Source: Tritrichomonas foetus
Taxonomy: Eukaryota > Parabasalia > Tritrichomonadida > Tritrichomonadidae
Length of the DNA stretch: 64,000 nt
Direction: 5' to 3'
Assembly (NCBI GenBank): GCA_001839685.1
Contig: MLAK01000722.1
Location: 5,469 to 69,468 of the forward strand
A model generated the notes under the pieces. It had not been told where the DNA came from and made no database searches. It saw only the letters and a list, made by a program, of their open reading frames with translations. Of this stretch, positions 1 through 64,000 are shown in pieces. A program made the position numbers and the translations under genes. Position 1 is the first letter of the stretch, and every line of letters starts with the position of its first letter.

Positions 1-3
1 AAA

Positions 4-102
4 CATACAAATTACATTAATCATACAAATTACATTAATCATACAAATTACATTAATCATACAAATTACATTAATCATACAAATTACATTAATCATACAA
101 AC
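4..102. repeat. 18-bp tandem repeat at window edge
   Basis: Five complete copies of an 18-bp unit (catacaaattacattaat) start at 4, 22, 40, 58 and 76, and a partial sixth starts at 94. The copies are identical, so the array is young or homogenised. It may extend beyond the left edge. No gene overlaps it. The following 200 bases up to the gene end at 314 show nothing recognisable. Confidence 0.95.
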
Positions 103-313
103 TACTCAATAACTAATGTAAATATTTCATCTTTGATGATAATTTGTATTGAATCATAATGATAAAATTCTTCTTTTGATCTTTTCCTGATTTTGACTTT
201 TCCCTTGATAAAGTTATCACTTTTCCTATAATAATAATGGAGTAAAGAGAAAAGGGAAAAAATAATCCTTTATTAATAGTAACTACGCTATTTCGGGAAG
301 AAGTGCAAATTCT

Positions 314-1786
314 TCACCTGTACATTATGACTCTACCATTTTCTACTTCATATTTTACATTCAAAGAATCACATAATTTTTTAATATCATCGCTGAAAAT
401 TGGTTGATTTTGATAACGAGATACTGTGTTAAGGATAATTGTAAAGATTTTATAACTATTTCGTGGATTGAGTTGAAATAGATATCTTCTAATGAAAAAA
501 TCTATTGTCTTTTTCTGGAGACATGATAACATAAAAGTTCTTGGAATCTGATTTGATAACGAATTCAGTTTTTTGGATACTGAGTTTATTTTGACTTTTG
601 AGTATGAATCATAATTAGTGTGAGGAAAGAAATTAGCTGGAAATATTAATTCATTTATTTGGTTTTTATATCGTTCTTTTTCTAGTGTATGCATTTTTTT
701 ATATTTTTTGATTTCTTGTTGGCAAAGTCGTTCCAATTTTGTGATTATTTCATTTGGAAAAGAAACAAGAGGATATGAGTGATTTTTATGAGTTTTAATC
801 TTACGGTCTATTCGATTATTTATATATTCATTCACGTTGGAAATCATTCTTTGAAAATTCCAATAAAATATATCGTCAACTTGTGATCTGTGATTTTGTA
901 AGAAATTTTTGAAAAAACTATCTATTTGAAAAATATAATACAATGAAAAAGGAATTTGAATGAGTGATTGTTTTATAAATTTGTGAATTTGCTGTTTTTC
1001 ATGCGATTGATCAATAATTTCGTGAATTTGATGATTAATGTCAAAAATATTTGATGGATTATTACGGCAGAAATCAATTAATTGGCTTATCCGCTCATTA
1101 ACATGATTAGTGCTTTGGTGATGATTAAAAAACAAACTATATATCACCTTTCCAAAATCAGAAATATCTTTCATTTTATTTTTTGTATTAAAATAGTGGG
1201 ATTTCGGGAAAGGCAGCAATGTAACATCAACATAGTTGTTATAAATATTATAACATATAAATATTTGATCTAAAGATAAATTCCCATGAACATTCCCATA
1301 TGAATGTAACCCAATTAATTCTGTAAAAATTTCATAAATCCAAGAAACTTTTATAAAAATCGGAATCTCACTAGAATAATATAAAAAAGTTGTAAGCTTC
1401 ATAATAGGGAGCCTCTCTAATATGTATTGATTGGAAAAAGATGTAGAATGAGCCTTTTGGGAAATATTCGTAATATATATTGTATCTTTTCTAAAATTAT
1501 CAATAACAGATAAAATGAGTCGATTTGAGGTTTGACAATGTTGAATTTGGTAATTAAACATTGGAAATTGCATATTTATAGGAATAATTCTGTTTAGAAA
1601 ACTGAATTTTTCAGTACATAGTCTTTTGAGCTTGTTTTTAAGGTTAAAAAATGCCGACATGTAGTAATCCATAATATTGTGGTTATTCAAGAGATTATTT
1701 TGTGTTGGGATATAACGATAATACTCATTTTTGTGTGCAAAATCTTTAATAACATAATAAATTGTTGAATTTACGATAAAATTCAT
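314..1786 (-). CDS. Kinase-fold-like protein, probable pseudokinase (490 aa)
   Basis: The frame is open to a TTG at 1801, but the first in-frame ATG is at 1786, giving 490 residues. The family is not certain. About a third of the way in, a stretch reads like the catalytic loop of a protein kinase C-lobe with HGN-L in place of HRD-L (GNVHGNLSLDQIF), followed some 30 residues later by DISDFGKVIYSLFF, which resembles helix F. The glycine loop, the VAIK lysine and a proper DFG are not visible, so catalysis is unlikely. The remainder is Asn/Ile/Lys-rich without clear domains. It lies 61 bp downstream of, and on the same strand as, a second kinase-like gene, which suggests a tandem pair of diverged paralogues. 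The kinase relationship is inferred from short motifs; the reading frame itself is clear. Confidence 0.6.
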   Translation of the reverse strand: MNFIVNSTIYYVIKDFAHKNEYYRYIPTQNNLLNNHNIMDYYMSAFFNLKNKLKRLCTEKFSFLNRIIPINMQFPMFNYQIQHCQTSNRLILSVIDNFRKDTIYITNISQKAHSTSFSNQYILERLPIMKLTTFLYYSSEIPIFIKVSWIYEIFTELIGLHSYGNVHGNLSLDQIFICYNIYNNYVDVTLLPFPKSHYFNTKNKMKDISDFGKVIYSLFFNHHQSTNHVNERISQLIDFCRNNPSNIFDINHQIHEIIDQSHEKQQIHKFIKQSLIQIPFSLYYIFQIDSFFKNFLQNHRSQVDDIFYWNFQRMISNVNEYINNRIDRKIKTHKNHSYPLVSFPNEIITKLERLCQQEIKKYKKMHTLEKERYKNQINELIFPANFFPHTNYDSYSKVKINSVSKKLNSLSNQIPRTFMLSCLQKKTIDFFIRRYLFQLNPRNSYKIFTIILNTVSRYQNQPIFSDDIKKLCDSLNVKYEVENGRVIMYR

Positions 1787-1846
1787 TTGGGCCACAGCCA
1801 ATGTCTTGAATGTACAACGATATTCATTTCCATTAATAGCAGTTGA

Positions 1847-3799
1847 TTAGCGAAAATTGATTTCATTTTCATGCAATGTATAAATTTTAGTATTGTGAAT
1901 CATATTAATCAAGTATAAAAATGGTTGATCACCTAAAGAAGTAATGTTCCGAGAAAAACATGTAGAGAAAACATGAATAAATTCATCAAATTCATCATCT
2001 ATAAACATCATGTGTAATATGCCATCTCCTTCTTTTGATTTGGAAAATTCTTTGGGGATATATTTCTATGTTCTCATCAAATTGTACACACTCATGCAAT
2101 CTTTATCATTAAGTAATTCCATGGGATGAATCAATGTCACAATATAGAACATCAATACTCCAAAAAAATAAAGAATATGATCAATGCAGATTTGTTCTGG
2201 GGTAATTATATCAATCGAATATCCTGAACATTTTATTGAAGTAGGGTGAAGGTAATACTTGGTATTCTCAGGATAGGTACGGCTTAATACTGTTCTTTTG
2301 TCAAAGTCAACTTTCGCAAGATAAACATCTTTCTTTTCATTAACCAAAAAACATTTATCAGACAAGCTAACATATCCCTTATATTCTTGGGATACATAAT
2401 GGAGTGCTTCTAATATTTCTAATAAAAACACTATTTTATCAGAGGTAGTTATACTATATTTATTTTTGCAAATATAATTATATAAATCTCCTCCTGGAAA
2501 AAAAGATGTATATTCAAATGAATGGTTATCGGTAATTATATTAAACAGAAATTTAGGAGTCGTGGATTTTTTCCTATGAAATAGAGGCGATGTGTCTTTA
2601 GTAATTCTTTTTTCCCAAAAAAAGATTTCATTATTTGAATTAGAGATCAAATATTTAGCATCTCCCTGATAAATCAAATGCCATGATGGATCTTTTTTCA
2701 TAATGATTTGATCTTGGAATTGACAATGTATATTATCCATTATTAACGAAGTTAAATATCGTAATAAAAAATGCTTTTTTTGTTCCAGTATTATCGATAA
2801 ACAACGATCAATATCACCATTCTGATCACTGAGATAACCTTTTTCAAGAAGAAACTGTATGAAAGTATCGAATACATTTGAATATTGAATCTTTGAGTTA
2901 TTGCATTGCTTCCAATATATCTTTAACCCATTAATTATAAAAGAAGGCGATACTTCCCTTTTCTCATTGATTATACAGTGTAAAAGAAGAAAATAAGAAT
3001 TCGGTTTTAATGGTTGGTATGACGAGAAGCACTGATTAGACATGCTGCTAACATACTCAAGAATCGACTTTTTATAGATTTTATATTGTTTATATTCTTT
3101 AGAATGAATATTTCCTATGAAATTACGAATTTTTTGAATTGAATCTACTTGTATATTAGTTTCTTGTTGGTAAACATGAGAGAAAATACAGATATTAACT
3201 TTACTTTCAATTTTTGGGTGTTTAGAAGTTTCTGAATTCACTTCCAACTTTTGATCAATTTGCCTTTTGAAATCAAGTAGATCAAACAAAAAAGCACAGA
3301 AGATATCCTCATAATTAATATTTTGCCTTTTTGAATGAAGTGATAAAGTCAATAAATTAATTTTTATTGCACCTGTGAATTGGTCAATGTAAAGAGAGCT
3401 GAGTGGAATTGATTTAATAGGAATATCATAGCATTGAAAAAATAAAAATAAATGATTGACAAATTCACTAATGTATAGTATTTCATTACCATTGATTTTT
3501 CTTTCTCTCTTCATAAAATACTCAGGAACTGAATATAAAAGTTCTATATTTGTAGGGACAAAAAATTTTCCGTCATAAGGATAGACTTCTTTCCAAGTGA
3601 ATGTAAAAAAATTGACTTTGCCAAATTGTTTACATATAAGGGCTTTATCAATCATATATTTTTCATATTTATCCAATATTTCTTGACATTTTGGGAAATC
3701 TTTTGATAAATATTCGTAAAAAACTTGGAAATTATCTTTTTTAATATATAATGTTCCATTTAGATCATTAGACAGCGGAACAATGTTTTCCTTCTTCAT
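1847..3799 (-). pseudogene. Kinase-like gene interrupted by an in-frame TAG
   Basis: The ATG at 3799 opens a frame of 577 codons that stops at TAG (2066-2068). The same frame then continues for 72 further sense codons (beginning KYIPKEFSK) to TAA at 1847-1849 with no other stop. The N-terminal ~370 residues are unassigned. Residues ~380-577 resemble a degraded kinase domain: GGDLYNYI as hinge-like segment, LLEILEALHYVSQEYKGYVSL where the catalytic loop should be (no HRD), VDFD in place of DFG, and ITPEQ near the APE position. The post-TAG segment looks like the continuation of the C-lobe rather than random sequence. The simplest reading is a recent nonsense mutation in a pseudokinase gene. 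Stop-codon readthrough or a base-call error are the alternatives. Without readthrough the product is 577 residues (2066-3799). Confidence 0.6.
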
Positions 3800-3928
3800 T
3801 GAGTAAAATGAAACATTGTATTAATGTTCAAATTTTTGATACCTTCACAAATTCTGCTTTGATTGGTTTTCAATCGAGATTCTTGGAAAAAATGACATTT
3901 TCGATTGAATTTTAGGCAAAGGTTTGGT

Positions 3929-5022
3929 AGATGTATACAAACTAACTAGCTCTAGATGTAGAAGACTATTGAGAGATCTAAATGGATAATTGTTGATATT
4001 ATTGTCATCTAAAAATTATTTAATTGTAATCCTATTAATAATATATAAATATTATAATTTAAAAATCAAGATACAGAGAAAACCAAATCTAAAAAAAAAT
4101 TGTGAGAAAAAAATAAACCCCACAGAAATTTCTGAGAATTATAGAGATAAAAAGTGATTTTATAGCATTAATATCTTGATTATTTCTTATCATAAATCGT
4201 GCTTTTTATTATCATATGACCCTCCATCGAAAATTATAATGTTTTCCAAAATACAAAAATGAAGTATAAAAAAATATTAATAATTTTGATATAAATATAA
4301 AAAATTTAGGCATCAATGAGAAGATTACGAATGTTTTGCTATCTAAATGGCGAGTCATCAGAAAAGTCACTTGGCATCGAGTCTGGAAAAAAACATATTG
4401 GATTCCATTTTTCTTGATTTGGTCTTTCAATCGTTGTATCTGTATCCCTGCTTGAGAATGTGCTGTTGAGGACTGCCAGTCTATTTTCTTCATATACAAA
4501 AATTTTATGACAGAAAAGATTTCAATACATTCATATTTGTCAAATGGAAATTGAATTAATTCAACATCACTGAGTTAAAACTATCAAAATTTTCGCGATT
4601 TTTAATTAAAAATCGATAGAAGAAGTGTAAATAGAATTATGGGAAGCAGTATTATAATCTTTATGATTCTTGGAAAAAAAGCTTCTCACAATTTTTTTTA
4701 GGCTTTCTCCAAAATCGCTCTTTTTTCGGTTTAATTGTTGCAAAATTTCAAAACTATGAATAAATATGGCTCATAACTATAAAATATAGATTTAACAATT
4801 GACTGAAAGCTGTTCACCCGAAAACTGAAACAATAGCTTCTTCAGAATCATTTTCGAAATATTTTTGAATTCGGCCATTTGCGAAGTTTGCGATAAGGGA
4901 AATTTTCGTCATTCTTTTAGCTATTTGGGTTTTGATTTTTGACTGATGGTATTAAGTAATACTGATGATAAGGATCATTTTAGTGATTTCGTACGTTAAG
5001 ACTATTTGGTTTGTATACATCT
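3929..5022 (-). mobile_element. Possible decayed DNA transposon
   Basis: A 14-bp sequence (agatgtatacaaac, 3929-3942) is repeated exactly in inverted orientation at 5009-5022, bracketing 1.09 kb that contains a minus-strand transposase-like relic. The inverted match is partly helped by its palindromic core tgtataca, and the octamer ggtttggt lies next to both copies in direct orientation (3921-3928 and 5023-5030). Terminal repeats around a broken transposase suggest a small dead DNA element. The boundaries are tentative. Confidence 0.25.
4235..4940 (-). pseudogene. Transposase-like coding relic
   Basis: Between about 4940 and 4235 the minus strand has protein-like segments in shifting frames with several stops. 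One begins MTKISLIANFANG near 4930. Another carries SDFGESLKKIVRS around 4700. The last begins MKKIDWQSSTAH at 4493 and passes through KKNGIQYVFF; after a frameshift it continues as PDSMPSDFSDD. The spacing of the STAH motif followed by a xxFFPxSxPSD-type motif recalls the second and third catalytic blocks of DDE transposases (compare HxDNAxxH and YSPDLAPSD in mariner). The family is not identified. The multiple lesions mean it cannot encode a functional protein. Confidence 0.35.
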
Positions 5023-6377
5023 GGTTTGGTCTTATTATTTAATTCAAATTTATGATGTTTCTAAAAGGTATTCAAGCAAATCGTTTGGGGTATGTAGCCA
5101 AATTGGGGGAATATAATTTAATGTTTAATATGAATAATTGATAACAAAGATATAAATCATATATTTTATTGAAAGAATTTAGATAATATTTATATTATGA
5201 GAAGATATTATAGAAATATTGATTTGAAGAAATTCTGAAGATATAATATTTTTATTTCAAAAATTGAGAACAAATTAATAACAAAATGTAAATCAAAATA
5301 GCTTTATTGTTCTAATGCAATATAATTTCTGAAGATTTTCACTACTCCTCAAATAAAAAAACGACAACAATATTGTAATTTCCAAAAGAACAAAAAAGAG
5401 GAAATAATTCAAAATTTGNTGATGTAATTATTAATCATATAATCTGAAATTTGCCTGTATCTAAAAGGAATATAATCTTAAAATACCAATGGAACAGTTT
5501 TTGGTAAGAAATCAAATCCATCCCATTGACATTTTAACATTATTTTGACCAGGTATATTTTTATGTGATTAAACCAATAATATTGACTTGCAAGACCTAT
5601 TCTGGGTTTTGAGGCGAGAATGGAAGCTCAAACTCCAGTGCTTCATTATCGCCTTTTGACAGAAATTGAAATATCTTTTCACAATTAATTCAATTTCACT
5701 TAAAAATTAAAAAGAAAATTGAAATATAGCTTTATCTTGAAAATTTCAATTAAAAAATCTTTTTCTGGTGGTGACAATATATACTATGCATATTTAAAGA
5801 TAACATTCCAATTGAGAAGGTGAAAGACCCCACAATGGGCAGCAAAAGGCATCGGAAGTTAATTTTTTAAAGTTTTTTAACTTTTTTGAGAAATCATGAA
5901 GTCTTAATTCAGACTTTTTATGATAATTAAAACATATAGACTAATCTGAACAAATATGCAATGTGATTTGGCAATTATCACTTCAAGATCAAATTTGCAA
6001 TACATACGACATTTATGATAACCAGTCCGATAAATAAGAGAAAAAGTATGAAACGATACAAATCCCAATATTGCCAATATATGTGACAATTAATTAATCA
6101 CAAAATATTTGCACAGTTTCCACTACTTCTCATTTTTATATCATTATGTATGCATTAAATGAATAAAATAATGCTGATAATACTACTTATAATAAAAAAC
6201 TAATGTTACAACAGAACGAGGTACAATGCTCTATTATTATTTATTATTACATACTTCAATTCAAGAACATATTTTATTTAAAGCAACATTTCTTTGTGTC
6301 ATTCTTTTTAAGCCTGATAGAAATTCCTATTCAATAAAAAAGAAGGTAAATCATTTTATTTACATTGGCAGGGAATT
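5023..6377. other. Gene-poor AT-rich interval
   Basis: No supported gene. The strands contain only short, low-complexity open frames, such as a 61-codon minus-strand frame at 5904-6089 with no recognisable motif. One undetermined base (n) lies at 5419, so the assembly is imperfect here. Poly-A and poly-T tracts are frequent. Confidence 0.6.
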
Positions 6378-9191
6378 TCATGCAGATATCTCTTGATTTT
6401 GTTGATTTTCATGAATAATGGTCATGATTTCTTTATGACCTGAAAGGAGTTCTTGTGAGAGGTTTTTAACATCTCTTCTTACGAGCTTTAATATGCTGAT
6501 AACAGAAGGATTTAATGCACTGGCCTGAGAAATTGTAATTTTGCTGAGTTTTTCTTCTTGCTCTTTTAATAAAGTTTTCATTTCTGTGATATTTGTTGAG
6601 AGGATTTCAGAAACTGTTTGGATAATTTGTCTTCCATTATTTTCCCATTGCAATAAAGTTGATATTTGTGGTTCTGTTTTTCCATTGCCAAATGCATCCC
6701 AAATAATATGAATCAGAATTTGACAATTCTCCAAAATATTTTTTATTGAAGATTGATCGTTGTAAGCGATGGATGTTTCAATGTTATAGCTTTGGTTTTG
6801 ACTATATATGCTACTATTTTTTTCAAATATATCAGAATTAGGTAAATTAATTGCAGATAGTCTTATATTCATCAAGCTTTTTTCATTTTCTTCATTAATG
6901 AAACGCGATATATCACAAATATCATCTCTATCCCACTTTTCTTTGAATGCCAAAAGTTTTGTGATTGTATCTTTGGAAATTGGTGTTTTAGATGCACTTC
7001 TTAGTGTTCTCTGGTGTCCTTTTAAGCATATCAAAGTACTTCTCTTTAAATCAGAAATCATTGAATTTGTAATTTTAGCGAATACTTGGAAATTCTTTTT
7101 ATTTTCTCTTATATAGTTATTTAAAAGAGTTATTACAAAATTAATTAGTTTCTGGAAATTATAGAGTAATAAAGAAAACTTATAATCAAATTCACCTAAA
7201 AGTGCTTTTGTTCTATCATCAATTATATTAAGTATTCCCATCATATTTTGTGTTAGAGTCATTTTCATATCTCTTTCTGTTTCGTATTTATTCTTAATTT
7301 CTCTATTAGATTTTTTAAGATCTTCGTTTTCTCTCTGAATAGGAATAACTTTGAATGAATTTTGTGATAATTTAGAAATTTCATTTTTAAGTGCGACAAT
7401 TTCTTCACTTTTTTCATTCCGAAGTCTATTGTTAGCATCTTGAAGAAATTTGATTTGTTGTTTTAATTGCGTAACATGTTTGCTTTCGTTCCTTTCTGGA
7501 ATAGAATTATTTAATTCTCGATGGATTCTTCTCAAATTATCAACTTCATCGATTAAATCTTCATTTTCTCCTTTTAATATTTCAACTTGTTGAGTTAAGG
7601 CCATGTTTTGGCATTGCAATTGATCACAATTCTTAACTAATTGATCAATATACTCTCTCAATTCATTGTTATTAACTTGAATTGAACGATATTGTGATAT
7701 ATCATTTGATAGTTGCTTTATTTTTGAATATAATTGTTGATTCAATTGTTCATGCAGTTCTTCAACCTCTTTAAGTAACTTTTTCTTTTCTTTTTTGGCA
7801 TGCAATAATTGAGCCTCATTATCTGCAAAAGAAAATGAAATAGAATAATTTTGGTTTGTTTCAGTCTTATTTGTGGAGCTAGTATATACATAATTTCCCG
7901 ACAAAAGTCTGTTAATTGAAGATTGAAGTGCCCATTTTTTGTTTTTAAGGATTTGTTTTTTGGCAACTAATTTTTGATACTTTAAAATATCAGTTTCTTC
8001 TTTCAATAGTGCGTTTGTACTTGTATTTGATTTAGAATTGATCTCCATTTTTCCATTATCATTGTTCTTTTTCGGAATGGAACTACTTGCTTTGTTGAGC
8101 TGTGATTTTAAGTCCACAATTATCAAGTCAGCATTTGCTAACTCTTCACTTAGTTGATTATTTTGATCTCTTAACTGGGAATTTTCTTTCGAAATTTCTT
8201 CAAATTTTGGACCAATATCTTCAAATTCTAATACATTAAAAGCATTCATTAGTTCAACATTTCCATTTTCAAGATGTTGAATTGTCATTTGAAAATTATT
8301 TATCATTTTATTGGCATCATTAATTTTCTCATTCAGTATTTTATTTTCTTGTATAAGCTGCTTATTTTTATTCTTTATATTCATATTCTCGATTACTAAA
8401 ATGCTATTTTGCTCCGAAACATTTCCATTTTGATCTTCATTTTGAATTTCTTCCAATTGCTTTTCAAGGAGTGATATCTGTCTTGTCAATTTCTCATTTT
8501 TAGCTTCTGACATTTTAAGAGCATTTTCAATTTCTTTGTTTTCTATTTCTTTTGTATCAATACGATTTATTTCAATTTCATTTCTTAAAGATTCAAGTTC
8601 TTTTCTCAAAATGTGATTTTCGTTAATCAAATCATAGTTTCTTTGATTTAATTCTTTATTTTCTTTTGAAAGTTCTGTCGCTTTAGCTACTATTTCCATA
8701 TGATCAACTGAAGTTTGTGCACCTTCTTCATATATTTCGGAATTTTCAACAGCTTCTTCTATTTGCTGTTTATTTCTTTTCTTTAAATCATTGATTAATT
8801 TGAGATTTGAATCCAAAACACTTTTTAGTTGTTGTTTCAAACTTGGTGACTGAGGGAGTCGCTTTTCAACTGGAGTAGAAAATTTATAATCAGTTGCTTT
8901 ACCGATTTCAGCTGAAAGATTAGCAATTTTCTTTTCTTGTTCAATGATGGTATTCATCAAATCTTCTTCCAAATTTTTCGACCGTGAAAAATCTCTCATT
9001 TCCGTAAATAAGTTGCTCAATAAAAGTTTAAGCGTGAAATTTTCGTTTTCTAGGTTTTCTACATTCTTTTGATAATCACGAACATAAATAAAAGGCGTGT
9101 TTTCAACATCTGTTGGCGTCATCATTGAGGCAGATCGATTTCCTGATGTGTCGCTATGAATATTCAATAGTTTGCGTGGGGTAGACAGCAT
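6378..9191 (-). CDS. Large coiled-coil protein with candidate centrosomin CM1 motif
   Basis: The frame is open to a TTG at 9242, but the first ATG is at 9191, giving 937 residues starting MLSTPRKLLN. Residues ~37-64 match the hallmark of the Cnn_1N/CM1 domain of centrosomin, CDK5RAP2 and Mto1: a charged helix, then ENFTLKLLL (family consensus ENFxLKLRIYFL), then a second helix with repeated EE and KK pairs. CM1 recruits or activates gamma-tubulin ring complexes at microtubule-organising centres. Nearly all of residues ~60-640 is predicted heptad-rich coiled coil (Leu/Ile/Asn/Glu/Lys). The C-terminal third is less regular, and ends in another helical stretch. TPRK at the N-terminus and SPSLK further on fit CDK sites. 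It is divergently paired with the next gene across an ~80-bp spacer. CM1 identity is inferred from a short motif; a generic coiled-coil protein is the alternative. Confidence 0.7.
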   Translation of the reverse strand: MLSTPRKLLNIHSDTSGNRSASMMTPTDVENTPFIYVRDYQKNVENLENENFTLKLLLSNLFTEMRDFSRSKNLEEDLMNTIIEQEKKIANLSAEIGKATDYKFSTPVEKRLPQSPSLKQQLKSVLDSNLKLINDLKKRNKQQIEEAVENSEIYEEGAQTSVDHMEIVAKATELSKENKELNQRNYDLINENHILRKELESLRNEIEINRIDTKEIENKEIENALKMSEAKNEKLTRQISLLEKQLEEIQNEDQNGNVSEQNSILVIENMNIKNKNKQLIQENKILNEKINDANKMINNFQMTIQHLENGNVELMNAFNVLEFEDIGPKFEEISKENSQLRDQNNQLSEELANADLIIVDLKSQLNKASSSIPKKNNDNGKMEINSKSNTSTNALLKEETDILKYQKLVAKKQILKNKKWALQSSINRLLSGNYVYTSSTNKTETNQNYSISFSFADNEAQLLHAKKEKKKLLKEVEELHEQLNQQLYSKIKQLSNDISQYRSIQVNNNELREYIDQLVKNCDQLQCQNMALTQQVEILKGENEDLIDEVDNLRRIHRELNNSIPERNESKHVTQLKQQIKFLQDANNRLRNEKSEEIVALKNEISKLSQNSFKVIPIQRENEDLKKSNREIKNKYETERDMKMTLTQNMMGILNIIDDRTKALLGEFDYKFSLLLYNFQKLINFVITLLNNYIRENKKNFQVFAKITNSMISDLKRSTLICLKGHQRTLRSASKTPISKDTITKLLAFKEKWDRDDICDISRFINEENEKSLMNIRLSAINLPNSDIFEKNSSIYSQNQSYNIETSIAYNDQSSIKNILENCQILIHIIWDAFGNGKTEPQISTLLQWENNGRQIIQTVSEILSTNITEMKTLLKEQEEKLSKITISQASALNPSVISILKLVRRDVKNLSQELLSGHKEIMTIIHENQQNQEISA

Positions 9192-9273
9192 TGCTGATGC
9201 TACAAATTCTTCACTTTCAATTCTTTTCAATTTGTTTCGCAAAAATAATAAACGTCACTCATTCAAATAAAAC
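9192..9273. promoter_or_regulatory. Short divergent promoter with Inr-like motif
   Basis: Only 82 bases separate the two divergent ATGs (9191 minus, 9274 plus). On the plus strand TCACT at 9255-9259 fits the trichomonad initiator TCA+1Py(T/A), with the A 17 bases upstream of the plus-strand ATG. No equally good motif was found for the minus-strand gene. A shared promoter would couple expression of the two coiled-coil proteins. Confidence 0.5.
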
Positions 9274-10950
9274 ATGCTTCAACAAACTCCTCGAAAAACA
9301 ATAAATGATCAATTTAGAGGAACAACAATTGTTGAGCACTTTCAAAAGGCTAGAAATATCGACGAAGAAGCATCGTTAATTGAATCAAAAATTGAAAATC
9401 GAATTCAGAAATTGAAAGATAAATGTGAACAATATCGAGAGACAATTCATCGCGATCAAGAAAGATACAATCAAACAAAAACAATTGTTCAAATGAGGCA
9501 AACCGCTTTTTTTCAACAAACGAAAAACTTTAATCAAAACCAAAATAATTGTTATCATACAACTAATATTAAAGATAATATCATGGAAACACTTTCTTCT
9601 ATTGACAGAGACCCAAAAATCCTTGCTTTAAAAAGAGAAATCAAAGATTTAAAGCTTGAAATTCGAAGAGTAAATGATCAAATTGAAAAAATGAATCATG
9701 CTTTATTAGAACTTAATGAAAAAAGTATTTATTTAAATATCTTAAATAGTCCTGTTCGTAATAACAACATTAATCGCATGAACATGATTTCAATGTCGCC
9801 AATAGCAGTTCATAATTTAGATGATTCAATGAATGAAGAAGATAAATATCATCGAATCATCAATGAACTTAAAAGTAGATTATCAGAAATAGAGGAAAGA
9901 GAAATCATGGCGAGTCGTGTACTCGCAAAGCCTTTAGATGAAATCCAAACATTGGAAATATTAACAGAAAAAGCAGAAAGATCATTATATCGAGTGAATC
10001 AAAGATTCCATGAAACTACACCTACTAAATCTCACTTAAAAATTCAGGATCTTCAAGATGAAGTTGATATTTTAATTGCTCAGAATTACGAAAGACGAAA
10101 TGAACTTTCAAAAAAGGAAAAGAAATTAAAAATACTAAAAAGTAGTCTTTCAAATACCTATAAAAGTCCTTCTAGAAGTAAAAAAAAATCTCCTTACACA
10201 CCAGGAAAGGCAAACCATAAAAAAGAAATGAATAAAATCAACGAAATATATAAAAAATTGAAAATACGTGGTGAAAAACTTGATGAAGAAGAGGAAAGTA
10301 TTAATGAATTTGAGCAAAAAGGAATTCATTTGCGCAAGCAAATGGAAACACACTGGTCAGAAAAAATGAAAGAAATTGGCAAATTATCTTCGCAATATCG
10401 AAGTAATCAAAATATGGAAGTTCAAATCCATTCATACCTTGAAAAAAATACAGTATTGCAATTGAAACTAAATGATATTCAAGATATCAAATCTAGACTG
10501 AAGAGAAAATATGAAGGATCATCATTTCATAAATCACAAAACATTTCTGATAGATCTGATATACTCAATCAAAAATCATCTCAACAAAGCAGAATAATGG
10601 ATTTAAGTAATAAAGAAAATATACTTTCAAGAAAGAAGCATAAGATTTCAAAATTAGCTGAAGAAGTCAAAAAGAAAGAAATTGAAGAAAAAATGCTTTC
10701 AAGTAGAGTCGAGTTTTTAGAATCACAACTTTCTAAAGTGATATCAGATACCGAAGCTAAACAAAATGAAGTCAAGCGAGAAAGAACTGATCTTTCAATT
10801 TCCATACATAGTACAAATGACAAGAGTTTCCAAAATGAATACTCTCGATCTCAAACCCTAACTATATCAAAAATTGAACTATCATCAGATGATGATACAT
10901 CAGAAATATTTGATAATATATCATGTTCCACTTCTATCCCCAAATTGTAA
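9274..10950 (+). CDS. Coiled-coil protein with basic Ser/Thr-Pro region (558 aa)
   Basis: The ATG at 9274 is preceded by an initiator-like TCACT. The protein is dominated by charged helices with heptad spacing at residues ~30-75, 110-160, 195-300 and 315-495. A basic segment around residues 298-318 (SPSRSKKKSPYTPGK) contains several S/T-P-x-K/R sites, and the N-terminus carries TPRK like its divergent neighbour, both fitting cyclin-dependent kinase consensus. No enzymatic domain is visible. The acidic Ser-rich tail (SSDDDTSE) is probably disordered. The shared promoter region and shared N-terminal TPRK suggest a cytoskeletal or mitotic role alongside the CM1-like protein, but this is inference. 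No family is recognised. Confidence 0.7.
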   Translation: MLQQTPRKTINDQFRGTTIVEHFQKARNIDEEASLIESKIENRIQKLKDKCEQYRETIHRDQERYNQTKTIVQMRQTAFFQQTKNFNQNQNNCYHTTNIKDNIMETLSSIDRDPKILALKREIKDLKLEIRRVNDQIEKMNHALLELNEKSIYLNILNSPVRNNNINRMNMISMSPIAVHNLDDSMNEEDKYHRIINELKSRLSEIEEREIMASRVLAKPLDEIQTLEILTEKAERSLYRVNQRFHETTPTKSHLKIQDLQDEVDILIAQNYERRNELSKKEKKLKILKSSLSNTYKSPSRSKKKSPYTPGKANHKKEMNKINEIYKKLKIRGEKLDEEEESINEFEQKGIHLRKQMETHWSEKMKEIGKLSSQYRSNQNMEVQIHSYLEKNTVLQLKLNDIQDIKSRLKRKYEGSSFHKSQNISDRSDILNQKSSQQSRIMDLSNKENILSRKKHKISKLAEEVKKKEIEEKMLSSRVEFLESQLSKVISDTEAKQNEVKRERTDLSISIHSTNDKSFQNEYSRSQTLTISKIELSSDDDTSEIFDNISCSTSIPKL

Positions 10951-11114
10951 GTAAAATGCGCATATTATTAAGAATATTTTATTTTTTCCTAATGCTTTTA
11001 TCTTGAAACAAATATGATAAATTGCTTCTCTTGAAATATTTCTCCATTAATTTGGAAAAAAGGATGGATTTTAGAAAAATAAAAGAAATATATGAAAGAA
11101 ATCTATCATTTATT

Positions 11115-12533
11115 TTATCGAGATTTAGCAGGTAAGCCTTTACATGCTTCCTCAATTATCTCAATTGCTTTTTGCAACTCCTCTCTACTATGCGCCGCAT
11201 TCAAACATATTTCAATTCTACCCTCAAGTATATCAACTGCTGGAAAAGACACAACAACCAATCCAAGATTCTTTTCTAGACATTCTCTAGATATTGCAGT
11301 AAACATAGAAAATGGTGGAATCACAATTGGCACAATTGGTGAACCATCTTCACCAATTACAGTAAATCTTCTTCTTTTCAATTCATGTCTAAACCAAACC
11401 GCATTTTCATGTAATTGTTTGATTCTTCGTGCACCTTCTTTGTGATCAGCAAGCACTTTTAACACAGACAAAGCTTGCTGAGCTACGGGGACCGGCATTG
11501 CATCTGCATAAACATTACCATAAGAAGATAAGCGAAGCCAATCAATGATTTTTTTAGATGCAGCAACAAAACCGCCAGCTGCACCAAAACTTTTAGTAAA
11601 AGTACCCATTAAAAAATCAATTTCTTTTGGATTAATATTACAATGTTCACAAACACCACGTCCAGTACTTCCCATACATCCAATTGAATGTGCTTCATCA
11701 ATCCATATTGAAAAATGATACCGTTTCTTTAATTGAACAAGTTCATGAAGCTTGACAATGTCACCATCAAGTGAATAAATTCCTTCAACGATGACTAGAA
11801 TTTTTCCCCATGGTCTGTGGGTTCGTGGCTGGCCATTTATTAATTCTTTACGAATGATCTTTTCAAGATGGTCCATGTCATTGTGTCTGAAAACTCGAAC
11901 AGTTGAGCCTGATGATCTTGAACCGATAACAATAGAATTATGAACAAGGGTATCTAAAATAATCAAATCATTTTTTCCCATAAGCACTGCTATAGTTGTC
12001 GCGTTTGTAGCCCATCCCATTCCATAGCAGATTGCATCTTCAGTTCCAAGAAACTCAGCAAGCTTTTTCTCCAATTCTACGTGGACTGTAGTGGTCCCGA
12101 AATCCACACGAGGACTACATGTTGATGGGCCGAAGGTTTTGATGTCCTCAAGAACATTCGGCGTGTACAAATCATTTGGATCTCCAAACCCAAGGTAATT
12201 GTATGATCCAAGATTCATGACATGGTTTACTTTATCTGTTATTTCCAGCTTTTGCTGAAGATCGTCGCTCAGCTTTGAGACTTTCACATCCATATAAGCG
12301 CCCGCGTTTGATGTCACTATTCGAGAAAAGCAGTCGCTCACACGATTGTAGAACCTTCTGACGAAGAAATCCTGGAAATCAGAAATCGCTGGAACGTAGC
12401 CTGGCTCGGAATTGATATTTTTTTTCTTTGAATAATTTTCCATTGCGTCGCGGGCCATACCCGTTATAAAGCAGACCACGTAATTGAGATATGCGTAAAA
12501 TTTAATCTTCAAATCTCTGACAACAGAGATCAT
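11115..12533 (-). CDS. LCB2: Serine palmitoyltransferase subunit 2 (LCB2)
   Basis: A 472-residue PLP-dependent alpha-oxoamine synthase. It condenses serine with palmitoyl-CoA to 3-ketodihydrosphingosine, the first step of sphingolipid synthesis at the ER. A hydrophobic N-terminal segment (residues ~8-26) fits the membrane anchor of LCB2. Signature motifs are SYNYLGF (110-116), YGMGWATN (170-177), the cofactor-ring motif DEAHS (279-283) and GTFTKSFGAAGG (310-321), where Lys314 should form the Schiff base. GTFTKSFG distinguishes the catalytic LCB2 subunit from LCB1, which lacks the lysine. Length is slightly below animal LCB2 (about 560) because the N-terminal extension is short. It converges on the coiled-coil gene 9274-10950. 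Conservation runs along its whole length, so the call is firm. The LCB1 partner is not in this window. Confidence 0.95.
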   Translation of the reverse strand: MISVVRDLKIKFYAYLNYVVCFITGMARDAMENYSKKKNINSEPGYVPAISDFQDFFVRRFYNRVSDCFSRIVTSNAGAYMDVKVSKLSDDLQQKLEITDKVNHVMNLGSYNYLGFGDPNDLYTPNVLEDIKTFGPSTCSPRVDFGTTTVHVELEKKLAEFLGTEDAICYGMGWATNATTIAVLMGKNDLIILDTLVHNSIVIGSRSSGSTVRVFRHNDMDHLEKIIRKELINGQPRTHRPWGKILVIVEGIYSLDGDIVKLHELVQLKKRYHFSIWIDEAHSIGCMGSTGRGVCEHCNINPKEIDFLMGTFTKSFGAAGGFVAASKKIIDWLRLSSYGNVYADAMPVPVAQQALSVLKVLADHKEGARRIKQLHENAVWFRHELKRRRFTVIGEDGSPIVPIVIPPFSMFTAISRECLEKNLGLVVVSFPAVDILEGRIEICLNAAHSREELQKAIEIIEEACKGLPAKSR

Positions 12534-12904
12534 TGGAGATTAATAATAAATTTGACCATTGTTAACAAAAAATTGACCCATATATTGAATTACTGATCTC
12601 ACAAAATAAAATGGTGTTTTTCGGTGAAATTTTGAAAGACGATTAATACCAATTGATGCGAAATGCAGAAAAACACTTTGGTCAATAATCTCAGCTGCCC
12701 ATTATCAATTCCAAGGACAAAATAGAAAAGCTAAGATGTAGTTCTCTAAAGAGATCGAAGTCAATGATATAAAGAATAGTGAAATGAGATAAAGATCATG
12801 ATTATGAAGGAATAAGTATCATAAGTGAAAGAAGAAAGTCAAGAAAGAAATCTAGTGAATTGAAATAAAAGAGAAACAAAATATCAAGATAATAAGGAAA
12901 AGAA
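12534..12904. other. Intergenic spacer, purine-rich towards the GH32 repeat
   Basis: No gene seen. From about 12720 the plus strand becomes strongly A/G-rich (runs of aaag, aagaa and gaata), grading into the outer end of the GH32 inverted repeat. Confidence 0.6.
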
Positions 12905-13084
12905 TAAGATAAAAAGAATAGAATAGAATCGAAAAAGAAAAAGAAAAGAAAATAATAAAATTAACAAATTTCACGATTTTAACGAATTTTAACTGATTTT
13001 AATGAATTTAAATCTAAGTGTAAAAGTTTATCTTATGAAGAGAAAAATAAAATAAAGAGAGATTTAATATAATATCTCTCTCAT

Positions 13085-14737
13085 TTAAAGTGATTTGATT
13101 GTAACAGTGGATGAACATTCTCCATCAATTGGTTCAACAACAATTGTTGTATATGGGGAACGTGGGAAAACGGTGGTTGTCATTGTGAATGATCCAGCTC
13201 CATCAAAAACTTCAACAGAATGTTTATCAACAAATAATTTAAGTTGATAATGATCAGAAATTTGATATGGACAATGTGTAAGACAACAGAATGCATCACT
13301 AAATGTATGAAGACCACTCTTTAAACCTCGTTCAAATTCAAATCGACCACCTTCAACTTCACGATTAACAACAAGTGTAACTTCTTCTTGTTGATTCTTT
13401 AAAATAATACGAACTTGTTTAGCTGTAACTTTAGAAAGATCAACTGTAGCTAAACATGCTGTTGTTAATTCATCAACTTTATTAACAAATTTTTCTTCAA
13501 AACTTGGAAGTGGATAAGAATATAAATAATGTTCATGTGAACATGGACATTCAACAAGTTTAAAGATACGTGGAATTGAAAAGGCTGAACGGAATTGATG
13601 TGTTGGTGCAATTTTCGCATAATCCCAATTACTCATCCATGCAATAGCTGTGTTAACTGGAGCATTATGGAAACAAACAGTAGCATATGCATCACGACCA
13701 TAATCCATCCATTTTGTATTCCATGGATCACTTTCACAAATAAATTGATGACCATCAAATTCACCAACAAAATATTGTGTAGCTGAACCTCCAAATGGAC
13801 CTCCTGGATTAATATTAAGAAGAATAACCCATTTACCATCAACTTTAAGAACGGCTGGACATTCCCAAACACCATCATGACAACCAATACCACGTCCAAA
13901 TGTACTTTCATATTTCCATTCTTTAAGATTTAGTGATGAATAAATTCGAATACATTGTCCAGTAGCAATGAAAAGATTCCATTGATCATTATAACGAATA
14001 ACAGTTGGATCACGGAAATCACGACAATCAAATGTAACAACTGGATTATTTTCATATTTCGTAAATGTATAACCTCCATCAGTTGAATATGCAATGCTAT
14101 TTGTTTGAATTTGATAATCATCACCTCCTGCATTTGTATAGAAAGCAATAACTGCATTTGCACCAAAACCTGCAGTATTATCTTTATCAATAACAATACT
14201 TCCTGAGAAAATATGACCAAGTTCATCTGGGAAAAGAACAATTGGATGATGTTCATAATGAACGAAATCTTTTGTTGTAGCATGACCCCATGACATATTA
14301 CCCCATGTTGATGCAAATGGGTTATGTTGATAATAAAGATGATAAACACCATCAAGATAGAAAAGACCATTTGGATCATTCATCCAACCAAAAGGTGGTG
14401 TAAAGTGATAATTTGGACGATAATAATCTGTATTTGTTGTATCATAAGAATCAGCAAGTTCAAGTTTAGACCATCCAATTGCTGTTTCAGCGGGTGCTTT
14501 GTAAATTTCAACAACTGTTCCTGCTTCTTCAAGTTCAAGTGGAACATTGTATTCAACTTTTTTAACGGCGAGTCTAATTAAGAAAGTTCTTCTGTATTTA
14601 CTGTTGATTACTGTGAATGGCCTTTCTGGAGCTTCTTCTTCGATTGGGATGAGCAAATATTTTTTGGCTACATCAAACTTCAAGACGACTGGGTTGAAGC
14701 CATCATTATGTGTGCGTGTGATTTGGATTCCAGACAT
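13085..14737 (-). CDS. GH32 beta-fructosidase (invertase-like), copy 1
   Basis: A 550-residue glycoside hydrolase family 32 enzyme that would hydrolyse terminal beta-fructosides such as sucrose or fructans. After an unassigned N-terminal ~105 residues comes the five-bladed propeller with all key blocks: WMNDPNG (118-124, nucleophile Asp121), FSGS (177-180), FRDP (241-244, transition-state Asp243) and WECP (291-294, acid/base Glu292). A C-terminal beta-sandwich ends with the typical VDKHSVEVFDGAG segment (about 505-517). No signal peptide is evident, so it may act inside the cell or leave by another route. An initiator-like TCACT lies 22 bases upstream of the ATG, and the stop is TAAA. GH32 enzymes in trichomonads are generally regarded as laterally acquired from bacteria. 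The exact substrate cannot be read from sequence. Confidence 0.93.
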   Translation of the reverse strand: MSGIQITRTHNDGFNPVVLKFDVAKKYLLIPIEEEAPERPFTVINSKYRRTFLIRLAVKKVEYNVPLELEEAGTVVEIYKAPAETAIGWSKLELADSYDTTNTDYYRPNYHFTPPFGWMNDPNGLFYLDGVYHLYYQHNPFASTWGNMSWGHATTKDFVHYEHHPIVLFPDELGHIFSGSIVIDKDNTAGFGANAVIAFYTNAGGDDYQIQTNSIAYSTDGGYTFTKYENNPVVTFDCRDFRDPTVIRYNDQWNLFIATGQCIRIYSSLNLKEWKYESTFGRGIGCHDGVWECPAVLKVDGKWVILLNINPGGPFGGSATQYFVGEFDGHQFICESDPWNTKWMDYGRDAYATVCFHNAPVNTAIAWMSNWDYAKIAPTHQFRSAFSIPRIFKLVECPCSHEHYLYSYPLPSFEEKFVNKVDELTTACLATVDLSKVTAKQVRIILKNQQEEVTLVVNREVEGGRFEFERGLKSGLHTFSDAFCCLTHCPYQISDHYQLKLFVDKHSVEVFDGAGSFTMTTTVFPRSPYTTIVVEPIDGECSSTVTIKSL

Positions 14738-14754
14738 TCTCTGCGAGGAAAATA

Positions 14755-14766
14755 AAAGTGAAGTGA
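14755..14766 (-). promoter_or_regulatory. Inr-like motif, GH32 copy 1
   Basis: The minus strand reads TCACTTCACTTT here, two overlapping matches to TCA+1Py(T/A). The nearer A (14759) is 22 bases upstream of the ATG at 14737. The following leader (ttattttcctcgcagaga) is identical in both GH32 copies. Confidence 0.55.
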
Positions 14767-14964
14767 TTTAGCATTAAAAAATTGAGAAGTGTAAATCCTT
14801 TTGATTGAGTGAGTTATCTGTCAATTTCTTACGAAAAATATGAGAAAAACTTTTTGAATGCATTTTTAAAGTGAATTGAACTTTTTCAAATACATCAAAA
14901 AAATTACAGAGCTATCGTCAACAATTGAATTCAATGAAAAAAGTTCATTGAATTGTCATTCACC

Positions 14965-14970
14965 TCACTT
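14965..14970 (+). promoter_or_regulatory. Inr-like motif, GH32 copy 2
   Basis: TCACTT with A+1 at 14967, 20 bases upstream of the ATG at 14987, in the same position relative to the shared leader as in copy 1. The sequence further upstream differs from copy 1. Each copy thus keeps its own core promoter inside the ~215-bp spacer. Confidence 0.55.
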
Positions 14971-14986
14971 ATTTTCCTCGCAGAGA

Positions 14987-16639
14987 ATGTCTGGAATCCA
15001 AATCACACGCACACATAATGATGGCTTCAACCCAGTCGTCTTGAAGTTTGATGTAGCCAAAAAATATTTGCTCATCCCAATCGAAGAAGAAGCTCCAGAA
15101 AGGCCATTCACAGTAATCAACAGTAAATACAGAAGAACTTTCTTAATTAGACTCGCCGTTAAAAAAGTTGAATACAATGTTCCACTTGAACTTGAAGAAG
15201 CAGGAACAGTTGTTGAAATTTACAAAGCACCCGCTGAAACAGCAATTGGATGGTCTAAACTTGAACTTGCTGATTCTTATGATACAACAAATACAGATTA
15301 TTATCGTCCAAATTATCACTTTACACCACCTTTTGGTTGGATGAATGATCCAAATGGTCTTTTCTATCTTGATGGTGTTTATCATCTTTATTATCAACAT
15401 AACCCATTTGCATCAACATGGGGTAATATGTCATGGGGTCATGCTACAACAAAAGATTTCGTTCATTATGAACATCATCCAATTGTTCTTTTCCCAGATG
15501 AACTTGGTCATATTTTCTCAGGAAGTATTGTTATTGATAAAGATAATACTGCAGGTTTTGGTGCAAATGCAGTTATTGCTTTCTATACAAATGCAGGAGG
15601 TGATGATTATCAAATTCAAACAAATAGCATTGCATATTCAACTGATGGAGGTTATACATTTACGAAATATGAAAATAATCCAGTTGTTACATTTGATTGT
15701 CGTGATTTCCGTGATCCAACTGTTATTCGTTATAATGATCAATGGAATCTTTTCATTGCTACTGGACAATGTATTCGAATTTATTCATCACTAAATCTTA
15801 AAGAATGGAAATATGAAAGTACATTTGGACGTGGTATTGGTTGTCATGATGGTGTTTGGGAATGTCCAGCCGTTCTTAAAGTTGATGGTAAATGGGTTAT
15901 TCTTCTTAATATTAATCCAGGAGGTCCATTTGGAGGTTCAGCTACACAATATTTTGTTGGTGAATTTGATGGTCATCAATTTATTTGTGAAAGTGATCCA
16001 TGGAATACAAAATGGATGGATTATGGTCGTGATGCATATGCTACTGTTTGTTTCCATAATGCTCCAGTTAACACAGCTATTGCATGGATGAGTAATTGGG
16101 ATTATGCGAAAATTGCACCAACACATCAATTCCGTTCAGCCTTTTCAATTCCACGTATCTTTAAACTTGTTGAATGTCCATGTTCACATGAACATTATTT
16201 ATATTCTTATCCACTTCCAAGTTTTGAAGAAAAATTTGTTAATAAAGTTGATGAATTAACAACAGCATGTTTAGCTACAGTTGATCTTTCTAAAGTTACA
16301 GCTAAACAAGTTCGTATTATTTTAAAGAATCAACAAGAAGAAGTTACACTTGTTGTTAATCGTGAAGTTGAAGGTGGTCGATTTGAATTTGAACGAGGTT
16401 TAAAGAGTGGTCTTCATACATTTAGTGATGCATTCTGTTGTCTTACACATTGTCCATATCAAATTTCTGATCATTATCAACTTAAATTATTTGTTGATAA
16501 ACATTCTGTTGAAGTTTTTGATGGAGCTGGATCATTCACAATGACAACCACCGTTTTCCCACGTTCCCCATATACAACAATTGTTGTTGAACCAATTGAT
16601 GGAGAATGTTCATCCACTGTTACAATCAAATCACTTTAA
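14987..16639 (+). CDS. GH32 beta-fructosidase (invertase-like), copy 2
   Basis: Encodes exactly the same 550-residue protein as the minus-strand copy at 13085-14737, with nucleophile Asp121 in WMNDPNG, Asp243 in FRDP and Glu292 in WECP. The frame is open upstream to a TTG at 14876, but the ATG at 14987 matches the start of the other copy and sits just after the conserved leader, so it is the better start. The stop is followed by A (TAAA), which in trichomonads can double as the polyadenylation signal. The two genes are head to head, so both are transcribed outwards from the central spacer. Complete identity implies doubled dosage rather than divergence in function. Confidence 0.93.
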   Translation: MSGIQITRTHNDGFNPVVLKFDVAKKYLLIPIEEEAPERPFTVINSKYRRTFLIRLAVKKVEYNVPLELEEAGTVVEIYKAPAETAIGWSKLELADSYDTTNTDYYRPNYHFTPPFGWMNDPNGLFYLDGVYHLYYQHNPFASTWGNMSWGHATTKDFVHYEHHPIVLFPDELGHIFSGSIVIDKDNTAGFGANAVIAFYTNAGGDDYQIQTNSIAYSTDGGYTFTKYENNPVVTFDCRDFRDPTVIRYNDQWNLFIATGQCIRIYSSLNLKEWKYESTFGRGIGCHDGVWECPAVLKVDGKWVILLNINPGGPFGGSATQYFVGEFDGHQFICESDPWNTKWMDYGRDAYATVCFHNAPVNTAIAWMSNWDYAKIAPTHQFRSAFSIPRIFKLVECPCSHEHYLYSYPLPSFEEKFVNKVDELTTACLATVDLSKVTAKQVRIILKNQQEEVTLVVNREVEGGRFEFERGLKSGLHTFSDAFCCLTHCPYQISDHYQLKLFVDKHSVEVFDGAGSFTMTTTVFPRSPYTTIVVEPIDGECSSTVTIKSL

Positions 16640-17010
16640 ATGAGAGAGATATTATATTAAATCTCTCTTTATTTTATTTTTCTCTTCATAAGATAAACTT
16701 TTACACTTAGATTTAAATTCATTAAAATCAGTTAAAATTCGTTAAAATCGTGAAATTTGTTAATTTTATTATTTTATTTTCTTTTTCGATTCTATTCTAT
16801 TCTATTCTATTCTTTTTTTATTCTATGACACCAATGTAAATTGTGTCATACTTTTCATTCTAGTTCAATTTGCCAGAACCAAAGTTAAGGAGAATTCTAC
16901 ATTGTGAGGTATCTAAAAAATGGGAAATCAAATAAACTCAAATAAAAATATCAAGTTTATAATTTAACAAATATATAGATTATGCTTTATTATATAATTC
17001 AATAAAAAAA

Positions 17011-20000
17011 TCAGAAATTACTCATTATTCTTGCAGCCTTATAGTAATATTTGCATTTCCTTGCTTTTTCAAGGAAGAATTTCTTTATTTCTGTCAAATT
17101 TCTTCCGCGCGGATTTGCTCCGTTATCTATCAAATATGCCACAGAATAAATGAAATCAAATTTAATTTCATCTGAAAGATCAGGATTCTGTAAAAACGTT
17201 AAATATGCAGCAAGAATCAAATGCTTATCGAACTTTGCATTGATCATGGTATGAACGGCCCAAAGTTCATTTCCATCTTTTCTAAGTCTATGTTCTTCAA
17301 GGACAGGAATTGTTATATTTGGATCACATACATCATTTTCAGATGAAATGTCTGTAAATGTATCTGCAATTCTTGCAGCAGCAATTCCAAGGTTTTCATT
17401 CCAAAGTTGTTCATCTAAATAATTGGTCCAAACTTTAGAAATTACTTTAATTTTATTTTCTCCTGTAATTGGAGAATTAGCAATTATTTTAAGTACAAGA
17501 TCCCATTGTCCATTCTGACAGCAAGTATCAAAAAGTGATTGTGGTTCCATTAAATATTCAGGACAATTCATTCCTTGTCGATTTTTAAGCTCAAGCTGAA
17601 TATTTGCAAGAGCTAATTTGGATTTCGCTTCATTTTGAAGTCCATTTGCACCATCAGCTCGTGCGAGTGAGATAATGTATCTCAGCCATTGTATTCTTTG
17701 CTGAAGTGGAAATTGCTTTTCTTTATCACTCGTCATTGATAACAGTTGTGTAGCACTTTTTGCATAATCATTATTCCGAGAATTGTAGATCCATAAATGA
17801 TCGGGTGCATACTCTTCAAGGAACGATGAAACATACGGTGTATTAAATGATAACAATTTATCGATTTTTCCGGTATTAAGCATCCGATGATATAAGCATA
17901 CGTGGAAAAGTTCATCATTTGATGCCTTCATCATTTTTTCAGCTTTTTCGTCGTCAATTAAATCGAACACAAATTCATAGCATTCATAGCGGGCATCAAA
18001 AGCAGCACGCCCTTGCATATCTTCTGAACTTCGGTCTCCTCGATACCATTGAAGGGCGTGCTGCATTGGATCTACAGAATTTGCTTTCTTTAAACATACA
18101 TCAACAATACCTTTCGTAAATTGATTTTGTTGGAAAAGGGAAACAATTCCATCAAGTTTGAATGGTTGATTAATATACTTTAAGTAGATTTCACGAGCTT
18201 TTTCTAGTAAAGATGCTGGTGGCTGGATGGAATTACTCAGTCTGTTTGTTATATCAATAATTTGTAAATCTTCAAAAGAGAAAAAAGTTGGACATTTTTT
18301 TGCGAAAACTTGATATAAGTTTCGATCTTGTTTAAGAAGTGATCCTGCAAATTCACGAAGTGCTTCAAAAAGAGAAATCTGTTGAACTTCACTTCCAAAT
18401 GCTTCTTCAGATAATCTGATTCTTGATGGTTCTTTCATATCATTCATTGCAGCATCGATTAATTTAGCTTGTCTTGATACAATTCCAATAAAGTTAAGAA
18501 TTTCAATCACATTTTTCAAATATGAACAAAGCTTATTGAATAGATTAGTTTCTGCAGTATCTTCTTTTCGTTGTTCAACACTATTCAATTCAGAAAGTGC
18601 TCTTTTAACTTTTATATATTCAGCAGAAACATCAATTAATGCTTGCAAATCTTTATTTAATGTTGGTGGAAGTTTTCTAAAAGTTTTAGATAAAACAAAT
18701 TTTCCTTTTTCTTTAGCAATAACTGGTGTTTGCCAAATAATCGAAAGCAGGCGTGCAGAACGTTGGATGAATGCCGCGCAAGTTGGTGAAAGAGAAGTAT
18801 CATATTGCGTTCGATTTTTCATGACAAGTGATGAATATTGATGAAGAATCGAAAGGGCCCATCTTTGACTTGCAGGAAACTCTGTAGCAAACAATAAAAC
18901 AGCTGCTGCTGATTCTGCTTCTTCACCATAAAATTGCATCCATTCACGGATAGGATCAGAAAAGTTTCCTCTGAAATCTTCAACAAGAGTTCGAAGGGTA
19001 TCAACAGGACGACACATTGTAAACTTGTAATATCCATCAGTGCACATTAAATAACATTCTGGTGATGGAGTAATGTGTTCCCACATTAATTCATGATAAA
19101 AAAGCCGAAAAGTCTGATTTGCATAGGGATGTGTGGTTCCAACAAAGTTTAACGCAGTCGAATCGATATCAAACAACTCATAGGATTCAGAAGGATTAAT
19201 AACTTGTTGATGTGGACGATACACTGGTTTTATAAACGAAATAGAATTCCTATACATGAAAACAGATGTATTTAAGAAATAACCACCAGCAGCAACAGGA
19301 AATCCTAAAAATTGACGAGGGACATATAATTTCTGTAATCTATGAATTTCATCATTCAGAAAAACACCAGGGTTTGTTCCAAAAAGTAAGCGTTCTCCAT
19401 CTTCAGTTATGCACACAAACCTTGTGCAATCTGAATCGGAAATTGGAACAGAACTAATCGACACTATTTTTTCTTTACTTGCACCTTCAGTTTGCGGCTC
19501 GTAGTGTGAAACTTCAGTTAATGAATTGTTATTATATTTGAAAAATCTGAGATTCGACATAGAATCGAGCGCTGCTAAAAATGAAGTGGTTTCATCATAG
19601 CAAATATCAACAATTTGATGTGAATAGCGCAAGAATTTTGGTAAAAGTGCCAAAAATATATTCGATGAGAGATTTTTGATCGTAATTTCGAGATTGGCTG
19701 TTGTTTGATTTAATTTATAAAATAATCCAAAGACATCTCCAGAATTGCTGCCAATAAAAATCGAATAATTTGTTGGTGACATTGATGTTCGAATTGCAGT
19801 TGGAATAAAAGAAGTATGGGTTGAAACAGTTTGCCTGACATAATACTTTCCATTTTTACCTACGGGAACGATATTTACAGAATCTTCTGTTGAATATATT
19901 AATAAATATGAAATATTTTTGGTTTCAAAAGCTTCAGAATTTGGATAGGTGATATCACATGCTGTAATAAATCCGTTTGCGTCAATTTGAGTAGTTGTTT

Positions 20001-20376
20001 CGTTTGAAGATTTTTCCGACCATAATAATAAATGCGAGTCTGCAATACAGTAAAAAATTTTCGTGTGTTGAAAATATCCAATAAAAACACGACTTGTTGC
20101 CTCACTAATGCAATGACGAATATTAACTGGATATTGAATTAAATCGGACTGTAAAATTCGATCGTTTACAATAGTTCCTTTTTCGTATTTGTAATTGGCT
20201 TCAGAACATTCTGCTTTGGCAAGCGGCTTCCCGGATGTTTCATCAAAAAGGGGAGATTCTGGTTGAGCAAGCTTGAAATAATCTGCAACGCGGCAATCTG
20301 AGTCGTAAAATCGCGAGATATTCTTGATAATGTCAGAGTGTGCAGCAAGACCGCCTCTGACCGAGCTCGAGCTCAT
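17011..20376 (-). CDS. NUP155: Nup155/Nup170-family nucleoporin
   Basis: 1121 residues with the architecture of the inner-ring nucleoporin Nup155 (yeast Nup157/Nup170): an N-terminal seven-bladed propeller (about residues 50-480) followed by an alpha-helical solenoid. Family-like segments include DSHLLLWSE, GSNSGDVFGLFYKL, ALLPKFLRYSHQIVDICYDE followed by LRFFKY, and in the solenoid FTKGIVDVCLKKA and AFDARYECYEFVFDLI. Nup155 links the pore membrane to the Nup93 subcomplex. Length is a little below the human protein (~1390). There is no sign of disruption. TCATA lies 22 bases upstream of the ATG. The match is spread along the protein but divergent, so the family call is good while orthology to a single yeast paralogue is not meaningful. 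Confidence 0.85.
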   Translation of the reverse strand: MSSSSVRGGLAAHSDIIKNISRFYDSDCRVADYFKLAQPESPLFDETSGKPLAKAECSEANYKYEKGTIVNDRILQSDLIQYPVNIRHCISEATSRVFIGYFQHTKIFYCIADSHLLLWSEKSSNETTTQIDANGFITACDITYPNSEAFETKNISYLLIYSTEDSVNIVPVGKNGKYYVRQTVSTHTSFIPTAIRTSMSPTNYSIFIGSNSGDVFGLFYKLNQTTANLEITIKNLSSNIFLALLPKFLRYSHQIVDICYDETTSFLAALDSMSNLRFFKYNNNSLTEVSHYEPQTEGASKEKIVSISSVPISDSDCTRFVCITEDGERLLFGTNPGVFLNDEIHRLQKLYVPRQFLGFPVAAGGYFLNTSVFMYRNSISFIKPVYRPHQQVINPSESYELFDIDSTALNFVGTTHPYANQTFRLFYHELMWEHITPSPECYLMCTDGYYKFTMCRPVDTLRTLVEDFRGNFSDPIREWMQFYGEEAESAAAVLLFATEFPASQRWALSILHQYSSLVMKNRTQYDTSLSPTCAAFIQRSARLLSIIWQTPVIAKEKGKFVLSKTFRKLPPTLNKDLQALIDVSAEYIKVKRALSELNSVEQRKEDTAETNLFNKLCSYLKNVIEILNFIGIVSRQAKLIDAAMNDMKEPSRIRLSEEAFGSEVQQISLFEALREFAGSLLKQDRNLYQVFAKKCPTFFSFEDLQIIDITNRLSNSIQPPASLLEKAREIYLKYINQPFKLDGIVSLFQQNQFTKGIVDVCLKKANSVDPMQHALQWYRGDRSSEDMQGRAAFDARYECYEFVFDLIDDEKAEKMMKASNDELFHVCLYHRMLNTGKIDKLLSFNTPYVSSFLEEYAPDHLWIYNSRNNDYAKSATQLLSMTSDKEKQFPLQQRIQWLRYIISLARADGANGLQNEAKSKLALANIQLELKNRQGMNCPEYLMEPQSLFDTCCQNGQWDLVLKIIANSPITGENKIKVISKVWTNYLDEQLWNENLGIAAARIADTFTDISSENDVCDPNITIPVLEEHRLRKDGNELWAVHTMINAKFDKHLILAAYLTFLQNPDLSDEIKFDFIYSVAYLIDNGANPRGRNLTEIKKFFLEKARKCKYYYKAARIMSNF

Positions 20377-20395
20377 TTGATGAAATTCTGAGAGA

Positions 20396-20400
20396 TATGA
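20396..20400 (-). promoter_or_regulatory. Inr-like motif upstream of NUP155
   Basis: The minus strand reads TCATA, fitting TCA+1Py(T/A), with A+1 at 20398, 22 bases before the ATG at 20376. Confidence 0.45.
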
Positions 20401-20989
20401 CGGTTTAATTTCAAATTCTCAGTTTTATTGACCTTCATCCAGAAATTATGAATACTTTACACTTGTGAAAGAAAATTTTCAATAGTTTATAATATCCATA
20501 TATCTTTTTGATTTTCCTTTCTTCTCAACACACATTATTAATAAGTGGAATAATGAAAGATTTCCTGACATACACAAGATATTACGATACATTTAAGAGT
20601 CAATTATCATTGATTGAATTCTAAGATAGATTTTCTGGAGATTGTGAATCCGGTTTGAAAGATCAACATATACATTAGTAATATCACATATATGACTCTC
20701 ATTTTTATTATTTTTGATGACGTGATTCATACCTGTGAATGAGGTTTATGGTTGGATAGAAAAATAACGGATATATTTGTCCTTTCTATTTCACCATGGT
20801 ATAATACTCATTCAAATAATTGAATTCAAGCAAACAAACATAGTGAATTCCGTCTGGACATGATGTCAAATTTTGAAAGAGTATTCATTCTTTTCAAAAA
20901 GTTCACGAAGAAATTTTTTGCCCTCTCAAAAATGTCACTTTTGGGTCGAATCTCGGATTTAAATCGATTTTTTCTCCTTTTTTTGAAAC
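20401..20989. other. Intergenic region between NUP155 and RPC1
   Basis: No gene seen. TCACTT at 20935-20940 (A+1 at 20937, 53 bases before the RPC1 ATG) is the best initiator candidate for the downstream gene. An upstream ATG at 20932 is out of frame and would precede that start site, so it would be excluded from the transcript. Confidence 0.5.
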
Positions 20990-23900
20990 ATGGAATTCAA
21001 AGCCAAGACTTTAGTTCCCACTTCAAACGCCCCAAAGAGAGTTAAAGAGCTTGATTTTACAATCCTTGGCGCCAAAGAAATTCGAAAAATGAGCGCAGCG
21101 TCGATTACCAAATGCGATTTTTACGAACCGACTTCAAATAAGCCAGTTTCTGGAGGTGTTGTTGATTTACGATTTGGAACAACCAGCAGAGAATTTTCTT
21201 GTCAAACGTGCGGCCAAAATTCCCACGATTGTCCAGGTCACTTTGGTTCAATAGAATTACTTTTCCCGGTATTCAATCCTGGATATTATCCACATATCAT
21301 TAACACCCTCAAATGCATCTGTAAAACTTGCTCTCACATTTTACTTCCTAAAAACGACATTAATCGCCGATTGAGAAGATTATATTCAACTCGCACGACA
21401 AACGTTTATTCACGAATTGAACGAATGAAAGCTTTAATTGCTGAATGCATTAAGGTCACTGTTTGTCCACATTGCGGAGCATTTAATGGCGCCATTCGAA
21501 AGACCAAAAATTTGTTGATTATCAACCATTTCATTGGCGTCAAAAATGAGGGCATTAAAAACACATTCACAGATCAATTTTCGCAGCTTCAAATTCCCGA
21601 CCAAATAAGCTTCGATCAAATCTGCCAAAATGTTTGTGAAGATTTGACGCCTGTGAGAGTCCTTCATTTATTTGATAACATACCAGCACGTGAAATCCCA
21701 CTTTTAACATACACCATGAAGGTCGGCCATCCAGCAGATATGATTGTCAGATCTTTCATCGTTCCACCAAACGCAATCAGACCTTCTGTTATTTCGCCAG
21801 GAGAAGGATCAACCGAAGATGATCTCACTATTCGTGTCCGTGAAGCAATAGATAATACAATCCAACTTCAAAAAGCGGTTGATGCTGGAATAACCGCCAA
21901 AGTTGTGGCAGAAAAGTGGAATTCAATGCAGCAGATCATAAACACACTTGTAAACAGTGAAGGACCAGATACACTCATGAAAAAGAACAAGAAAGATAAA
22001 GCAGTGATTGGTCTCGCTCAAAGATTGAAAGGAAAGCATGGACGATTTCGAAACAACCTTTCCGGAAAGCGTGTTGATTTCAGTGGAAGAACAGTTATTT
22101 CACCAGATCCGAATGCAAACGTTGATCAAGTTGTAGTTCCACTAGAAATGGCAATGACGCTCACTTTTCCAACAGTTGTCACTAAATATAATATAAAATT
22201 ACTGAAAAAATGCATCAGAAATGGTCCAAATAAATATCCTGGTGCAAATCTGATCTTACACGATAATAGCCAATTCAAGAGATCGCTCAAATATATAAAA
22301 CCAAGTGATTTAAATCATATTTTAGATAATCTAAAATATGGTGATGTTGTAGATCGTCATTTAATGAATGATGATATCATTTTGTTTAATCGTCAGCCAT
22401 CTCTTCACAGAATTTCTGTTATGGTTTTCCGAGCAAAAGTTATGCCTTGGAGAACATTGAGATTCAATGTTTGCGCATGCTCACCATTTAATGCAGATTT
22501 TGATGGTGATGAAATGAATGTTCACTTACCACAAACTTTGGAAGCTGCAGCAGATGCCAAAATTTTAATGAATGTTTTACATAACTTGTTCTCACCAAGA
22601 AGTGGTGAACTTATCGTTGCACCAACACAAGATTTCTTGTCTGGATCATATTTATTAACAAGAAAAAATGTCTTTTTAGACTATTCACAATTTTCTTTCT
22701 TGGCTGCACAAATTTTCGATTCAGATGTTCAACTTGAAATTCCAATGCCTGCAATTCTGATGCCAACACCACTTTGGACTGGTAAACAACTTATTTCATT
22801 GATGATAAAACCAAACAGCAGTGAAAAATTCAACTTCACTCATAATGTCACCAATAAAGAGTACAATGGAAATTTACACATGGATAAAAATGATGGTTAT
22901 GTATCATTTATGGATTCTGTCATGCTTTCAGGTGTTCTTGAAAAGAGTCTCATTGGTGGTGGTGGTAAATCACTCTTTGCAACACTCGCAAGAGATGTTT
23001 CACCAAATTTTGCAGCAACTTGTATGGCAAGAATTGCAAAAGTATCAGTCAGATATTTGATGAACAGAGGATTTTCAATTGGTATCACCGATGTTACACC
23101 AACTGAAAAACTCGAAGTTGGAAAAGCAAGTGTTATTCGAGCTGCTTATGAAAAATCAACAAATGCAATCAATCAATTAAACGCTGGTAATTTCCCAGCA
23201 GCTCCTGGTATGACAGCAGAATTGTCATTAGAAAGATTATTGAATGAAACTCTGAGTCAAGTTCGAAATCAAATTGGTAAAATTTGCTTAAGAGAACTCT
23301 CAAACTTAAATACAGCACTTGTTATGGCTAAATCAGGTGCTAAAGGTTCAGATATTAACATTTCGCAAATGATGGCATGTGTCGGACAACAAATTATTAG
23401 TGGTCAACGCGTTATCGTCGATTTCATTGATCGTACAATCCCACATTTCCATCATCATTCTCTTGAACCAACAGCCAAAGGATTTGTTGCTAATTCTTTC
23501 TTCTCTGGTCTTGAACCTTATGAATTCTTCTTCCACACAATGTCTGGAAGAGAAGGTTTGGTTGATGCTGCTGTCAAAACTGCTGAAACCGGTTATCTTC
23601 AACGTCGTTTAATGAAATCTCTTGAAGATGCAACTGTTCAATACGATGGAACTGTAAGAATGGCTGATCAATCAATTATACAATTTAGATATGGTGATGA
23701 TGGTCTTGATCCATTAGTTATGGAAACAAGATCATATCCAATTGATTTAAAGAGAGTGTCATTTGAACTTATGAACAAGAATCGTGAAGGTAGAATTATT
23801 ACACCAAGAGAAGCATATAATATCTTCCTTGGAATTATTGGGCCTGAACGTGAAAAACCAAATCTTCCATTTAATGTACCTTCTTTCTTATTAGATACTT

Positions 23901-25603
23901 TCGAAGGCTTCTTTAAGAAAGAAATCATTGGAAAATACACAGATCTACTCAATTCATTCAAAACTCCAGATTGTCTGCGTGAAGTAATGAATAATACAAT
24001 TGAAGAATTACTTCAACGTGAAAAAGAATTAATTGATGTTCAAGTTCCACTTCATGAAGATGCTCAAAACATTGCTGAAGAACGAAAACAAGTTCAAGAA
24101 AAATACCACACTACAAAGATTGCATTAATGAAGCTTAAAAATAAAGATAGATCCGAAAATGGATACAGAGATCGTCAATCACAATATCAATCAGCTCGCC
24201 GAAAAATTGAGCGTGAATATCAAGATGCAATTAAAGAATTAGATTCACGTGAAGAACAACTTAAATTATATTTCGCTGAAAACACCAAATTCCTTGAACC
24301 AGTTATTGAAGAAATCAATCAATTCTTGATTGATAGTTTCGAACCAAGAATTCGTGCAATGTTTGCAGTAACAGAAGATTATGTTACTGAATTTACAACT
24401 AATACACTCAGGCGTCTTGAAAAGTCAATCATTGAGCCAGGATCAACAGTTGGTGCCGTTGCAGGTCAATCCATCGGAGAACCAGCTACGCAGATGACAC
24501 TGAGATCTTTCCACTTTGCAGGCGTTGCTTCAATGAACGTCACACTCGGTGTCCCACGTATTCAAGAAGTTATGAATGCACTTAAAAAGATCAAAACACC
24601 GGTTATTGAAGCCAAATTGAATAATGATTCAAGTGAAACGGCAGCAAGAGTTATGAAAGGAATGATCGATAAGATTCTTTTAGGACAGGTTACAAAATCG
24701 ATCCGCGAAATTCAAACAAGAAAACCTGGCTGCTATATAGAAATTACCTTAGATTTTGGTTTGATTTATGAAGCTAAATTAAATATCACACGCGAATCTG
24801 TAATGGATCGTATTGCCAGCTCAAAGAAACTTGGTGTGAAGCCAGAAAATATTAAAGGAGGAAGTGAATCAAATATAATAATCATCCAATTTACTGATTT
24901 ACCGCCATCAATTCTTGCATTCAAGCTTCAACAATTACTTTTGAAACTTCCATCAGTTCCAGTTTCTGGATTAGAAGGAGTAAATCGAGTTCTTATTTCC
25001 ACCGATGAAGATAAGAAGGAAGGTGACCCTGGAAAATACAAATTATTCGTTGAAAGCAGTAATTATTTGAATGTTTTAACAAGAAGTGGTATTGATTGGA
25101 AACATACCAAATCCAATCATATTTTGGATGTTGAACAAGTTCTTGGAATTGAGGCTGCAAGATCTGTTATTGTGAATGAAATCAATAACGTGTATGAAAA
25201 CTATTCACTTGCAATTGATCAAAGACACTTGCTTCTTCTTGCAGATACAATGACAATGAAAGGAAGAATTAATGGAATTAACAGACATGGTCTTGCAAAG
25301 ACTTGCTCATCTTCATTAAAACTTGCATCTTTCGAAGTTACAATGGAGCATTTGTATAATGCAGGTTTCCACCAAATTCAAGATAGCGCAACAGATATTT
25401 CATCCTCTGTGATTTTAGGTTCATTTGCAAAAATTGGAAGTGGTATGTGCGACATTCTTATTGCTGATGATTTGATTAAAGAACCAGTTTTAACACCACC
25501 ACTTTCTTTCTTGACACCTCAACCACCAAGCGAACTTCGAGAAAAAATTGCTGCTGGTGAAATTGAGATGCCAAAATCAAACAGCAATAGTAACTTTATT
25601 TAA
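20990..25603 (+). CDS. RPC1: RNA polymerase III largest subunit (RPC1)
   Basis: A 1537-residue catalytic subunit of the nuclear polymerase that makes tRNA and 5S rRNA. An N-terminal zinc site has C71, C74, C81 and H84 (CQTCG...CPGHFG), and a second pair C111/C114 (ICKTC) lies ahead of CPHCGAFNG (159-167). The metal-binding loop NADFDGD is at 501-507 with Asp503, 505 and 507. The bridge-helix/trigger-loop segment MSGREGLVDAAVKTAETGYLQ starts at 851, and the cleft motif QSIGEPATQMTL(R)SFHFAGVASMN is present. Polymerase III identity rests on ICKTCSH, RLKGKHGRFRNNLSGKRVDFSGRTV, DFDGDEMN followed by APTQDFL(S)G, and ASMNVTLGVPR. It lacks the heptapeptide C-terminal domain of Pol II. Residues ~998-1101 form a Lys/Glu-rich coiled-coil-like insertion longer than the equivalent human segment. 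Confidence 0.95.
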   Translation: MEFKAKTLVPTSNAPKRVKELDFTILGAKEIRKMSAASITKCDFYEPTSNKPVSGGVVDLRFGTTSREFSCQTCGQNSHDCPGHFGSIELLFPVFNPGYYPHIINTLKCICKTCSHILLPKNDINRRLRRLYSTRTTNVYSRIERMKALIAECIKVTVCPHCGAFNGAIRKTKNLLIINHFIGVKNEGIKNTFTDQFSQLQIPDQISFDQICQNVCEDLTPVRVLHLFDNIPAREIPLLTYTMKVGHPADMIVRSFIVPPNAIRPSVISPGEGSTEDDLTIRVREAIDNTIQLQKAVDAGITAKVVAEKWNSMQQIINTLVNSEGPDTLMKKNKKDKAVIGLAQRLKGKHGRFRNNLSGKRVDFSGRTVISPDPNANVDQVVVPLEMAMTLTFPTVVTKYNIKLLKKCIRNGPNKYPGANLILHDNSQFKRSLKYIKPSDLNHILDNLKYGDVVDRHLMNDDIILFNRQPSLHRISVMVFRAKVMPWRTLRFNVCACSPFNADFDGDEMNVHLPQTLEAAADAKILMNVLHNLFSPRSGELIVAPTQDFLSGSYLLTRKNVFLDYSQFSFLAAQIFDSDVQLEIPMPAILMPTPLWTGKQLISLMIKPNSSEKFNFTHNVTNKEYNGNLHMDKNDGYVSFMDSVMLSGVLEKSLIGGGGKSLFATLARDVSPNFAATCMARIAKVSVRYLMNRGFSIGITDVTPTEKLEVGKASVIRAAYEKSTNAINQLNAGNFPAAPGMTAELSLERLLNETLSQVRNQIGKICLRELSNLNTALVMAKSGAKGSDINISQMMACVGQQIISGQRVIVDFIDRTIPHFHHHSLEPTAKGFVANSFFSGLEPYEFFFHTMSGREGLVDAAVKTAETGYLQRRLMKSLEDATVQYDGTVRMADQSIIQFRYGDDGLDPLVMETRSYPIDLKRVSFELMNKNREGRIITPREAYNIFLGIIGPEREKPNLPFNVPSFLLDTFEGFFKKEIIGKYTDLLNSFKTPDCLREVMNNTIEELLQREKELIDVQVPLHEDAQNIAEERKQVQEKYHTTKIALMKLKNKDRSENGYRDRQSQYQSARRKIEREYQDAIKELDSREEQLKLYFAENTKFLEPVIEEINQFLIDSFEPRIRAMFAVTEDYVTEFTTNTLRRLEKSIIEPGSTVGAVAGQSIGEPATQMTLRSFHFAGVASMNVTLGVPRIQEVMNALKKIKTPVIEAKLNNDSSETAARVMKGMIDKILLGQVTKSIREIQTRKPGCYIEITLDFGLIYEAKLNITRESVMDRIASSKKLGVKPENIKGGSESNIIIIQFTDLPPSILAFKLQQLLLKLPSVPVSGLEGVNRVLISTDEDKKEGDPGKYKLFVESSNYLNVLTRSGIDWKHTKSNHILDVEQVLGIEAARSVIVNEINNVYENYSLAIDQRHLLLLADTMTMKGRINGINRHGLAKTCSSSLKLASFEVTMEHLYNAGFHQIQDSATDISSSVILGSFAKIGSGMCDILIADDLIKEPVLTPPLSFLTPQPPSELREKIAAGEIEMPKSNSNSNFI

Positions 25604-25727
25604 TTTATACGAATTAACTATTATATATACAAGCTAGCTATTATATTTATATATATTTAAGGACTTCATGCTTGGACTAAAACTAATCCAGAGAATCATG
25701 CAGTTCAACATGAAACATTATTATTTA

Positions 25728-25755
25728 TAGGGTGTCCGGAGGCGTGATGTCACTA
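25728..25755. repeat. Left terminal inverted repeat of mariner
   Basis: Starts TAGGGTGTCCGG and ends GTGATGTCACTA. It matches the reverse complement of 26988-27015 except for four bases in the middle (aggc against taat). The inner half contains the palindrome GTGATGTCAC, which includes an initiator-like TCACT. Confidence 0.92.
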
Positions 25756-25928
25756 CCCACATTAGAAGTGAAATCAATACATTATATTTATAAATAATAA
25801 ACTATGCAATGTTAACATAAAAATTTTGAAAACAATTTTTTTTTTCTTGACTGAAAATAGAGATAAAGAATCTTTTTCATAAAAAAAAGAATAATTTATA
25901 AACGTACACGATGCACGTTTATTAAAAA

Positions 25929-26939
25929 ATGATTGATCAACATTCAATCATAACTTTTCTGCAGCTTGAAGGAAAAAGGGGCAAAGAAATATATGAAGAA
26001 ATGAAGAGTGTCTTGAAAGAAAAATGTTTGTCTCAAAGACAAATCTACCGAGTCATGGCAGAACTGAACAGAAGTCAAAACACACAGCCTGTGAAAAAAG
26101 AGAAAAAGTGCCAAAGTTATGATATTCTTGACTGGAAAATTTTAGATGTTTTAACCGAATTTCCACATTCATCGTGTCGATATATTGCTAATGTTTTAGG
26201 TGAACCAAAATCGACAATTTATGATCGTTTAACATCAAAATTAATGTATAAACATGTGCATCTTCGATGGGTGCCACATATTCTAACAGAAAATCAAAAG
26301 GCCAATAGAGTTTTATTGGCAAAAAAACTTCTTAAAATTTTGAATGCAGAACAAAAAACTAATTTCACCTTTTTAATAACAGGAGATGAGTCTTGGTTTT
26401 ATTCCAAGACTGATTTCAATACACAATGGATTCCTGAAAACTCAGTAATCCCAACTATTCAAAATCCAGGGTTTCAGATCACTAAATTTATGGTGACTGT
26501 ATTTTGGAACCCTCATGGGATAATTCATATTGATGTTTTGCCGCCAAATGAAAAGTTTAATGCTGCATATTATATTACAGCCATTATGTCAAAAATTGTT
26601 GAGTTTAAAAACTCGAATAATTATAAAAAATTATTTGTTCATTATGACAATGCAAAGCCTCATGTGGCAAAAATTGTCAAAAAATATATAAATGAAAACT
26701 CACTAGAATCAGTTCCACATCCGGCATATTCACCTGATTTGGCGCCTAGCGACTTTTTTTTATTTGGAACTATTAAAGAAAAAGTTAAAGGAATTGTTTT
26801 TGAATCACCAAGCCATTTGATTCAAACAATAGTCCAAATTTTCAATGAAATTCCATCGGAAACTTTGTTTTCAGTTTTTGCAGAATGGCAAAATAGACTG
26901 AAAAAAGTTATTGATGCCAATGGAGACTACATATTTTGA
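25929..26939 (+). CDS. Mariner transposase
   Basis: 336 residues. The N-terminal ~110 residues form the helix-turn-helix DNA-binding region. A mariner linker motif WVPHILTE is at 114-121. The catalytic triad is complete: Asp153 in TGDESWFY, Asp240 in VHYDNAKPH and Asp275 in YSPDLAPSDFFLFG. The 34-residue spacing between the last two gives the D,D34D signature of mariner. It would cut and paste the element by binding its 28-bp ends. The ATG lies 173 bases inside the left end; TCATA at 25877-25881 could be its initiator. No stop or frameshift is present, so it may be active. The length is normal for the family. Confidence 0.97.
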   Translation: MIDQHSIITFLQLEGKRGKEIYEEMKSVLKEKCLSQRQIYRVMAELNRSQNTQPVKKEKKCQSYDILDWKILDVLTEFPHSSCRYIANVLGEPKSTIYDRLTSKLMYKHVHLRWVPHILTENQKANRVLLAKKLLKILNAEQKTNFTFLITGDESWFYSKTDFNTQWIPENSVIPTIQNPGFQITKFMVTVFWNPHGIIHIDVLPPNEKFNAAYYITAIMSKIVEFKNSNNYKKLFVHYDNAKPHVAKIVKKYINENSLESVPHPAYSPDLAPSDFFLFGTIKEKVKGIVFESPSHLIQTIVQIFNEIPSETLFSVFAEWQNRLKKVIDANGDYIF

Positions 26940-26987
26940 AATACTTATCAATAAAAAATGACTTATTAGAAATGACTTTATTATACT

Positions 26988-27015
26988 TAGTGACATCACA
27001 TTACCGGACACCCTA
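26988..27015. repeat. Right terminal inverted repeat of mariner
   Basis: Inverted copy of 25728-25755, followed by the duplicated TA. The plus strand contains TCACA, an initiator-like motif pointing out of the element. Confidence 0.92.
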
Positions 27016-27293
27016 TAGAATAAAATATTGATATATTGACTACTTTTATATCTTTATTATTTTACAAACATTTCATTCATTCCATAGATCGTGCAAATTT
27101 AAACTTATAATCATATGTGAAAAATACTAACATTTCATTTATTTTATGTGTATCAATTACATCGGTTTTTCTTAACTTAATTGTATATATCAATCATTTA
27201 GTAAGAATTCATACCAAACAAAAAAGAGGTAAGAATTAAAAACTTAATTTCTTAACAGTGTTTATAAATAAAATAAAACATATGTATTTTCTT

Positions 27294-28403
27294 TCACTTG
27301 AGTTGTGCTTGAAGTTTCTTCTTTTGACGGTCGATCATCGCCAATTCCAGCACGATACTGTGTGCCACGGACCTCATCTGCTCGGCCTTTTTCCCGTCAC
27401 ATCTTCCAAGCATTTTTTTCAAAATATCGCTTGCCATGAGAACCAATGTATTTCTTGAGAAGGCGACTCTTTCTTCAAGCTCCCAAACATCCTGTTGTTT
27501 CTCTGCAATTTGGCCAATGAGTCTTTTCGATTCAAGGAAAAGCTGAGCTGAATCTTTTCTCGATTGAGTTTTGGAAGAATGAACGACAATTCCTCTTCTT
27601 TTATTTATTTCAGCTTGAAGTGCCCAAACTTTTTGGTGCATTTTTTTTTCGAGGACGATTTTTGATGAAGTTGCATCTTCTAAACGTCGATTATAGTCCT
27701 CAATTTTTGCAGTTAACTCGGCCACAGTTAACTGATTTTTGGCCTTTCTATTTTGATGCTCTTCTTCCAAATTTGCAATTTTCCTTTGTATTGATTTCAG
27801 GTCTTCTGGATTTGACATGTTTGCTTTTGGAACAGTTGCAGCTTGTATGTCTTCTCTCAATTTTGCAGTTTCAGCTTCCAACTTTTGCATTTTTTCGCGG
27901 GCTTCATCAACTGATGCAAGTTCGCTTTTCTGTTTCAGGCGCATTGAATCTATTTGGCTTTGAAGAGTTTCACCTGTTCGTCCAAGTGATTTCGTTTTCT
28001 TTCCTAATTCGTTAACTTGAGTATCCAAAAATGCCCTTCGGACAATCTGCTGTTTGACGTTATCCATGAGCTTGAAAACGTCTGAAGCAAGCGGCTTCAG
28101 CTTTTCCGGCATCGTATTTATGTCTGGAATGGTTGTGGCTTCATATAAATTTTGTAATTGGAGGAATTGAGAAATTTTGACAAGTTTGAGCTGTTCGGTC
28201 AATTGCTCAGTTTCTTTACTGGCTTGATTAATTCGAACTCTGAGTTGGACGTTTTCTTTCTTGATATTTTCGCTGATTTGTTGAGGTGTGAGAGAGCTTC
28301 GCTTTTTGGCCGATTCAATTTGCTCCCTTAATGAATAATTCTCGGTTTTCATCTGAAGAAGTTGGTTTTGAAGAGATTCGAAGTCTGCAAGAGTAACACT
28401 CAT
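27294..28403 (-). CDS. Coiled-coil protein of unknown function (369 aa)
   Basis: An intact frame from the ATG at 28403. The sequence is almost entirely helical with heptad patterns at residues ~5-80, 105-210 and 210-310, rich in Gln, Lys, Glu and Leu, with no transmembrane segment and no enzymatic motif. A short middle motif, KVWALQAEINKRRG, resembles KKWALQSSINRLLSG in the CM1-like protein at 6378-9191, but this may be coincidence in coiled-coil sequence. Such proteins in trichomonads often belong to the large cytoskeleton (axostyle, costa, basal bodies); that is only a guess. It is the first gene downstream of the mariner insertion and converges on it. Confidence 0.75.
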   Translation of the reverse strand: MSVTLADFESLQNQLLQMKTENYSLREQIESAKKRSSLTPQQISENIKKENVQLRVRINQASKETEQLTEQLKLVKISQFLQLQNLYEATTIPDINTMPEKLKPLASDVFKLMDNVKQQIVRRAFLDTQVNELGKKTKSLGRTGETLQSQIDSMRLKQKSELASVDEAREKMQKLEAETAKLREDIQAATVPKANMSNPEDLKSIQRKIANLEEEHQNRKAKNQLTVAELTAKIEDYNRRLEDATSSKIVLEKKMHQKVWALQAEINKRRGIVVHSSKTQSRKDSAQLFLESKRLIGQIAEKQQDVWELEERVAFSRNTLVLMASDILKKMLGRCDGKKAEQMRSVAHSIVLELAMIDRQKKKLQAQLK

Positions 28404-28889
28404 TTCGATTAATTTTTTATATTAAGGAAAGGCCAATTTGGTATTTTGAAAATGGTTAAATAAATTAACATAAAATTGGCCTTATAACTGCTCCACATCA
28501 TGATTCTTTGTTTCCGAATTTACCTTACCATGCAGTTGATAGAAGGCACTATCCTATCAATACTAGATTTCGATTCATATTATGATAACTCAAGAAGCCT
28601 ACAAAATTCCCATCATATATAACATTTGGGAACAGTGTATTACATTAATCTAATGTTATCATTAAAGCCAAAGAAAGAAAAGGAAAAATATTTTGTTCAT
28701 CCGATATTTTTTATTAATATTATTTCGAAAACAAACATTATTATTCAAATCATAACTTATTATTGTTAAATATATAATTGATCAATCTATGGTGAATGTG
28801 TAAAATGCATAACATAAAATATTATGATTTCTTTCGTCTCTTTCTATCGAAATTTGTAAATGATAGTAATCAAGATACAAACTATGTAA
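28404..28889. other. Intergenic region
   Basis: 486 bases without a supported gene; AT-rich with no clear repeat. It holds the upstream region of the coiled-coil gene and the 3' end of the cyclase-like gene. No initiator motif was found close to the ATG at 28403. Confidence 0.5.
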
Positions 28890-31800
28890 TCAGTTGTATA
28901 CAACAAGAGAAATTGATACATCTGGACCATTAAAAACAAATGTATTTAGTTCTTCTGTTTCTAAAAGAGAAGTTGGATAGGCAACTTGTCCAAGTTTCAA
29001 TATTTTGCTTATTTGTTTTGCGGCTTCATAACAACTTCCAAAAATTCGACTTTTTACTGCTGGAAACATAACTTTTGAGCCCAATACAAATAAAGTTCCT
29101 TCGTTACAAATTACACATTTTCCTTGGGCCAAATTATCCAAAAGTTTGATATTTTTGATTAGAGCTTTCTGTTTCTCAATATTATTATCATTATCTATTA
29201 TGACAACTTTGTTTCTTCGGTCTCTGACATCAAATCCTTCACAGATATCTATGATTTTAAAGAATTCTATTCCTTCTAAAATCGCAATAAATGGCTTATT
29301 AATTTGATTGGATTTCAAAGCAAGAGGATATTTAATTACATTTATTTTCCGAATTATTTCATTTAATGCAAAATGAGATGAATTATCCATAATGATAAAA
29401 CTGCTCTTATTTTTGGAAAAGTAAATATTTACCTCATTAATTCCATTAAAAGTAACACTTCTAACTTGATCAGATTTTTCTTTGAAATATTGATTAATTT
29501 GCTTCTCAGATTCAGGATTTAATTCAATTAAACGTCTTTCTAAATCATTTAGAGATGACGGCCTGAATCCCAAAAAATTATTAATATTTCCTTTAATGCC
29601 ATAAATTTTCCCATTATTCTTGAATTTTAACCGGCAAATATTTAAAACTTTTGAGACATCAGTTTGAGAAAGATCATTTCTAAATTTATAAACTTTATCA
29701 TTTGATAATAAAACTCCCCTTGTTAAAATTCTGAGAACAGGATTCACTTTCCATGAATTTTCAGGAATGTATTGAATAAATTGATGCATAATGTGAAATA
29801 GATAAACATTTCTGAAACCTTCCTTCACATAAATAATAAAAAGTAATAAAGAAATAATTGAGCAAACATAATAAAAAATTTGAACATATTTTGATGTTAG
29901 TAATTCCATTAGTTTAATTTTTGGGATCAAATTACTATCATCATAATTATTAATATTATGAATACAACTTTTATTAAAGTTTGCATAAACTTTGGTTCCA
30001 TTTAAACTTGTGTAATTCTTTAATAATTTATATTCATGAATAGACAAAATGAAAACAAAACTTTGAGATTCATCAAAATAAGTTATATGTGGTGGCATTT
30101 TATATGTATATTTTGCATCTTGGTGTATAAAAATTACAATTCCAACCATGAGTGGGAAAATTAGTAAAAGTATATAATATAAAGTAAATGGAATAATAGA
30201 TTTAAATTTGGTATAGAGTTTTTTTTCAATCTTTTTACAACCAACAAATAATTCAATTTTTTTAAACATCTGTGCAACTTCTTTCAAAACGGAATTTGGA
30301 ACAGTGTTGATAACAGCAAATAAATTTTTATAGAGCCTGTTACCTATTAATTCAAAGCAACATACTAAGATGACAAACGATAAAACAATTATTATTATTA
30401 ATGATAAAACATATTGGCCAACATATTCTTTTAAGTTTTGAAGACTATTAATATGCTGGCTTGCAAATTGGGAATAAACATAATCTGTTAAATTTACAAT
30501 ATTGATGACTGAACGGAAGAGCATTGATGGAGTGTAACCAGGTGAATTGTAGAATTCATGTGAATTTGATGAATAGTATGTTGCAATATTGTGCAAATGA
30601 CCAAAAATAAAAGAGAATGTGCAATTTAGTGATTCGCAGTTAGGCATATGTGGAATTATATCATCTAAAACGTGATCATCATTTAATATATATTTATATC
30701 CAAGTAAACTATTATATGTATCATATAAATGATTCAAAATAAAAGTTTTGAAATCTTCATCAACATCAATAAGCTCATTTTTCATGTAATAGTTATAAAT
30801 AACCATAGAATCCATATAACAAGTTAGTGCATCTTTCCGAAAAGCCAATGTTTTATTTATATAATTTACTCTTGTTTGAAAAAGTCGAGTTTTTTCTACG
30901 ATCCTTTTACATGTTTCTAAATACATAACAAATAAGCAAACATAAATAATAATTGATATCGCATAAAGAATTTTATATGTGAGTAATCTTGCTCGGTCAA
31001 AATTAATATCATAAATTTTTCTATGTTTTGGCATTGAAAATGCCTGACATAAAGAATAAAATGAATCTTTAAATGGAGGTAGCATATATCTTGATGCGTA
31101 TTCGTGTGTTTCATTAAAAGATATAAAAATTAAATCATTTGATTCATTTTTCTTCTTCTCATCGAAATGAAGTGAGTCACTTAAGGGTCTTGTTATTGGA
31201 AACAAAGTGAAAAAGTCACGAAAGAGTTGACGAGAAACAGATTCATTACTTTCTGTTAATTCAATATATTTTTGAAATGCTTTTGCACTTTCTTTATAAT
31301 CATGTTGAATATCAGAATAATAGAGAGAAGCCTCCAATCGTACACTTGGACAAAACGGATATTTAATGATTAAATTACGAAGTTTAACACTTAACTCTCG
31401 ATTACAATCAACTACTTCGGAGATTGCTGTTGAAAAACTATTGAAATCACTATTTGCTGCTGAGGACCAGAACATTTCATGCTGCTCAGCATAAAGAGCT
31501 AAAACTCTTCTATATTTCATTAAATCTCTCTTAATTATTGGTGAAACTTCTTCTTTCGAACTTTGCATGAGTGAATAAACACATTGGTAAATAACAAAAG
31601 CGGGAAGTGCATTAAAAATATTTAGTGATGATAAATGTAACAATACACGATAAAGGGCTGGATTTGCACTCCAAACAATAGAATAAAGAAAAGACACGGT
31701 AGAAAGTAACCATTGACTCTTTGGATACAATTGAAGACAATATTGTAAAAAATGTTGACTTAGAACATTTTTATTAGCAGAAAGAAAACTATCTCGAATA

Positions 31801-32870
31801 ATTAATTGAATTTGATGTTCAGAGTGGTAAGAAGTAAGTGTGATCTGAATTGCATCAACGGTAAAATCACCAACAGATTGATCAAACTGTTCTAAAAATC
31901 GATAAGTTGAGTTTCTCCAATGCTCAGAAAGATAATAAATAAAGAAAAATAAAGAAGTATATAAGACTGGGACAAGTGAAATTATCCATGGATCAAATTC
32001 ACTTTGCAATGTTGACATAATTACAACGGCCGCAATATTCATTATCACAACAAATGAACAGTTTGTTGCAACAAATTGATTCACTACCGCAATAATAAAT
32101 GGCATTTTATATAAAACATGAATTAGATATAATAAATGAATAACAGCAACGAATATGAATAAAATATCTGAATAATATAAAGGAACTCGTGTGCAAAATG
32201 AATTACAAATGGCTTGGATTCCGCTTAAAGCTGGAACAAAAATTGAATTTCCATAAAACCATTCAGCGAAAATTGGATTTGGTCTCAAAATGGAATTTGT
32301 ATCGAAGCAAAAGAGAAGACATGTAATCACTAAATAAGGAATATACAAAGTGGCTAGTAAAATCATTAATGCGTTGAAAAACCATGAGAAAAGATGGTGC
32401 GAATTGAAAGAGAATAAGCAGAAACTAAACGAAAGTGAGACAAATGGTATTAATATTATGTGAACTTGTGAATTCAAAACCCAATGTAAATTAATTGCCA
32501 ATGTTGGCTTATATAAACATAGAAAAAATGAAACAACTGTAATAATAATAATTCCTAAAGAAAAAAAAATCCAAATATCTGTTGATATAAATCCAGGAGA
32601 GAAATAATATAATAATGATGTTGGTGGAAAAATCGATATTGTATCTGGATCTGTTTTCACTTCGTCATGAACATAGGGCAAAATTGGATAAATTGAAAAG
32701 AAAATATTAATAATTAAATCAGCAAAAAGCGTAAAAATTGAGAAACTGATGGATACATATTCAGCATTTTTCAAAATCGTCATGAAAAGAAAAAATTGGT
32801 TACGTATGCCTTTGCTGTTGGGCCGAGTCATTTGAACATCTTCGTCGTGCTCAAAAAATTGCTGATTCAT
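28890..32870 (-). CDS. Polytopic membrane protein, degenerate cyclase-like (1326 aa)
   Basis: The frame is open to a TTG at 33044, but the first ATG is at 32870. The N-terminal half contains many hydrophobic segments from about residue 20, then a helical region, then a long extracellular-type loop between two membrane spans, as in the large trichomonad cyclases and in the gene at 43029-47522. Near the C-terminus, IYGIKGNINNFLGFRPSSL resembles a PAS domain. The final ~130 residues look like a collapsed class III cyclase: FIAILEGIEFF where a cyclase has IMFSDIVSFT, no second-metal motif (TIGDAYV), and IFGSCYEAAKQI in the position of the WGxxVNxAxR helix. Both metal-binding aspartates therefore appear lost, and catalysis is unlikely. 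A regulatory or receptor role is inferred. The cyclase relationship is deduced from weak similarity to the neighbouring gene. Confidence 0.65.
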   Translation of the reverse strand: MNQQFFEHDEDVQMTRPNSKGIRNQFFLFMTILKNAEYVSISFSIFTLFADLIINIFFSIYPILPYVHDEVKTDPDTISIFPPTSLLYYFSPGFISTDIWIFFSLGIIIITVVSFFLCLYKPTLAINLHWVLNSQVHIILIPFVSLSFSFCLFSFNSHHLFSWFFNALMILLATLYIPYLVITCLLFCFDTNSILRPNPIFAEWFYGNSIFVPALSGIQAICNSFCTRVPLYYSDILFIFVAVIHLLYLIHVLYKMPFIIAVVNQFVATNCSFVVIMNIAAVVIMSTLQSEFDPWIISLVPVLYTSLFFFIYYLSEHWRNSTYRFLEQFDQSVGDFTVDAIQITLTSYHSEHQIQLIIRDSFLSANKNVLSQHFLQYCLQLYPKSQWLLSTVSFLYSIVWSANPALYRVLLHLSSLNIFNALPAFVIYQCVYSLMQSSKEEVSPIIKRDLMKYRRVLALYAEQHEMFWSSAANSDFNSFSTAISEVVDCNRELSVKLRNLIIKYPFCPSVRLEASLYYSDIQHDYKESAKAFQKYIELTESNESVSRQLFRDFFTLFPITRPLSDSLHFDEKKKNESNDLIFISFNETHEYASRYMLPPFKDSFYSLCQAFSMPKHRKIYDINFDRARLLTYKILYAISIIIYVCLFVMYLETCKRIVEKTRLFQTRVNYINKTLAFRKDALTCYMDSMVIYNYYMKNELIDVDEDFKTFILNHLYDTYNSLLGYKYILNDDHVLDDIIPHMPNCESLNCTFSFIFGHLHNIATYYSSNSHEFYNSPGYTPSMLFRSVINIVNLTDYVYSQFASQHINSLQNLKEYVGQYVLSLIIIIVLSFVILVCCFELIGNRLYKNLFAVINTVPNSVLKEVAQMFKKIELFVGCKKIEKKLYTKFKSIIPFTLYYILLLIFPLMVGIVIFIHQDAKYTYKMPPHITYFDESQSFVFILSIHEYKLLKNYTSLNGTKVYANFNKSCIHNINNYDDSNLIPKIKLMELLTSKYVQIFYYVCSIISLLLFIIYVKEGFRNVYLFHIMHQFIQYIPENSWKVNPVLRILTRGVLLSNDKVYKFRNDLSQTDVSKVLNICRLKFKNNGKIYGIKGNINNFLGFRPSSLNDLERRLIELNPESEKQINQYFKEKSDQVRSVTFNGINEVNIYFSKNKSSFIIMDNSSHFALNEIIRKINVIKYPLALKSNQINKPFIAILEGIEFFKIIDICEGFDVRDRRNKVVIIDNDNNIEKQKALIKNIKLLDNLAQGKCVICNEGTLFVLGSKVMFPAVKSRIFGSCYEAAKQISKILKLGQVAYPTSLLETEELNTFVFNGPDVSISLVVYN

Positions 32871-32895
32871 TTCTCTTTCATTAAAAAAAAATTTA

Positions 32896-32970
32896 AATAG
32901 TTTATAAATATGAATGAATAGTTTATAAATATAAATGAATGGTTTACGAATAAAAATGAAGGGTTTGCAA
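32896..32970. repeat. 21-bp degenerate tandem repeat in a divergent promoter
   Basis: Units start at 32896, 32917, 32938 and 32959 (aatagtttataaatatgaatg and variants), the last partial. On the minus strand the period of 21 keeps a frame open, giving heptapeptide repeats such as YIYKLFI upstream of the ATG at 32870. No ATG exists upstream, so this is treated as non-coding 5' sequence of two divergent genes (ATGs at 32870 and 33050). Confidence 0.8.
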
Positions 32971-33049
32971 ATATACAAGAGACAAAAATGAATTGATAAT
33001 AAAAATTTGAATAGTTTATGAAATAAATTTGAATGATTTATCAATATAT

Positions 33050-34801
33050 ATGAATATTCATGAGTTATTCAGAGGAATCGAGAAGCTTATCAGCCAAAAG
33101 GATACAACTGATGCAAACCAAGCAATAGATGCTTTGATTGAATCTCATCCCCAATTTTTACGTCAAAATTTTTATTCTATCCAATCTCAGATTTTTCGAT
33201 TAAAGGCTAAAATTTTTTTCCTTGAGCAGAACTTCTCAAAATGGATATTTTATTCCCTAGTTTGCTTGTCAAAAAATTTTATTCCATACTTGCCCAAATT
33301 TCAAGACGAATTTTTTAATTTGCTTAAAAATTTAAATAAAACCGAAATTTCATTAATATCAATGAGTAAAAATAATTTTTTCCAAAATGAGCATTTAATG
33401 GATCAATCTTTAATCGATGAACATAAATTATTTCATGATTTTAACAGTCCATTTACTGTTAAAGCTTTCTTTTCAGAGCAATACTGTACAAAGGAAGAAC
33501 CTTTTAATCTTCACGTCAAATTTTTCTCATCTTTGCTCAATGAATTTAAATTTTCCGAATTAGCTGTTTATTTATCAATTTCAAAAGTTGATAATACTAC
33601 GGAAGAATCAAAAATTGTTTTAAATAATGAACCAATTGTATTTGTTCCACACCAAGTTTTGTCTTATGAAAAAGAACTTCAATTCGATGAAAAAATACGA
33701 TCAATTTCATTAAAATATGCAACTTTAACATTAGATAATCTAACTTTATTTATATCAACAGATGATCCATCCAAAACTGTTTTTAATCGAGTGTTAAGGA
33801 TTCCAAATATTTCACATTGTCATATGGCTGTTGATTCTCCGCCGTTTGGTATTCCAAATGCTCCTTTTCCTGTTTCAATTAAAATTTCACTCGATGAATC
33901 CAGTCCAGCACCTTATCAAATTGCCTATCAAATTTCTCCTTTCGAATCTCAACAACATTGTTACACCCTTCAACCAGGTGATTCACTATCTTTAGTTGAA
34001 AATATTATTGAAGAATTTGAGCAATTTGATGAAATGAATGTCGTATTTTTTATTACGTCTGAAGATTCTGTTTTTCCAAATCACATTGATTATCCATTTT
34101 CTGTCCTTTTTAAGAGTCCCTTTAAAGTATTTTCACAATGTTTTGATGAAAGTGGAAATGAATTGTTATTTGATGAACAAATGACAGTGAATAGAAAATA
34201 TATGATTATTACGAAAATTTTGTTGCAAATTGATGCACCTGTATCATTATCGAGCGTGGAATTAGATAAGTTTGAAGATTCTTTAATTACTTTAATTCCT
34301 ATTGAACAAAAAATTGATTTAAGTCCAGGAGAAGCTTTCACTGTTGCATCTTTTATTATTCCACAAACACCAGTTTTATCTAAATCATTGGCTTCATTTA
34401 AAGTGAAATATTCACCACTGAAATATTTTGATGCACCCGACTCGATATTTAATTTTTCGCTTCCAAAAATGAATATTAAAAAAAAGATTATAACTGTAGA
34501 TTTTAACTTTCCTTCGATTGCTACACAATACCAACCTCATTCTTCATCTGTGATAGTAAAAAATGAAACAGAACTAAAAATGATCTTAAAATTCACAATG
34601 AACCATTCAAGCGAAATAATGATCAATGGTTTCATGAATTATGAATTTGTTATACAGCCAAAAGGTACTCATGAAATTAATTTTTCATTCTTCCCATTGA
34701 AGATTGGTCATATTACATTTCCTCATATGACTATTACAAATGAAAATGGTATAATTTGGAATTCATCGCCAGATATTTTTGTATTGTTTGCGTCTAGTTA
34801 A
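33050..34801 (+). CDS. Possible TRAPP-complex-related protein (583 aa)
   Basis: The frame opens at a TTG (33029), but the first ATG is at 33050. The N-terminal ~110 residues are helical. From ~135 to the end the protein is rich in beta-strand-like segments with repeated hydrophobic/polar alternation and Pro-Phe turns. The C-terminal piece (VIQPKGTHEINFSFFPLKIGHITFP) resembles the Ig-like tail of TRAPPC10/TRAPPC11, large subunits of the TRAPP tether in ER-Golgi traffic, where a basic-hydrophobic strand precedes FPLxxGxxxLP. No signal peptide or membrane span is visible. It is shorter than those proteins (usually above 1000 residues). I regard the assignment as a suggestion only; an unrelated beta-sandwich adaptor is possible. 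Confidence 0.6.
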   Translation: MNIHELFRGIEKLISQKDTTDANQAIDALIESHPQFLRQNFYSIQSQIFRLKAKIFFLEQNFSKWIFYSLVCLSKNFIPYLPKFQDEFFNLLKNLNKTEISLISMSKNNFFQNEHLMDQSLIDEHKLFHDFNSPFTVKAFFSEQYCTKEEPFNLHVKFFSSLLNEFKFSELAVYLSISKVDNTTEESKIVLNNEPIVFVPHQVLSYEKELQFDEKIRSISLKYATLTLDNLTLFISTDDPSKTVFNRVLRIPNISHCHMAVDSPPFGIPNAPFPVSIKISLDESSPAPYQIAYQISPFESQQHCYTLQPGDSLSLVENIIEEFEQFDEMNVVFFITSEDSVFPNHIDYPFSVLFKSPFKVFSQCFDESGNELLFDEQMTVNRKYMIITKILLQIDAPVSLSSVELDKFEDSLITLIPIEQKIDLSPGEAFTVASFIIPQTPVLSKSLASFKVKYSPLKYFDAPDSIFNFSLPKMNIKKKIITVDFNFPSIATQYQPHSSSVIVKNETELKMILKFTMNHSSEIMINGFMNYEFVIQPKGTHEINFSFFPLKIGHITFPHMTITNENGIIWNSSPDIFVLFASS

Positions 34802-34961
34802 AAATTATTTGTTTTTGTTAAGCTCGATTTTTTTACTTTTTTATATTTCTATTTTTAAATCCAGCGAATATAGAATTAGCATTATTCGAGTAATGATTTT
34901 CAATGAAAACAAATAATAAAGAGGAAATTGGAATATAATAATAGTTTAATATAATAAAAAA

Positions 34962-36038
34962 TTAGATAGATTGCGAAGTGCGCGAGTTTGATGATTTCAT
35001 TAAAATATGTTCAATCATTGTTGCCAAAGAGAAAATTCCTCCCAAAACAGCCATCAAATCAACAAGGAAGTGAAGAACAGAAACATCTCTTTTATGCTCG
35101 ACAACAATAGGTGCAACATCATAATAAAAGTAAATTGAAGGGAATTTTCCACTTTTTCCTTGGCGAAACCTTTCATAGTGAGTAACACCCATTCTATAGT
35201 GGTTTCCCTTACCAACAACTTCTTTAATAGCTCTAACAAAATACATGGACTTCATCCTACCTTTGGCCTTTTGAACTTTGCTGATTGAATCCAGTGGACC
35301 ACTTTCTTCATTTTCAATAGAAAAGTGATGAATGATATGTGACATGTTAAAGTCATTTATTGTCATATTCATTGCTAGATAATCTGCAACATGTTGTGAT
35401 CTTTCTGTATATGAATCACCAGGTGAAATAAAAACTATTCCTGACGCTGGTGGAACTTCAACGACTCCTTTCAAGTGGCACTTTTCATCAAGTTTGAAAT
35501 CTGAAATCGCGTTTTTGCATTGATCGATTGTTGATAATGGCGGCGGGACTCTTCCCTTTGCTTTAAATGCGCGCTTCACTTCTTTGCATGTATTACAACA
35601 TCCACTAGCTGCTCCATAGCAGCTTCCACAGTTTGGAATACTAACGAGGGGTTTTGGATTTCTCTTTATTTTATTGCCATGTGAATCAAGCGGAGTTAAT
35701 TTGACTTTTGAAAAGGCTTGTGAATGAATTTCTTTGTTTGTATCAATAACACCAAAATCGACAAATGGACATGGCATATGCGTGAGTTCGATATCGATAT
35801 AGAAATGTAATTTTGGCTGATTTGGAATGTCGAGAATGTTTCCTTCAGTTGTTGGAAGTGGCGATTCGTCGATCCGAATTCTTTGTGGGAGAGGCGTGGT
35901 GAAAAATGAAATGACATGAGAAATAAAAAGCGCAATCATAATAAGAATAGAAGTTAATGTGATGAATCCACCTGTTGTTGCTTGGCGAGAATAATCATTT
36001 CGAAGCTTGGGAAAGATATCTAAGTCTGTAAAGCGCAT
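34962..36038 (-). CDS. ERV46: ERV46/ERGIC3-type COPII vesicle cargo receptor
   Basis: The frame is open to a TTG at 36065; the ATG at 36038 gives 358 residues starting MRFTDLDIFPK, matching the family N-terminus (LKxFDxYPK...). The protein cycles between ER and Golgi and helps load cargo into COPII vesicles. It has an N-terminal membrane span (about 24-47), a long lumenal domain with the conserved HMPCPFVDF motif, the cysteine cluster CGSCYG (137-142) with GCCNTC soon after (146-151), and a second span near residues 315-340 (FLVDLMAVLGGIFSLATMIEHIL). The CGSCYG plus CC..C pattern is typical of Erv46/ERGIC3 rather than Erv41. The C-terminal tail is short and Ser-rich, without a clear dilysine signal. 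Confidence 0.93.
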   Translation of the reverse strand: MRFTDLDIFPKLRNDYSRQATTGGFITLTSILIMIALFISHVISFFTTPLPQRIRIDESPLPTTEGNILDIPNQPKLHFYIDIELTHMPCPFVDFGVIDTNKEIHSQAFSKVKLTPLDSHGNKIKRNPKPLVSIPNCGSCYGAASGCCNTCKEVKRAFKAKGRVPPPLSTIDQCKNAISDFKLDEKCHLKGVVEVPPASGIVFISPGDSYTERSQHVADYLAMNMTINDFNMSHIIHHFSIENEESGPLDSISKVQKAKGRMKSMYFVRAIKEVVGKGNHYRMGVTHYERFRQGKSGKFPSIYFYYDVAPIVVEHKRDVSVLHFLVDLMAVLGGIFSLATMIEHILMKSSNSRTSQSI

Positions 36039-36121
36039 TTGATATTTTTGAAACCGATCGGCCAATAAATTTTAGATGGTGAATTTCACTGGTTAATATA
36101 AACGGGCTTTATCTACAATTT

Positions 36122-36126
36122 TCATA
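36122..36126 (+). promoter_or_regulatory. Inr-like motif upstream of the USP gene
   Basis: TCATA with A+1 at 36124, 17 bases before the ATG at 36141, in the ~100-bp spacer between divergent ERV46 and USP genes. Confidence 0.5.
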
Positions 36127-36140
36127 TAAGATTTCAGTTA

Positions 36141-39100
36141 ATGAATCAAGATTTTAAAGAATGGATAGATCACATTTATTCCTCACTTTCGAATCAGGCA
36201 AAATTATCAAAAACATATACTGATCTATTATCGCAAATCAATTCGATTCACAAAACTGGTTTTTTAATGAATGAATTTCAAAATAATACAGACGAATTCA
36301 TCGACGTTTATTCGCCCAGAATTATCACAGAAATCCTAAATCTAACACCAAGTGACCAATTATATACCCAACAGTTGAATCAAATTCTCGAAGCTTACAT
36401 AAATTTAATTCCCCTGTTTCTTTTTTCAAATCATAAGAAATTTTCAAAAAGTGCTCAAAAAATCGTGATAGAAAAAGATTATCCTTTTTATTCATCCACA
36501 GTAACGAATTCATTTTCATTTTTATCATCGTCTCCTTATTACACGTCAAACCTGAAATTGTTTTTGAATTCAGACATTTTAAATACCTGTAAATCTTTTT
36601 TTGAAAAAAATGAAAATGTGATTCCTGACGTTTATTATAGCGTAATTTTTTTATTAAATAATTTTCGAACACAATGGGACAAAAAAACATTCAAATCTTT
36701 CTATACTCTTTTTGTTACCTCATTTCTGACAATGATTAATAAAATCGAAGATAATTCTTTCCGGAATGTTAATGAAAACCAAATAATATCTATATTCAAT
36801 ATGCTTTTCGATATTATTGAACAAGATATGACTTTACATAATAATTTATTAAATTCACAAATTGAATTTTGCTTGAGAATGCTTTGTTCGGATTATTTAA
36901 ACAAGCAATTTTGTGCGTTGAAAGTTCTTCAAACAATAGAAAATATTCCCGATGATATTTTTTTGAGAATTAAAAATGATCAAATTCTTCAAAAAGTGTT
37001 AACTAATCTTCACAAAGATCTTATTCCAGGATTTGCCTGGTTATTAAAATCCATGGTTGTTAAAGGTTATATTGACCCTAGACATTTAATTGAACTATGG
37101 GAAATAACATTAGCAAAATATACCTCTTCAATTGATACTTGGGCAGATGTTATCACTGATTTGGATCCCGAAATTGAAGAACTTTTTTGGCAAAAAGTGG
37201 CAAAAACTCGATCGTTTCCACTGACTGTTTATCCATTTCTTAGAAAAATATCAAATAAAGCTAATGAATCACAGAAAAAGATGATGTTTCAATGCCTTTT
37301 CCAACAAATTTTTACAATTGCAACTACCGAGGAAACAGAAAATGCTATTGTTTTAACAATTGCATTTTATCTACCAAGAGATCCTGATTTTCGATCAAGT
37401 GTTCAAGATCAATGCATTGATTTAATTAAAAACAATTTACATATTAGGTTTTCTTTAAGTGTATTAAAGAAGTTGGCCTTTTATTTTAATGCTAATGAAT
37501 CACGTGAATTATTTCATATATTTTTAGATATTAAACCTAATTTATCGGAAAACACTGAACAATATATGGAATTCTTGGTTAGTGATATGCGACATTTTGA
37601 TTCTGTTTTAACTGAAGAAGAATCAAAAAGATTTGAATCATTAATGACAAAAATTCTTCCAGAAAAATCCGCACAAGTTCAAAAATTTTTTGAAGATATT
37701 GCACGCACACAAAAAGTTATTTTTCCAACTTCATTCTTCACTTTTGCTATCTCAAGATTATGTTCAGCATCCCAAAATACGGAATCTTATGTTGATTTGT
37801 TAATTTCTCTTTTCAAAGAAGTTAATCGGAAATCTTTTGAGTCGTCTATGCTTTTTAATGAATTGTGGATTAGGACTGTCAATAATTTAATTTGTGCTGA
37901 AGACATTTGGAATTTCCTTTATGCAACATCATCAACGAAGGTTGCTTCATTTTTAAGTAAATTATATTCTAATTGTAGAGAGTCTGGTGCTCTTCAAATA
38001 TTTGTGAAAAAGTGTTTAAGAGAACCAGCAAATGTTGGATCATTAACAGCTTTGGCTAAATCAATTGAACAACGTGAAGGAATCGACGCAAAAAAGAAAA
38101 AAATTAACAAATGGGAAATTAAAGATAAAAACTTAATCGAAGTGAAAATGTTTGGTGATTATAAAGGAGTTCTTTTACTTCCACCTCAAATTCAACCACA
38201 AAGACTTAAAGGAATGATATCAAACTTTTTATTATTAAGACCAGATACTTTTACTCTTCATTTAAACGGCAAAACTTTACCAACAGACACAGTTCTTTTT
38301 ACAAATGAGAGTGAACTTGAAATTAAAATTATTGGAAAAGATCTTCATATTCCAATGCGACCAACTAGTTATCTTAAGGAAGAAGAATCTAAATTTTTAG
38401 TTAGTTTATTATCATCTGATAATCAACAAATTAATGAAACTGCCTTAAAAATTGTGAATATTTTGCCAACAGTTCAATCAGAAATGGATATTTTAACTGG
38501 TGAAAAAATTGACTGGGAAAAAATATTTGATTCTACACATCAAAGCCTTCTTCTTTATCGTCTTAATGCTATTGGAAATTTATTGCAAACTGATTGGTAT
38601 ATTCGATTTCGTGACGAAGGCGGTGCAGAGTATTTATATAAGAAACTTGTTATTGAAAAACATTTGTATCGATCACATTCAATAATTTTAAAGATACTTG
38701 AATGCTTAATTGCATCAAATGATCCATTTTTCATTAAATTCTCACAAAAAGACTTTGAAATTCTAATTGATTTGATTTTTGAGGAAGTTGATCAAAATGA
38801 ATCAAATTCTGAATTATTATTTACAATTTTAAAGAGTGCATCTGTTTATAATTATTCCAAATTATTTTCTGTTGAGAAATTTGATAATCTTATAACAAAA
38901 TCCATCTTTCATAGAAACAAACATTTTCGTGAATCAATTTGCTCGATACTTTTATTAAATCAACAGCGAAACAAATTTTTATTGAATCTTTTACCAGAGT
39001 CAGATTGCGCTTTTTGCGACGATTATTATCAAATTTTAGTGGATTCAACTGAACCAAGAAATGCTGATTTATTCCAAAAATTAACTGATTTATTAATATC

Positions 39101-42100
39101 TCATTTTTCACATACTGATGATGTAAAGAAACTTTTATTTGTATCACCACCACATGAACCTTTTGTTAATGGAATTTTGTCACTTTTGTATAAAATAAAT
39201 TCATTTTCTGAAGATGAAGCAGCCAAACTCATTCAATTCATGATCCAATTTATTGCTTTTAATCCCGTTTATTATTTCTCTTTGAATTCAACATTTTTCT
39301 CATTTTTAAAACTTTTAATGAATAATTCACAGTCAAATCAAAAAATTTTGTATGAAAAGCTTCATTTGATTCATAATTCAATTAATATTAATAAACATAC
39401 ATCTAAGATTTTATTTACAGCATCACATAATCGAAAAGGTCTTCAAAATTTGGGAGCAACATGTTATGCAAACTCTGTCTTTCAACAACTATTTAATACA
39501 TATGAATTTAGATCTGCTTTTCTTGAAGCAAGATGTGAAAGTGAAGACTGGACTTTTGCATTGCAAATGATTTTTGCGCGATTGATGTTTTTCCCATCAT
39601 TGTTTGTCGATACGAAAAGTTTCTTTAAAGTATGGAAAGGTTGGGATGGTCAAACAGTTAAAACACATGAACAACAAGATGCTGTTGAATTTCTACAACT
39701 AATTTTGGATCAAATTAATGAAAAAATTCCCAATATCATTGACATCTTCAAAGGGAAAATTCAACATGATACAATTGGAGTTGGTGTTGACTATCACGCT
39801 GTTTCTGAAGAAGATTTTACAACACTTGGTCTTGAAGTTTGTGATCAAAGAGACATAGAAGATTCACTAACTTCGTTTTTACTTCCAGATTATCACAATG
39901 ATTATTCTGCCGAAGATATTGGCAAAATTGATGTTCAACGTTTCCATAAAATTCACACGGCCCCACAAATTTTAATTATTCAATTGAAAAGATTTACATA
40001 TGATCTTAAAAATAATAGGAGACTTAAAATTTCTAAAAAGTTTAATTTTCCCCATCATCTTGATATAACAAGAGCTATGGTTGATCAATCGTCTAAAATC
40101 GAATATGATTTAATTGGTGTTGTTGTTCATATTGGAAATGCATCAGCTGGTCATTATTTCTCTTACTGTAAAGACTATCGCGATAATCTTGGAAATAATA
40201 CAAAATCAAACATTCATTGTCAATGGATGAGTTGTAATGACACAGTAGTTAAAAGTTTTGACGGTTCACTTTTACCGGAATTGGCATCAGGCGAACATAG
40301 TAGTGGAAATATGCGTGATGATACTGCATATATTCTATTTTACCGACGATCTGATACAAGTGCTCCAATTTCAAATGATTCAAGTATGAATCAAGCCGTT
40401 GTTGAATCTTTAGTCGATGAAATTCAAGATGCACTTCGATCATCAGTTTTAACAAGTGATTCTTATTCACAATTCATTTACGAAATAAGTGATGATGAAG
40501 AAAAAGGTCCTTTTATATTTTCATATATTGTAAAATGCCTGAAAACGTGTAAAAGTGAGAAATTATATGATGAGTTTATCAATAAAGTGAATAATTTAGT
40601 TGAATGTTCACCGGTATTTGCTAATTATGTCACTTCGCAACTTGACTCACATTTTTCAATGCTTCTGGAGAATAATTGCACTTATACGAGAGAAAAATAT
40701 TCACATTTCTTGTGTCACGCTATGCAATATTCAAATGGAATTGAGGTAACAAAGCTAATTAAATTCCTTATATCAAAATTACGCGAATCTGTTAATTATT
40801 GGGGAAATTTTGATGATTTCTTTTTGCCTTTCTTGCAATCAGTCTCGATAAACACTTGCAACAGTGATCTTTTGCCTGTTATCTTTGATTTCCTTCAAAT
40901 ACATGTTCCTGATTATGTCAAATTACATCCCAACGAGCCAGTTTATCAGAAAATCAATTTAAATAATGTTTTTAAACTGTTGGTCGTTCAATTATCATCA
41001 TCTGCAACAAAAGAAGATTATAAATCTATCATATTTTCTAACAACTTTTTGAATAAATGGATTCAATCTCCATACCACGCAGTTGCATTTTCTCAACTAC
41101 TTCGATCTTTTGTCGTCGAATGTCCGGAGCTATCTGCTGTTTATTTTGAATTCCTTGTTCAAAATGCCGCAGATTTGTCACCTGAATCAACTGCAGGACA
41201 TTTTGCAGTTTTGATTAATTCACAAGCAATGTGTAATGATCAGCAAGTTCTTTGGTGCTTTAAATTTTTAAGAACAAAATCGCCTGCTTATTCCCGCGTG
41301 TTTTTTGAACAATTAACAACTAAAATTGTTGAATCTAAAATTGACTTCACTCATCCGCTTCTTCTTCATGGTGACTTATGGATTAATGATTGGTTATTTT
41401 CGCTTGATATTGATTTACGTCGAACAATGAGGAAACTGACAGTTGCTGTATTTAAAGATTCACCAACACATTTACATGAATTGTTAATACTGCTTTTATC
41501 AAAAATGCCTGACTTATGTACTATTTCACTAAAAAGGAAAAAGGATTTATATTTAACAGCACATGGATTATCCCTTGAAAGTTCACTTCCAACAAATACT
41601 TTTTATAGCTTACTTTCATGGACAGTGAAAAAAGGTGATTTATATCATGAATTATGTCAAGCATCTCCACAACTCACTGATACATTAATGGCGCATAAAT
41701 CTCTTCAAATCCGTGATAATTTTCCAATGCAAAGACTTATGGAGGTAATTGGGCTTTGTAAGCCTATAAATGATGTATTTTTCCAAAATGTGTCACCTAA
41801 CAAGTTTTTATCTTCATTTTCGAGCATTGAGTGCCAAGTTGAAGCAAACTCCACAATGGTATTTGATGCTCTCAAGTTTGTACCAAGTAGTCTTATTAAT
41901 GAAGTTTCAAAGTCGGATATTTTTTCAAAATTAGCAGTTTATGGAATAACACAAGAGACTTTCATTAGCAAACAACTCAGTGAATACATTTTCTGTGAAG
42001 TAAATAAAGAATCTGCTCCATGTTTAGCAACTCCTCTATGGCAGAGATGCTTCCATAAAGTTCTCATGCAAGATTCTTTTGCAATGACAAGTCGGAAAAT

Positions 42101-42770
42101 CTTACATTGTTCCCCAAGCACTTCCACAATATTCATGAAGCTTAAATGTCATCTATCTATTGTTGAACATATTAAACATAGTATTAAAAATGGCAATAAA
42201 ATTGATTGTAATGCATTTGAATTACTTAGATCATTAACAGATGCATTTAAAGTCACATTCGAAGGTAAAAAGTCTTGGTTTGGAAAAGATCAAGCTTTGC
42301 CTATTAAACGATTCTGGCAAAAGTATCATCGAATGGTTTCAAATCTTATAAAAGTGCTCATGAACAGTACTGATTTGACAGAAATTGATTCACTTTCGAT
42401 GTTGCTTCGATGTGTTGCTGGTGTAAGTAACGAAATGACAATTTTAATTTTTGAACAACTTGCTCAACATCAAGGAAACATTTTATCAACTGTTTATGAA
42501 AAAGGAATAAATTCAATATCACTTTTAATTGATGTTGTTTCTGAACTAATCTTTCAAAATGTTCTTGAAAACCAACAAAATGTTGTTTTCCAATTTTTAA
42601 TTGACGAATTTTGTTCGTTAATTAAATCAAATATATATAATTATAATGTTTTGGATATATTGAAAAGAAGAATTGATGATATATCAGGGAATTATCCAAA
42701 TTTAAAACCACATGAACAATTCGAAAAATATTTGTCCATTTTACAAGAAAAATTAAGTTATTTTGTTTGA
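36141..42770 (+). CDS. Giant ubiquitin-specific protease (2209 aa)
   Basis: A C19-family deubiquitinase embedded in a long helical scaffold, as in USP34/USP9X. The catalytic domain spans about residues 1098-1450. The Cys box is GLQNLGATCYANSVFQQL with Cys1108; the QQDAVEF block has Asp1180; QILIIQLKRFTYD is the usual central strand; and the His box is HIGNASAGHYFSY with His1338. WMSCNDTVVKSF shortly after supplies the third triad residue. The first ~1080 residues and the C-terminal ~750 are alpha-helical repeat-like sequence, and a ubiquitin-like fold around residues 675-740 (FLLLRPDTFTLHLNGK) is plausible. All triad residues are present, so an active enzyme is expected. It would remove ubiquitin from substrates; the targets cannot be inferred. 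The size fits USP34-class enzymes. Confidence 0.93.
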   Translation: MNQDFKEWIDHIYSSLSNQAKLSKTYTDLLSQINSIHKTGFLMNEFQNNTDEFIDVYSPRIITEILNLTPSDQLYTQQLNQILEAYINLIPLFLFSNHKKFSKSAQKIVIEKDYPFYSSTVTNSFSFLSSSPYYTSNLKLFLNSDILNTCKSFFEKNENVIPDVYYSVIFLLNNFRTQWDKKTFKSFYTLFVTSFLTMINKIEDNSFRNVNENQIISIFNMLFDIIEQDMTLHNNLLNSQIEFCLRMLCSDYLNKQFCALKVLQTIENIPDDIFLRIKNDQILQKVLTNLHKDLIPGFAWLLKSMVVKGYIDPRHLIELWEITLAKYTSSIDTWADVITDLDPEIEELFWQKVAKTRSFPLTVYPFLRKISNKANESQKKMMFQCLFQQIFTIATTEETENAIVLTIAFYLPRDPDFRSSVQDQCIDLIKNNLHIRFSLSVLKKLAFYFNANESRELFHIFLDIKPNLSENTEQYMEFLVSDMRHFDSVLTEEESKRFESLMTKILPEKSAQVQKFFEDIARTQKVIFPTSFFTFAISRLCSASQNTESYVDLLISLFKEVNRKSFESSMLFNELWIRTVNNLICAEDIWNFLYATSSTKVASFLSKLYSNCRESGALQIFVKKCLREPANVGSLTALAKSIEQREGIDAKKKKINKWEIKDKNLIEVKMFGDYKGVLLLPPQIQPQRLKGMISNFLLLRPDTFTLHLNGKTLPTDTVLFTNESELEIKIIGKDLHIPMRPTSYLKEEESKFLVSLLSSDNQQINETALKIVNILPTVQSEMDILTGEKIDWEKIFDSTHQSLLLYRLNAIGNLLQTDWYIRFRDEGGAEYLYKKLVIEKHLYRSHSIILKILECLIASNDPFFIKFSQKDFEILIDLIFEEVDQNESNSELLFTILKSASVYNYSKLFSVEKFDNLITKSIFHRNKHFRESICSILLLNQQRNKFLLNLLPESDCAFCDDYYQILVDSTEPRNADLFQKLTDLLISHFSHTDDVKKLLFVSPPHEPFVNGILSLLYKINSFSEDEAAKLIQFMIQFIAFNPVYYFSLNSTFFSFLKLLMNNSQSNQKILYEKLHLIHNSININKHTSKILFTASHNRKGLQNLGATCYANSVFQQLFNTYEFRSAFLEARCESEDWTFALQMIFARLMFFPSLFVDTKSFFKVWKGWDGQTVKTHEQQDAVEFLQLILDQINEKIPNIIDIFKGKIQHDTIGVGVDYHAVSEEDFTTLGLEVCDQRDIEDSLTSFLLPDYHNDYSAEDIGKIDVQRFHKIHTAPQILIIQLKRFTYDLKNNRRLKISKKFNFPHHLDITRAMVDQSSKIEYDLIGVVVHIGNASAGHYFSYCKDYRDNLGNNTKSNIHCQWMSCNDTVVKSFDGSLLPELASGEHSSGNMRDDTAYILFYRRSDTSAPISNDSSMNQAVVESLVDEIQDALRSSVLTSDSYSQFIYEISDDEEKGPFIFSYIVKCLKTCKSEKLYDEFINKVNNLVECSPVFANYVTSQLDSHFSMLLENNCTYTREKYSHFLCHAMQYSNGIEVTKLIKFLISKLRESVNYWGNFDDFFLPFLQSVSINTCNSDLLPVIFDFLQIHVPDYVKLHPNEPVYQKINLNNVFKLLVVQLSSSATKEDYKSIIFSNNFLNKWIQSPYHAVAFSQLLRSFVVECPELSAVYFEFLVQNAADLSPESTAGHFAVLINSQAMCNDQQVLWCFKFLRTKSPAYSRVFFEQLTTKIVESKIDFTHPLLLHGDLWINDWLFSLDIDLRRTMRKLTVAVFKDSPTHLHELLILLLSKMPDLCTISLKRKKDLYLTAHGLSLESSLPTNTFYSLLSWTVKKGDLYHELCQASPQLTDTLMAHKSLQIRDNFPMQRLMEVIGLCKPINDVFFQNVSPNKFLSSFSSIECQVEANSTMVFDALKFVPSSLINEVSKSDIFSKLAVYGITQETFISKQLSEYIFCEVNKESAPCLATPLWQRCFHKVLMQDSFAMTSRKILHCSPSTSTIFMKLKCHLSIVEHIKHSIKNGNKIDCNAFELLRSLTDAFKVTFEGKKSWFGKDQALPIKRFWQKYHRMVSNLIKVLMNSTDLTEIDSLSMLLRCVAGVSNEMTILIFEQLAQHQGNILSTVYEKGINSISLLIDVVSELIFQNVLENQQNVVFQFLIDEFCSLIKSNIYNYNVLDILKRRIDDISGNYPNLKPHEQFEKYLSILQEKLSYFV

Positions 42771-43028
42771 AATATATATATATATACACCTATAATAAAT
42801 ATGTTTTTATAGATTACTCAACTTTTTTATTTCCTCCTCCCACTGATCATTTTTTTTCTTTCAAATTACTTTATATAACTCATATCAACATTCCCAAAAA
42901 ATGATTTTGTAATAAATTTGATAATGCAGTTTCTTTAGAGATTTGTGACTTCGATTTTAAAATATCTGACCAAAAAAATAAGATATATATTTGTTGTTCT
43001 ATTTTACTAAAATAATTACAAACATTTT

Positions 43029-46000
43029 TTAGGATTCCGATTTTTCTTTTGCTGGCGGTAAAATAATGTATGTATGTTGATTTCCTAGGCCTGTAATGGT
43101 GATATTATTCCCTCTTTCTTGAAGTTTTAACTCAAGAGGTGCGCATACAAGATCAGCTGTATCTTGGCTAATGTGAACTCTATCAGGAAGTGAAGTTACT
43201 TCAAGTTCTTCGGCAATGGCAACAACATTTCCAATAGCTTCGAAAAGTGGTTTTTCTTTTCCTAAAACTCCACAAATTAAAGGACCACCGGTATTGATCC
43301 CAATTCTTGTTTGGAGCTTGATTTGGAGTTGTTGATTAACTCTGGGGATAATATCAAGCATTGTTAATCCAAGTTTCACTATTTCTTTTGCAGCTTCTTC
43401 AATTGGGCCATCACCTTCAAACAACCCAGCAGCACAAACATAAGCATCACCAATAGTTTTAAGTTTTGTAACTCGACTTGCCATTCCTAAAGCAGAGTCG
43501 AATTCAGTGAACAATAGATTCAATGTTGTCATGATTTCTTTGGCACTTTTTGAAGTACATAGTTGTGTGAATGAAACAATATCCGAAAACATAATACTAG
43601 CTTTTTCAACATTAAACGAAATTTCATTTTGCCCATTTAGCAAGGAAACTGCAATTAAATGTGGCAAAATTTGATCGAGAAGCTCTTCAACGTTTGCTTT
43701 TTCTTTACGAAGTTGTGTTTGTGCTTTGATTAATTCTGATCTATCAGTAATAATTAAAGCTAATGTTGTAGCTCTGTAAAACTTTCCGTTGTGTTTGGTT
43801 TGAGCTACCAAAGAAATTCTTACTTCCAATTCTTTATCATCTGATGAGAAAATAGAAGTTTCAGCAGATATTGATTGGAAAGGTGCTGTTGTTCCTTCTC
43901 TGAGTTTATCAATTGCTTCATAAATGGCTGTTATGTCCTTATTAAACAAATTTTTCACAGAAACACCTAAAACTTCTTCAGGTGAATTTAAAACCATTTC
44001 ATGATATTTTCTATTTGATGCAATGACGGTTCCATCAGGTGATAAAACTAAAACTCCTTCTAGAATGAAATCAATTAACGGTGTTGAGTTCCCATTATCA
44101 CTTGTTTTCTCTCTGTTTATTCCACGATTTGGTCTATCAAAATCTCCTTGCAAGAAACGTAACAAGAAAGGAGACTCAGCAATACATTCAGGTGGCATTA
44201 AAATAATTGGTTTCAGTAAAAGCGAAAAATTCGGATGCATTTTTACCCATGCAAGAAAATAAGATATTATTGGAATACCAATCAAAAAAGCAAAACTTAT
44301 TACCATTGCGACAATATCCATAACACGTGCGCTATGTCTTACATTAATGGCAAATTCTAGGAATACATCTTTAAATTGTGGGATTTCAGAAGTTATCATT
44401 TTACTCATAACTGGGTAAAACAATTGCCACCAGCCACCTATCATTCCAGCATTTGTATACTCATCAGGTGATGAGACAAATCGATGAATATGTGAAAAGA
44501 TGAAATTAATGTCTGTATCAAATGATGTACAGTTTTGATCTTTGGTCCTATTACTGGTAACTGTAGCACAAGTCTCATGAAGTAGTTTAACAACTTCGAC
44601 AGGTCTTGAAACAATCAATCCAATTTGGAAACGATCGTCATCACCATACATCAGTGACCGATACTTCAAAATTATTGTATCTAAATATTCAAGCATTTGT
44701 TTCATATGGTCTTCTTGATTGGTCAGAATTGGGAACTGAGAAATTAATTTAAATACTGACAAATATAATTTAGAAACGGTTAACACTAAAGATGAAGAAA
44801 GTTCAAATCCTGTGGTAACTATTTTTGCTTGATTCAAGTGTTGTGTATGAGAAATGGTGCATAATATTCCGGGAATACAAAGAAGAATATATAAAAGAAT
44901 AAAAACTGCTAAAACTTGAGGAATTTGATATGAACTTATTGGTGGACGTTGTTGTTTCATACTGGAAAGTAATTGAACTTCGCTTTCATCTATGATTTGT
45001 GCATTTCCATAATTATCAATTAGCCTCTGAAGAACCTTAATAGGTATAAATGAATAAATATCCAAAAAAAAGTTAAACTCTTTCCAGATTGAATAAATTA
45101 AAACGCCCGCCAAAATTAGTGTAGTTATGAAGCCAATTGCAAAGATTGAATAAACAAATAAATCAATAAAGCGCTTCATTTGATGGTCTGATTCTACAAC
45201 TAAAATACTTAATTGTGAAGTCATCGTTTCAATTGCGTCACAAGCAGCAGGGAACAAAAGAGCTACTTGGTAAATTTCTGGACAAGGTTCAGAAAATGTT
45301 CCATTTGATGATTTAGGTGAAACCGAGACAGCTCTTGCACGAACTTGAAGAAGTCTGACTATATCAAGAAAACTTTTATTAACATTTTCTATTTCCCCTG
45401 TTAAAATTGGTGTTTCAACAAATCTGTCAATCCAGTGACGCATATAATCAAGTGGTAAAACAGAATGATATAAAAACACACCTGTTAATGTATCATCAAA
45501 AGCTAAAGTTAAATTGTTTAATTTCATTCTCATGAATGATATATTAAAACCTTCTGGATTTAAACTCTGAGTATTCGAACTAATAAATTCTACTGTTGTA
45601 GCAAGAGTTTCACCAGCAAGTTCCGCAAGTGTGTGAAGTTCCACAGCAATTTGTGTTTGATGTTGCATTCTTATTCTGTTTGCACTAACAAACGCTAATA
45701 CAATTAAATTCAAGCAAGCTGCAAAAATAGCAATTGCTGTAGCTGTAAAAATAAATTTCTTTGGTGAATAAATTGGACGTGCTTCAACAGACGAATAAAT
45801 TGAGCTTTGTGTTTTTTCGATTGCATTTTGATTGTCAGAAAATTCACTCAAGAAAATGGAACTTCGAATCGAAGAAGCTCTCGTTAATTGTGCAAGTGAA
45901 ACTGTATCGTTTTGAGAAGATTGTTTAATTTCAGTTTTTCTCCGTGCAACCTCTTGTTCAACAACATTAGCTAATTGAACATTTCCTTGAATTTCCTCCA

Positions 46001-47522
46001 CAAATCTCCGAAATTCGATCATTACGAAATCGTAGTTTGGATTTTCGAATATTAAATTCGTAAACATATTAAAAATACGATTAGTTTCTTCATGTAATTG
46101 GCAGCAATGAATATAAGCTTCATCCCAATGCCTTCTTGTAACTGCTCCCCAAAAATGAGCAATATGTTGTTGGGGAATTTCATATAATTTACGAATTCTT
46201 TCTAATTTTAACTTTAATTTATTTTCTTGTGTTGGAAGTCTCACAAAAATTTGATATGCCAGCAAATCTTGAAAAGTAGTAAATGGTTTAATATCTACTG
46301 CAGTACTCAGCATATCTAAGATTTCCAGATATGGAGCATGTTGAACAAAAGATAAATATAAACAAAAAATCATTAAATTTTGATTATTAGGCCATCTAGT
46401 CAATGACCAATTGGGCAGATTCTGGTTTGAGATACAAGGAGCTGTATAAACAAGCCCAAGTTTCATTAAATAAATACATTGGTGAGCAGTTTCGATTTTT
46501 TCGGTCATTTCTTCAAACGGCAAATATAAAATATCAATGTCTTTTTTAAGCTGATTAAACTGAAATCTTGACTCAACAACAATCAAAGCAATTGTGACAA
46601 CAAGTGCACATAATAGCATATAAAAAGATTGAACTTTAAAAATTGAGTGGAATAAAGTAAATAAACTGAAACAAAATAACATTATAAATTCAGCAGATGC
46701 AATAGTTTTACCAATTGGTAATACAAAGCTATCATGTTTCCATACAAAATAGAAACCAATAACACCACCAATAATCCCTAAACAATTTATAACCAAAGCT
46801 GCCCAATTGTCAAACATTACAAAAAATTCAGCAAGAAAACTAAAAACTAAAATAAAAAATGTTTGAAATTTGGCTAAAAATGGTTCAGTTGGCCACATAC
46901 AACAACAATCTTTAATATCCATGTTCGGTGATGACTGAACACAATCAATAACTATTTCTAGTAAATAAAAGTAGCCAAAATAAGTACCAATTCCAACAAA
47001 AGCATATAAATTTACAACTTTATCATCCAAACTTGACAATGGTCTGATAAAATAACAACAAGTTGATGCAACTTGTGGAATGATCATTGGAATAATTATT
47101 GTTCCAATTGTGTGAAGTGTTCGAACAAGTAATCGGGAAAAAACTCGAGTTTTAATATAATAACTATTAAATCGATGATAAAGAATGAACCAAAGTCCAA
47201 CAATCACCATATATGCAAATAACAATGTGATGATTATTGGCTCGCTTGTTTGGTCAAAATAAAATCTTTGGAAAAATATTAAAACACTTTTGATAATAAA
47301 TGAAAATTGTGAATCATTAAGAATATTTGACACTGTACAGGCTGTTCCGAATCCAAGAAATTGAATAAAAATGATAATTCTCAAAATTATGGTGATGATG
47401 GATGGGATGGCACTAACTCGATTCATTACACTAGCCAAAGGTCTTCTCGATTCTGAAATCATGTCAAATCCAAGCTTATGGATTGCTACACTCTCACTGT
47501 GTCGCGAAGACGCGTCATCCAT
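43029..47522 (-). CDS. Adenylyl cyclase-like membrane protein with PAS domain (1497 aa)
   Basis: The frame is open to a GTG at 47603, but the first ATG is at 47522. The N-terminal ~330 residues contain about ten hydrophobic spans. After a helical region come two further membrane spans with extracellular loops (spans near 615, 785, 885 and 1090), then a PAS domain (~1145-1275), a signalling helix, and a class III cyclase domain (~1300-1490). Metal aspartates are present: Asp1314 in MFSDIVSFT and Asp1359 in TIGDAYV. Lys1355 (LKTIGD) favours ATP over GTP. However, the motif that should read VNxAxR is VAIAEE: the transition-state Asn is Ala1435 and the Arg is Glu1439. Activity may be altered or need a partner subunit. 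Trichomonads have large families of such proteins; the ligand is unknown. Confidence 0.88.
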   Translation of the reverse strand: MDDASSRHSESVAIHKLGFDMISESRRPLASVMNRVSAIPSIITIILRIIIFIQFLGFGTACTVSNILNDSQFSFIIKSVLIFFQRFYFDQTSEPIIITLLFAYMVIVGLWFILYHRFNSYYIKTRVFSRLLVRTLHTIGTIIIPMIIPQVASTCCYFIRPLSSLDDKVVNLYAFVGIGTYFGYFYLLEIVIDCVQSSPNMDIKDCCCMWPTEPFLAKFQTFFILVFSFLAEFFVMFDNWAALVINCLGIIGGVIGFYFVWKHDSFVLPIGKTIASAEFIMLFCFSLFTLFHSIFKVQSFYMLLCALVVTIALIVVESRFQFNQLKKDIDILYLPFEEMTEKIETAHQCIYLMKLGLVYTAPCISNQNLPNWSLTRWPNNQNLMIFCLYLSFVQHAPYLEILDMLSTAVDIKPFTTFQDLLAYQIFVRLPTQENKLKLKLERIRKLYEIPQQHIAHFWGAVTRRHWDEAYIHCCQLHEETNRIFNMFTNLIFENPNYDFVMIEFRRFVEEIQGNVQLANVVEQEVARRKTEIKQSSQNDTVSLAQLTRASSIRSSIFLSEFSDNQNAIEKTQSSIYSSVEARPIYSPKKFIFTATAIAIFAACLNLIVLAFVSANRIRMQHQTQIAVELHTLAELAGETLATTVEFISSNTQSLNPEGFNISFMRMKLNNLTLAFDDTLTGVFLYHSVLPLDYMRHWIDRFVETPILTGEIENVNKSFLDIVRLLQVRARAVSVSPKSSNGTFSEPCPEIYQVALLFPAACDAIETMTSQLSILVVESDHQMKRFIDLFVYSIFAIGFITTLILAGVLIYSIWKEFNFFLDIYSFIPIKVLQRLIDNYGNAQIIDESEVQLLSSMKQQRPPISSYQIPQVLAVFILLYILLCIPGILCTISHTQHLNQAKIVTTGFELSSSLVLTVSKLYLSVFKLISQFPILTNQEDHMKQMLEYLDTIILKYRSLMYGDDDRFQIGLIVSRPVEVVKLLHETCATVTSNRTKDQNCTSFDTDINFIFSHIHRFVSSPDEYTNAGMIGGWWQLFYPVMSKMITSEIPQFKDVFLEFAINVRHSARVMDIVAMVISFAFLIGIPIISYFLAWVKMHPNFSLLLKPIILMPPECIAESPFLLRFLQGDFDRPNRGINREKTSDNGNSTPLIDFILEGVLVLSPDGTVIASNRKYHEMVLNSPEEVLGVSVKNLFNKDITAIYEAIDKLREGTTAPFQSISAETSIFSSDDKELEVRISLVAQTKHNGKFYRATTLALIITDRSELIKAQTQLRKEKANVEELLDQILPHLIAVSLLNGQNEISFNVEKASIMFSDIVSFTQLCTSKSAKEIMTTLNLLFTEFDSALGMASRVTKLKTIGDAYVCAAGLFEGDGPIEEAAKEIVKLGLTMLDIIPRVNQQLQIKLQTRIGINTGGPLICGVLGKEKPLFEAIGNVVAIAEELEVTSLPDRVHISQDTADLVCAPLELKLQERGNNITITGLGNQHTYIILPPAKEKSES

Positions 47523-47997
47523 AAAAACCAAATTATTATAGAAAAAGTTGAGAGAGTTTTGAAAAGTGAATTTATGTATAGAATTTTCAGTAATAACGTG
47601 CACAATAGTAAAATCATATATAAAAAGTGAGATTTATTTTCTACTTTCACAAATTATATGGGTGGATCTATCAATTTTTGATATATATTTTCAAAGGATT
47701 TTTGGTCAGACAAATGAGGAATTTTGATAACCAGTTACTACAAAAAGTGCACTGGATTTAGCTGAAATTTTGCATAAAGATTAATCTTTATAAAAATGAA
47801 CTTCACATAAAGAGAGGACCAAAAAAATCCTGGAAATTTGAATCCAATTTTACAATAATTATGATCGCTCTAATTCTATCAATTCTTTTGATGTCATAAA
47901 AAATATCATCAATCACATTTTCCTAAAAAAAATAATTCCGATCGAAATGTAAAAAAAAAGTTAATTAACAAACGCACATTTAATGAATAAATTAATT
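47523..47997. other. Intergenic region
   Basis: 475 bases, no supported gene. It contains the 5' flank of the cyclase gene and the 3' flank of the MUS81-like gene. No repeat was recognised. Confidence 0.5.
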
Positions 47998-49185
47998 TCA
48001 AATAATACTGGAAAAAAGATGAATAATAGACTCGGTTGTATTTTTCCTTGGTCTTCGTCCCCATTTTAAATATATATCTTGAGCCAATTCTTCATTCGGA
48101 TTTATGTAATGTTTAATCGCATGAATTAATTGATGAGGTGTTTGATAACTTGCAGACAAATTTGCTGCTAAATTGGGTCCAGCACCAGGTATCAATTTTA
48201 ATTGTTCTTTCCAAACGCTTCCAATTGTTTTTGCATATTTTTGTTCTTGACATAGTTTTTCGACTTCTTCAAACGTTCCGATTGTTTTCCAATTATTTTC
48301 TAAAAACGAAGAAAGTTTTACCAAATATGAAGTTATCAATGGAACAGTTTCAGCAAAAATAATATTAATTCCATACTCTAAATTCATTCTAATTTTCAAT
48401 TCAGAATGACTTGGACTTTCTTTTGATGGAATAATTATAATTTTTAATGAAAAAGGTGAAGCACTTAAATTTTTTTTGATATATTCATCATTTGCAGAAG
48501 TAATATTGGCAAATTGAATTATAACATCATAAATTTGATCACCATTCGAAAACCAAATCGAGCCAATTGGTAATTTTTGTCCTTCCCATTCAATTTTTGA
48601 GCGAACTAAAATTTCTTTCACATCAACACTCACTCTGCATTCAATTTCAGCAGTTGAAACGATAGCTGATAAAGTTGGATGTTGTGATGGGTATTTAAAT
48701 CTTGAACCAAAAATTTTATTTGAAAGTTCTAAGCCCTTTTCTGTCAAACTGAAAAATGGTTTTATTCCTTGACTTTTTTCAACTAAATTGTGAGAAATTA
48801 AAATATTCATGGAACTCCACGAATTGTAACTTTGTTTAGGTGAGTCTAAATTATTCTTTTGAATTGATTTGTTTCCAATGCGATTTTCAATGTCAGGCTT
48901 TTGAAGCTTTTTGGGGTATTCAGTGTGAAGAACATGTAACATTTTTCTTGGAATTGATCCTTCTTTAGGAATATAATGATCTTCTTTAGAAGCAAAGAAC
49001 TTTTTGAATAATAATAAAATATAATCATCAACACCAATTAGATCAGCAGCATCTTCCATATTTAATTCAAGTGGACAAATTTTAATGTTTTCAATTACAG
49101 TTTCAATTGTGTGATATTTTATTGAACTAATTTTATCATTCAGACGATCCATGAGGAAAGCAATGAGAGATTCATTTCTCTCCAT
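47998..49185 (-). CDS. MUS81: MUS81-like protein with degenerate nuclease motif
   Basis: 395 residues with the domain order of the structure-specific endonuclease subunit MUS81: N-terminal helix-hairpin region (~1-65), winged helix (~79-160, with YNSWSSMNILISHNLVEKS and FSLTEKGLELSNKIF, which match the family closely), ERCC4-type nuclease fold (~180-300) and a C-terminal helix-hairpin-helix (~325-390, QLKLIPGAGPNLA). MUS81 with EME1 resolves branched DNA. Here the diagnostic ERKxxxD is replaced by QFANITS (224-230) and the GDxxW-like segment is weak (LPIGSIWF). The protein therefore looks catalytically dead, like EME1 or FANCM-type partners, although the winged helix is a MUS81 trait. It is about 150 residues shorter than human MUS81. 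The frame is intact, so this is not an obvious pseudogene. Confidence 0.8.
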   Translation of the reverse strand: MERNESLIAFLMDRLNDKISSIKYHTIETVIENIKICPLELNMEDAADLIGVDDYILLLFKKFFASKEDHYIPKEGSIPRKMLHVLHTEYPKKLQKPDIENRIGNKSIQKNNLDSPKQSYNSWSSMNILISHNLVEKSQGIKPFFSLTEKGLELSNKIFGSRFKYPSQHPTLSAIVSTAEIECRVSVDVKEILVRSKIEWEGQKLPIGSIWFSNGDQIYDVIIQFANITSANDEYIKKNLSASPFSLKIIIIPSKESPSHSELKIRMNLEYGINIIFAETVPLITSYLVKLSSFLENNWKTIGTFEEVEKLCQEQKYAKTIGSVWKEQLKLIPGAGPNLAANLSASYQTPHQLIHAIKHYINPNEELAQDIYLKWGRRPRKNTTESIIHLFSSII

Positions 49186-49485
49186 CTATAAACCTGAATA
49201 AACGGTCCTTTTATTAAATTTTTCTTTGACTGGCAAAAAAAAGACAAAATATCGTTATCTTTATCAAAATATCAAATATTTATTAACTAATCTAATATAT
49301 ACCTAGAGACTCTACTATAAATGTGAAATATATTAAAAGTATTCTGTATTTCTGGAATATTCGAAATACGAAAACGCTCAATGATTTTTTTCAATTCACA
49401 AAAATTCTAAATGCTATATTCAAAAGAATCTATCGTAGTAGTGAAATTTCATAGTAATATCAGAATCAGATTCAATTAGATATTC
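49186..49485. other. Divergent intergenic region with Inr-like motif
   Basis: 300 bases between the MUS81-like and ankyrin genes. TCATA at 49449-49453 (A+1 at 49451) is 35 bases before the plus-strand ATG at 49486. Nothing else is recognised. Confidence 0.4.
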
Positions 49486-51567
49486 ATGCTATCCGCAACG
49501 AAGTTATTCGAAGCAAAACAAAATGCGCGGGCTTATATGAGCCTCCAACAATCGCTTCATAATATTAACGATATTACATATCATGAGGTTTCAACTAATC
49601 TTTTACAATCTGATTATATTTCGAATTCTGATCGAATTGAAGAACTTCTTCACTTGCTAATTGAAGCTATCGACCAACGGCCAAAAAATGTCAGCCATTA
49701 TGTCAAACTCACCCAAGATATTATTTCTATTTTACCAGAATTTCAAAATTTGCTTCATGACTCTTTACTTTCGACATTTGATAGAAAATCAAGTCGAATG
49801 TTTTACTTATATCAATTGCAGCAATTAAACATTATTTCCATTAATGATATATTAAATTGTATTAAAATTCTATTCCGTGATAGGGCTTTTCAATATATGA
49901 AAATTCATAGAAAATTCACAATGATTTTATTTTATTGGTATTCGCCAGAATTTTCGAAAGATGAAGCTTTGTTTAATGAAATTTTAGAGGCAATGAAAGA
50001 AGTTCATAATTCACCTTATTTTAGAACTTTAACTGACCTTAATAACAACTATTTAAATGATTATGATTATCTTTCTGCTAATAATTGGGAGAAACATAAA
50101 ATTGCACGATCACATGGAATGAGCTATGATCCAATTGCTCTTTCTATTGCCAATAATGACATAAATAGTTTAACCGCAATTTCTGAAGATCATTTCAATG
50201 TTAATGGTGTAATTTTGCCATCAGTTTTTGAAAGTTGTCAATTTTTGCATCATTTTCCAACATATCTTCAATATGCAGCTTATCATGGCTCGAAAGATGT
50301 ATTTTTCTGGCTGATTGAGCATGGAGCTGATCGCCTTCAAACTGATCAAAAAAATCGAAGAGTTGAAGATTATGCAATTGTTGGTGGTCATCCAGAAATT
50401 GTTGGGTTTTTGCTGAAAGACTATCAAGAACATCAACCAGTTGTTCTAATATCAGAAAGGTCTGTTCGAAACACCAGAAAACGTAGAAACAATGCATATG
50501 ACATTGGTGCCGAAAGAACTTTTACTGGGTGTTCAAGTCGAACTCAAAAAAGATTCGCACATGACCAACAAAACGCACAAACAGGATCGCAAAAATCAAT
50601 AAGTACAACAGGCTATTCAAATTATGCTGTTGCTAAATTTAATAGACTGAATATAATTCCATTGCAAATTGATGAAACAGTATTTTTTGAAGCATGTAAG
50701 AAAGATTGTGTTGAACTAGTCATTTTCGCAATTGAAAATGGAATGGATCCAAATCTTACTGATAAAAATAATTCGCCAGCAATTTCAATTGCATGCCAAT
50801 ATGGGAATATTGAAATTGTGAAGTTTTTAGCACAAACACCAGAAATTAATTTATCTGCAAGAGATCAATCTGGCGGAACACCATTATGCCGAGCTGCTTC
50901 TTATTGTCATTTACCAGTTGTTAGGTATCTCTGTGCACAAGAATCTGTGAATATTAATGATGGGGATGAACGAGGAACTACAGCATTTGTGTTTTCTGCA
51001 ATGAAAGGTAATTTAAAGATGGTAGAATTCTTATCGGCTCAAAAAGGTGTGGATTTAAATGCAATGGATGAATATTATGGCCCAGCTTACCTTCATGCAG
51101 CAATGCATGGTCATCTTGATGTCCTTAAATTTTTATCAACAAAAGAAAAGAATGGTCTATTAATGCAAGGTGATTATGTTACATTTTCCATCATTTATGC
51201 TGCAAATAAAGGTTATATTGATATTATCAAATTCTTAAAAACTAAAGATGGAGTTGATTTGAACTTAAAGAATATTTATGATGAAAATGTGCTTACTAGC
51301 GCGGCATCAGGTCATCAACTAGAAACACTTAAATATTTAGCGACTATTGATGGAATTGATCTTAATCAAAAAGGTCCAAATGGCAATTCTGCTTTTTGTC
51401 AAGCTGCTGTGATTGGTGATTTAGAAATTATTAAATATCTTAGTAAATTGCCTGGAGTTGATATTCATCACACAAATAATTATGATGCCAATGCATTAAA
51501 TTTAGCAATTTCTAACAAGAATATGGAAATAGCCGAATTCTTAAAAGGATTGGGATTAACAGAATAA
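49486..51567 (+). CDS. Ankyrin-repeat protein (693 aa)
   Basis: The ATG at 49486 opens a single uninterrupted frame. The N-terminal ~190 residues are helical and belong to the type that precedes divergent ankyrin repeats in many trichomonad proteins. A first group of repeats lies at ~260-315 (AAYHGSKDVFFWLIEHGAD). A basic Ser/Arg/Gln-rich linker at ~325-375 (RNTRKRRNNAY) may be a nuclear-localisation-like region. About nine repeats follow from ~395 to 690 with spacing of 34-36 residues, several beginning G-x-x-x-LxxAAxxGHLxVLKFL. Such repeats mediate protein-protein contacts; no catalytic domain is present. Unlike the ankyrin gene at 55848-57106, this one has no T-rich interruptions. Confidence 0.88.
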   Translation: MLSATKLFEAKQNARAYMSLQQSLHNINDITYHEVSTNLLQSDYISNSDRIEELLHLLIEAIDQRPKNVSHYVKLTQDIISILPEFQNLLHDSLLSTFDRKSSRMFYLYQLQQLNIISINDILNCIKILFRDRAFQYMKIHRKFTMILFYWYSPEFSKDEALFNEILEAMKEVHNSPYFRTLTDLNNNYLNDYDYLSANNWEKHKIARSHGMSYDPIALSIANNDINSLTAISEDHFNVNGVILPSVFESCQFLHHFPTYLQYAAYHGSKDVFFWLIEHGADRLQTDQKNRRVEDYAIVGGHPEIVGFLLKDYQEHQPVVLISERSVRNTRKRRNNAYDIGAERTFTGCSSRTQKRFAHDQQNAQTGSQKSISTTGYSNYAVAKFNRLNIIPLQIDETVFFEACKKDCVELVIFAIENGMDPNLTDKNNSPAISIACQYGNIEIVKFLAQTPEINLSARDQSGGTPLCRAASYCHLPVVRYLCAQESVNINDGDERGTTAFVFSAMKGNLKMVEFLSAQKGVDLNAMDEYYGPAYLHAAMHGHLDVLKFLSTKEKNGLLMQGDYVTFSIIYAANKGYIDIIKFLKTKDGVDLNLKNIYDENVLTSAASGHQLETLKYLATIDGIDLNQKGPNGNSAFCQAAVIGDLEIIKYLSKLPGVDIHHTNNYDANALNLAISNKNMEIAEFLKGLGLTE

Positions 51568-51760
51568 TTTATCATTCAACTATTCGTTGTACTCATATTG
51601 ATTATTTGTTATTAAAATATTTACAAAAATTTGAATTGGCTTCTTTTGTGAATACTTTTTGTTGTCGAATATTTTTTATTCTTGAATAATAATTGTAAAA
51701 ATAAAAACGAGTATTTACAGTGTAATTTATTTCATAAACATTAAAATACAAAACAATAAA

Positions 51761-52582
51761 TTATTTCTTAATACATCCACTAATGATTGTTCCAGGTGGA
51801 TAATTGAAATTCTTTTGGAAAGGTTGATGATTCACTTGAAAATCAGTATAAGCGCCATCAAAAGTTTTGAAAAATGAAGAGAGTGGATAAACACCAAAAA
51901 ATTCCTGTTCTTTTAATGTTGCATCAACAAAAAACACTGGATTATGAGCATTTCCTGTTTTAGCTACTTTTTTATAAGAAGGATCTGATGGTATTTTAAA
52001 AACTGTTGGAGTATGTCCTGCAATTTTACAGTTTTGAATCTCTTGAAAAGAAACAGGTCCAAAAAGTTCATTTGTGTAAGGAAATGATACAAAAAGGTCA
52101 AACTCTGGAGAAGGATCATGTTTTAAATCGTAACTTGTTCCTTGTATTTTATATATGTTATCACCTTTGATAAGCTCCAAAATATTTAAATTTAGAGATG
52201 ACTTATATTTTTTGTGCTCATGCAAAGTATTTTGACTTCCTTTTCCAGTTGGTGAAAGTGTTATTTCAGCTTCTATCAGTCCTTCAAAATCATCGAATAA
52301 ATCAGAACATCGATACAACAATTCATCTTTTGTAAAACGAATTGTTGATTCCATTGTTTGTTTTCTTGCACCAGCTGATACAACAATGCAAGCATTATAA
52401 AAAATTTTGACATCTCCTTTTAAAATATCCGAATCACAAAAATAAATTAATAAATCATAACTTGGCTGAATTATAACACTATCAATTCTATATCCATCAA
52501 CTATACAATCTGATTTATAAACTTTTAAAGTTTTTTCTCCTTTGTCTAAAAGAAAAGAGAGTTTATTTGTGGAATTTGTCAT
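51761..52582 (-). CDS. Hypothetical protein (273 aa)
   Basis: An intact frame with a clean ATG. The composition is that of a soluble beta-rich protein with alternating hydrophobic/polar strands, no signal peptide, no membrane span and no recognised motif. A central Lys/His-rich segment (TLHEHKKYKSS) separates two beta-rich halves. The C-terminus, NYPPGTIISGCIKK, is mildly hydrophobic. It shares the upstream region with the divergent PP2A B56 gene (116 bp apart). No function is proposed. Confidence 0.65.
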   Translation of the reverse strand: MTNSTNKLSFLLDKGEKTLKVYKSDCIVDGYRIDSVIIQPSYDLLIYFCDSDILKGDVKIFYNACIVVSAGARKQTMESTIRFTKDELLYRCSDLFDDFEGLIEAEITLSPTGKGSQNTLHEHKKYKSSLNLNILELIKGDNIYKIQGTSYDLKHDPSPEFDLFVSFPYTNELFGPVSFQEIQNCKIAGHTPTVFKIPSDPSYKKVAKTGNAHNPVFFVDATLKEQEFFGVYPLSSFFKTFDGAYTDFQVNHQPFQKNFNYPPGTIISGCIKK

Positions 52583-52698
52583 ACAAAACTAATGTTAATA
52601 AATTTTTAGTTAACTCATGATTTGCATATCACATTATTCAAAAAGTTAAACTTTTTGACAAATTATACTCAGAAATTTCCATAAAATTACGTTTCAAA

Positions 52699-54057
52699 AT
52701 GTCTTTTCCAAAACACGATCAAGCTCCAAAATCCGAATTAGAAGATTTTAAAGGTAAGACATTCCTTATTTCCACTCTCCATCCACTTGCTTTTGGTGCC
52801 GGTGGAATTAAAATCGAAGCCCTATCGCCACTAGATTCTGCAACCGACGCTGAATTCAAAGATCTGTTTATGAGCAAGTGTAAAGAATGTTTTAAATTAT
52901 GCGATTTTTCCGAAAAAGAATGCGACGAGCAAGCAAAACAGTATAAAACTGGCTATTTAATGGAATTCGAATCAGTTTTTACAAAACCGAGATTCTTCAG
53001 AAATATTGATGAAGAAATGATAGCAACTTTTTTGAAAATGGCAAAAATTAACATCGCACGAGCCATTCCATCATTCAAAATTGTATCATCAATTGATGTT
53101 CCAGATAATGTCTTTGACATTTCCTGGGCACATTTGAATTTGGTTTATAATGATCTAAAGGCATTATTTAATAGCAAACTCGTTTCTCGTATCAAAGATG
53201 TTGATTCGTTAATTTCTATATTTGTAAACAATACATATTCAAGTGATGAACGAGAACGACAGTCTGTTAAAGAATGTCTCTCTTTATTATATTCCAAATT
53301 GACCGATCAAAAAGCCAAATTCATCAAAGCATCGATAAATCAAATCCGACTCGGATTTTGTTCTTCTGAGCTTTTAGGATTTGTGTATGATTTTGCTCCA
53401 GATGTCCCAGCATTATTCTCGACAGAACTTGAATCAATTTACAATACAATTTTGAGTTTACATAACTCACCGCTTTATATGAAATTTGCTGGAGCTTTAA
53501 CCCAATGTGTGACTCGATTCATTCGTACTAAAAAATCGCTTCTTGAGAATACTATTCTCTTCCTTGTTAAGCATTGGCCAAAAGCTGGAATAAAGAAACA
53601 AGTAAATATAACAAGTGAACTCGAAAGTATCATGCAAAATTTTGCAGAAGATCCAATTTCTCGTGAATGTGCATCTGCACTTTTCCAAAGATTGAGTGTT
53701 TTATTTGTTGAACCTGGAGTCGATATTGCTGAAGCGGCTCTTAGCTTTGTAATTGGTCAAGGAAATGAATCAACACTTATTGAATACATCGATCTTGCAA
53801 TGAAACAATTAATTCCAGCATTATGTTCCTGTAAGAAGAAACATTGGAATGTCTTCATCCAAGATGATGCAAACATTGTTCTTGACTTACTGGCAAAGGT
53901 GAATCCACCACTTTATACCAAAACTTTACAGGAAATCATAGAAACACAAAAACAGCAAAAAGTGAATCATAAAAAGAGAGCAAAATGTTGGGCACTCATT
54001 ACGGAGATGGCCAAAAATAACAATCCCGATTTTACATCAGATATTCTTAAACTATAA
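52699..54057 (+). CDS. PP2A regulatory subunit B56 (B')
   Basis: 452 residues of HEAT-like helices typical of the B56/PPP2R5 regulatory subunit, which directs protein phosphatase 2A to substrates. Matches along the family order include FDISWAHLNLVYN (WPHLQLVYE in animals), DERERQSVKECLSLLYSKL (RERDFLKTTLHRIYGKF), IRLGF...LLGFVYDFAP, FLVKHWPKAG (LLKYWPKTH), a SELESIMQ block, CASALFQRLSVLF...AEAALSFV, KKHWNVFIQDDANIVLDLL (KTHWNKTIHGLIYNAL) and a terminal RAKCWALITEMAKNNNP (REEAWVKIENLAKANP). The acidic-groove residues that bind LxxIxE motifs were not individually verified. Length is normal for the conserved core with short tails. Confidence 0.93.
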   Translation: MSFPKHDQAPKSELEDFKGKTFLISTLHPLAFGAGGIKIEALSPLDSATDAEFKDLFMSKCKECFKLCDFSEKECDEQAKQYKTGYLMEFESVFTKPRFFRNIDEEMIATFLKMAKINIARAIPSFKIVSSIDVPDNVFDISWAHLNLVYNDLKALFNSKLVSRIKDVDSLISIFVNNTYSSDERERQSVKECLSLLYSKLTDQKAKFIKASINQIRLGFCSSELLGFVYDFAPDVPALFSTELESIYNTILSLHNSPLYMKFAGALTQCVTRFIRTKKSLLENTILFLVKHWPKAGIKKQVNITSELESIMQNFAEDPISRECASALFQRLSVLFVEPGVDIAEAALSFVIGQGNESTLIEYIDLAMKQLIPALCSCKKKHWNVFIQDDANIVLDLLAKVNPPLYTKTLQEIIETQKQQKVNHKKRAKCWALITEMAKNNNPDFTSDILKL

Positions 54058-54084
54058 TCATTTAAATAGCATTTTGATTAGATT

Positions 54085-54161
54085 ATTTTTATTTTTATTT
54101 TTATTTTTATTTTTATTTTTATTTTTATTTTTATTTTTATTTTTATTTTTATTTTTATTTT
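54085..54161. repeat. (ATTTTT)n microsatellite
   Basis: About 12.8 uninterrupted copies of the hexamer ATTTTT, beginning 28 bases after the PP2A B56 stop codon. It lies in the 3' untranslated or intergenic region. Confidence 0.97.
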
Positions 54162-54304
54162 CTTAAAAAACTAGATTTACGAAATAATACAGTTTTTTTA
54201 CGGGAGATAAAAATTCTCATTGGCCATCAACAATAGCATTGGTAGAAAAATTTGAGCCTAATTTTTCACTATAACAAATGAAACATACTGCCAATTTGTT
54301 TTGA

Positions 54305-54454
54305 CCTTTTACGCAAATTGACATTCCAGCAGATGGAAAAAGAAGATATGTATTTGGAGTTACTTGGTTTCACCATAACTGGGATAAACCGGAACCATTC
54401 TTTCCATTATTACCTAAAAATATCTCCCAATCAAAAGAGTTTAATTTAAACTAG
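54305..54454 (+). pseudogene. Coding remnant in intergenic DNA
   Basis: A 49-codon open stretch between TGA (54302-54304) and TAG (54452-54454) reads like real protein: IDIPADGKRRYVFGVTW, then FHHNWDKPEPFFPLLPKN. The preceding ~90 bases give plausible continuation only with a frame change (AINNSIGRKI, ITNETYCQFVLTF). There is no ATG in frame. It is probably the tail of a decayed gene; I do not recognise the family. Confidence 0.35.
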
Positions 54455-54761
54455 AAAGAAATCTTAACGTGCCTAATATTATCGGTATCATTCTTCTTTT
54501 CATTCAATTCATAATTGAAGGAAATATCTCTCTATATTTCGAAATTATTTTCTTTATTAATTCTTAAATAGCTTTCTCTTTTCGTGATTTCTTCAAAAAT
54601 ATCTAATAACAAGATCATTTTTAGAGAAATTTATTGTCTTTATCATTTTCAATAATAATAAACATTAAGAAAGATGAAAAAGTAGAATCAAAACTATTTT
54701 TAATCGCAAATAAAAATAAAAAAATAACAATAATAAAGTATTATATAAACACGAATAGAAA
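54455..54761. other. Intergenic region
   Basis: AT-rich, no gene seen; 3' flank of the membrane-protein gene. Confidence 0.5.
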
Positions 54762-55673
54762 TCAAGAATATGAAGCAATATGAGTGCTAGGCATAATTAA
54801 TTTAGCCGACGTATTCGGACAGTATTGGTTCAAGACCAGAGTTATTGGCTGAGCGGTTGTAGAATCGTAAGATATTGGTCGATTTTCTTTTCTTGACCGG
54901 TGAACCAAAATAAAAGCGATTATCGCCTTAGTTATAATTAAAACAATCATTAACCATGTAGTTGAAACAGTTGCAATGATGGACCATTTCCTTCGTTCAT
55001 CAGATGCATAAGTAATTGGTTTTATAGTTTTTGTATCAATTTCTTTTCCTACATTGTATTTGTTTGTAGCGTTATAATAAATTAAAGGATTCAGTTCTTT
55101 TGTGGACAAATCATTTGATGAGTTATATCCGTTGATTCGAATAAATGTTTCAAGCTTAACGGGTACTTCACTTTGGTACCAAAAGAAAACTGAGCCATTG
55201 GTCTTAATTTTACAGAATTTGTCGTAACAAACATCAAAAGGAAATAATTGGGTGGGTGTGTAAATTTCAAACCGTGAAGAACTACTATTTGAAAAAGAAC
55301 CATAGTAGTAAGTTTCTGCTTCATCAGAATCATTTGCAAAAACACAAAATGAATCTGTCAAATATTTTGATGAAAGCGTCAATGAAAATGAATCAAATTC
55401 TGGTAGAACAAACGAGACTAATGGACACATCTCTTTGGGTATAATCCAGACAGATAAAATAATTGATACAATATCAAATACTCGAAGTTGAATAATTGAT
55501 CCGCTGATGATCGCGTCCTGTGTTGGATCCAGGAAATAATTCGTGGTGTTTTCTGGAGATACGATTATTCTCGCTTCAAGGAAATTATTGGCTTGATGTG
55601 GATAATGTAAAATTACGTTTGCTTCTGACGACAAATCAATGTTAACAACTTCTGAACCACCTACATTTAACAT
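54762..55673 (-). CDS. Single-pass membrane protein, start uncertain (303 aa)
   Basis: The first in-frame ATG is at 55673, but the frame stays open 91 bases further to a TAA near 55764, and that extension contains a good signal-peptide-like stretch (KIWKILFFALFCF) with no ATG. The body has many N-glycosylation sequons (NTT, NDS, NSS, NGS, NAT) and paired cysteines, fitting an exposed ectodomain. A strong membrane span lies about residues 231-257 of the 303-residue form (WSIIATVSTTWLMIVLIITKAII), followed by HRSRK and a ~45-residue cytoplasmic tail. This is a type I surface-protein layout without a recognised adhesion domain. Either the true start is non-ATG or spliced, or the gene has lost its start. 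Confidence 0.6.
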   Translation of the reverse strand: MLNVGGSEVVNIDLSSEANVILHYPHQANNFLEARIIVSPENTTNYFLDPTQDAIISGSIIQLRVFDIVSIILSVWIIPKEMCPLVSFVLPEFDSFSLTLSSKYLTDSFCVFANDSDEAETYYYGSFSNSSSSRFEIYTPTQLFPFDVCYDKFCKIKTNGSVFFWYQSEVPVKLETFIRINGYNSSNDLSTKELNPLIYYNATNKYNVGKEIDTKTIKPITYASDERRKWSIIATVSTTWLMIVLIITKAIIAFILVHRSRKENRPISYDSTTAQPITLVLNQYCPNTSAKLIMPSTHIASYS

Positions 55674-55847
55674 GTAGTGGCCATATTCATTAAAATAATA
55701 AGTCTTAAAGCAGAAAAGAGCGAAGAACAAAATTTTCCAGATTTTTGGGGAAACGGCGACCGTTTAGGTGCACGTTTAAAAAACTCGTTTCTGATAACAG
55801 TTTTTCTATTAAAGCGGATATTAATAAACGGCCTCTTTTATCGAAAT

Positions 55848-57106
55848 ATGAATTCAAACGAAAAGAAAGCATTTAAACTATGCTGCCAAGGAAACGAAGA
55901 ACAATTTACACTTCTTGTACCATCAGTTGTAGAATTAAATAGACAAGTTTTTTCTTAATATTTATATATCGACCATTGAATTTAACCACGTCATCCTTGA
56001 AAATCCATCATTTTTACATGCTGCTACAGTACATCAACGTGATAAAATTGCACAGCTCGTTATCGATTTAGGAATTAATTTGAATCTTCGTGACGTTCTT
56101 TTTTTTAACTTATAACAAAGGAATTATTTTGAATATTCATCATACAGCCGTTTGTATTGCATGCATATATGGCGTGCCATCTATTCTTCGTATTCTTATT
56201 GAATCAGGTGCTGATATTTTTTTGAATGATTATGTTTTATTTTAATCTTTTTTAATGTTTCATTTTTTTGTTTTTGGTGTTTTTTATGATATTTTTATTT
56301 TGCTCCAATTCACTGGGCAGTCATGAAAAATCAAAGACAATGTGCTGAATATTTAATCCAAGCAGGTGCTGATCCTTGTGCACATAATTTTTGTGTTTTC
56401 TTTTGTTTTTTTAATCGAGTTACTTTTTCATTTTTTTAATCGTGAACCAATTCATTGTGCTGCTAGATATGGCATTATTCCAATGATTGATTTTCTTATG
56501 TCACAAGGTGTTAATATTAATACACAAACTACAGATGGTGTTTTTTAGTTAATATTTTATCGAACTCCTTTATATGAAGCAACATCAGCTACTGATGAAG
56601 ACACGAAGAAAGATGGAAGAGTTCAAGCTGTTAATGTTTTGCTTAAATATGGTGCTGATCCAAAAATTGCTGATCTTTCTGGAAGAACTCCTCTTCACTG
56701 GGCTTCTTATTATGGACATGATAAAATAGCGCATGTTCTCATTCCAAAATCAAATATTCGTGTTCAAGATGATGAAGGTGTCACTCCTCTTCATTTGGCA
56801 TCATATTCAGGAAACTTAGAAATAGCACAAACTCTCATTGAAAATGGTGCTGATATTAGTGCTCTTGATATGCATTTAAGAACACCGCTTCACTATGCTG
56901 CTAGAAATGGAAATCGGTCTCTGATTGATTATTTGCTTCAGAATAAAGCAAATCCAGATGCAGTTGATGATGCTGGTGACACTCCACCAAACTTACTTGA
57001 AGGACCACAAGCTAACGAAAACCAAGAAGCGATGCAAAGACACTCTGATCAAAATCGCCAAAAGCTCAAATCAAAGAACCAATCAAATTCTTCAATGCGT
57101 GTTTAA
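55848..57106 (+). CDS. Ankyrin-repeat protein split by five intron-like segments
   Basis: The ATG at 55848 begins MNSNEKKAFKLCC, a typical trichomonad ankyrin N-terminus. The continuous frame stops after 36 codons, but ankyrin coding resumes after each of five T-rich segments (55947-55965, 56095-56113, 56234-56298, 56395-56440, 56540-56560). The six coding pieces are 99, 129, 120, 96, 99 and 546 bases, all multiples of three, and join to 362 residues plus stop. About eight ankyrin repeats result, e.g. APIHWAV, REPIHCAARYG, RTPLYEA, RTPLHWASYYGHDKIAHVL and VTPLHLASYSG. Joining at the proposed ends restores normal repeat spacing, for example NTQTTDG|RTPLY. The last three repeats need no splicing. 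The C-terminus is Gln/Asn/Lys-rich. If the segments are not removed, the gene is a pseudogene; their uniform placement argues against random decay. Confidence 0.65.
55947..55965 (+). other. Intron-like segment A (19 nt)
   Basis: Reads GTTTTTTCTTAATATTTAT between CAA and ATA codons. It contains an in-frame TAA and changes frame. Starts GTTTTTT and ends TTTAT; no AG at the 3' end. Confidence 0.5.
56095..56113 (+). other. Intron-like segment B (19 nt)
   Basis: Reads GTTCTTTTTTTTAACTTAT between GAC and AACAAAGGA. The join gives D-N-K-G, the usual ankyrin loop. A branch-point-like TTAAC lies close to the 3' end. A longer alternative ending at ACAAAG gives AG but leaves the wrong frame. Confidence 0.5.
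56234..56298 (+). other. Intron-like segment C (65 nt, three units)
   Basis: Lies between TAT and TTTGCTCCA. It divides into three units of 23, 22 and 20 bases that each begin GTTT (56234, 56257, 56279). The third unit closely resembles segment E: both are GTTTTTT-A-x-x...AT(A)TTTTAT and both follow GGT. The exact 3' boundary is uncertain by a few bases. Confidence 0.45.
56395..56440 (+). other. Intron-like segment D (46 nt, two units)
   Basis: Lies between TGT and CGTGAACCA. Two units begin GTT at 56395 and 56419, and both end TTTTTTTAAT immediately before CGA or CGT. CGA at 56416-56418 could be a one-codon exon between tandem introns. Confidence 0.45.
56540..56560 (+). other. Intron-like segment E (21 nt)
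   Basis: Lies between GGT and CGAACTCCT. It starts GTTTTTTAG and ends TAATATTTTAT. Its removal restores D-G-R-T-P-L exactly at ankyrin consensus spacing. It includes an in-frame TAG. Confidence 0.55.
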
Positions 57107-57615
57107 ATGTCATTTTTGACTGTTGATGTATTTTGTTGTAAGAAATAAAAAATTTTCATTTTACAAGTATTTTAGATACTATTCTTTTTTGATATGCATC
57201 AAAAAGTATTTTATCTTGATCATACATAGAATAACAATCAATAAAACTGTAAAAGAAGTATTCGTAATTTCATATGCATGATTTTGCTTTCCCAAAATCA
57301 TTTTAGAAATAGGTGCAAGTCATAAGAATTCCATTAGCTAGAATTCACTTATCATATGTTTATTAGACCACAATTCTGATCATTGTAATGATATTTTTCA
57401 TCATGAAAAGTTTTTGAGATAGAAGTGAAGCCAGGATTGGACTATATTCAAATTGAATGTGCTAGCATTATTGATTAGTGTTTAGACAGAAAAATGTGTT
57501 CATGAACAAAATTGTGTACCATCCCACAACCAAATAAATATTGAATTTTTACAATTTTTTAGCTGAAAAGAAATTGTTTCAACCGTTTAGAGAAAAACAG
57601 AGAAAAATTGTTTTC
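57107..57615. other. Intergenic region
   Basis: About 500 bases, no supported gene or repeat. The frame of the downstream gene is open from a TTG at 57541, but its first ATG is at 57616. Confidence 0.5.
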
Positions 57616-58509
57616 ATGTCTGCTAAAACCAATGCAACGCTTCGGGAGCAAGCACAGAAATTAAAAAATGTCAGCGATGTATTAACGAAAGAAATTACGA
57701 AATATGACGAAGAATTATCATCACTTCAACAAACGATTTCAAGATGCGATATCGAGTTGTCTTTAATTCATGACGCGTTTGCTTTGAAATTCGGAAATAT
57801 TACAGGTCACCAGCGCAACCAAGCCCTCGAAGCAATGTCGAATTTATCAGAAGTCGAAAATCTGAAAACAGTTTTACAAAGGGAGCAATCTCAAGTAAAG
57901 TGGCTCAATAATGAAATTCAAAGGCTAAGCGGCCTCGTTCCACAGAAAATGCTTGAAGATGTCGATTTGGATAATCTCGAAAGCAAAAAGCGACAATTAG
58001 AAGAAAAGTTCGAAGTTTTGAAACAGAGAAATGCTAAAAAAGAAAAAAGTATTCGTATTGCCGAAAACAAAATCGCTGCAACAGTTGCAGAAATTAATAA
58101 ATTACAAGAAGAGCTCGAAATTAAAGAAGAAGAAAACAGAGAAGCTAGCGAATTAATGGAGCAGGCTGAACAACTTGCTCATGAAAATGCAGAACTAGCT
58201 GAGGTCTTCAAGCAAGAAAATCAACAGATGCATGAAGTTCAAGATAATTTGAGTCGGGCAAACATTGAAATTCAACAAATTCAGAAATACATCAAAGAAA
58301 ATGGAAACGCCATTACTGAAAGCGCTCAATATCAAGATCGTCTAGTTGAAATATTTGGTGATGTAGACAAATCAAATATTCCTCTTAAAGAACTGAAAAG
58401 TAAGTATGAAGAGTTTACTTCAACAACAGCACCGCTGCAGGAGAATATGAGCAACCAATTAGACGAGATCACCAAATTGATCGAAAAAGTCAAAGCTTTG
58501 ACATGTTAA
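57616..58509 (+). CDS. Coiled-coil protein of unknown function (297 aa)
   Basis: The frame extends to a TTG at 57541, but MSAKTNATLREQ from the ATG at 57616 is the likely start. Nearly the whole protein is heptad-rich coiled coil (residues ~10-60, 75-130 and 135-290) with high Glu, Lys and Gln and no membrane segment or enzymatic motif. A short proline-containing break (SGLVPQKM, about residues 120-127) separates two long helical rods. The size and layout fit small cytoskeletal or flagellar coiled-coil proteins, but no specific family is recognised. It converges on the kinase-like gene that follows. Confidence 0.75.
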   Translation: MSAKTNATLREQAQKLKNVSDVLTKEITKYDEELSSLQQTISRCDIELSLIHDAFALKFGNITGHQRNQALEAMSNLSEVENLKTVLQREQSQVKWLNNEIQRLSGLVPQKMLEDVDLDNLESKKRQLEEKFEVLKQRNAKKEKSIRIAENKIAATVAEINKLQEELEIKEEENREASELMEQAEQLAHENAELAEVFKQENQQMHEVQDNLSRANIEIQQIQKYIKENGNAITESAQYQDRLVEIFGDVDKSNIPLKELKSKYEEFTSTTAPLQENMSNQLDEITKLIEKVKALTC

Positions 58510-58596
58510 ATAATTTGAATAAAGAAAAAACTAAAAAAAAAATTATTTGTAGATTTTGAATCATCTATCAACTGCAATGAAACAGTTTTCATAAAA

Positions 58597-58651
58597 GAAA
58601 TGTTTCATTAAAAAGAAATGTTTCATTAAAAAGAAATGCTTCATTAAAAAA
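58597..58651. repeat. 18-bp tandem repeat, three copies
   Basis: Unit gaaatgtttcattaaaaa starting at 58597, 58615 and 58633, the third with a t-to-c change and one extra a. It lies in the 250-bp spacer between two convergent genes. The minus strand reads it as a six-residue repeat in a short frame that has no other support. Confidence 0.9.
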
Positions 58652-58758
58652 GAAAATCATTTTTTGTAATAGAATAAATTGAAAAAATAAAAAGATGTAA
58701 TATATAAATCGAATTAATAATTTTACATATAATACAACCACTAAAATTTTCATAGATG

Positions 58759-61700
58759 TTAATGTGATAAGCGTGAAATCAAAGTCAGACAAATATTTCT
58801 CTCATTTGATGAAGATGTCATTTGTGCAAGTTTTTCGTTAAATGCAGGTAAATGTTTCTTAAGGATTTCTTTTCCTTCTTCAAAAGTTGAAATATTTTCG
58901 AGAATTTGGTAAATCTTTTGTGTATAATCTGAATCAATAAAGGGAAGTAATTGTTGAATGATCGGTTTAATAAAGTCTGAATCTTCAATATTATCACACG
59001 ATTCATAAGCCGTGGTTACTCTAAAAATGACATCGATTGATTTTCTTTGAAGCCTGGGATTCGAAACTTGTTGAAGGACTTTATCAAGATGAAGTGCAAC
59101 TTTTTTAGCAGCTTTAGGATTAATCGAAATATTTGATAAGAATGACAAAACTAAATAATTCAAATTTTCATCATTTCCAATAATTTCAACGATGCCTGTA
59201 ATAGATTTAACTAATGATTTAGAATTGGGGTCTTGTTTAGATTGTGATGCAAGAATCATTAACACCAATTGTTGTAATTCTGGATTACTTAACATTTTAG
59301 TTATTTTCTTCAACAACTTATTATTTTCAAGAAATTCGGCTCCATCAAAAGAAAGTGAAAACATACCAGCCAAACTCAAAGCGTATTGGCATATTTTGGG
59401 GTTGTTCGATGAAAGTGATTTCTTGAAATAATCAATTACAGGATCAATTAAGATTTGTGCTATTTCATTTTCCATTGAAGGAACTATTGCAGATAAACAA
59501 GCAGATGCCATCATTACAAAATCATTATTTGAACTTGATAAACATTTAATTATCGGTTTACATAATATTCCATATCTAGCATTCTTTTCAGACGTTGAAA
59601 CAATTGCATGAGTTAATCGAAGTGAAAAGCCAAGAACAGATTGATCTTCACATTCAAGATAAGTTGCAAATGTATTCAATGCTTCAATGTTATCAACAAA
59701 TAGTTGATTAAATATTGGGTTTTTAACTAAATATGATAAAACGATCAGTGGTTGAATGAAATCTTCTGCTTCGTGATTAAAATTGGGAAAATTATTTATA
59801 TAGTTTTTAACAAATATTTCAGTTGGTTCTGATCTACTTAATATTTTATTTATGAGCCTAAAAGAATGCGAAACAACATGTTTATCTTTGACTAAACATA
59901 ATGATATGAAATTATTTGCGGCATTAAAAGTTGCCATGGATCGAAGTGGTACATCAAGTGAAGCTAAAAGCTCACACAATCGAATTAAAATGCCAAGAAA
60001 ATCAGTAATTGTGTCTGCTTTAAGATTCACAATTAAGCAAGGAATGATAGGAACCAATGATGTTTCTTTATCGAATTTTTCCATTTCAACAATTTTTGAA
60101 AGAAGTTTTGTAACATTTTTTCTCGTTTGAAAATCAGAAGATAAAAGAAAAACTGACATAGCTTTAAAATAATCCATAGTGAATACGATTGGATTAATTA
60201 AAAATAAAGCATCAATAACATTAACAAAATTTAAACATTTGGATGATCCATGATTCTTAAATAATTTCATTAAGAGCGGTAAAATATTCATTTTTTCGAA
60301 GATTTCATCGGTTGTACCATCCATTAACGCTGAATTTATTAAATTCACTAAAGATTTAAAAAAGCTTTCGGATTCAAATTGATCAATGCATAATCGCAAA
60401 CTTGTTTCAAAAGTTGGTTTCGTTACAATACTGATAACTTCAGATCTCACAAGTATATTTGATATGATTTCTTTTAATACTAAAGGATTGGAATCGAGTT
60501 GATCAATTAAATGTGCAATATCTTCATTTGTATGAGATTCTTCGACAACAACTTGGAAATTTTCGGAATAAGTCTTAACTGGACCATTGCTTGTTCCTAA
60601 AAATGCAATTTGGCCGCTTTCCAAAGCGGAAACAATTGCCGAAAAATCAGGTCTTTCCGCAGGATCTTTAGACCAACAAACTTCAATCAATTTTGCAAGT
60701 TTTGGTGGACAATTTTGAGGAATTAAAAGGCGACAGTTGGAATCAGTAACTTCATGTGCAATGACAAGAGGTGAAAGACCACGGAAAGGAACTTCATGTG
60801 TTAAAATCTCCCATAAAACAATACCATATGAATAAACATCAACTTTTTGGTCATATTTATCACTTATCATCATCTCTGGAGCTGTCCAAGGTGTTATTTG
60901 TTGATAACTACATGATCCATCTTTAATTTCAGCTATTCTTTTAAGGGTGTTAAAGTCAGCAATATAAGGATAGTCATCAGCATCAAGCAAAATTGAAGAA
61001 GAATTTAAATTGCAATGAATATAACCTTTCTTATGAAGAAAAGCCATTCCATGTGCTATACCTAATGCTATAACTGTTTTTTTAGATGGATCTAATGGTC
61101 GCTCGTGATCATGGAGACGATTAGTTAATGAACCGCCTGCCATATAATTAGTAATTAGGGTAAGTGGGGTTGTTGATGAAAATCCAACAAGTGGCAAAAT
61201 TGCTGGGCATTTTAATGATGATAAAGTTGAGATTTCATTTTTAAAATAATTAATTTCATTCACACTTGGTGATTTATTATTCATAACTTTAATAGCCACA
61301 ATTTTTCCAGAATCTACATTATAGCCAGAATAAACTACTGAATATATTCCATGATTGATTGCTTTAATTTTGCGATAATTTTGGAGATCAATTTCATGGA
61401 CGAGAAATTCAGATAGCATCTGTTTAATGTCTTCCTGAGTGGGAATTTTTATCACCGTAGCAATTTGCGAATAAGATTGGGCAAGAATTTCTTCGATTTC
61501 AGATATCTTATCAATTCTCGCAATATCCTGGGTTTTTGATTCAAGGCTCAAATTTGAAAGCCGCTGATGTAATGTTTGATAATCTTCATATTCGTTTATC
61601 TTATTTTCCTCTTCGTTAATTTCTAATATATAGCCGCATAAATTTAAAGCAGCAGAATGCTCGTTGAAATCATTTTGTAAGGATTCCAATGTTTCTGTGA

Positions 61701-62013
61701 TAATGTTTAAAGGATTTTTCAAAACGTAAGCAACAAAATTCATTTCTGTGAGATTATCAATCAGAGATCGAATATCACTGAGAATTGAAGTCAACCGGCG
61801 AAAATGATTTTCTTCTGATAAGGAGGCGACTCTTCGATCATTATCAATTACCTGCAAACCCTTAGAAAACTCGATTAATTGTTTCGAAAAAGATTCAATT
61901 TTTTCTTTGTGCGCAAAAATAAAACGGCTATGACTTGAAATTTGGAGTACATCAACTTTGATATTCTGAATCCATTGGTTAAGCGTGATACCAATAGATG
62001 GTGTGCCTGACAT
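58759..62013 (-). CDS. TKL-type pseudokinase with C-terminal helical repeats (1084 aa)
   Basis: An N-terminal helical region (~1-210) precedes a kinase domain (~215-465) of the tyrosine-kinase-like group common in trichomonads: VAIKVM with Lys242, MAGGSLTNRL hinge/helix D, GIAHGMAFLHKKGYIH, TAPEMM, VDVYSYGIVLWEILTHEVPF and WSKDPAERPDF. Two catalytic elements are lost: HRD is HCN (333-335), so the catalytic Asp is Asn335, and DFG is DFN (353-355). The lysine and the DFx aspartate remain, so ATP binding is possible but phosphotransfer is unlikely. Residues ~490-1075 are armadillo/HEAT-like helices. The combination of dead kinase and helical scaffold suggests an adaptor. The frame is intact and the rest of the domain is well conserved, which argues for function rather than decay. 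Confidence 0.9.
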   Translation of the reverse strand: MSGTPSIGITLNQWIQNIKVDVLQISSHSRFIFAHKEKIESFSKQLIEFSKGLQVIDNDRRVASLSEENHFRRLTSILSDIRSLIDNLTEMNFVAYVLKNPLNIITETLESLQNDFNEHSAALNLCGYILEINEEENKINEYEDYQTLHQRLSNLSLESKTQDIARIDKISEIEEILAQSYSQIATVIKIPTQEDIKQMLSEFLVHEIDLQNYRKIKAINHGIYSVVYSGYNVDSGKIVAIKVMNNKSPSVNEINYFKNEISTLSSLKCPAILPLVGFSSTTPLTLITNYMAGGSLTNRLHDHERPLDPSKKTVIALGIAHGMAFLHKKGYIHCNLNSSSILLDADDYPYIADFNTLKRIAEIKDGSCSYQQITPWTAPEMMISDKYDQKVDVYSYGIVLWEILTHEVPFRGLSPLVIAHEVTDSNCRLLIPQNCPPKLAKLIEVCWSKDPAERPDFSAIVSALESGQIAFLGTSNGPVKTYSENFQVVVEESHTNEDIAHLIDQLDSNPLVLKEIISNILVRSEVISIVTKPTFETSLRLCIDQFESESFFKSLVNLINSALMDGTTDEIFEKMNILPLLMKLFKNHGSSKCLNFVNVIDALFLINPIVFTMDYFKAMSVFLLSSDFQTRKNVTKLLSKIVEMEKFDKETSLVPIIPCLIVNLKADTITDFLGILIRLCELLASLDVPLRSMATFNAANNFISLCLVKDKHVVSHSFRLINKILSRSEPTEIFVKNYINNFPNFNHEAEDFIQPLIVLSYLVKNPIFNQLFVDNIEALNTFATYLECEDQSVLGFSLRLTHAIVSTSEKNARYGILCKPIIKCLSSSNNDFVMMASACLSAIVPSMENEIAQILIDPVIDYFKKSLSSNNPKICQYALSLAGMFSLSFDGAEFLENNKLLKKITKMLSNPELQQLVLMILASQSKQDPNSKSLVKSITGIVEIIGNDENLNYLVLSFLSNISINPKAAKKVALHLDKVLQQVSNPRLQRKSIDVIFRVTTAYESCDNIEDSDFIKPIIQQLLPFIDSDYTQKIYQILENISTFEEGKEILKKHLPAFNEKLAQMTSSSNERNICLTLISRLSH

Positions 62014-62643
62014 TGTGGTATAATTCTCACAAATATAACCGTTTTCATCTGAAATAAATCATTCAACTTTTGAATATTTTCTGAATGTTTGAATCAAATT
62101 CAAAGAAAGAGTAATTGCTCATAATGAATTATTTCTTAAGAAATTCTTTGTTGAAATACTCTTAAAAAGTCAAAAAGTCAGGCCGCATAAAATAAACTCA
62201 AAATAAAAAGTTAAACGTGAATACTCATTGATCATTTTCCAAGTCAAAAAATGATTGTTTGTTCATTTTAATATGGTGACGAACAATGAAATTTGTATGA
62301 AAATAAGGATTTATGTGAATTTAATTAGAAAGAACCTCAAGAACTAGTTTTTATGATATCAACCATAATCTATATTCTGTCTTCTAATGATAATTGATAT
62401 ATACAAAATATAATTTCCTTATGTCTGGTATTATCTGACACTAATAAACAGATGTAGTTTTTCGTCATTATTCAGAGAAATGATCATTTGACGAATTTTG
62501 CCACATTTTTTTGTATTTCTCATTGGTCATTCATTTAACTTTTTAGGTGCTATTTTGGTCATAGTTGTAAAATTAGTTCTTCACAAAATAGCTGTAAACT
62601 ATTGAAAAAATACAAGGGAGATTTTGCAAGACCAAAATCAACA
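62014..62643. other. Divergent intergenic region
   Basis: 630 bases between the pseudokinase and exportin genes. TCACA at 62581-62585 (A+1 at 62583, 61 bases before the exportin ATG) is a weak initiator candidate. No gene or repeat seen. Confidence 0.45.
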
Positions 62644-64000
62644 ATGGCAACACCAGATCAACAAATTCTTGAACTGGATGCACTTTTAAATCAAAATGTA
62701 CAGCAAGGAATAGTTCAAGTCACGAATTTGATTTCAATGCCAAACGGACTGTCCTACGTTCCAATTATTTTCAATTTAGCCAAAAATCAATACTTAGTTT
62801 CAGCCGCTATCAAAATTTTAGATAACCACATCAAAACTAACTGGGCTGCTTTATCGCAAAGTGACAGAGAAGAATTTCGAGGCTTCGTAACAACCTCGAT
62901 AAGCAATTGTCCAGATAATCCTGGAATTAAATCTCAATTATATGAAGTTCTTGTTCAAATTGCAATCAGGTCATACCCAGAAGAATGGCCTGGATATATC
63001 GATGATGTTATTGATTCTTTGGAATTTATCCAATTTTCATATTTTCTTGATGCTTTGGAATCATCACCAATAAACATTCTGCCATCCCAACGAAAAGCAG
63101 CTATCATACAATCCCTTGTTGCGAATTCTCAAAGCATTTCCCAGGCTTTAATTTCAAATTATCAAATATCTGATGATGCTCTACGCAAATTCATCAAATA
63201 TCTTAAATGGGATGTATTAAGTAAAGTCAACACTAACTGTATCATTTTCACTCAAGATCCACTTGCCTTTGGTCCACTCTGCTCGGTTTTATTAATTGAT
63301 GAACTTCCTGAAGATTTCATTCATGCTTCATTCAATACAATCTCACAATTAGAGGTAACTGATGCTTCTTTGTTTGTGAGAGTTGTTCCTGTCCTTCAAA
63401 AGTATCTCAGCATTCTTGAACAAGAACAATATTTTCCTGCACTGAATAATGTTCATATGAAACTTTTGGAAATTGACTTTATGGAACTTTTACATTACTG
63501 GGAACCCTTTGTTGTTACAATTTTTGCACAATTCCAAAAATCTGGTGGAATAGCACCACGTTTTAATTTGCATTTTCAAGTTCTTTCGAAAATTCGCGAA
63601 TATGTAATTTTTCATATGATTCAACCACCCAACTTCATCATTCCTGAAGTGACTCCACCAACAAATGATCAATCACAAAGAGATAATTATAATGATATGC
63701 GATCAATTATCTTAAGCTTTATTACAATGACACCAAAAGAGGTTTTAGAAGCCTTTCAAACAGGACTTCAATTTTTGCGAACAAATTACGACGAAAACGG
63801 ATTTCTATCAATTATTTGGGCACTTGGATGTATTTCAGGAGCAACTAATTCACAACTTGAATCCATCTTCGTAGTTGAATCCATGAAATTCGTTTTAGAA
63901 ATCTTTAAAAAGCCAAATATAAATAAGCCTGTTGTTGCATCTTCATTCCTCTTCCTTGCATCTGCCTACGCACGCGCACAAAAACTTACACCTCAATTCA
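62644..64000 (+). CDS. XPO1: Exportin-1/CRM1-like nuclear export receptor, 5' part
   Basis: The ATG at 62644 opens a frame with no stop through the window end (452 complete codons), so the gene is truncated by the window. The product starts MATPDQQILELDALLNQNVQ and resembles CRM1: ILDNHIKTNWAAL (ILENVIKTRWKIL in animals), LVQIAIRSYPEEWPGYIDDVI (LVQILKQEWPKHWPTFISDIV), then near residue 390 IIWALGCISGA (LCWAIGSISGA), followed by VVASSFLFLASAYARA (IIASNIMYIVGQYPRF). CRM1 carries leucine-rich-signal cargo out of the nucleus with Ran-GTP. The stretch before the WALGCISGA block is about 140 residues shorter than in animals. The position of the leptomycin-reactive cysteine is isoleucine. Confidence 0.82.
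   Translation, partial: MATPDQQILELDALLNQNVQQGIVQVTNLISMPNGLSYVPIIFNLAKNQYLVSAAIKILDNHIKTNWAALSQSDREEFRGFVTTSISNCPDNPGIKSQLYEVLVQIAIRSYPEEWPGYIDDVIDSLEFIQFSYFLDALESSPINILPSQRKAAIIQSLVANSQSISQALISNYQISDDALRKFIKYLKWDVLSKVNTNCIIFTQDPLAFGPLCSVLLIDELPEDFIHASFNTISQLEVTDASLFVRVVPVLQKYLSILEQEQYFPALNNVHMKLLEIDFMELLHYWEPFVVTIFAQFQKSGGIAPRFNLHFQVLSKIREYVIFHMIQPPNFIIPEVTPPTNDQSQRDNYNDMRSIILSFITMTPKEVLEAFQTGLQFLRTNYDENGFLSIIWALGCISGATNSQLESIFVVESMKFVLEIFKKPNINKPVVASSFLFLASAYARAQKLTPQF

What the first reader, a model, noticed from the sequence alone, without database searches (positions are those of the whole stretch)
55848..57106. Ankyrin gene split by five phase-0, GTT-starting T-rich micro-introns
Sequence shows five interruptions of 19, 19, 65, 46 and 21 nt. 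All begin GTT(T/C/A) directly after a complete codon. All best end in (T/A)AT. Removing them leaves six coding pieces that are each a multiple of three and one continuous 362-codon ankyrin protein with regular repeat spacing. Known parabasalid introns use GTAYGT and ACTAACACACAG-type signals, or are short introns still ending in AG; none of those signals is present. Random decay would not put five insertions at codon boundaries, four of them in inter-repeat loops. This could be an undescribed intron class or another RNA- or DNA-level removal process.
Basis: partly seen in the sequence, partly recalled or inferred. Interest (0 to 1): 0.88.

Follow-up and report, generated by a model that had tools for sequence, protein, structure and literature searches.

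The report
Twenty-base inserts in ankyrin genes
In this single-celled parabasalid, many ankyrin-repeat genes are cut between codons by T-rich inserts of about 20 bases, alone or in rows of two or three separated by one to three codons, and they look like an undescribed kind of intron that lacks the usual AG end, although removal from RNA has not been seen.

Summary
The interruptions are real and not peculiar to this gene. In ankyrin loci fetched from the same genome (partly chosen for short frames), 391 repeat junctions were decoded: 300 are uninterrupted and 61 hold a T-rich insert, with junction lengths in steps of about 20 nt. The unit is 17-22 nt, starts GT or AT (48 and 16 of 64 listed), ends in a branch-site-like yUnAy (54 of 64; shuffled mean 5.7), almost never AG (1 of 64), and lies mostly between complete codons (15 of 18). 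Longer inserts mostly resolve into two or three units separated by 1-3 codons that restore the ankyrin loop (18 of 27 parses unmatched by 40 shuffles). The window gene carries about nine units, not five. Metagenomic relatives have the last site empty (2) or differently filled (3). Canonical-looking introns, U2 and U6 occur in the same genome. Best reading: RNA-level removal by a spliceosome-derived route whose 3' end coincides with a branch-site-like motif. Removal is unproven; codon register and one-codon exons keep translational bypass open. No paper seen describes such a class.

The parts
55848..55946 (+). coding piece 1 (33 codons, N-terminal part)
   Evidence: translated on its own; no Pfam match
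55947..55965 (+). unit 1, 19 nt, GTTTTTTCTTAATATTTAT
   Evidence: lies before the first repeat, so its exact ends are not fixed by repeat spacing
55966..56094 (+). coding piece 2 (43 codons, first ankyrin-like repeat by spacing; no Pfam match on its own)
56095..56113 (+). unit 2a, 19 nt, GTTCTTTTTTTTAACTTAT
   Evidence: parse gain 12.6, 0 of 40 shuffles
56114..56122 (+). micro-exon NKG (9 nt)
   Evidence: restores LNLRDNKGH
56141..56233 (+). coding piece 4 (31 codons, second repeat by profile score 26.8)
56234..56253 (+). unit 3a, about 20 nt (3' end uncertain)
   Evidence: gain 7.3, 0 of 40 shuffles; no yUnAy end
56254..56256 (+). probable one-codon micro-exon AAT
56257..56275 (+). unit 3b, about 19 nt (3' end uncertain)
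   Evidence: no yUnAy end
56276..56278 (+). one-codon micro-exon GGT (the conserved loop glycine)
56279..56298 (+). unit 3c, 20 nt, GTTTTTTATGATATTTTTAT
56299..56394 (+). coding piece 7 (32 codons, third repeat)
   Evidence: Pfam Ank on 56299-56382
56395..56415 (+). unit 4a, 21 nt, GTTTTCTTTTGTTTTTTTAAT (the split from 4b rests on end signals)
   Evidence: protein score 3.5 against 3.3 for one long insert
56416..56418 (+). possible one-codon micro-exon CGA (R)
   Evidence: the related protein P0003 is compatible with the same layout (inferred from protein letters)
56419..56440 (+). unit 4b, 22 nt, GTTACTTTTTCATTTTTTTAAT
56441..56539 (+). coding piece 9 (33 codons, fourth repeat)
   Evidence: Pfam Ank_3 on 56438-56539
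56540..56560 (+). unit 5, 21 nt, GTTTTTTAGTTAATATTTTAT
   Evidence: site empty in P0004 and P0061, filled in P0001-P0003
56561..57106 (+). coding piece 10 (181 codons plus stop, remaining repeats and C-terminus), uninterrupted
   Evidence: Pfam Ank E=1.3e-32; 89% identical relative P0001

Best explanation
The T-rich stretches are micro-introns of about 20 nt: 5' (G/A)T followed by a U-run, 3' ending in a branch-site-like yUnAy, with no AG. They are cut out of the pre-mRNA of ankyrin-repeat genes one unit at a time, so that two or three neighbouring units leave micro-exons of one to three codons. The most likely agent is the organism's own spliceosome or a derivative of it. Related parabasalids splice 23-nt GT..CTAA..AG introns, and here the exon junction would lie one nucleotide after the branch-site-like A.

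Shown (sequence only): the units, their ends, their register, their modular lengths, their concentration in ankyrin hairpin loops, and empty or filled sites in relatives. Inferred: removal, the RNA level, the spliceosome, and that the terminal A acts as a branch point.
For: Modular lengths: 61 T-rich junctions fall at 39-53, 63-73, 81-92 and 97-104 nt with none at 54-62 or 74-80. End signals on 64 listed units: 48 GT, 16 AT; 54 end AT; 54 end yUnAy against a shuffled mean of 5.7 and maximum of 15. In nine single units whose boundary has only two options, eight start G and eight end NAT (three further inserts with one or two options, L018, L043 and L044, were set aside as not of the class). Multi-unit parses: 0 of 40 shuffles reach the gain in 18 of 27. 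Sense-strand T-richness: T>A in 62 of 64. Relatives: P0004 and P0061 lack the I5 unit exactly (DGRTPLY); P0001-P0003 have 19- or 21-nt T-rich inserts there that end A-Y at the last two bases (deduced from protein letters); P0001's insert shifts the frame. U2 with GUAGUA and U6 with ACAGAG are present. Canonical-looking introns lie in sister ankyrin loci, one separated from a unit by a single codon (L053).
Against: No transcript was available. No AG at the 3' end (1 of 64). Spliceosomal introns are not normally confined to phase 0 or to one gene family; exons of one codon between 20-nt introns and abutting units (L047) are hard for a spliceosome. U1 was not found. In 4 of 27 parses a single long insert scored better, and 4 long inserts gave no multi-unit parse. 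The yUnAy count rests partly on boundaries chosen by expectation-maximisation and on a hand-selected list (28 of 37 single inserts, 15 of the 18 arrays unmatched by shuffles). Ends 3a and 3b in the window do not fit.
Confidence: 0.55

Rival explanations
1. Translational bypassing: the units stay in the mRNA and ribosomes hop over them, as with the inserts of Magnusiomyces capitatus mitochondria or phage T4 gene 60.
For: Units lie mostly between complete codons (15 of 18; 31 of 37), which hopping predicts by definition and splicing does not; they often follow a glycine codon; single-codon spacers are natural units for a ribosome.
Against: [quoted passage not shown] in M. capitatus several cases lack a perfect match (PMC5009743, passages), so this does not exclude hopping. 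It would need up to three successive hops with one codon read between. The 5' GT/AT and 3' yUnAy resemble splice signals. No nuclear case is known to me (recalled).
Confidence: 0.15
2. RNA-level removal by another machinery (endonuclease plus ligase) unrelated to the spliceosome.
For: Non-AG ends, codon register, micro-exons and the fixed ~20-nt size are unlike spliceosomal introns; euglenid and diplonemid introns show that noncanonical classes exist (PMC12621601, abstract and passages).
Against: No secondary structure brings the ends together: mean MFE with flanks -3.1 against -3.4 for shuffled sequence, n=30. The terminal motif is branch-site-like.
Confidence: 0.12
3. DNA-level elimination (germline-limited inserts that were assembled by chance).
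For: Short AT-rich inserts at precise places are known from ciliate internal eliminated sequences (recalled).
Against: T-rich on the sense strand in 62 of 64; no TA at both ends in the boundaries; parabasalids have no germline-soma split (recalled); metagenomic relatives also carry inserts.
Confidence: 0.04
4. Decaying genes, assembly error, or low-complexity inserts that are simply translated.
For: Some units lack stops and are multiples of three (12 of 64); P0002 and P0003 read through theirs. Hairpin loops tolerate insertions.
Against: 52 of 64 units shift the frame or carry a stop; coding pieces are intact; a metagenomic relative is 89% identical over 96% of the last coding piece; the same class recurs on many contigs and in metagenomic relatives; quantised lengths and conserved ends.
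Confidence: 0.1

Closest known systems
Trichomonas vaginalis / T. stableri type B introns (PMC6260720 passages; PMC12316389 abstract and passages)
   Same: Very short (23-28 nt), GT start, poly-T body, found in parabasalids and partly in repeat-protein genes; branch site close to the 3' end.
   Different: Those end TCTAAC-H(1,2)-AACAG with AG, occur in all three phases and at most two per gene. Units here are 17-22 nt, end at the branch-like motif itself, are mostly phase 0, and come in rows with 1-3 codon exons.
Giardia candidate intron with GT-AT ends (PMC10711314, one table row seen in a passage)
   Same: A GT-AT, 30-nt candidate intron in a metamonad coding gene.
   Different: A single candidate, listed there as rarely spliced (1.3%); not a T-rich, repeated, phase-0 class.
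Ciliate ultra-short introns (PMC5014332, PMC2633312; seen in a search listing only)
   Same: Around 25 bp, found in coding regions.
   Different: GT-AG ends are retained there (recalled); not confined to one gene family or phase (recalled).
Euglenid and diplonemid noncanonical introns (PMC12621601 abstract and passages; PMC6221363 listing)
   Same: Lack GT-AG ends; coexist with canonical introns and a U2-type spliceosome.
   Different: Those are capable of base pairing that brings the ends together and have variable ends; here no structure and a strong end consensus.
Inserts of Magnusiomyces capitatus mitochondria / T4 gene 60 bypassing (PMC5009743 passages)
   Same: Inserts between codons, several per gene, no removal at DNA level.
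   Different: No matched take-off and landing triplets (0 of 28); nuclear-type genes; branch-like 3' ends.

Membership tests
Spliceosomal intron (U2-type) | GT at 5' end | tested here: inconclusive
   48 of 64 GT, 16 of 64 AT
Spliceosomal intron (U2-type) | AG at 3' end | tested here: not met
   1 of 64 ends AG; 54 end AT
[quoted passage not shown]
   yUnAy occupies the last five bases in 54 of 64, leaving no spacer; whether it is a branch site was not tested
Spliceosomal intron (U2-type) | removal through a lariat by the spliceosome | not testable with these tools
   no RNA data; U2 and U6 genes present
Trichomonas type B intron | GTWYWD..TCTAAC..AACAG, 23-28 nt | tested here: not met
   listed units are 17-22 nt and 1 of 64 ends AG; one type-B-like sequence found in a sister locus, L026
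Trichomonas type A intron | ACTAACACACAG 3' element | tested here: not met
   absent from the listed units; genome-wide 17 matches against 11 for the reversed control
Nonconventional introns (euglenid/diplonemid) | pairing that brings intron ends together | tested here: not met
   MFE not below shuffled, n=30
Translational bypass element | matching take-off and landing codons | tested here: not met
   0 of 28; not all known cases have a perfect match
Translational bypass element | retained in mRNA, skipped by ribosome | not testable with these tools
   no RNA or ribosome data
Internal eliminated sequence | terminal direct repeat (TA), no strand preference | tested here: not met
   T>A on the sense strand in 62 of 64; unit ends are R..AT, not TA..TA

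The most novel reading that the evidence does not exclude
A modular class of ~20-nt intervening sequences, read in codon register, that interrupts one gene family in rows with single-codon exons and is removed (or skipped) without a 3' AG, the exon junction lying directly at a branch-site-like motif: either a spliceosome with the branch site and 3' splice site fused into one signal, or a separate removal process coupled to the reading frame.
Probability: 0.5. Interest if true: 0.95.

Novelty: new variant of a known kind. Interest (0 to 1): 0.86.

Why it matters
If the units are removed, they would be shorter than the shortest published parabasalid intron (23 nt, PMC12316389 abstract), and would break the AG rule for a whole class within a genome that also seems to use canonical introns. 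They would make directly testable how close branch point and 3' splice site can be, how one-codon exons are handled, and whether intron removal can be tied to codon phase. In practice, annotation of such genomes would truncate ankyrin proteins: relatives of this gene appear in protein databases as fragments or with the inserts translated.

Tried and rejected
- GT-AG reading of the inserts with shifted boundaries: for single inserts the repeat spacing fixes the length; at the boundaries chosen among those the protein allows, none of the 28 listed singles ends AG. For a few (for example L038 4274, L005 1260) a longer GT/AT..AG reading that drops one residue is possible; it does not fit most.
- Single long introns for the 36-65 nt inserts: disfavoured by quantised lengths and restored loops, but not everywhere: in 4 of 27 parses the single insert scored better, 9 of 27 were matched by at least one shuffle, two of the 18 unmatched ones have small gains (0.6 and 1.5), and 4 long inserts had no multi-unit parse.
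- Origin of arrays by tandem duplication of units: not supported; neighbour identity 0.605 (21 pairs) against 0.604 between arrays; one pair (0.85, L045) looks duplicated.
- A feature of all genes: not found. Rows with a short open frame, counted by eye in capped listings: kinases 0 of 135 under 300 aa, one with an inner TAG; WD40 1 of 150 under 250 aa; LRR_5 5 of about 150; ankyrin 36 of about 150. Only top-scoring matches are listed, so the comparison favours intact genes.
- Split-frame scan: 3 of 21 candidates are not beside ankyrin repeats, 1 of them in phase 0, probably chance. L001-L006, L009-L011, L025 and L027 were left out of that scan (most overlap other loci; L002, L003, L010 and L027 do not).
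- U1 by Rfam: best E 2.17; 9 of 14 control genomes ring too.
- Nucleotide-level relatives in viral and prokaryote collections: none useful (L061 is a GC-rich bacterial ankyrin gene). A search from P0003 residues 1-110 found only P0003 and P0002.
- First regex for repeats failed; a slow parser timed out.
- Literature searched in the held PMC library only. No paper describing GT..NAT ~20-nt phase-0 units was seen; preprints and most subscription papers, including Mohammadi et al. 2025 (seen only as a reference), are not held.

Full report
What was checked. The window lies at G000:C332:5469-69468 of a 63.7-Mb eukaryotic assembly of 1064 contigs. Its nature: the uL3 ribosomal protein of this genome matches chain 5xy3_B at 567.5 bits against 447.5 for the next chain. 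That 5xy3 is the Trichomonas vaginalis large subunit is recalled, not printed by the tool. I therefore take the organism as a parabasalid without naming it. U2 (two loci, with GUAGUA) and U6 (one locus, ACAGAG, slightly under Rfam's gathering score) are present; U1 was not detected.

The gene. Reading 55848-57106 in three frames shows an ankyrin protein whose frame is broken by T-rich stretches. Pfam recognises ankyrin repeats in the three later pieces on their own and nothing in the three earlier, short ones. The last 181 codons are uninterrupted, and a metagenomic protein is 89% identical over 96% of them.

The sample. Letters from this genome were limited to about 0.3 Mb. The loci are the best ankyrin matches plus stretches of 9 kb or less that I chose because their ankyrin matches lay in short open frames. 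The share of interrupted junctions is therefore not a genome-wide rate.

The insert class. A 33-position ankyrin profile was built from 148 uninterrupted repeats of this genome. A decoder that allows inserts of 14-110 nt at any codon and in any phase, with no preference for length or end signals, was run on 58 ankyrin regions. It found 138 inserts, including spurious ones in non-ankyrin or poorly matching stretches. Among 391 distinct repeat junctions of up to 105 nt, 300 are 24-36 nt long (uninterrupted), 61 are longer and T-rich, and the remaining 30 are longer without being T-rich. The 61 fall at 39-53 nt (26), 63-73 nt (20), 81-92 nt (11) and 97-104 nt (4), with none at 54-62 or 74-80. Subtracting the normal 27-30 nt gives steps of about 20, 40 and 60 nt. 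All 30 short T-rich inserts (15-26 nt), and 62 of 70 T-rich inserts of up to 70 nt, lie at codons 28-32, the beta-hairpin between repeats, although any codon was allowed.

Ends and register. For 37 single inserts the repeat spacing fixes the length; the position can slide only where the protein stays about equally good. Choosing among those positions by expectation-maximisation gives 5' G(25)/A(9)-T(35)-T(28)-T(27) and 3' T(30)-T(35)-N-A(32)-T(31), with 31 of 37 in phase 0. Twelve of the 37 have one or two possible positions; three of these (L018, L043, L044) are not of the class, and of the other nine, eight start with G and eight end in NAT, so the signal does not come from the sliding. I then listed 64 units, namely 28 of the 37 singles (dropping L004 1337, L005 1470, L018, L028, L043, L044, L048 4952, L050 and L055 711 as T-poor, ambiguous or, for L005, phase 1) and 36 units from 15 of the 18 arrays that no shuffle matched. 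Lengths are 17-22 nt with a mode of 19; 48 start GT and 16 AT; 54 end AT; 54 end yUnAy (shuffled mean 5.7, maximum 15 in 1000); 1 ends AG; T exceeds A in 62. Scanning most of the fetched sequence (649 kb counting both strands) with the end profile alone and asking for open frames of at least 50 codons on both sides gave 21 split frames. Of these, 18 are beside ankyrin repeats, 15 of them in phase 0 (binomial P = 1.9e-5 for 1/3). Many of these sites share the same place in the repeat and are not independent, so this P overstates the case.

Rows of units. Thirty-one longer T-rich junctions were parsed into two or three units using the end profile, with no constraint on phase. Twenty-seven gave a parse and four did not. 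For 18 of 27, none of 40 shuffles of the insert reached the gain over a single long insert; 3 were reached once; 6 were reached 3-15 times. In 4 of the 27 the single long insert scored better. The clearest is L056: 22 nt, AAT, 21 nt, AATGGA, 22 nt, giving FNPQTNNGS before TPLH. Others are 20 + GATGGT + 19 (L006), 20 + TTCGAA + 20 (L045), 19 + AATGAAGGA + 19 (L006) and 19 + GAT + 19 + GAT + 19 (L003). The spacers supply the residues of the ankyrin loop DxxGx. In L047 two 20-nt units abut with no codon between.

The window gene again. By the same parse its second interruption is 19 nt, AAC AAA GGA, 18 nt (gain 12.6, 0 of 40), and its third is 20, AAT, 19, GGT, 20 (gain 7.3, 0 of 40, but the first two units lack the usual 3' end). 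The fourth can be read as 21, CGA, 22 on its end signals, without a gain in protein score and without a shuffle test. With the first and last this makes nine units and ten coding pieces, all multiples of three.

Relatives. P0004 (63% identical) and P0061 (64%) read DGRTPLYEA with no insert at the site of unit 5. P0002 and P0003 carry seven extra in-frame residues there, and P0001 a 19-nt frame-shifting insert. Deducing bases from the protein letters, the filled sites end TAY, CAY and GAY, that is A at -2 and a pyrimidine at -1, as in this genome. P0061 has an apparently T-rich, frame-shifting stretch at a different loop (DDE). Coding pieces are conserved while inserts vary in length and sequence and are sometimes absent: the pattern of introns, seen in metagenomic sources, which also argues against assembly error.

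Canonical-looking introns coexist. L053 has GCA|GTATGT...TCTAACATGCAG|GAT|19-nt unit|CGA; L026 has GTATTTTTAGTTACTAACAACAG; L012 has ...TCTAACACACAG|GAC|19-nt unit|CGA, its 5' end not identified. Their splicing is likewise unproven. The T. vaginalis 3' element ACTAACACACAG itself is not clearly enriched (17 against 11 for the reversed pattern).

Specificity. Rows with an open frame under 250 aa, counted by eye in the listings: ankyrin 36 of about 150, WD40 1 of 150, LRR_5 5 of about 150. Kinases under 300 aa: 0 of 135. These listings show only the best matches, so they under-count broken genes in every family. In the window, the Rpb1, kinase, B56 and GH32 genes are single open frames.

Mechanism. 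The strand bias speaks for RNA or translation, not DNA. The GT/AT start and the terminal yUnAy speak for a splice-type recognition in which the branch-site-like motif is itself the 3' boundary. Type B introns of Trichomonas already place the branch adenosine only 7-8 nt from the 3' splice site (PMC6260720, passages), so loss of the tail is a conceivable path. This is inference. Against it stand the strong excess of phase 0, the one-codon exons and the concentration in ankyrin loops. Hopping ribosomes would explain the register, but no listed single unit ends in the triplet that precedes it (0 of 28). The absence of structure speaks against a euglenid- or diplonemid-type intron.

Verdict. It has the marks of an undescribed intron-like class. 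That the units are removed at all is probable, not shown.

Noticed in passing
window 12937-14755 and 14969-16787: A perfect 1819-nt inverted repeat (100% complementary, 213 nt apart) holding two copies of a GH32 family glycoside hydrolase gene with a DUF4980 domain: a very recent inverted duplication or an assembly palindrome; possibly bacterial in origin (not tested).
   Followed up: partly
L053 4131-4241 and L012 about 1100-1140: A canonical branch-site/AG 3' end lies exactly one codon (GAT or GAC) upstream of a 19-nt unit in two ankyrin loci on different contigs.
   Followed up: partly
G000:C1047:107139-108247 and C393:37043-37555: uL3 copies that are split (profile 1-268 then 316-369) or embedded in a 3392-aa open frame, beside three full-length copies.
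   Followed up: no
L047 4569-4635 (counted on the minus strand): Two 20-nt units directly abut with no codon between them.
   Followed up: no
window 52699-54057: PP2A B56 gene whose 11 listed matches other than itself all come from metagenome-type sources without a species name.
   Followed up: no
L032, L033, L031: Two nearly identical U2 snRNA genes on different contigs; U6 was found once, below Rfam's gathering score.
   Followed up: no
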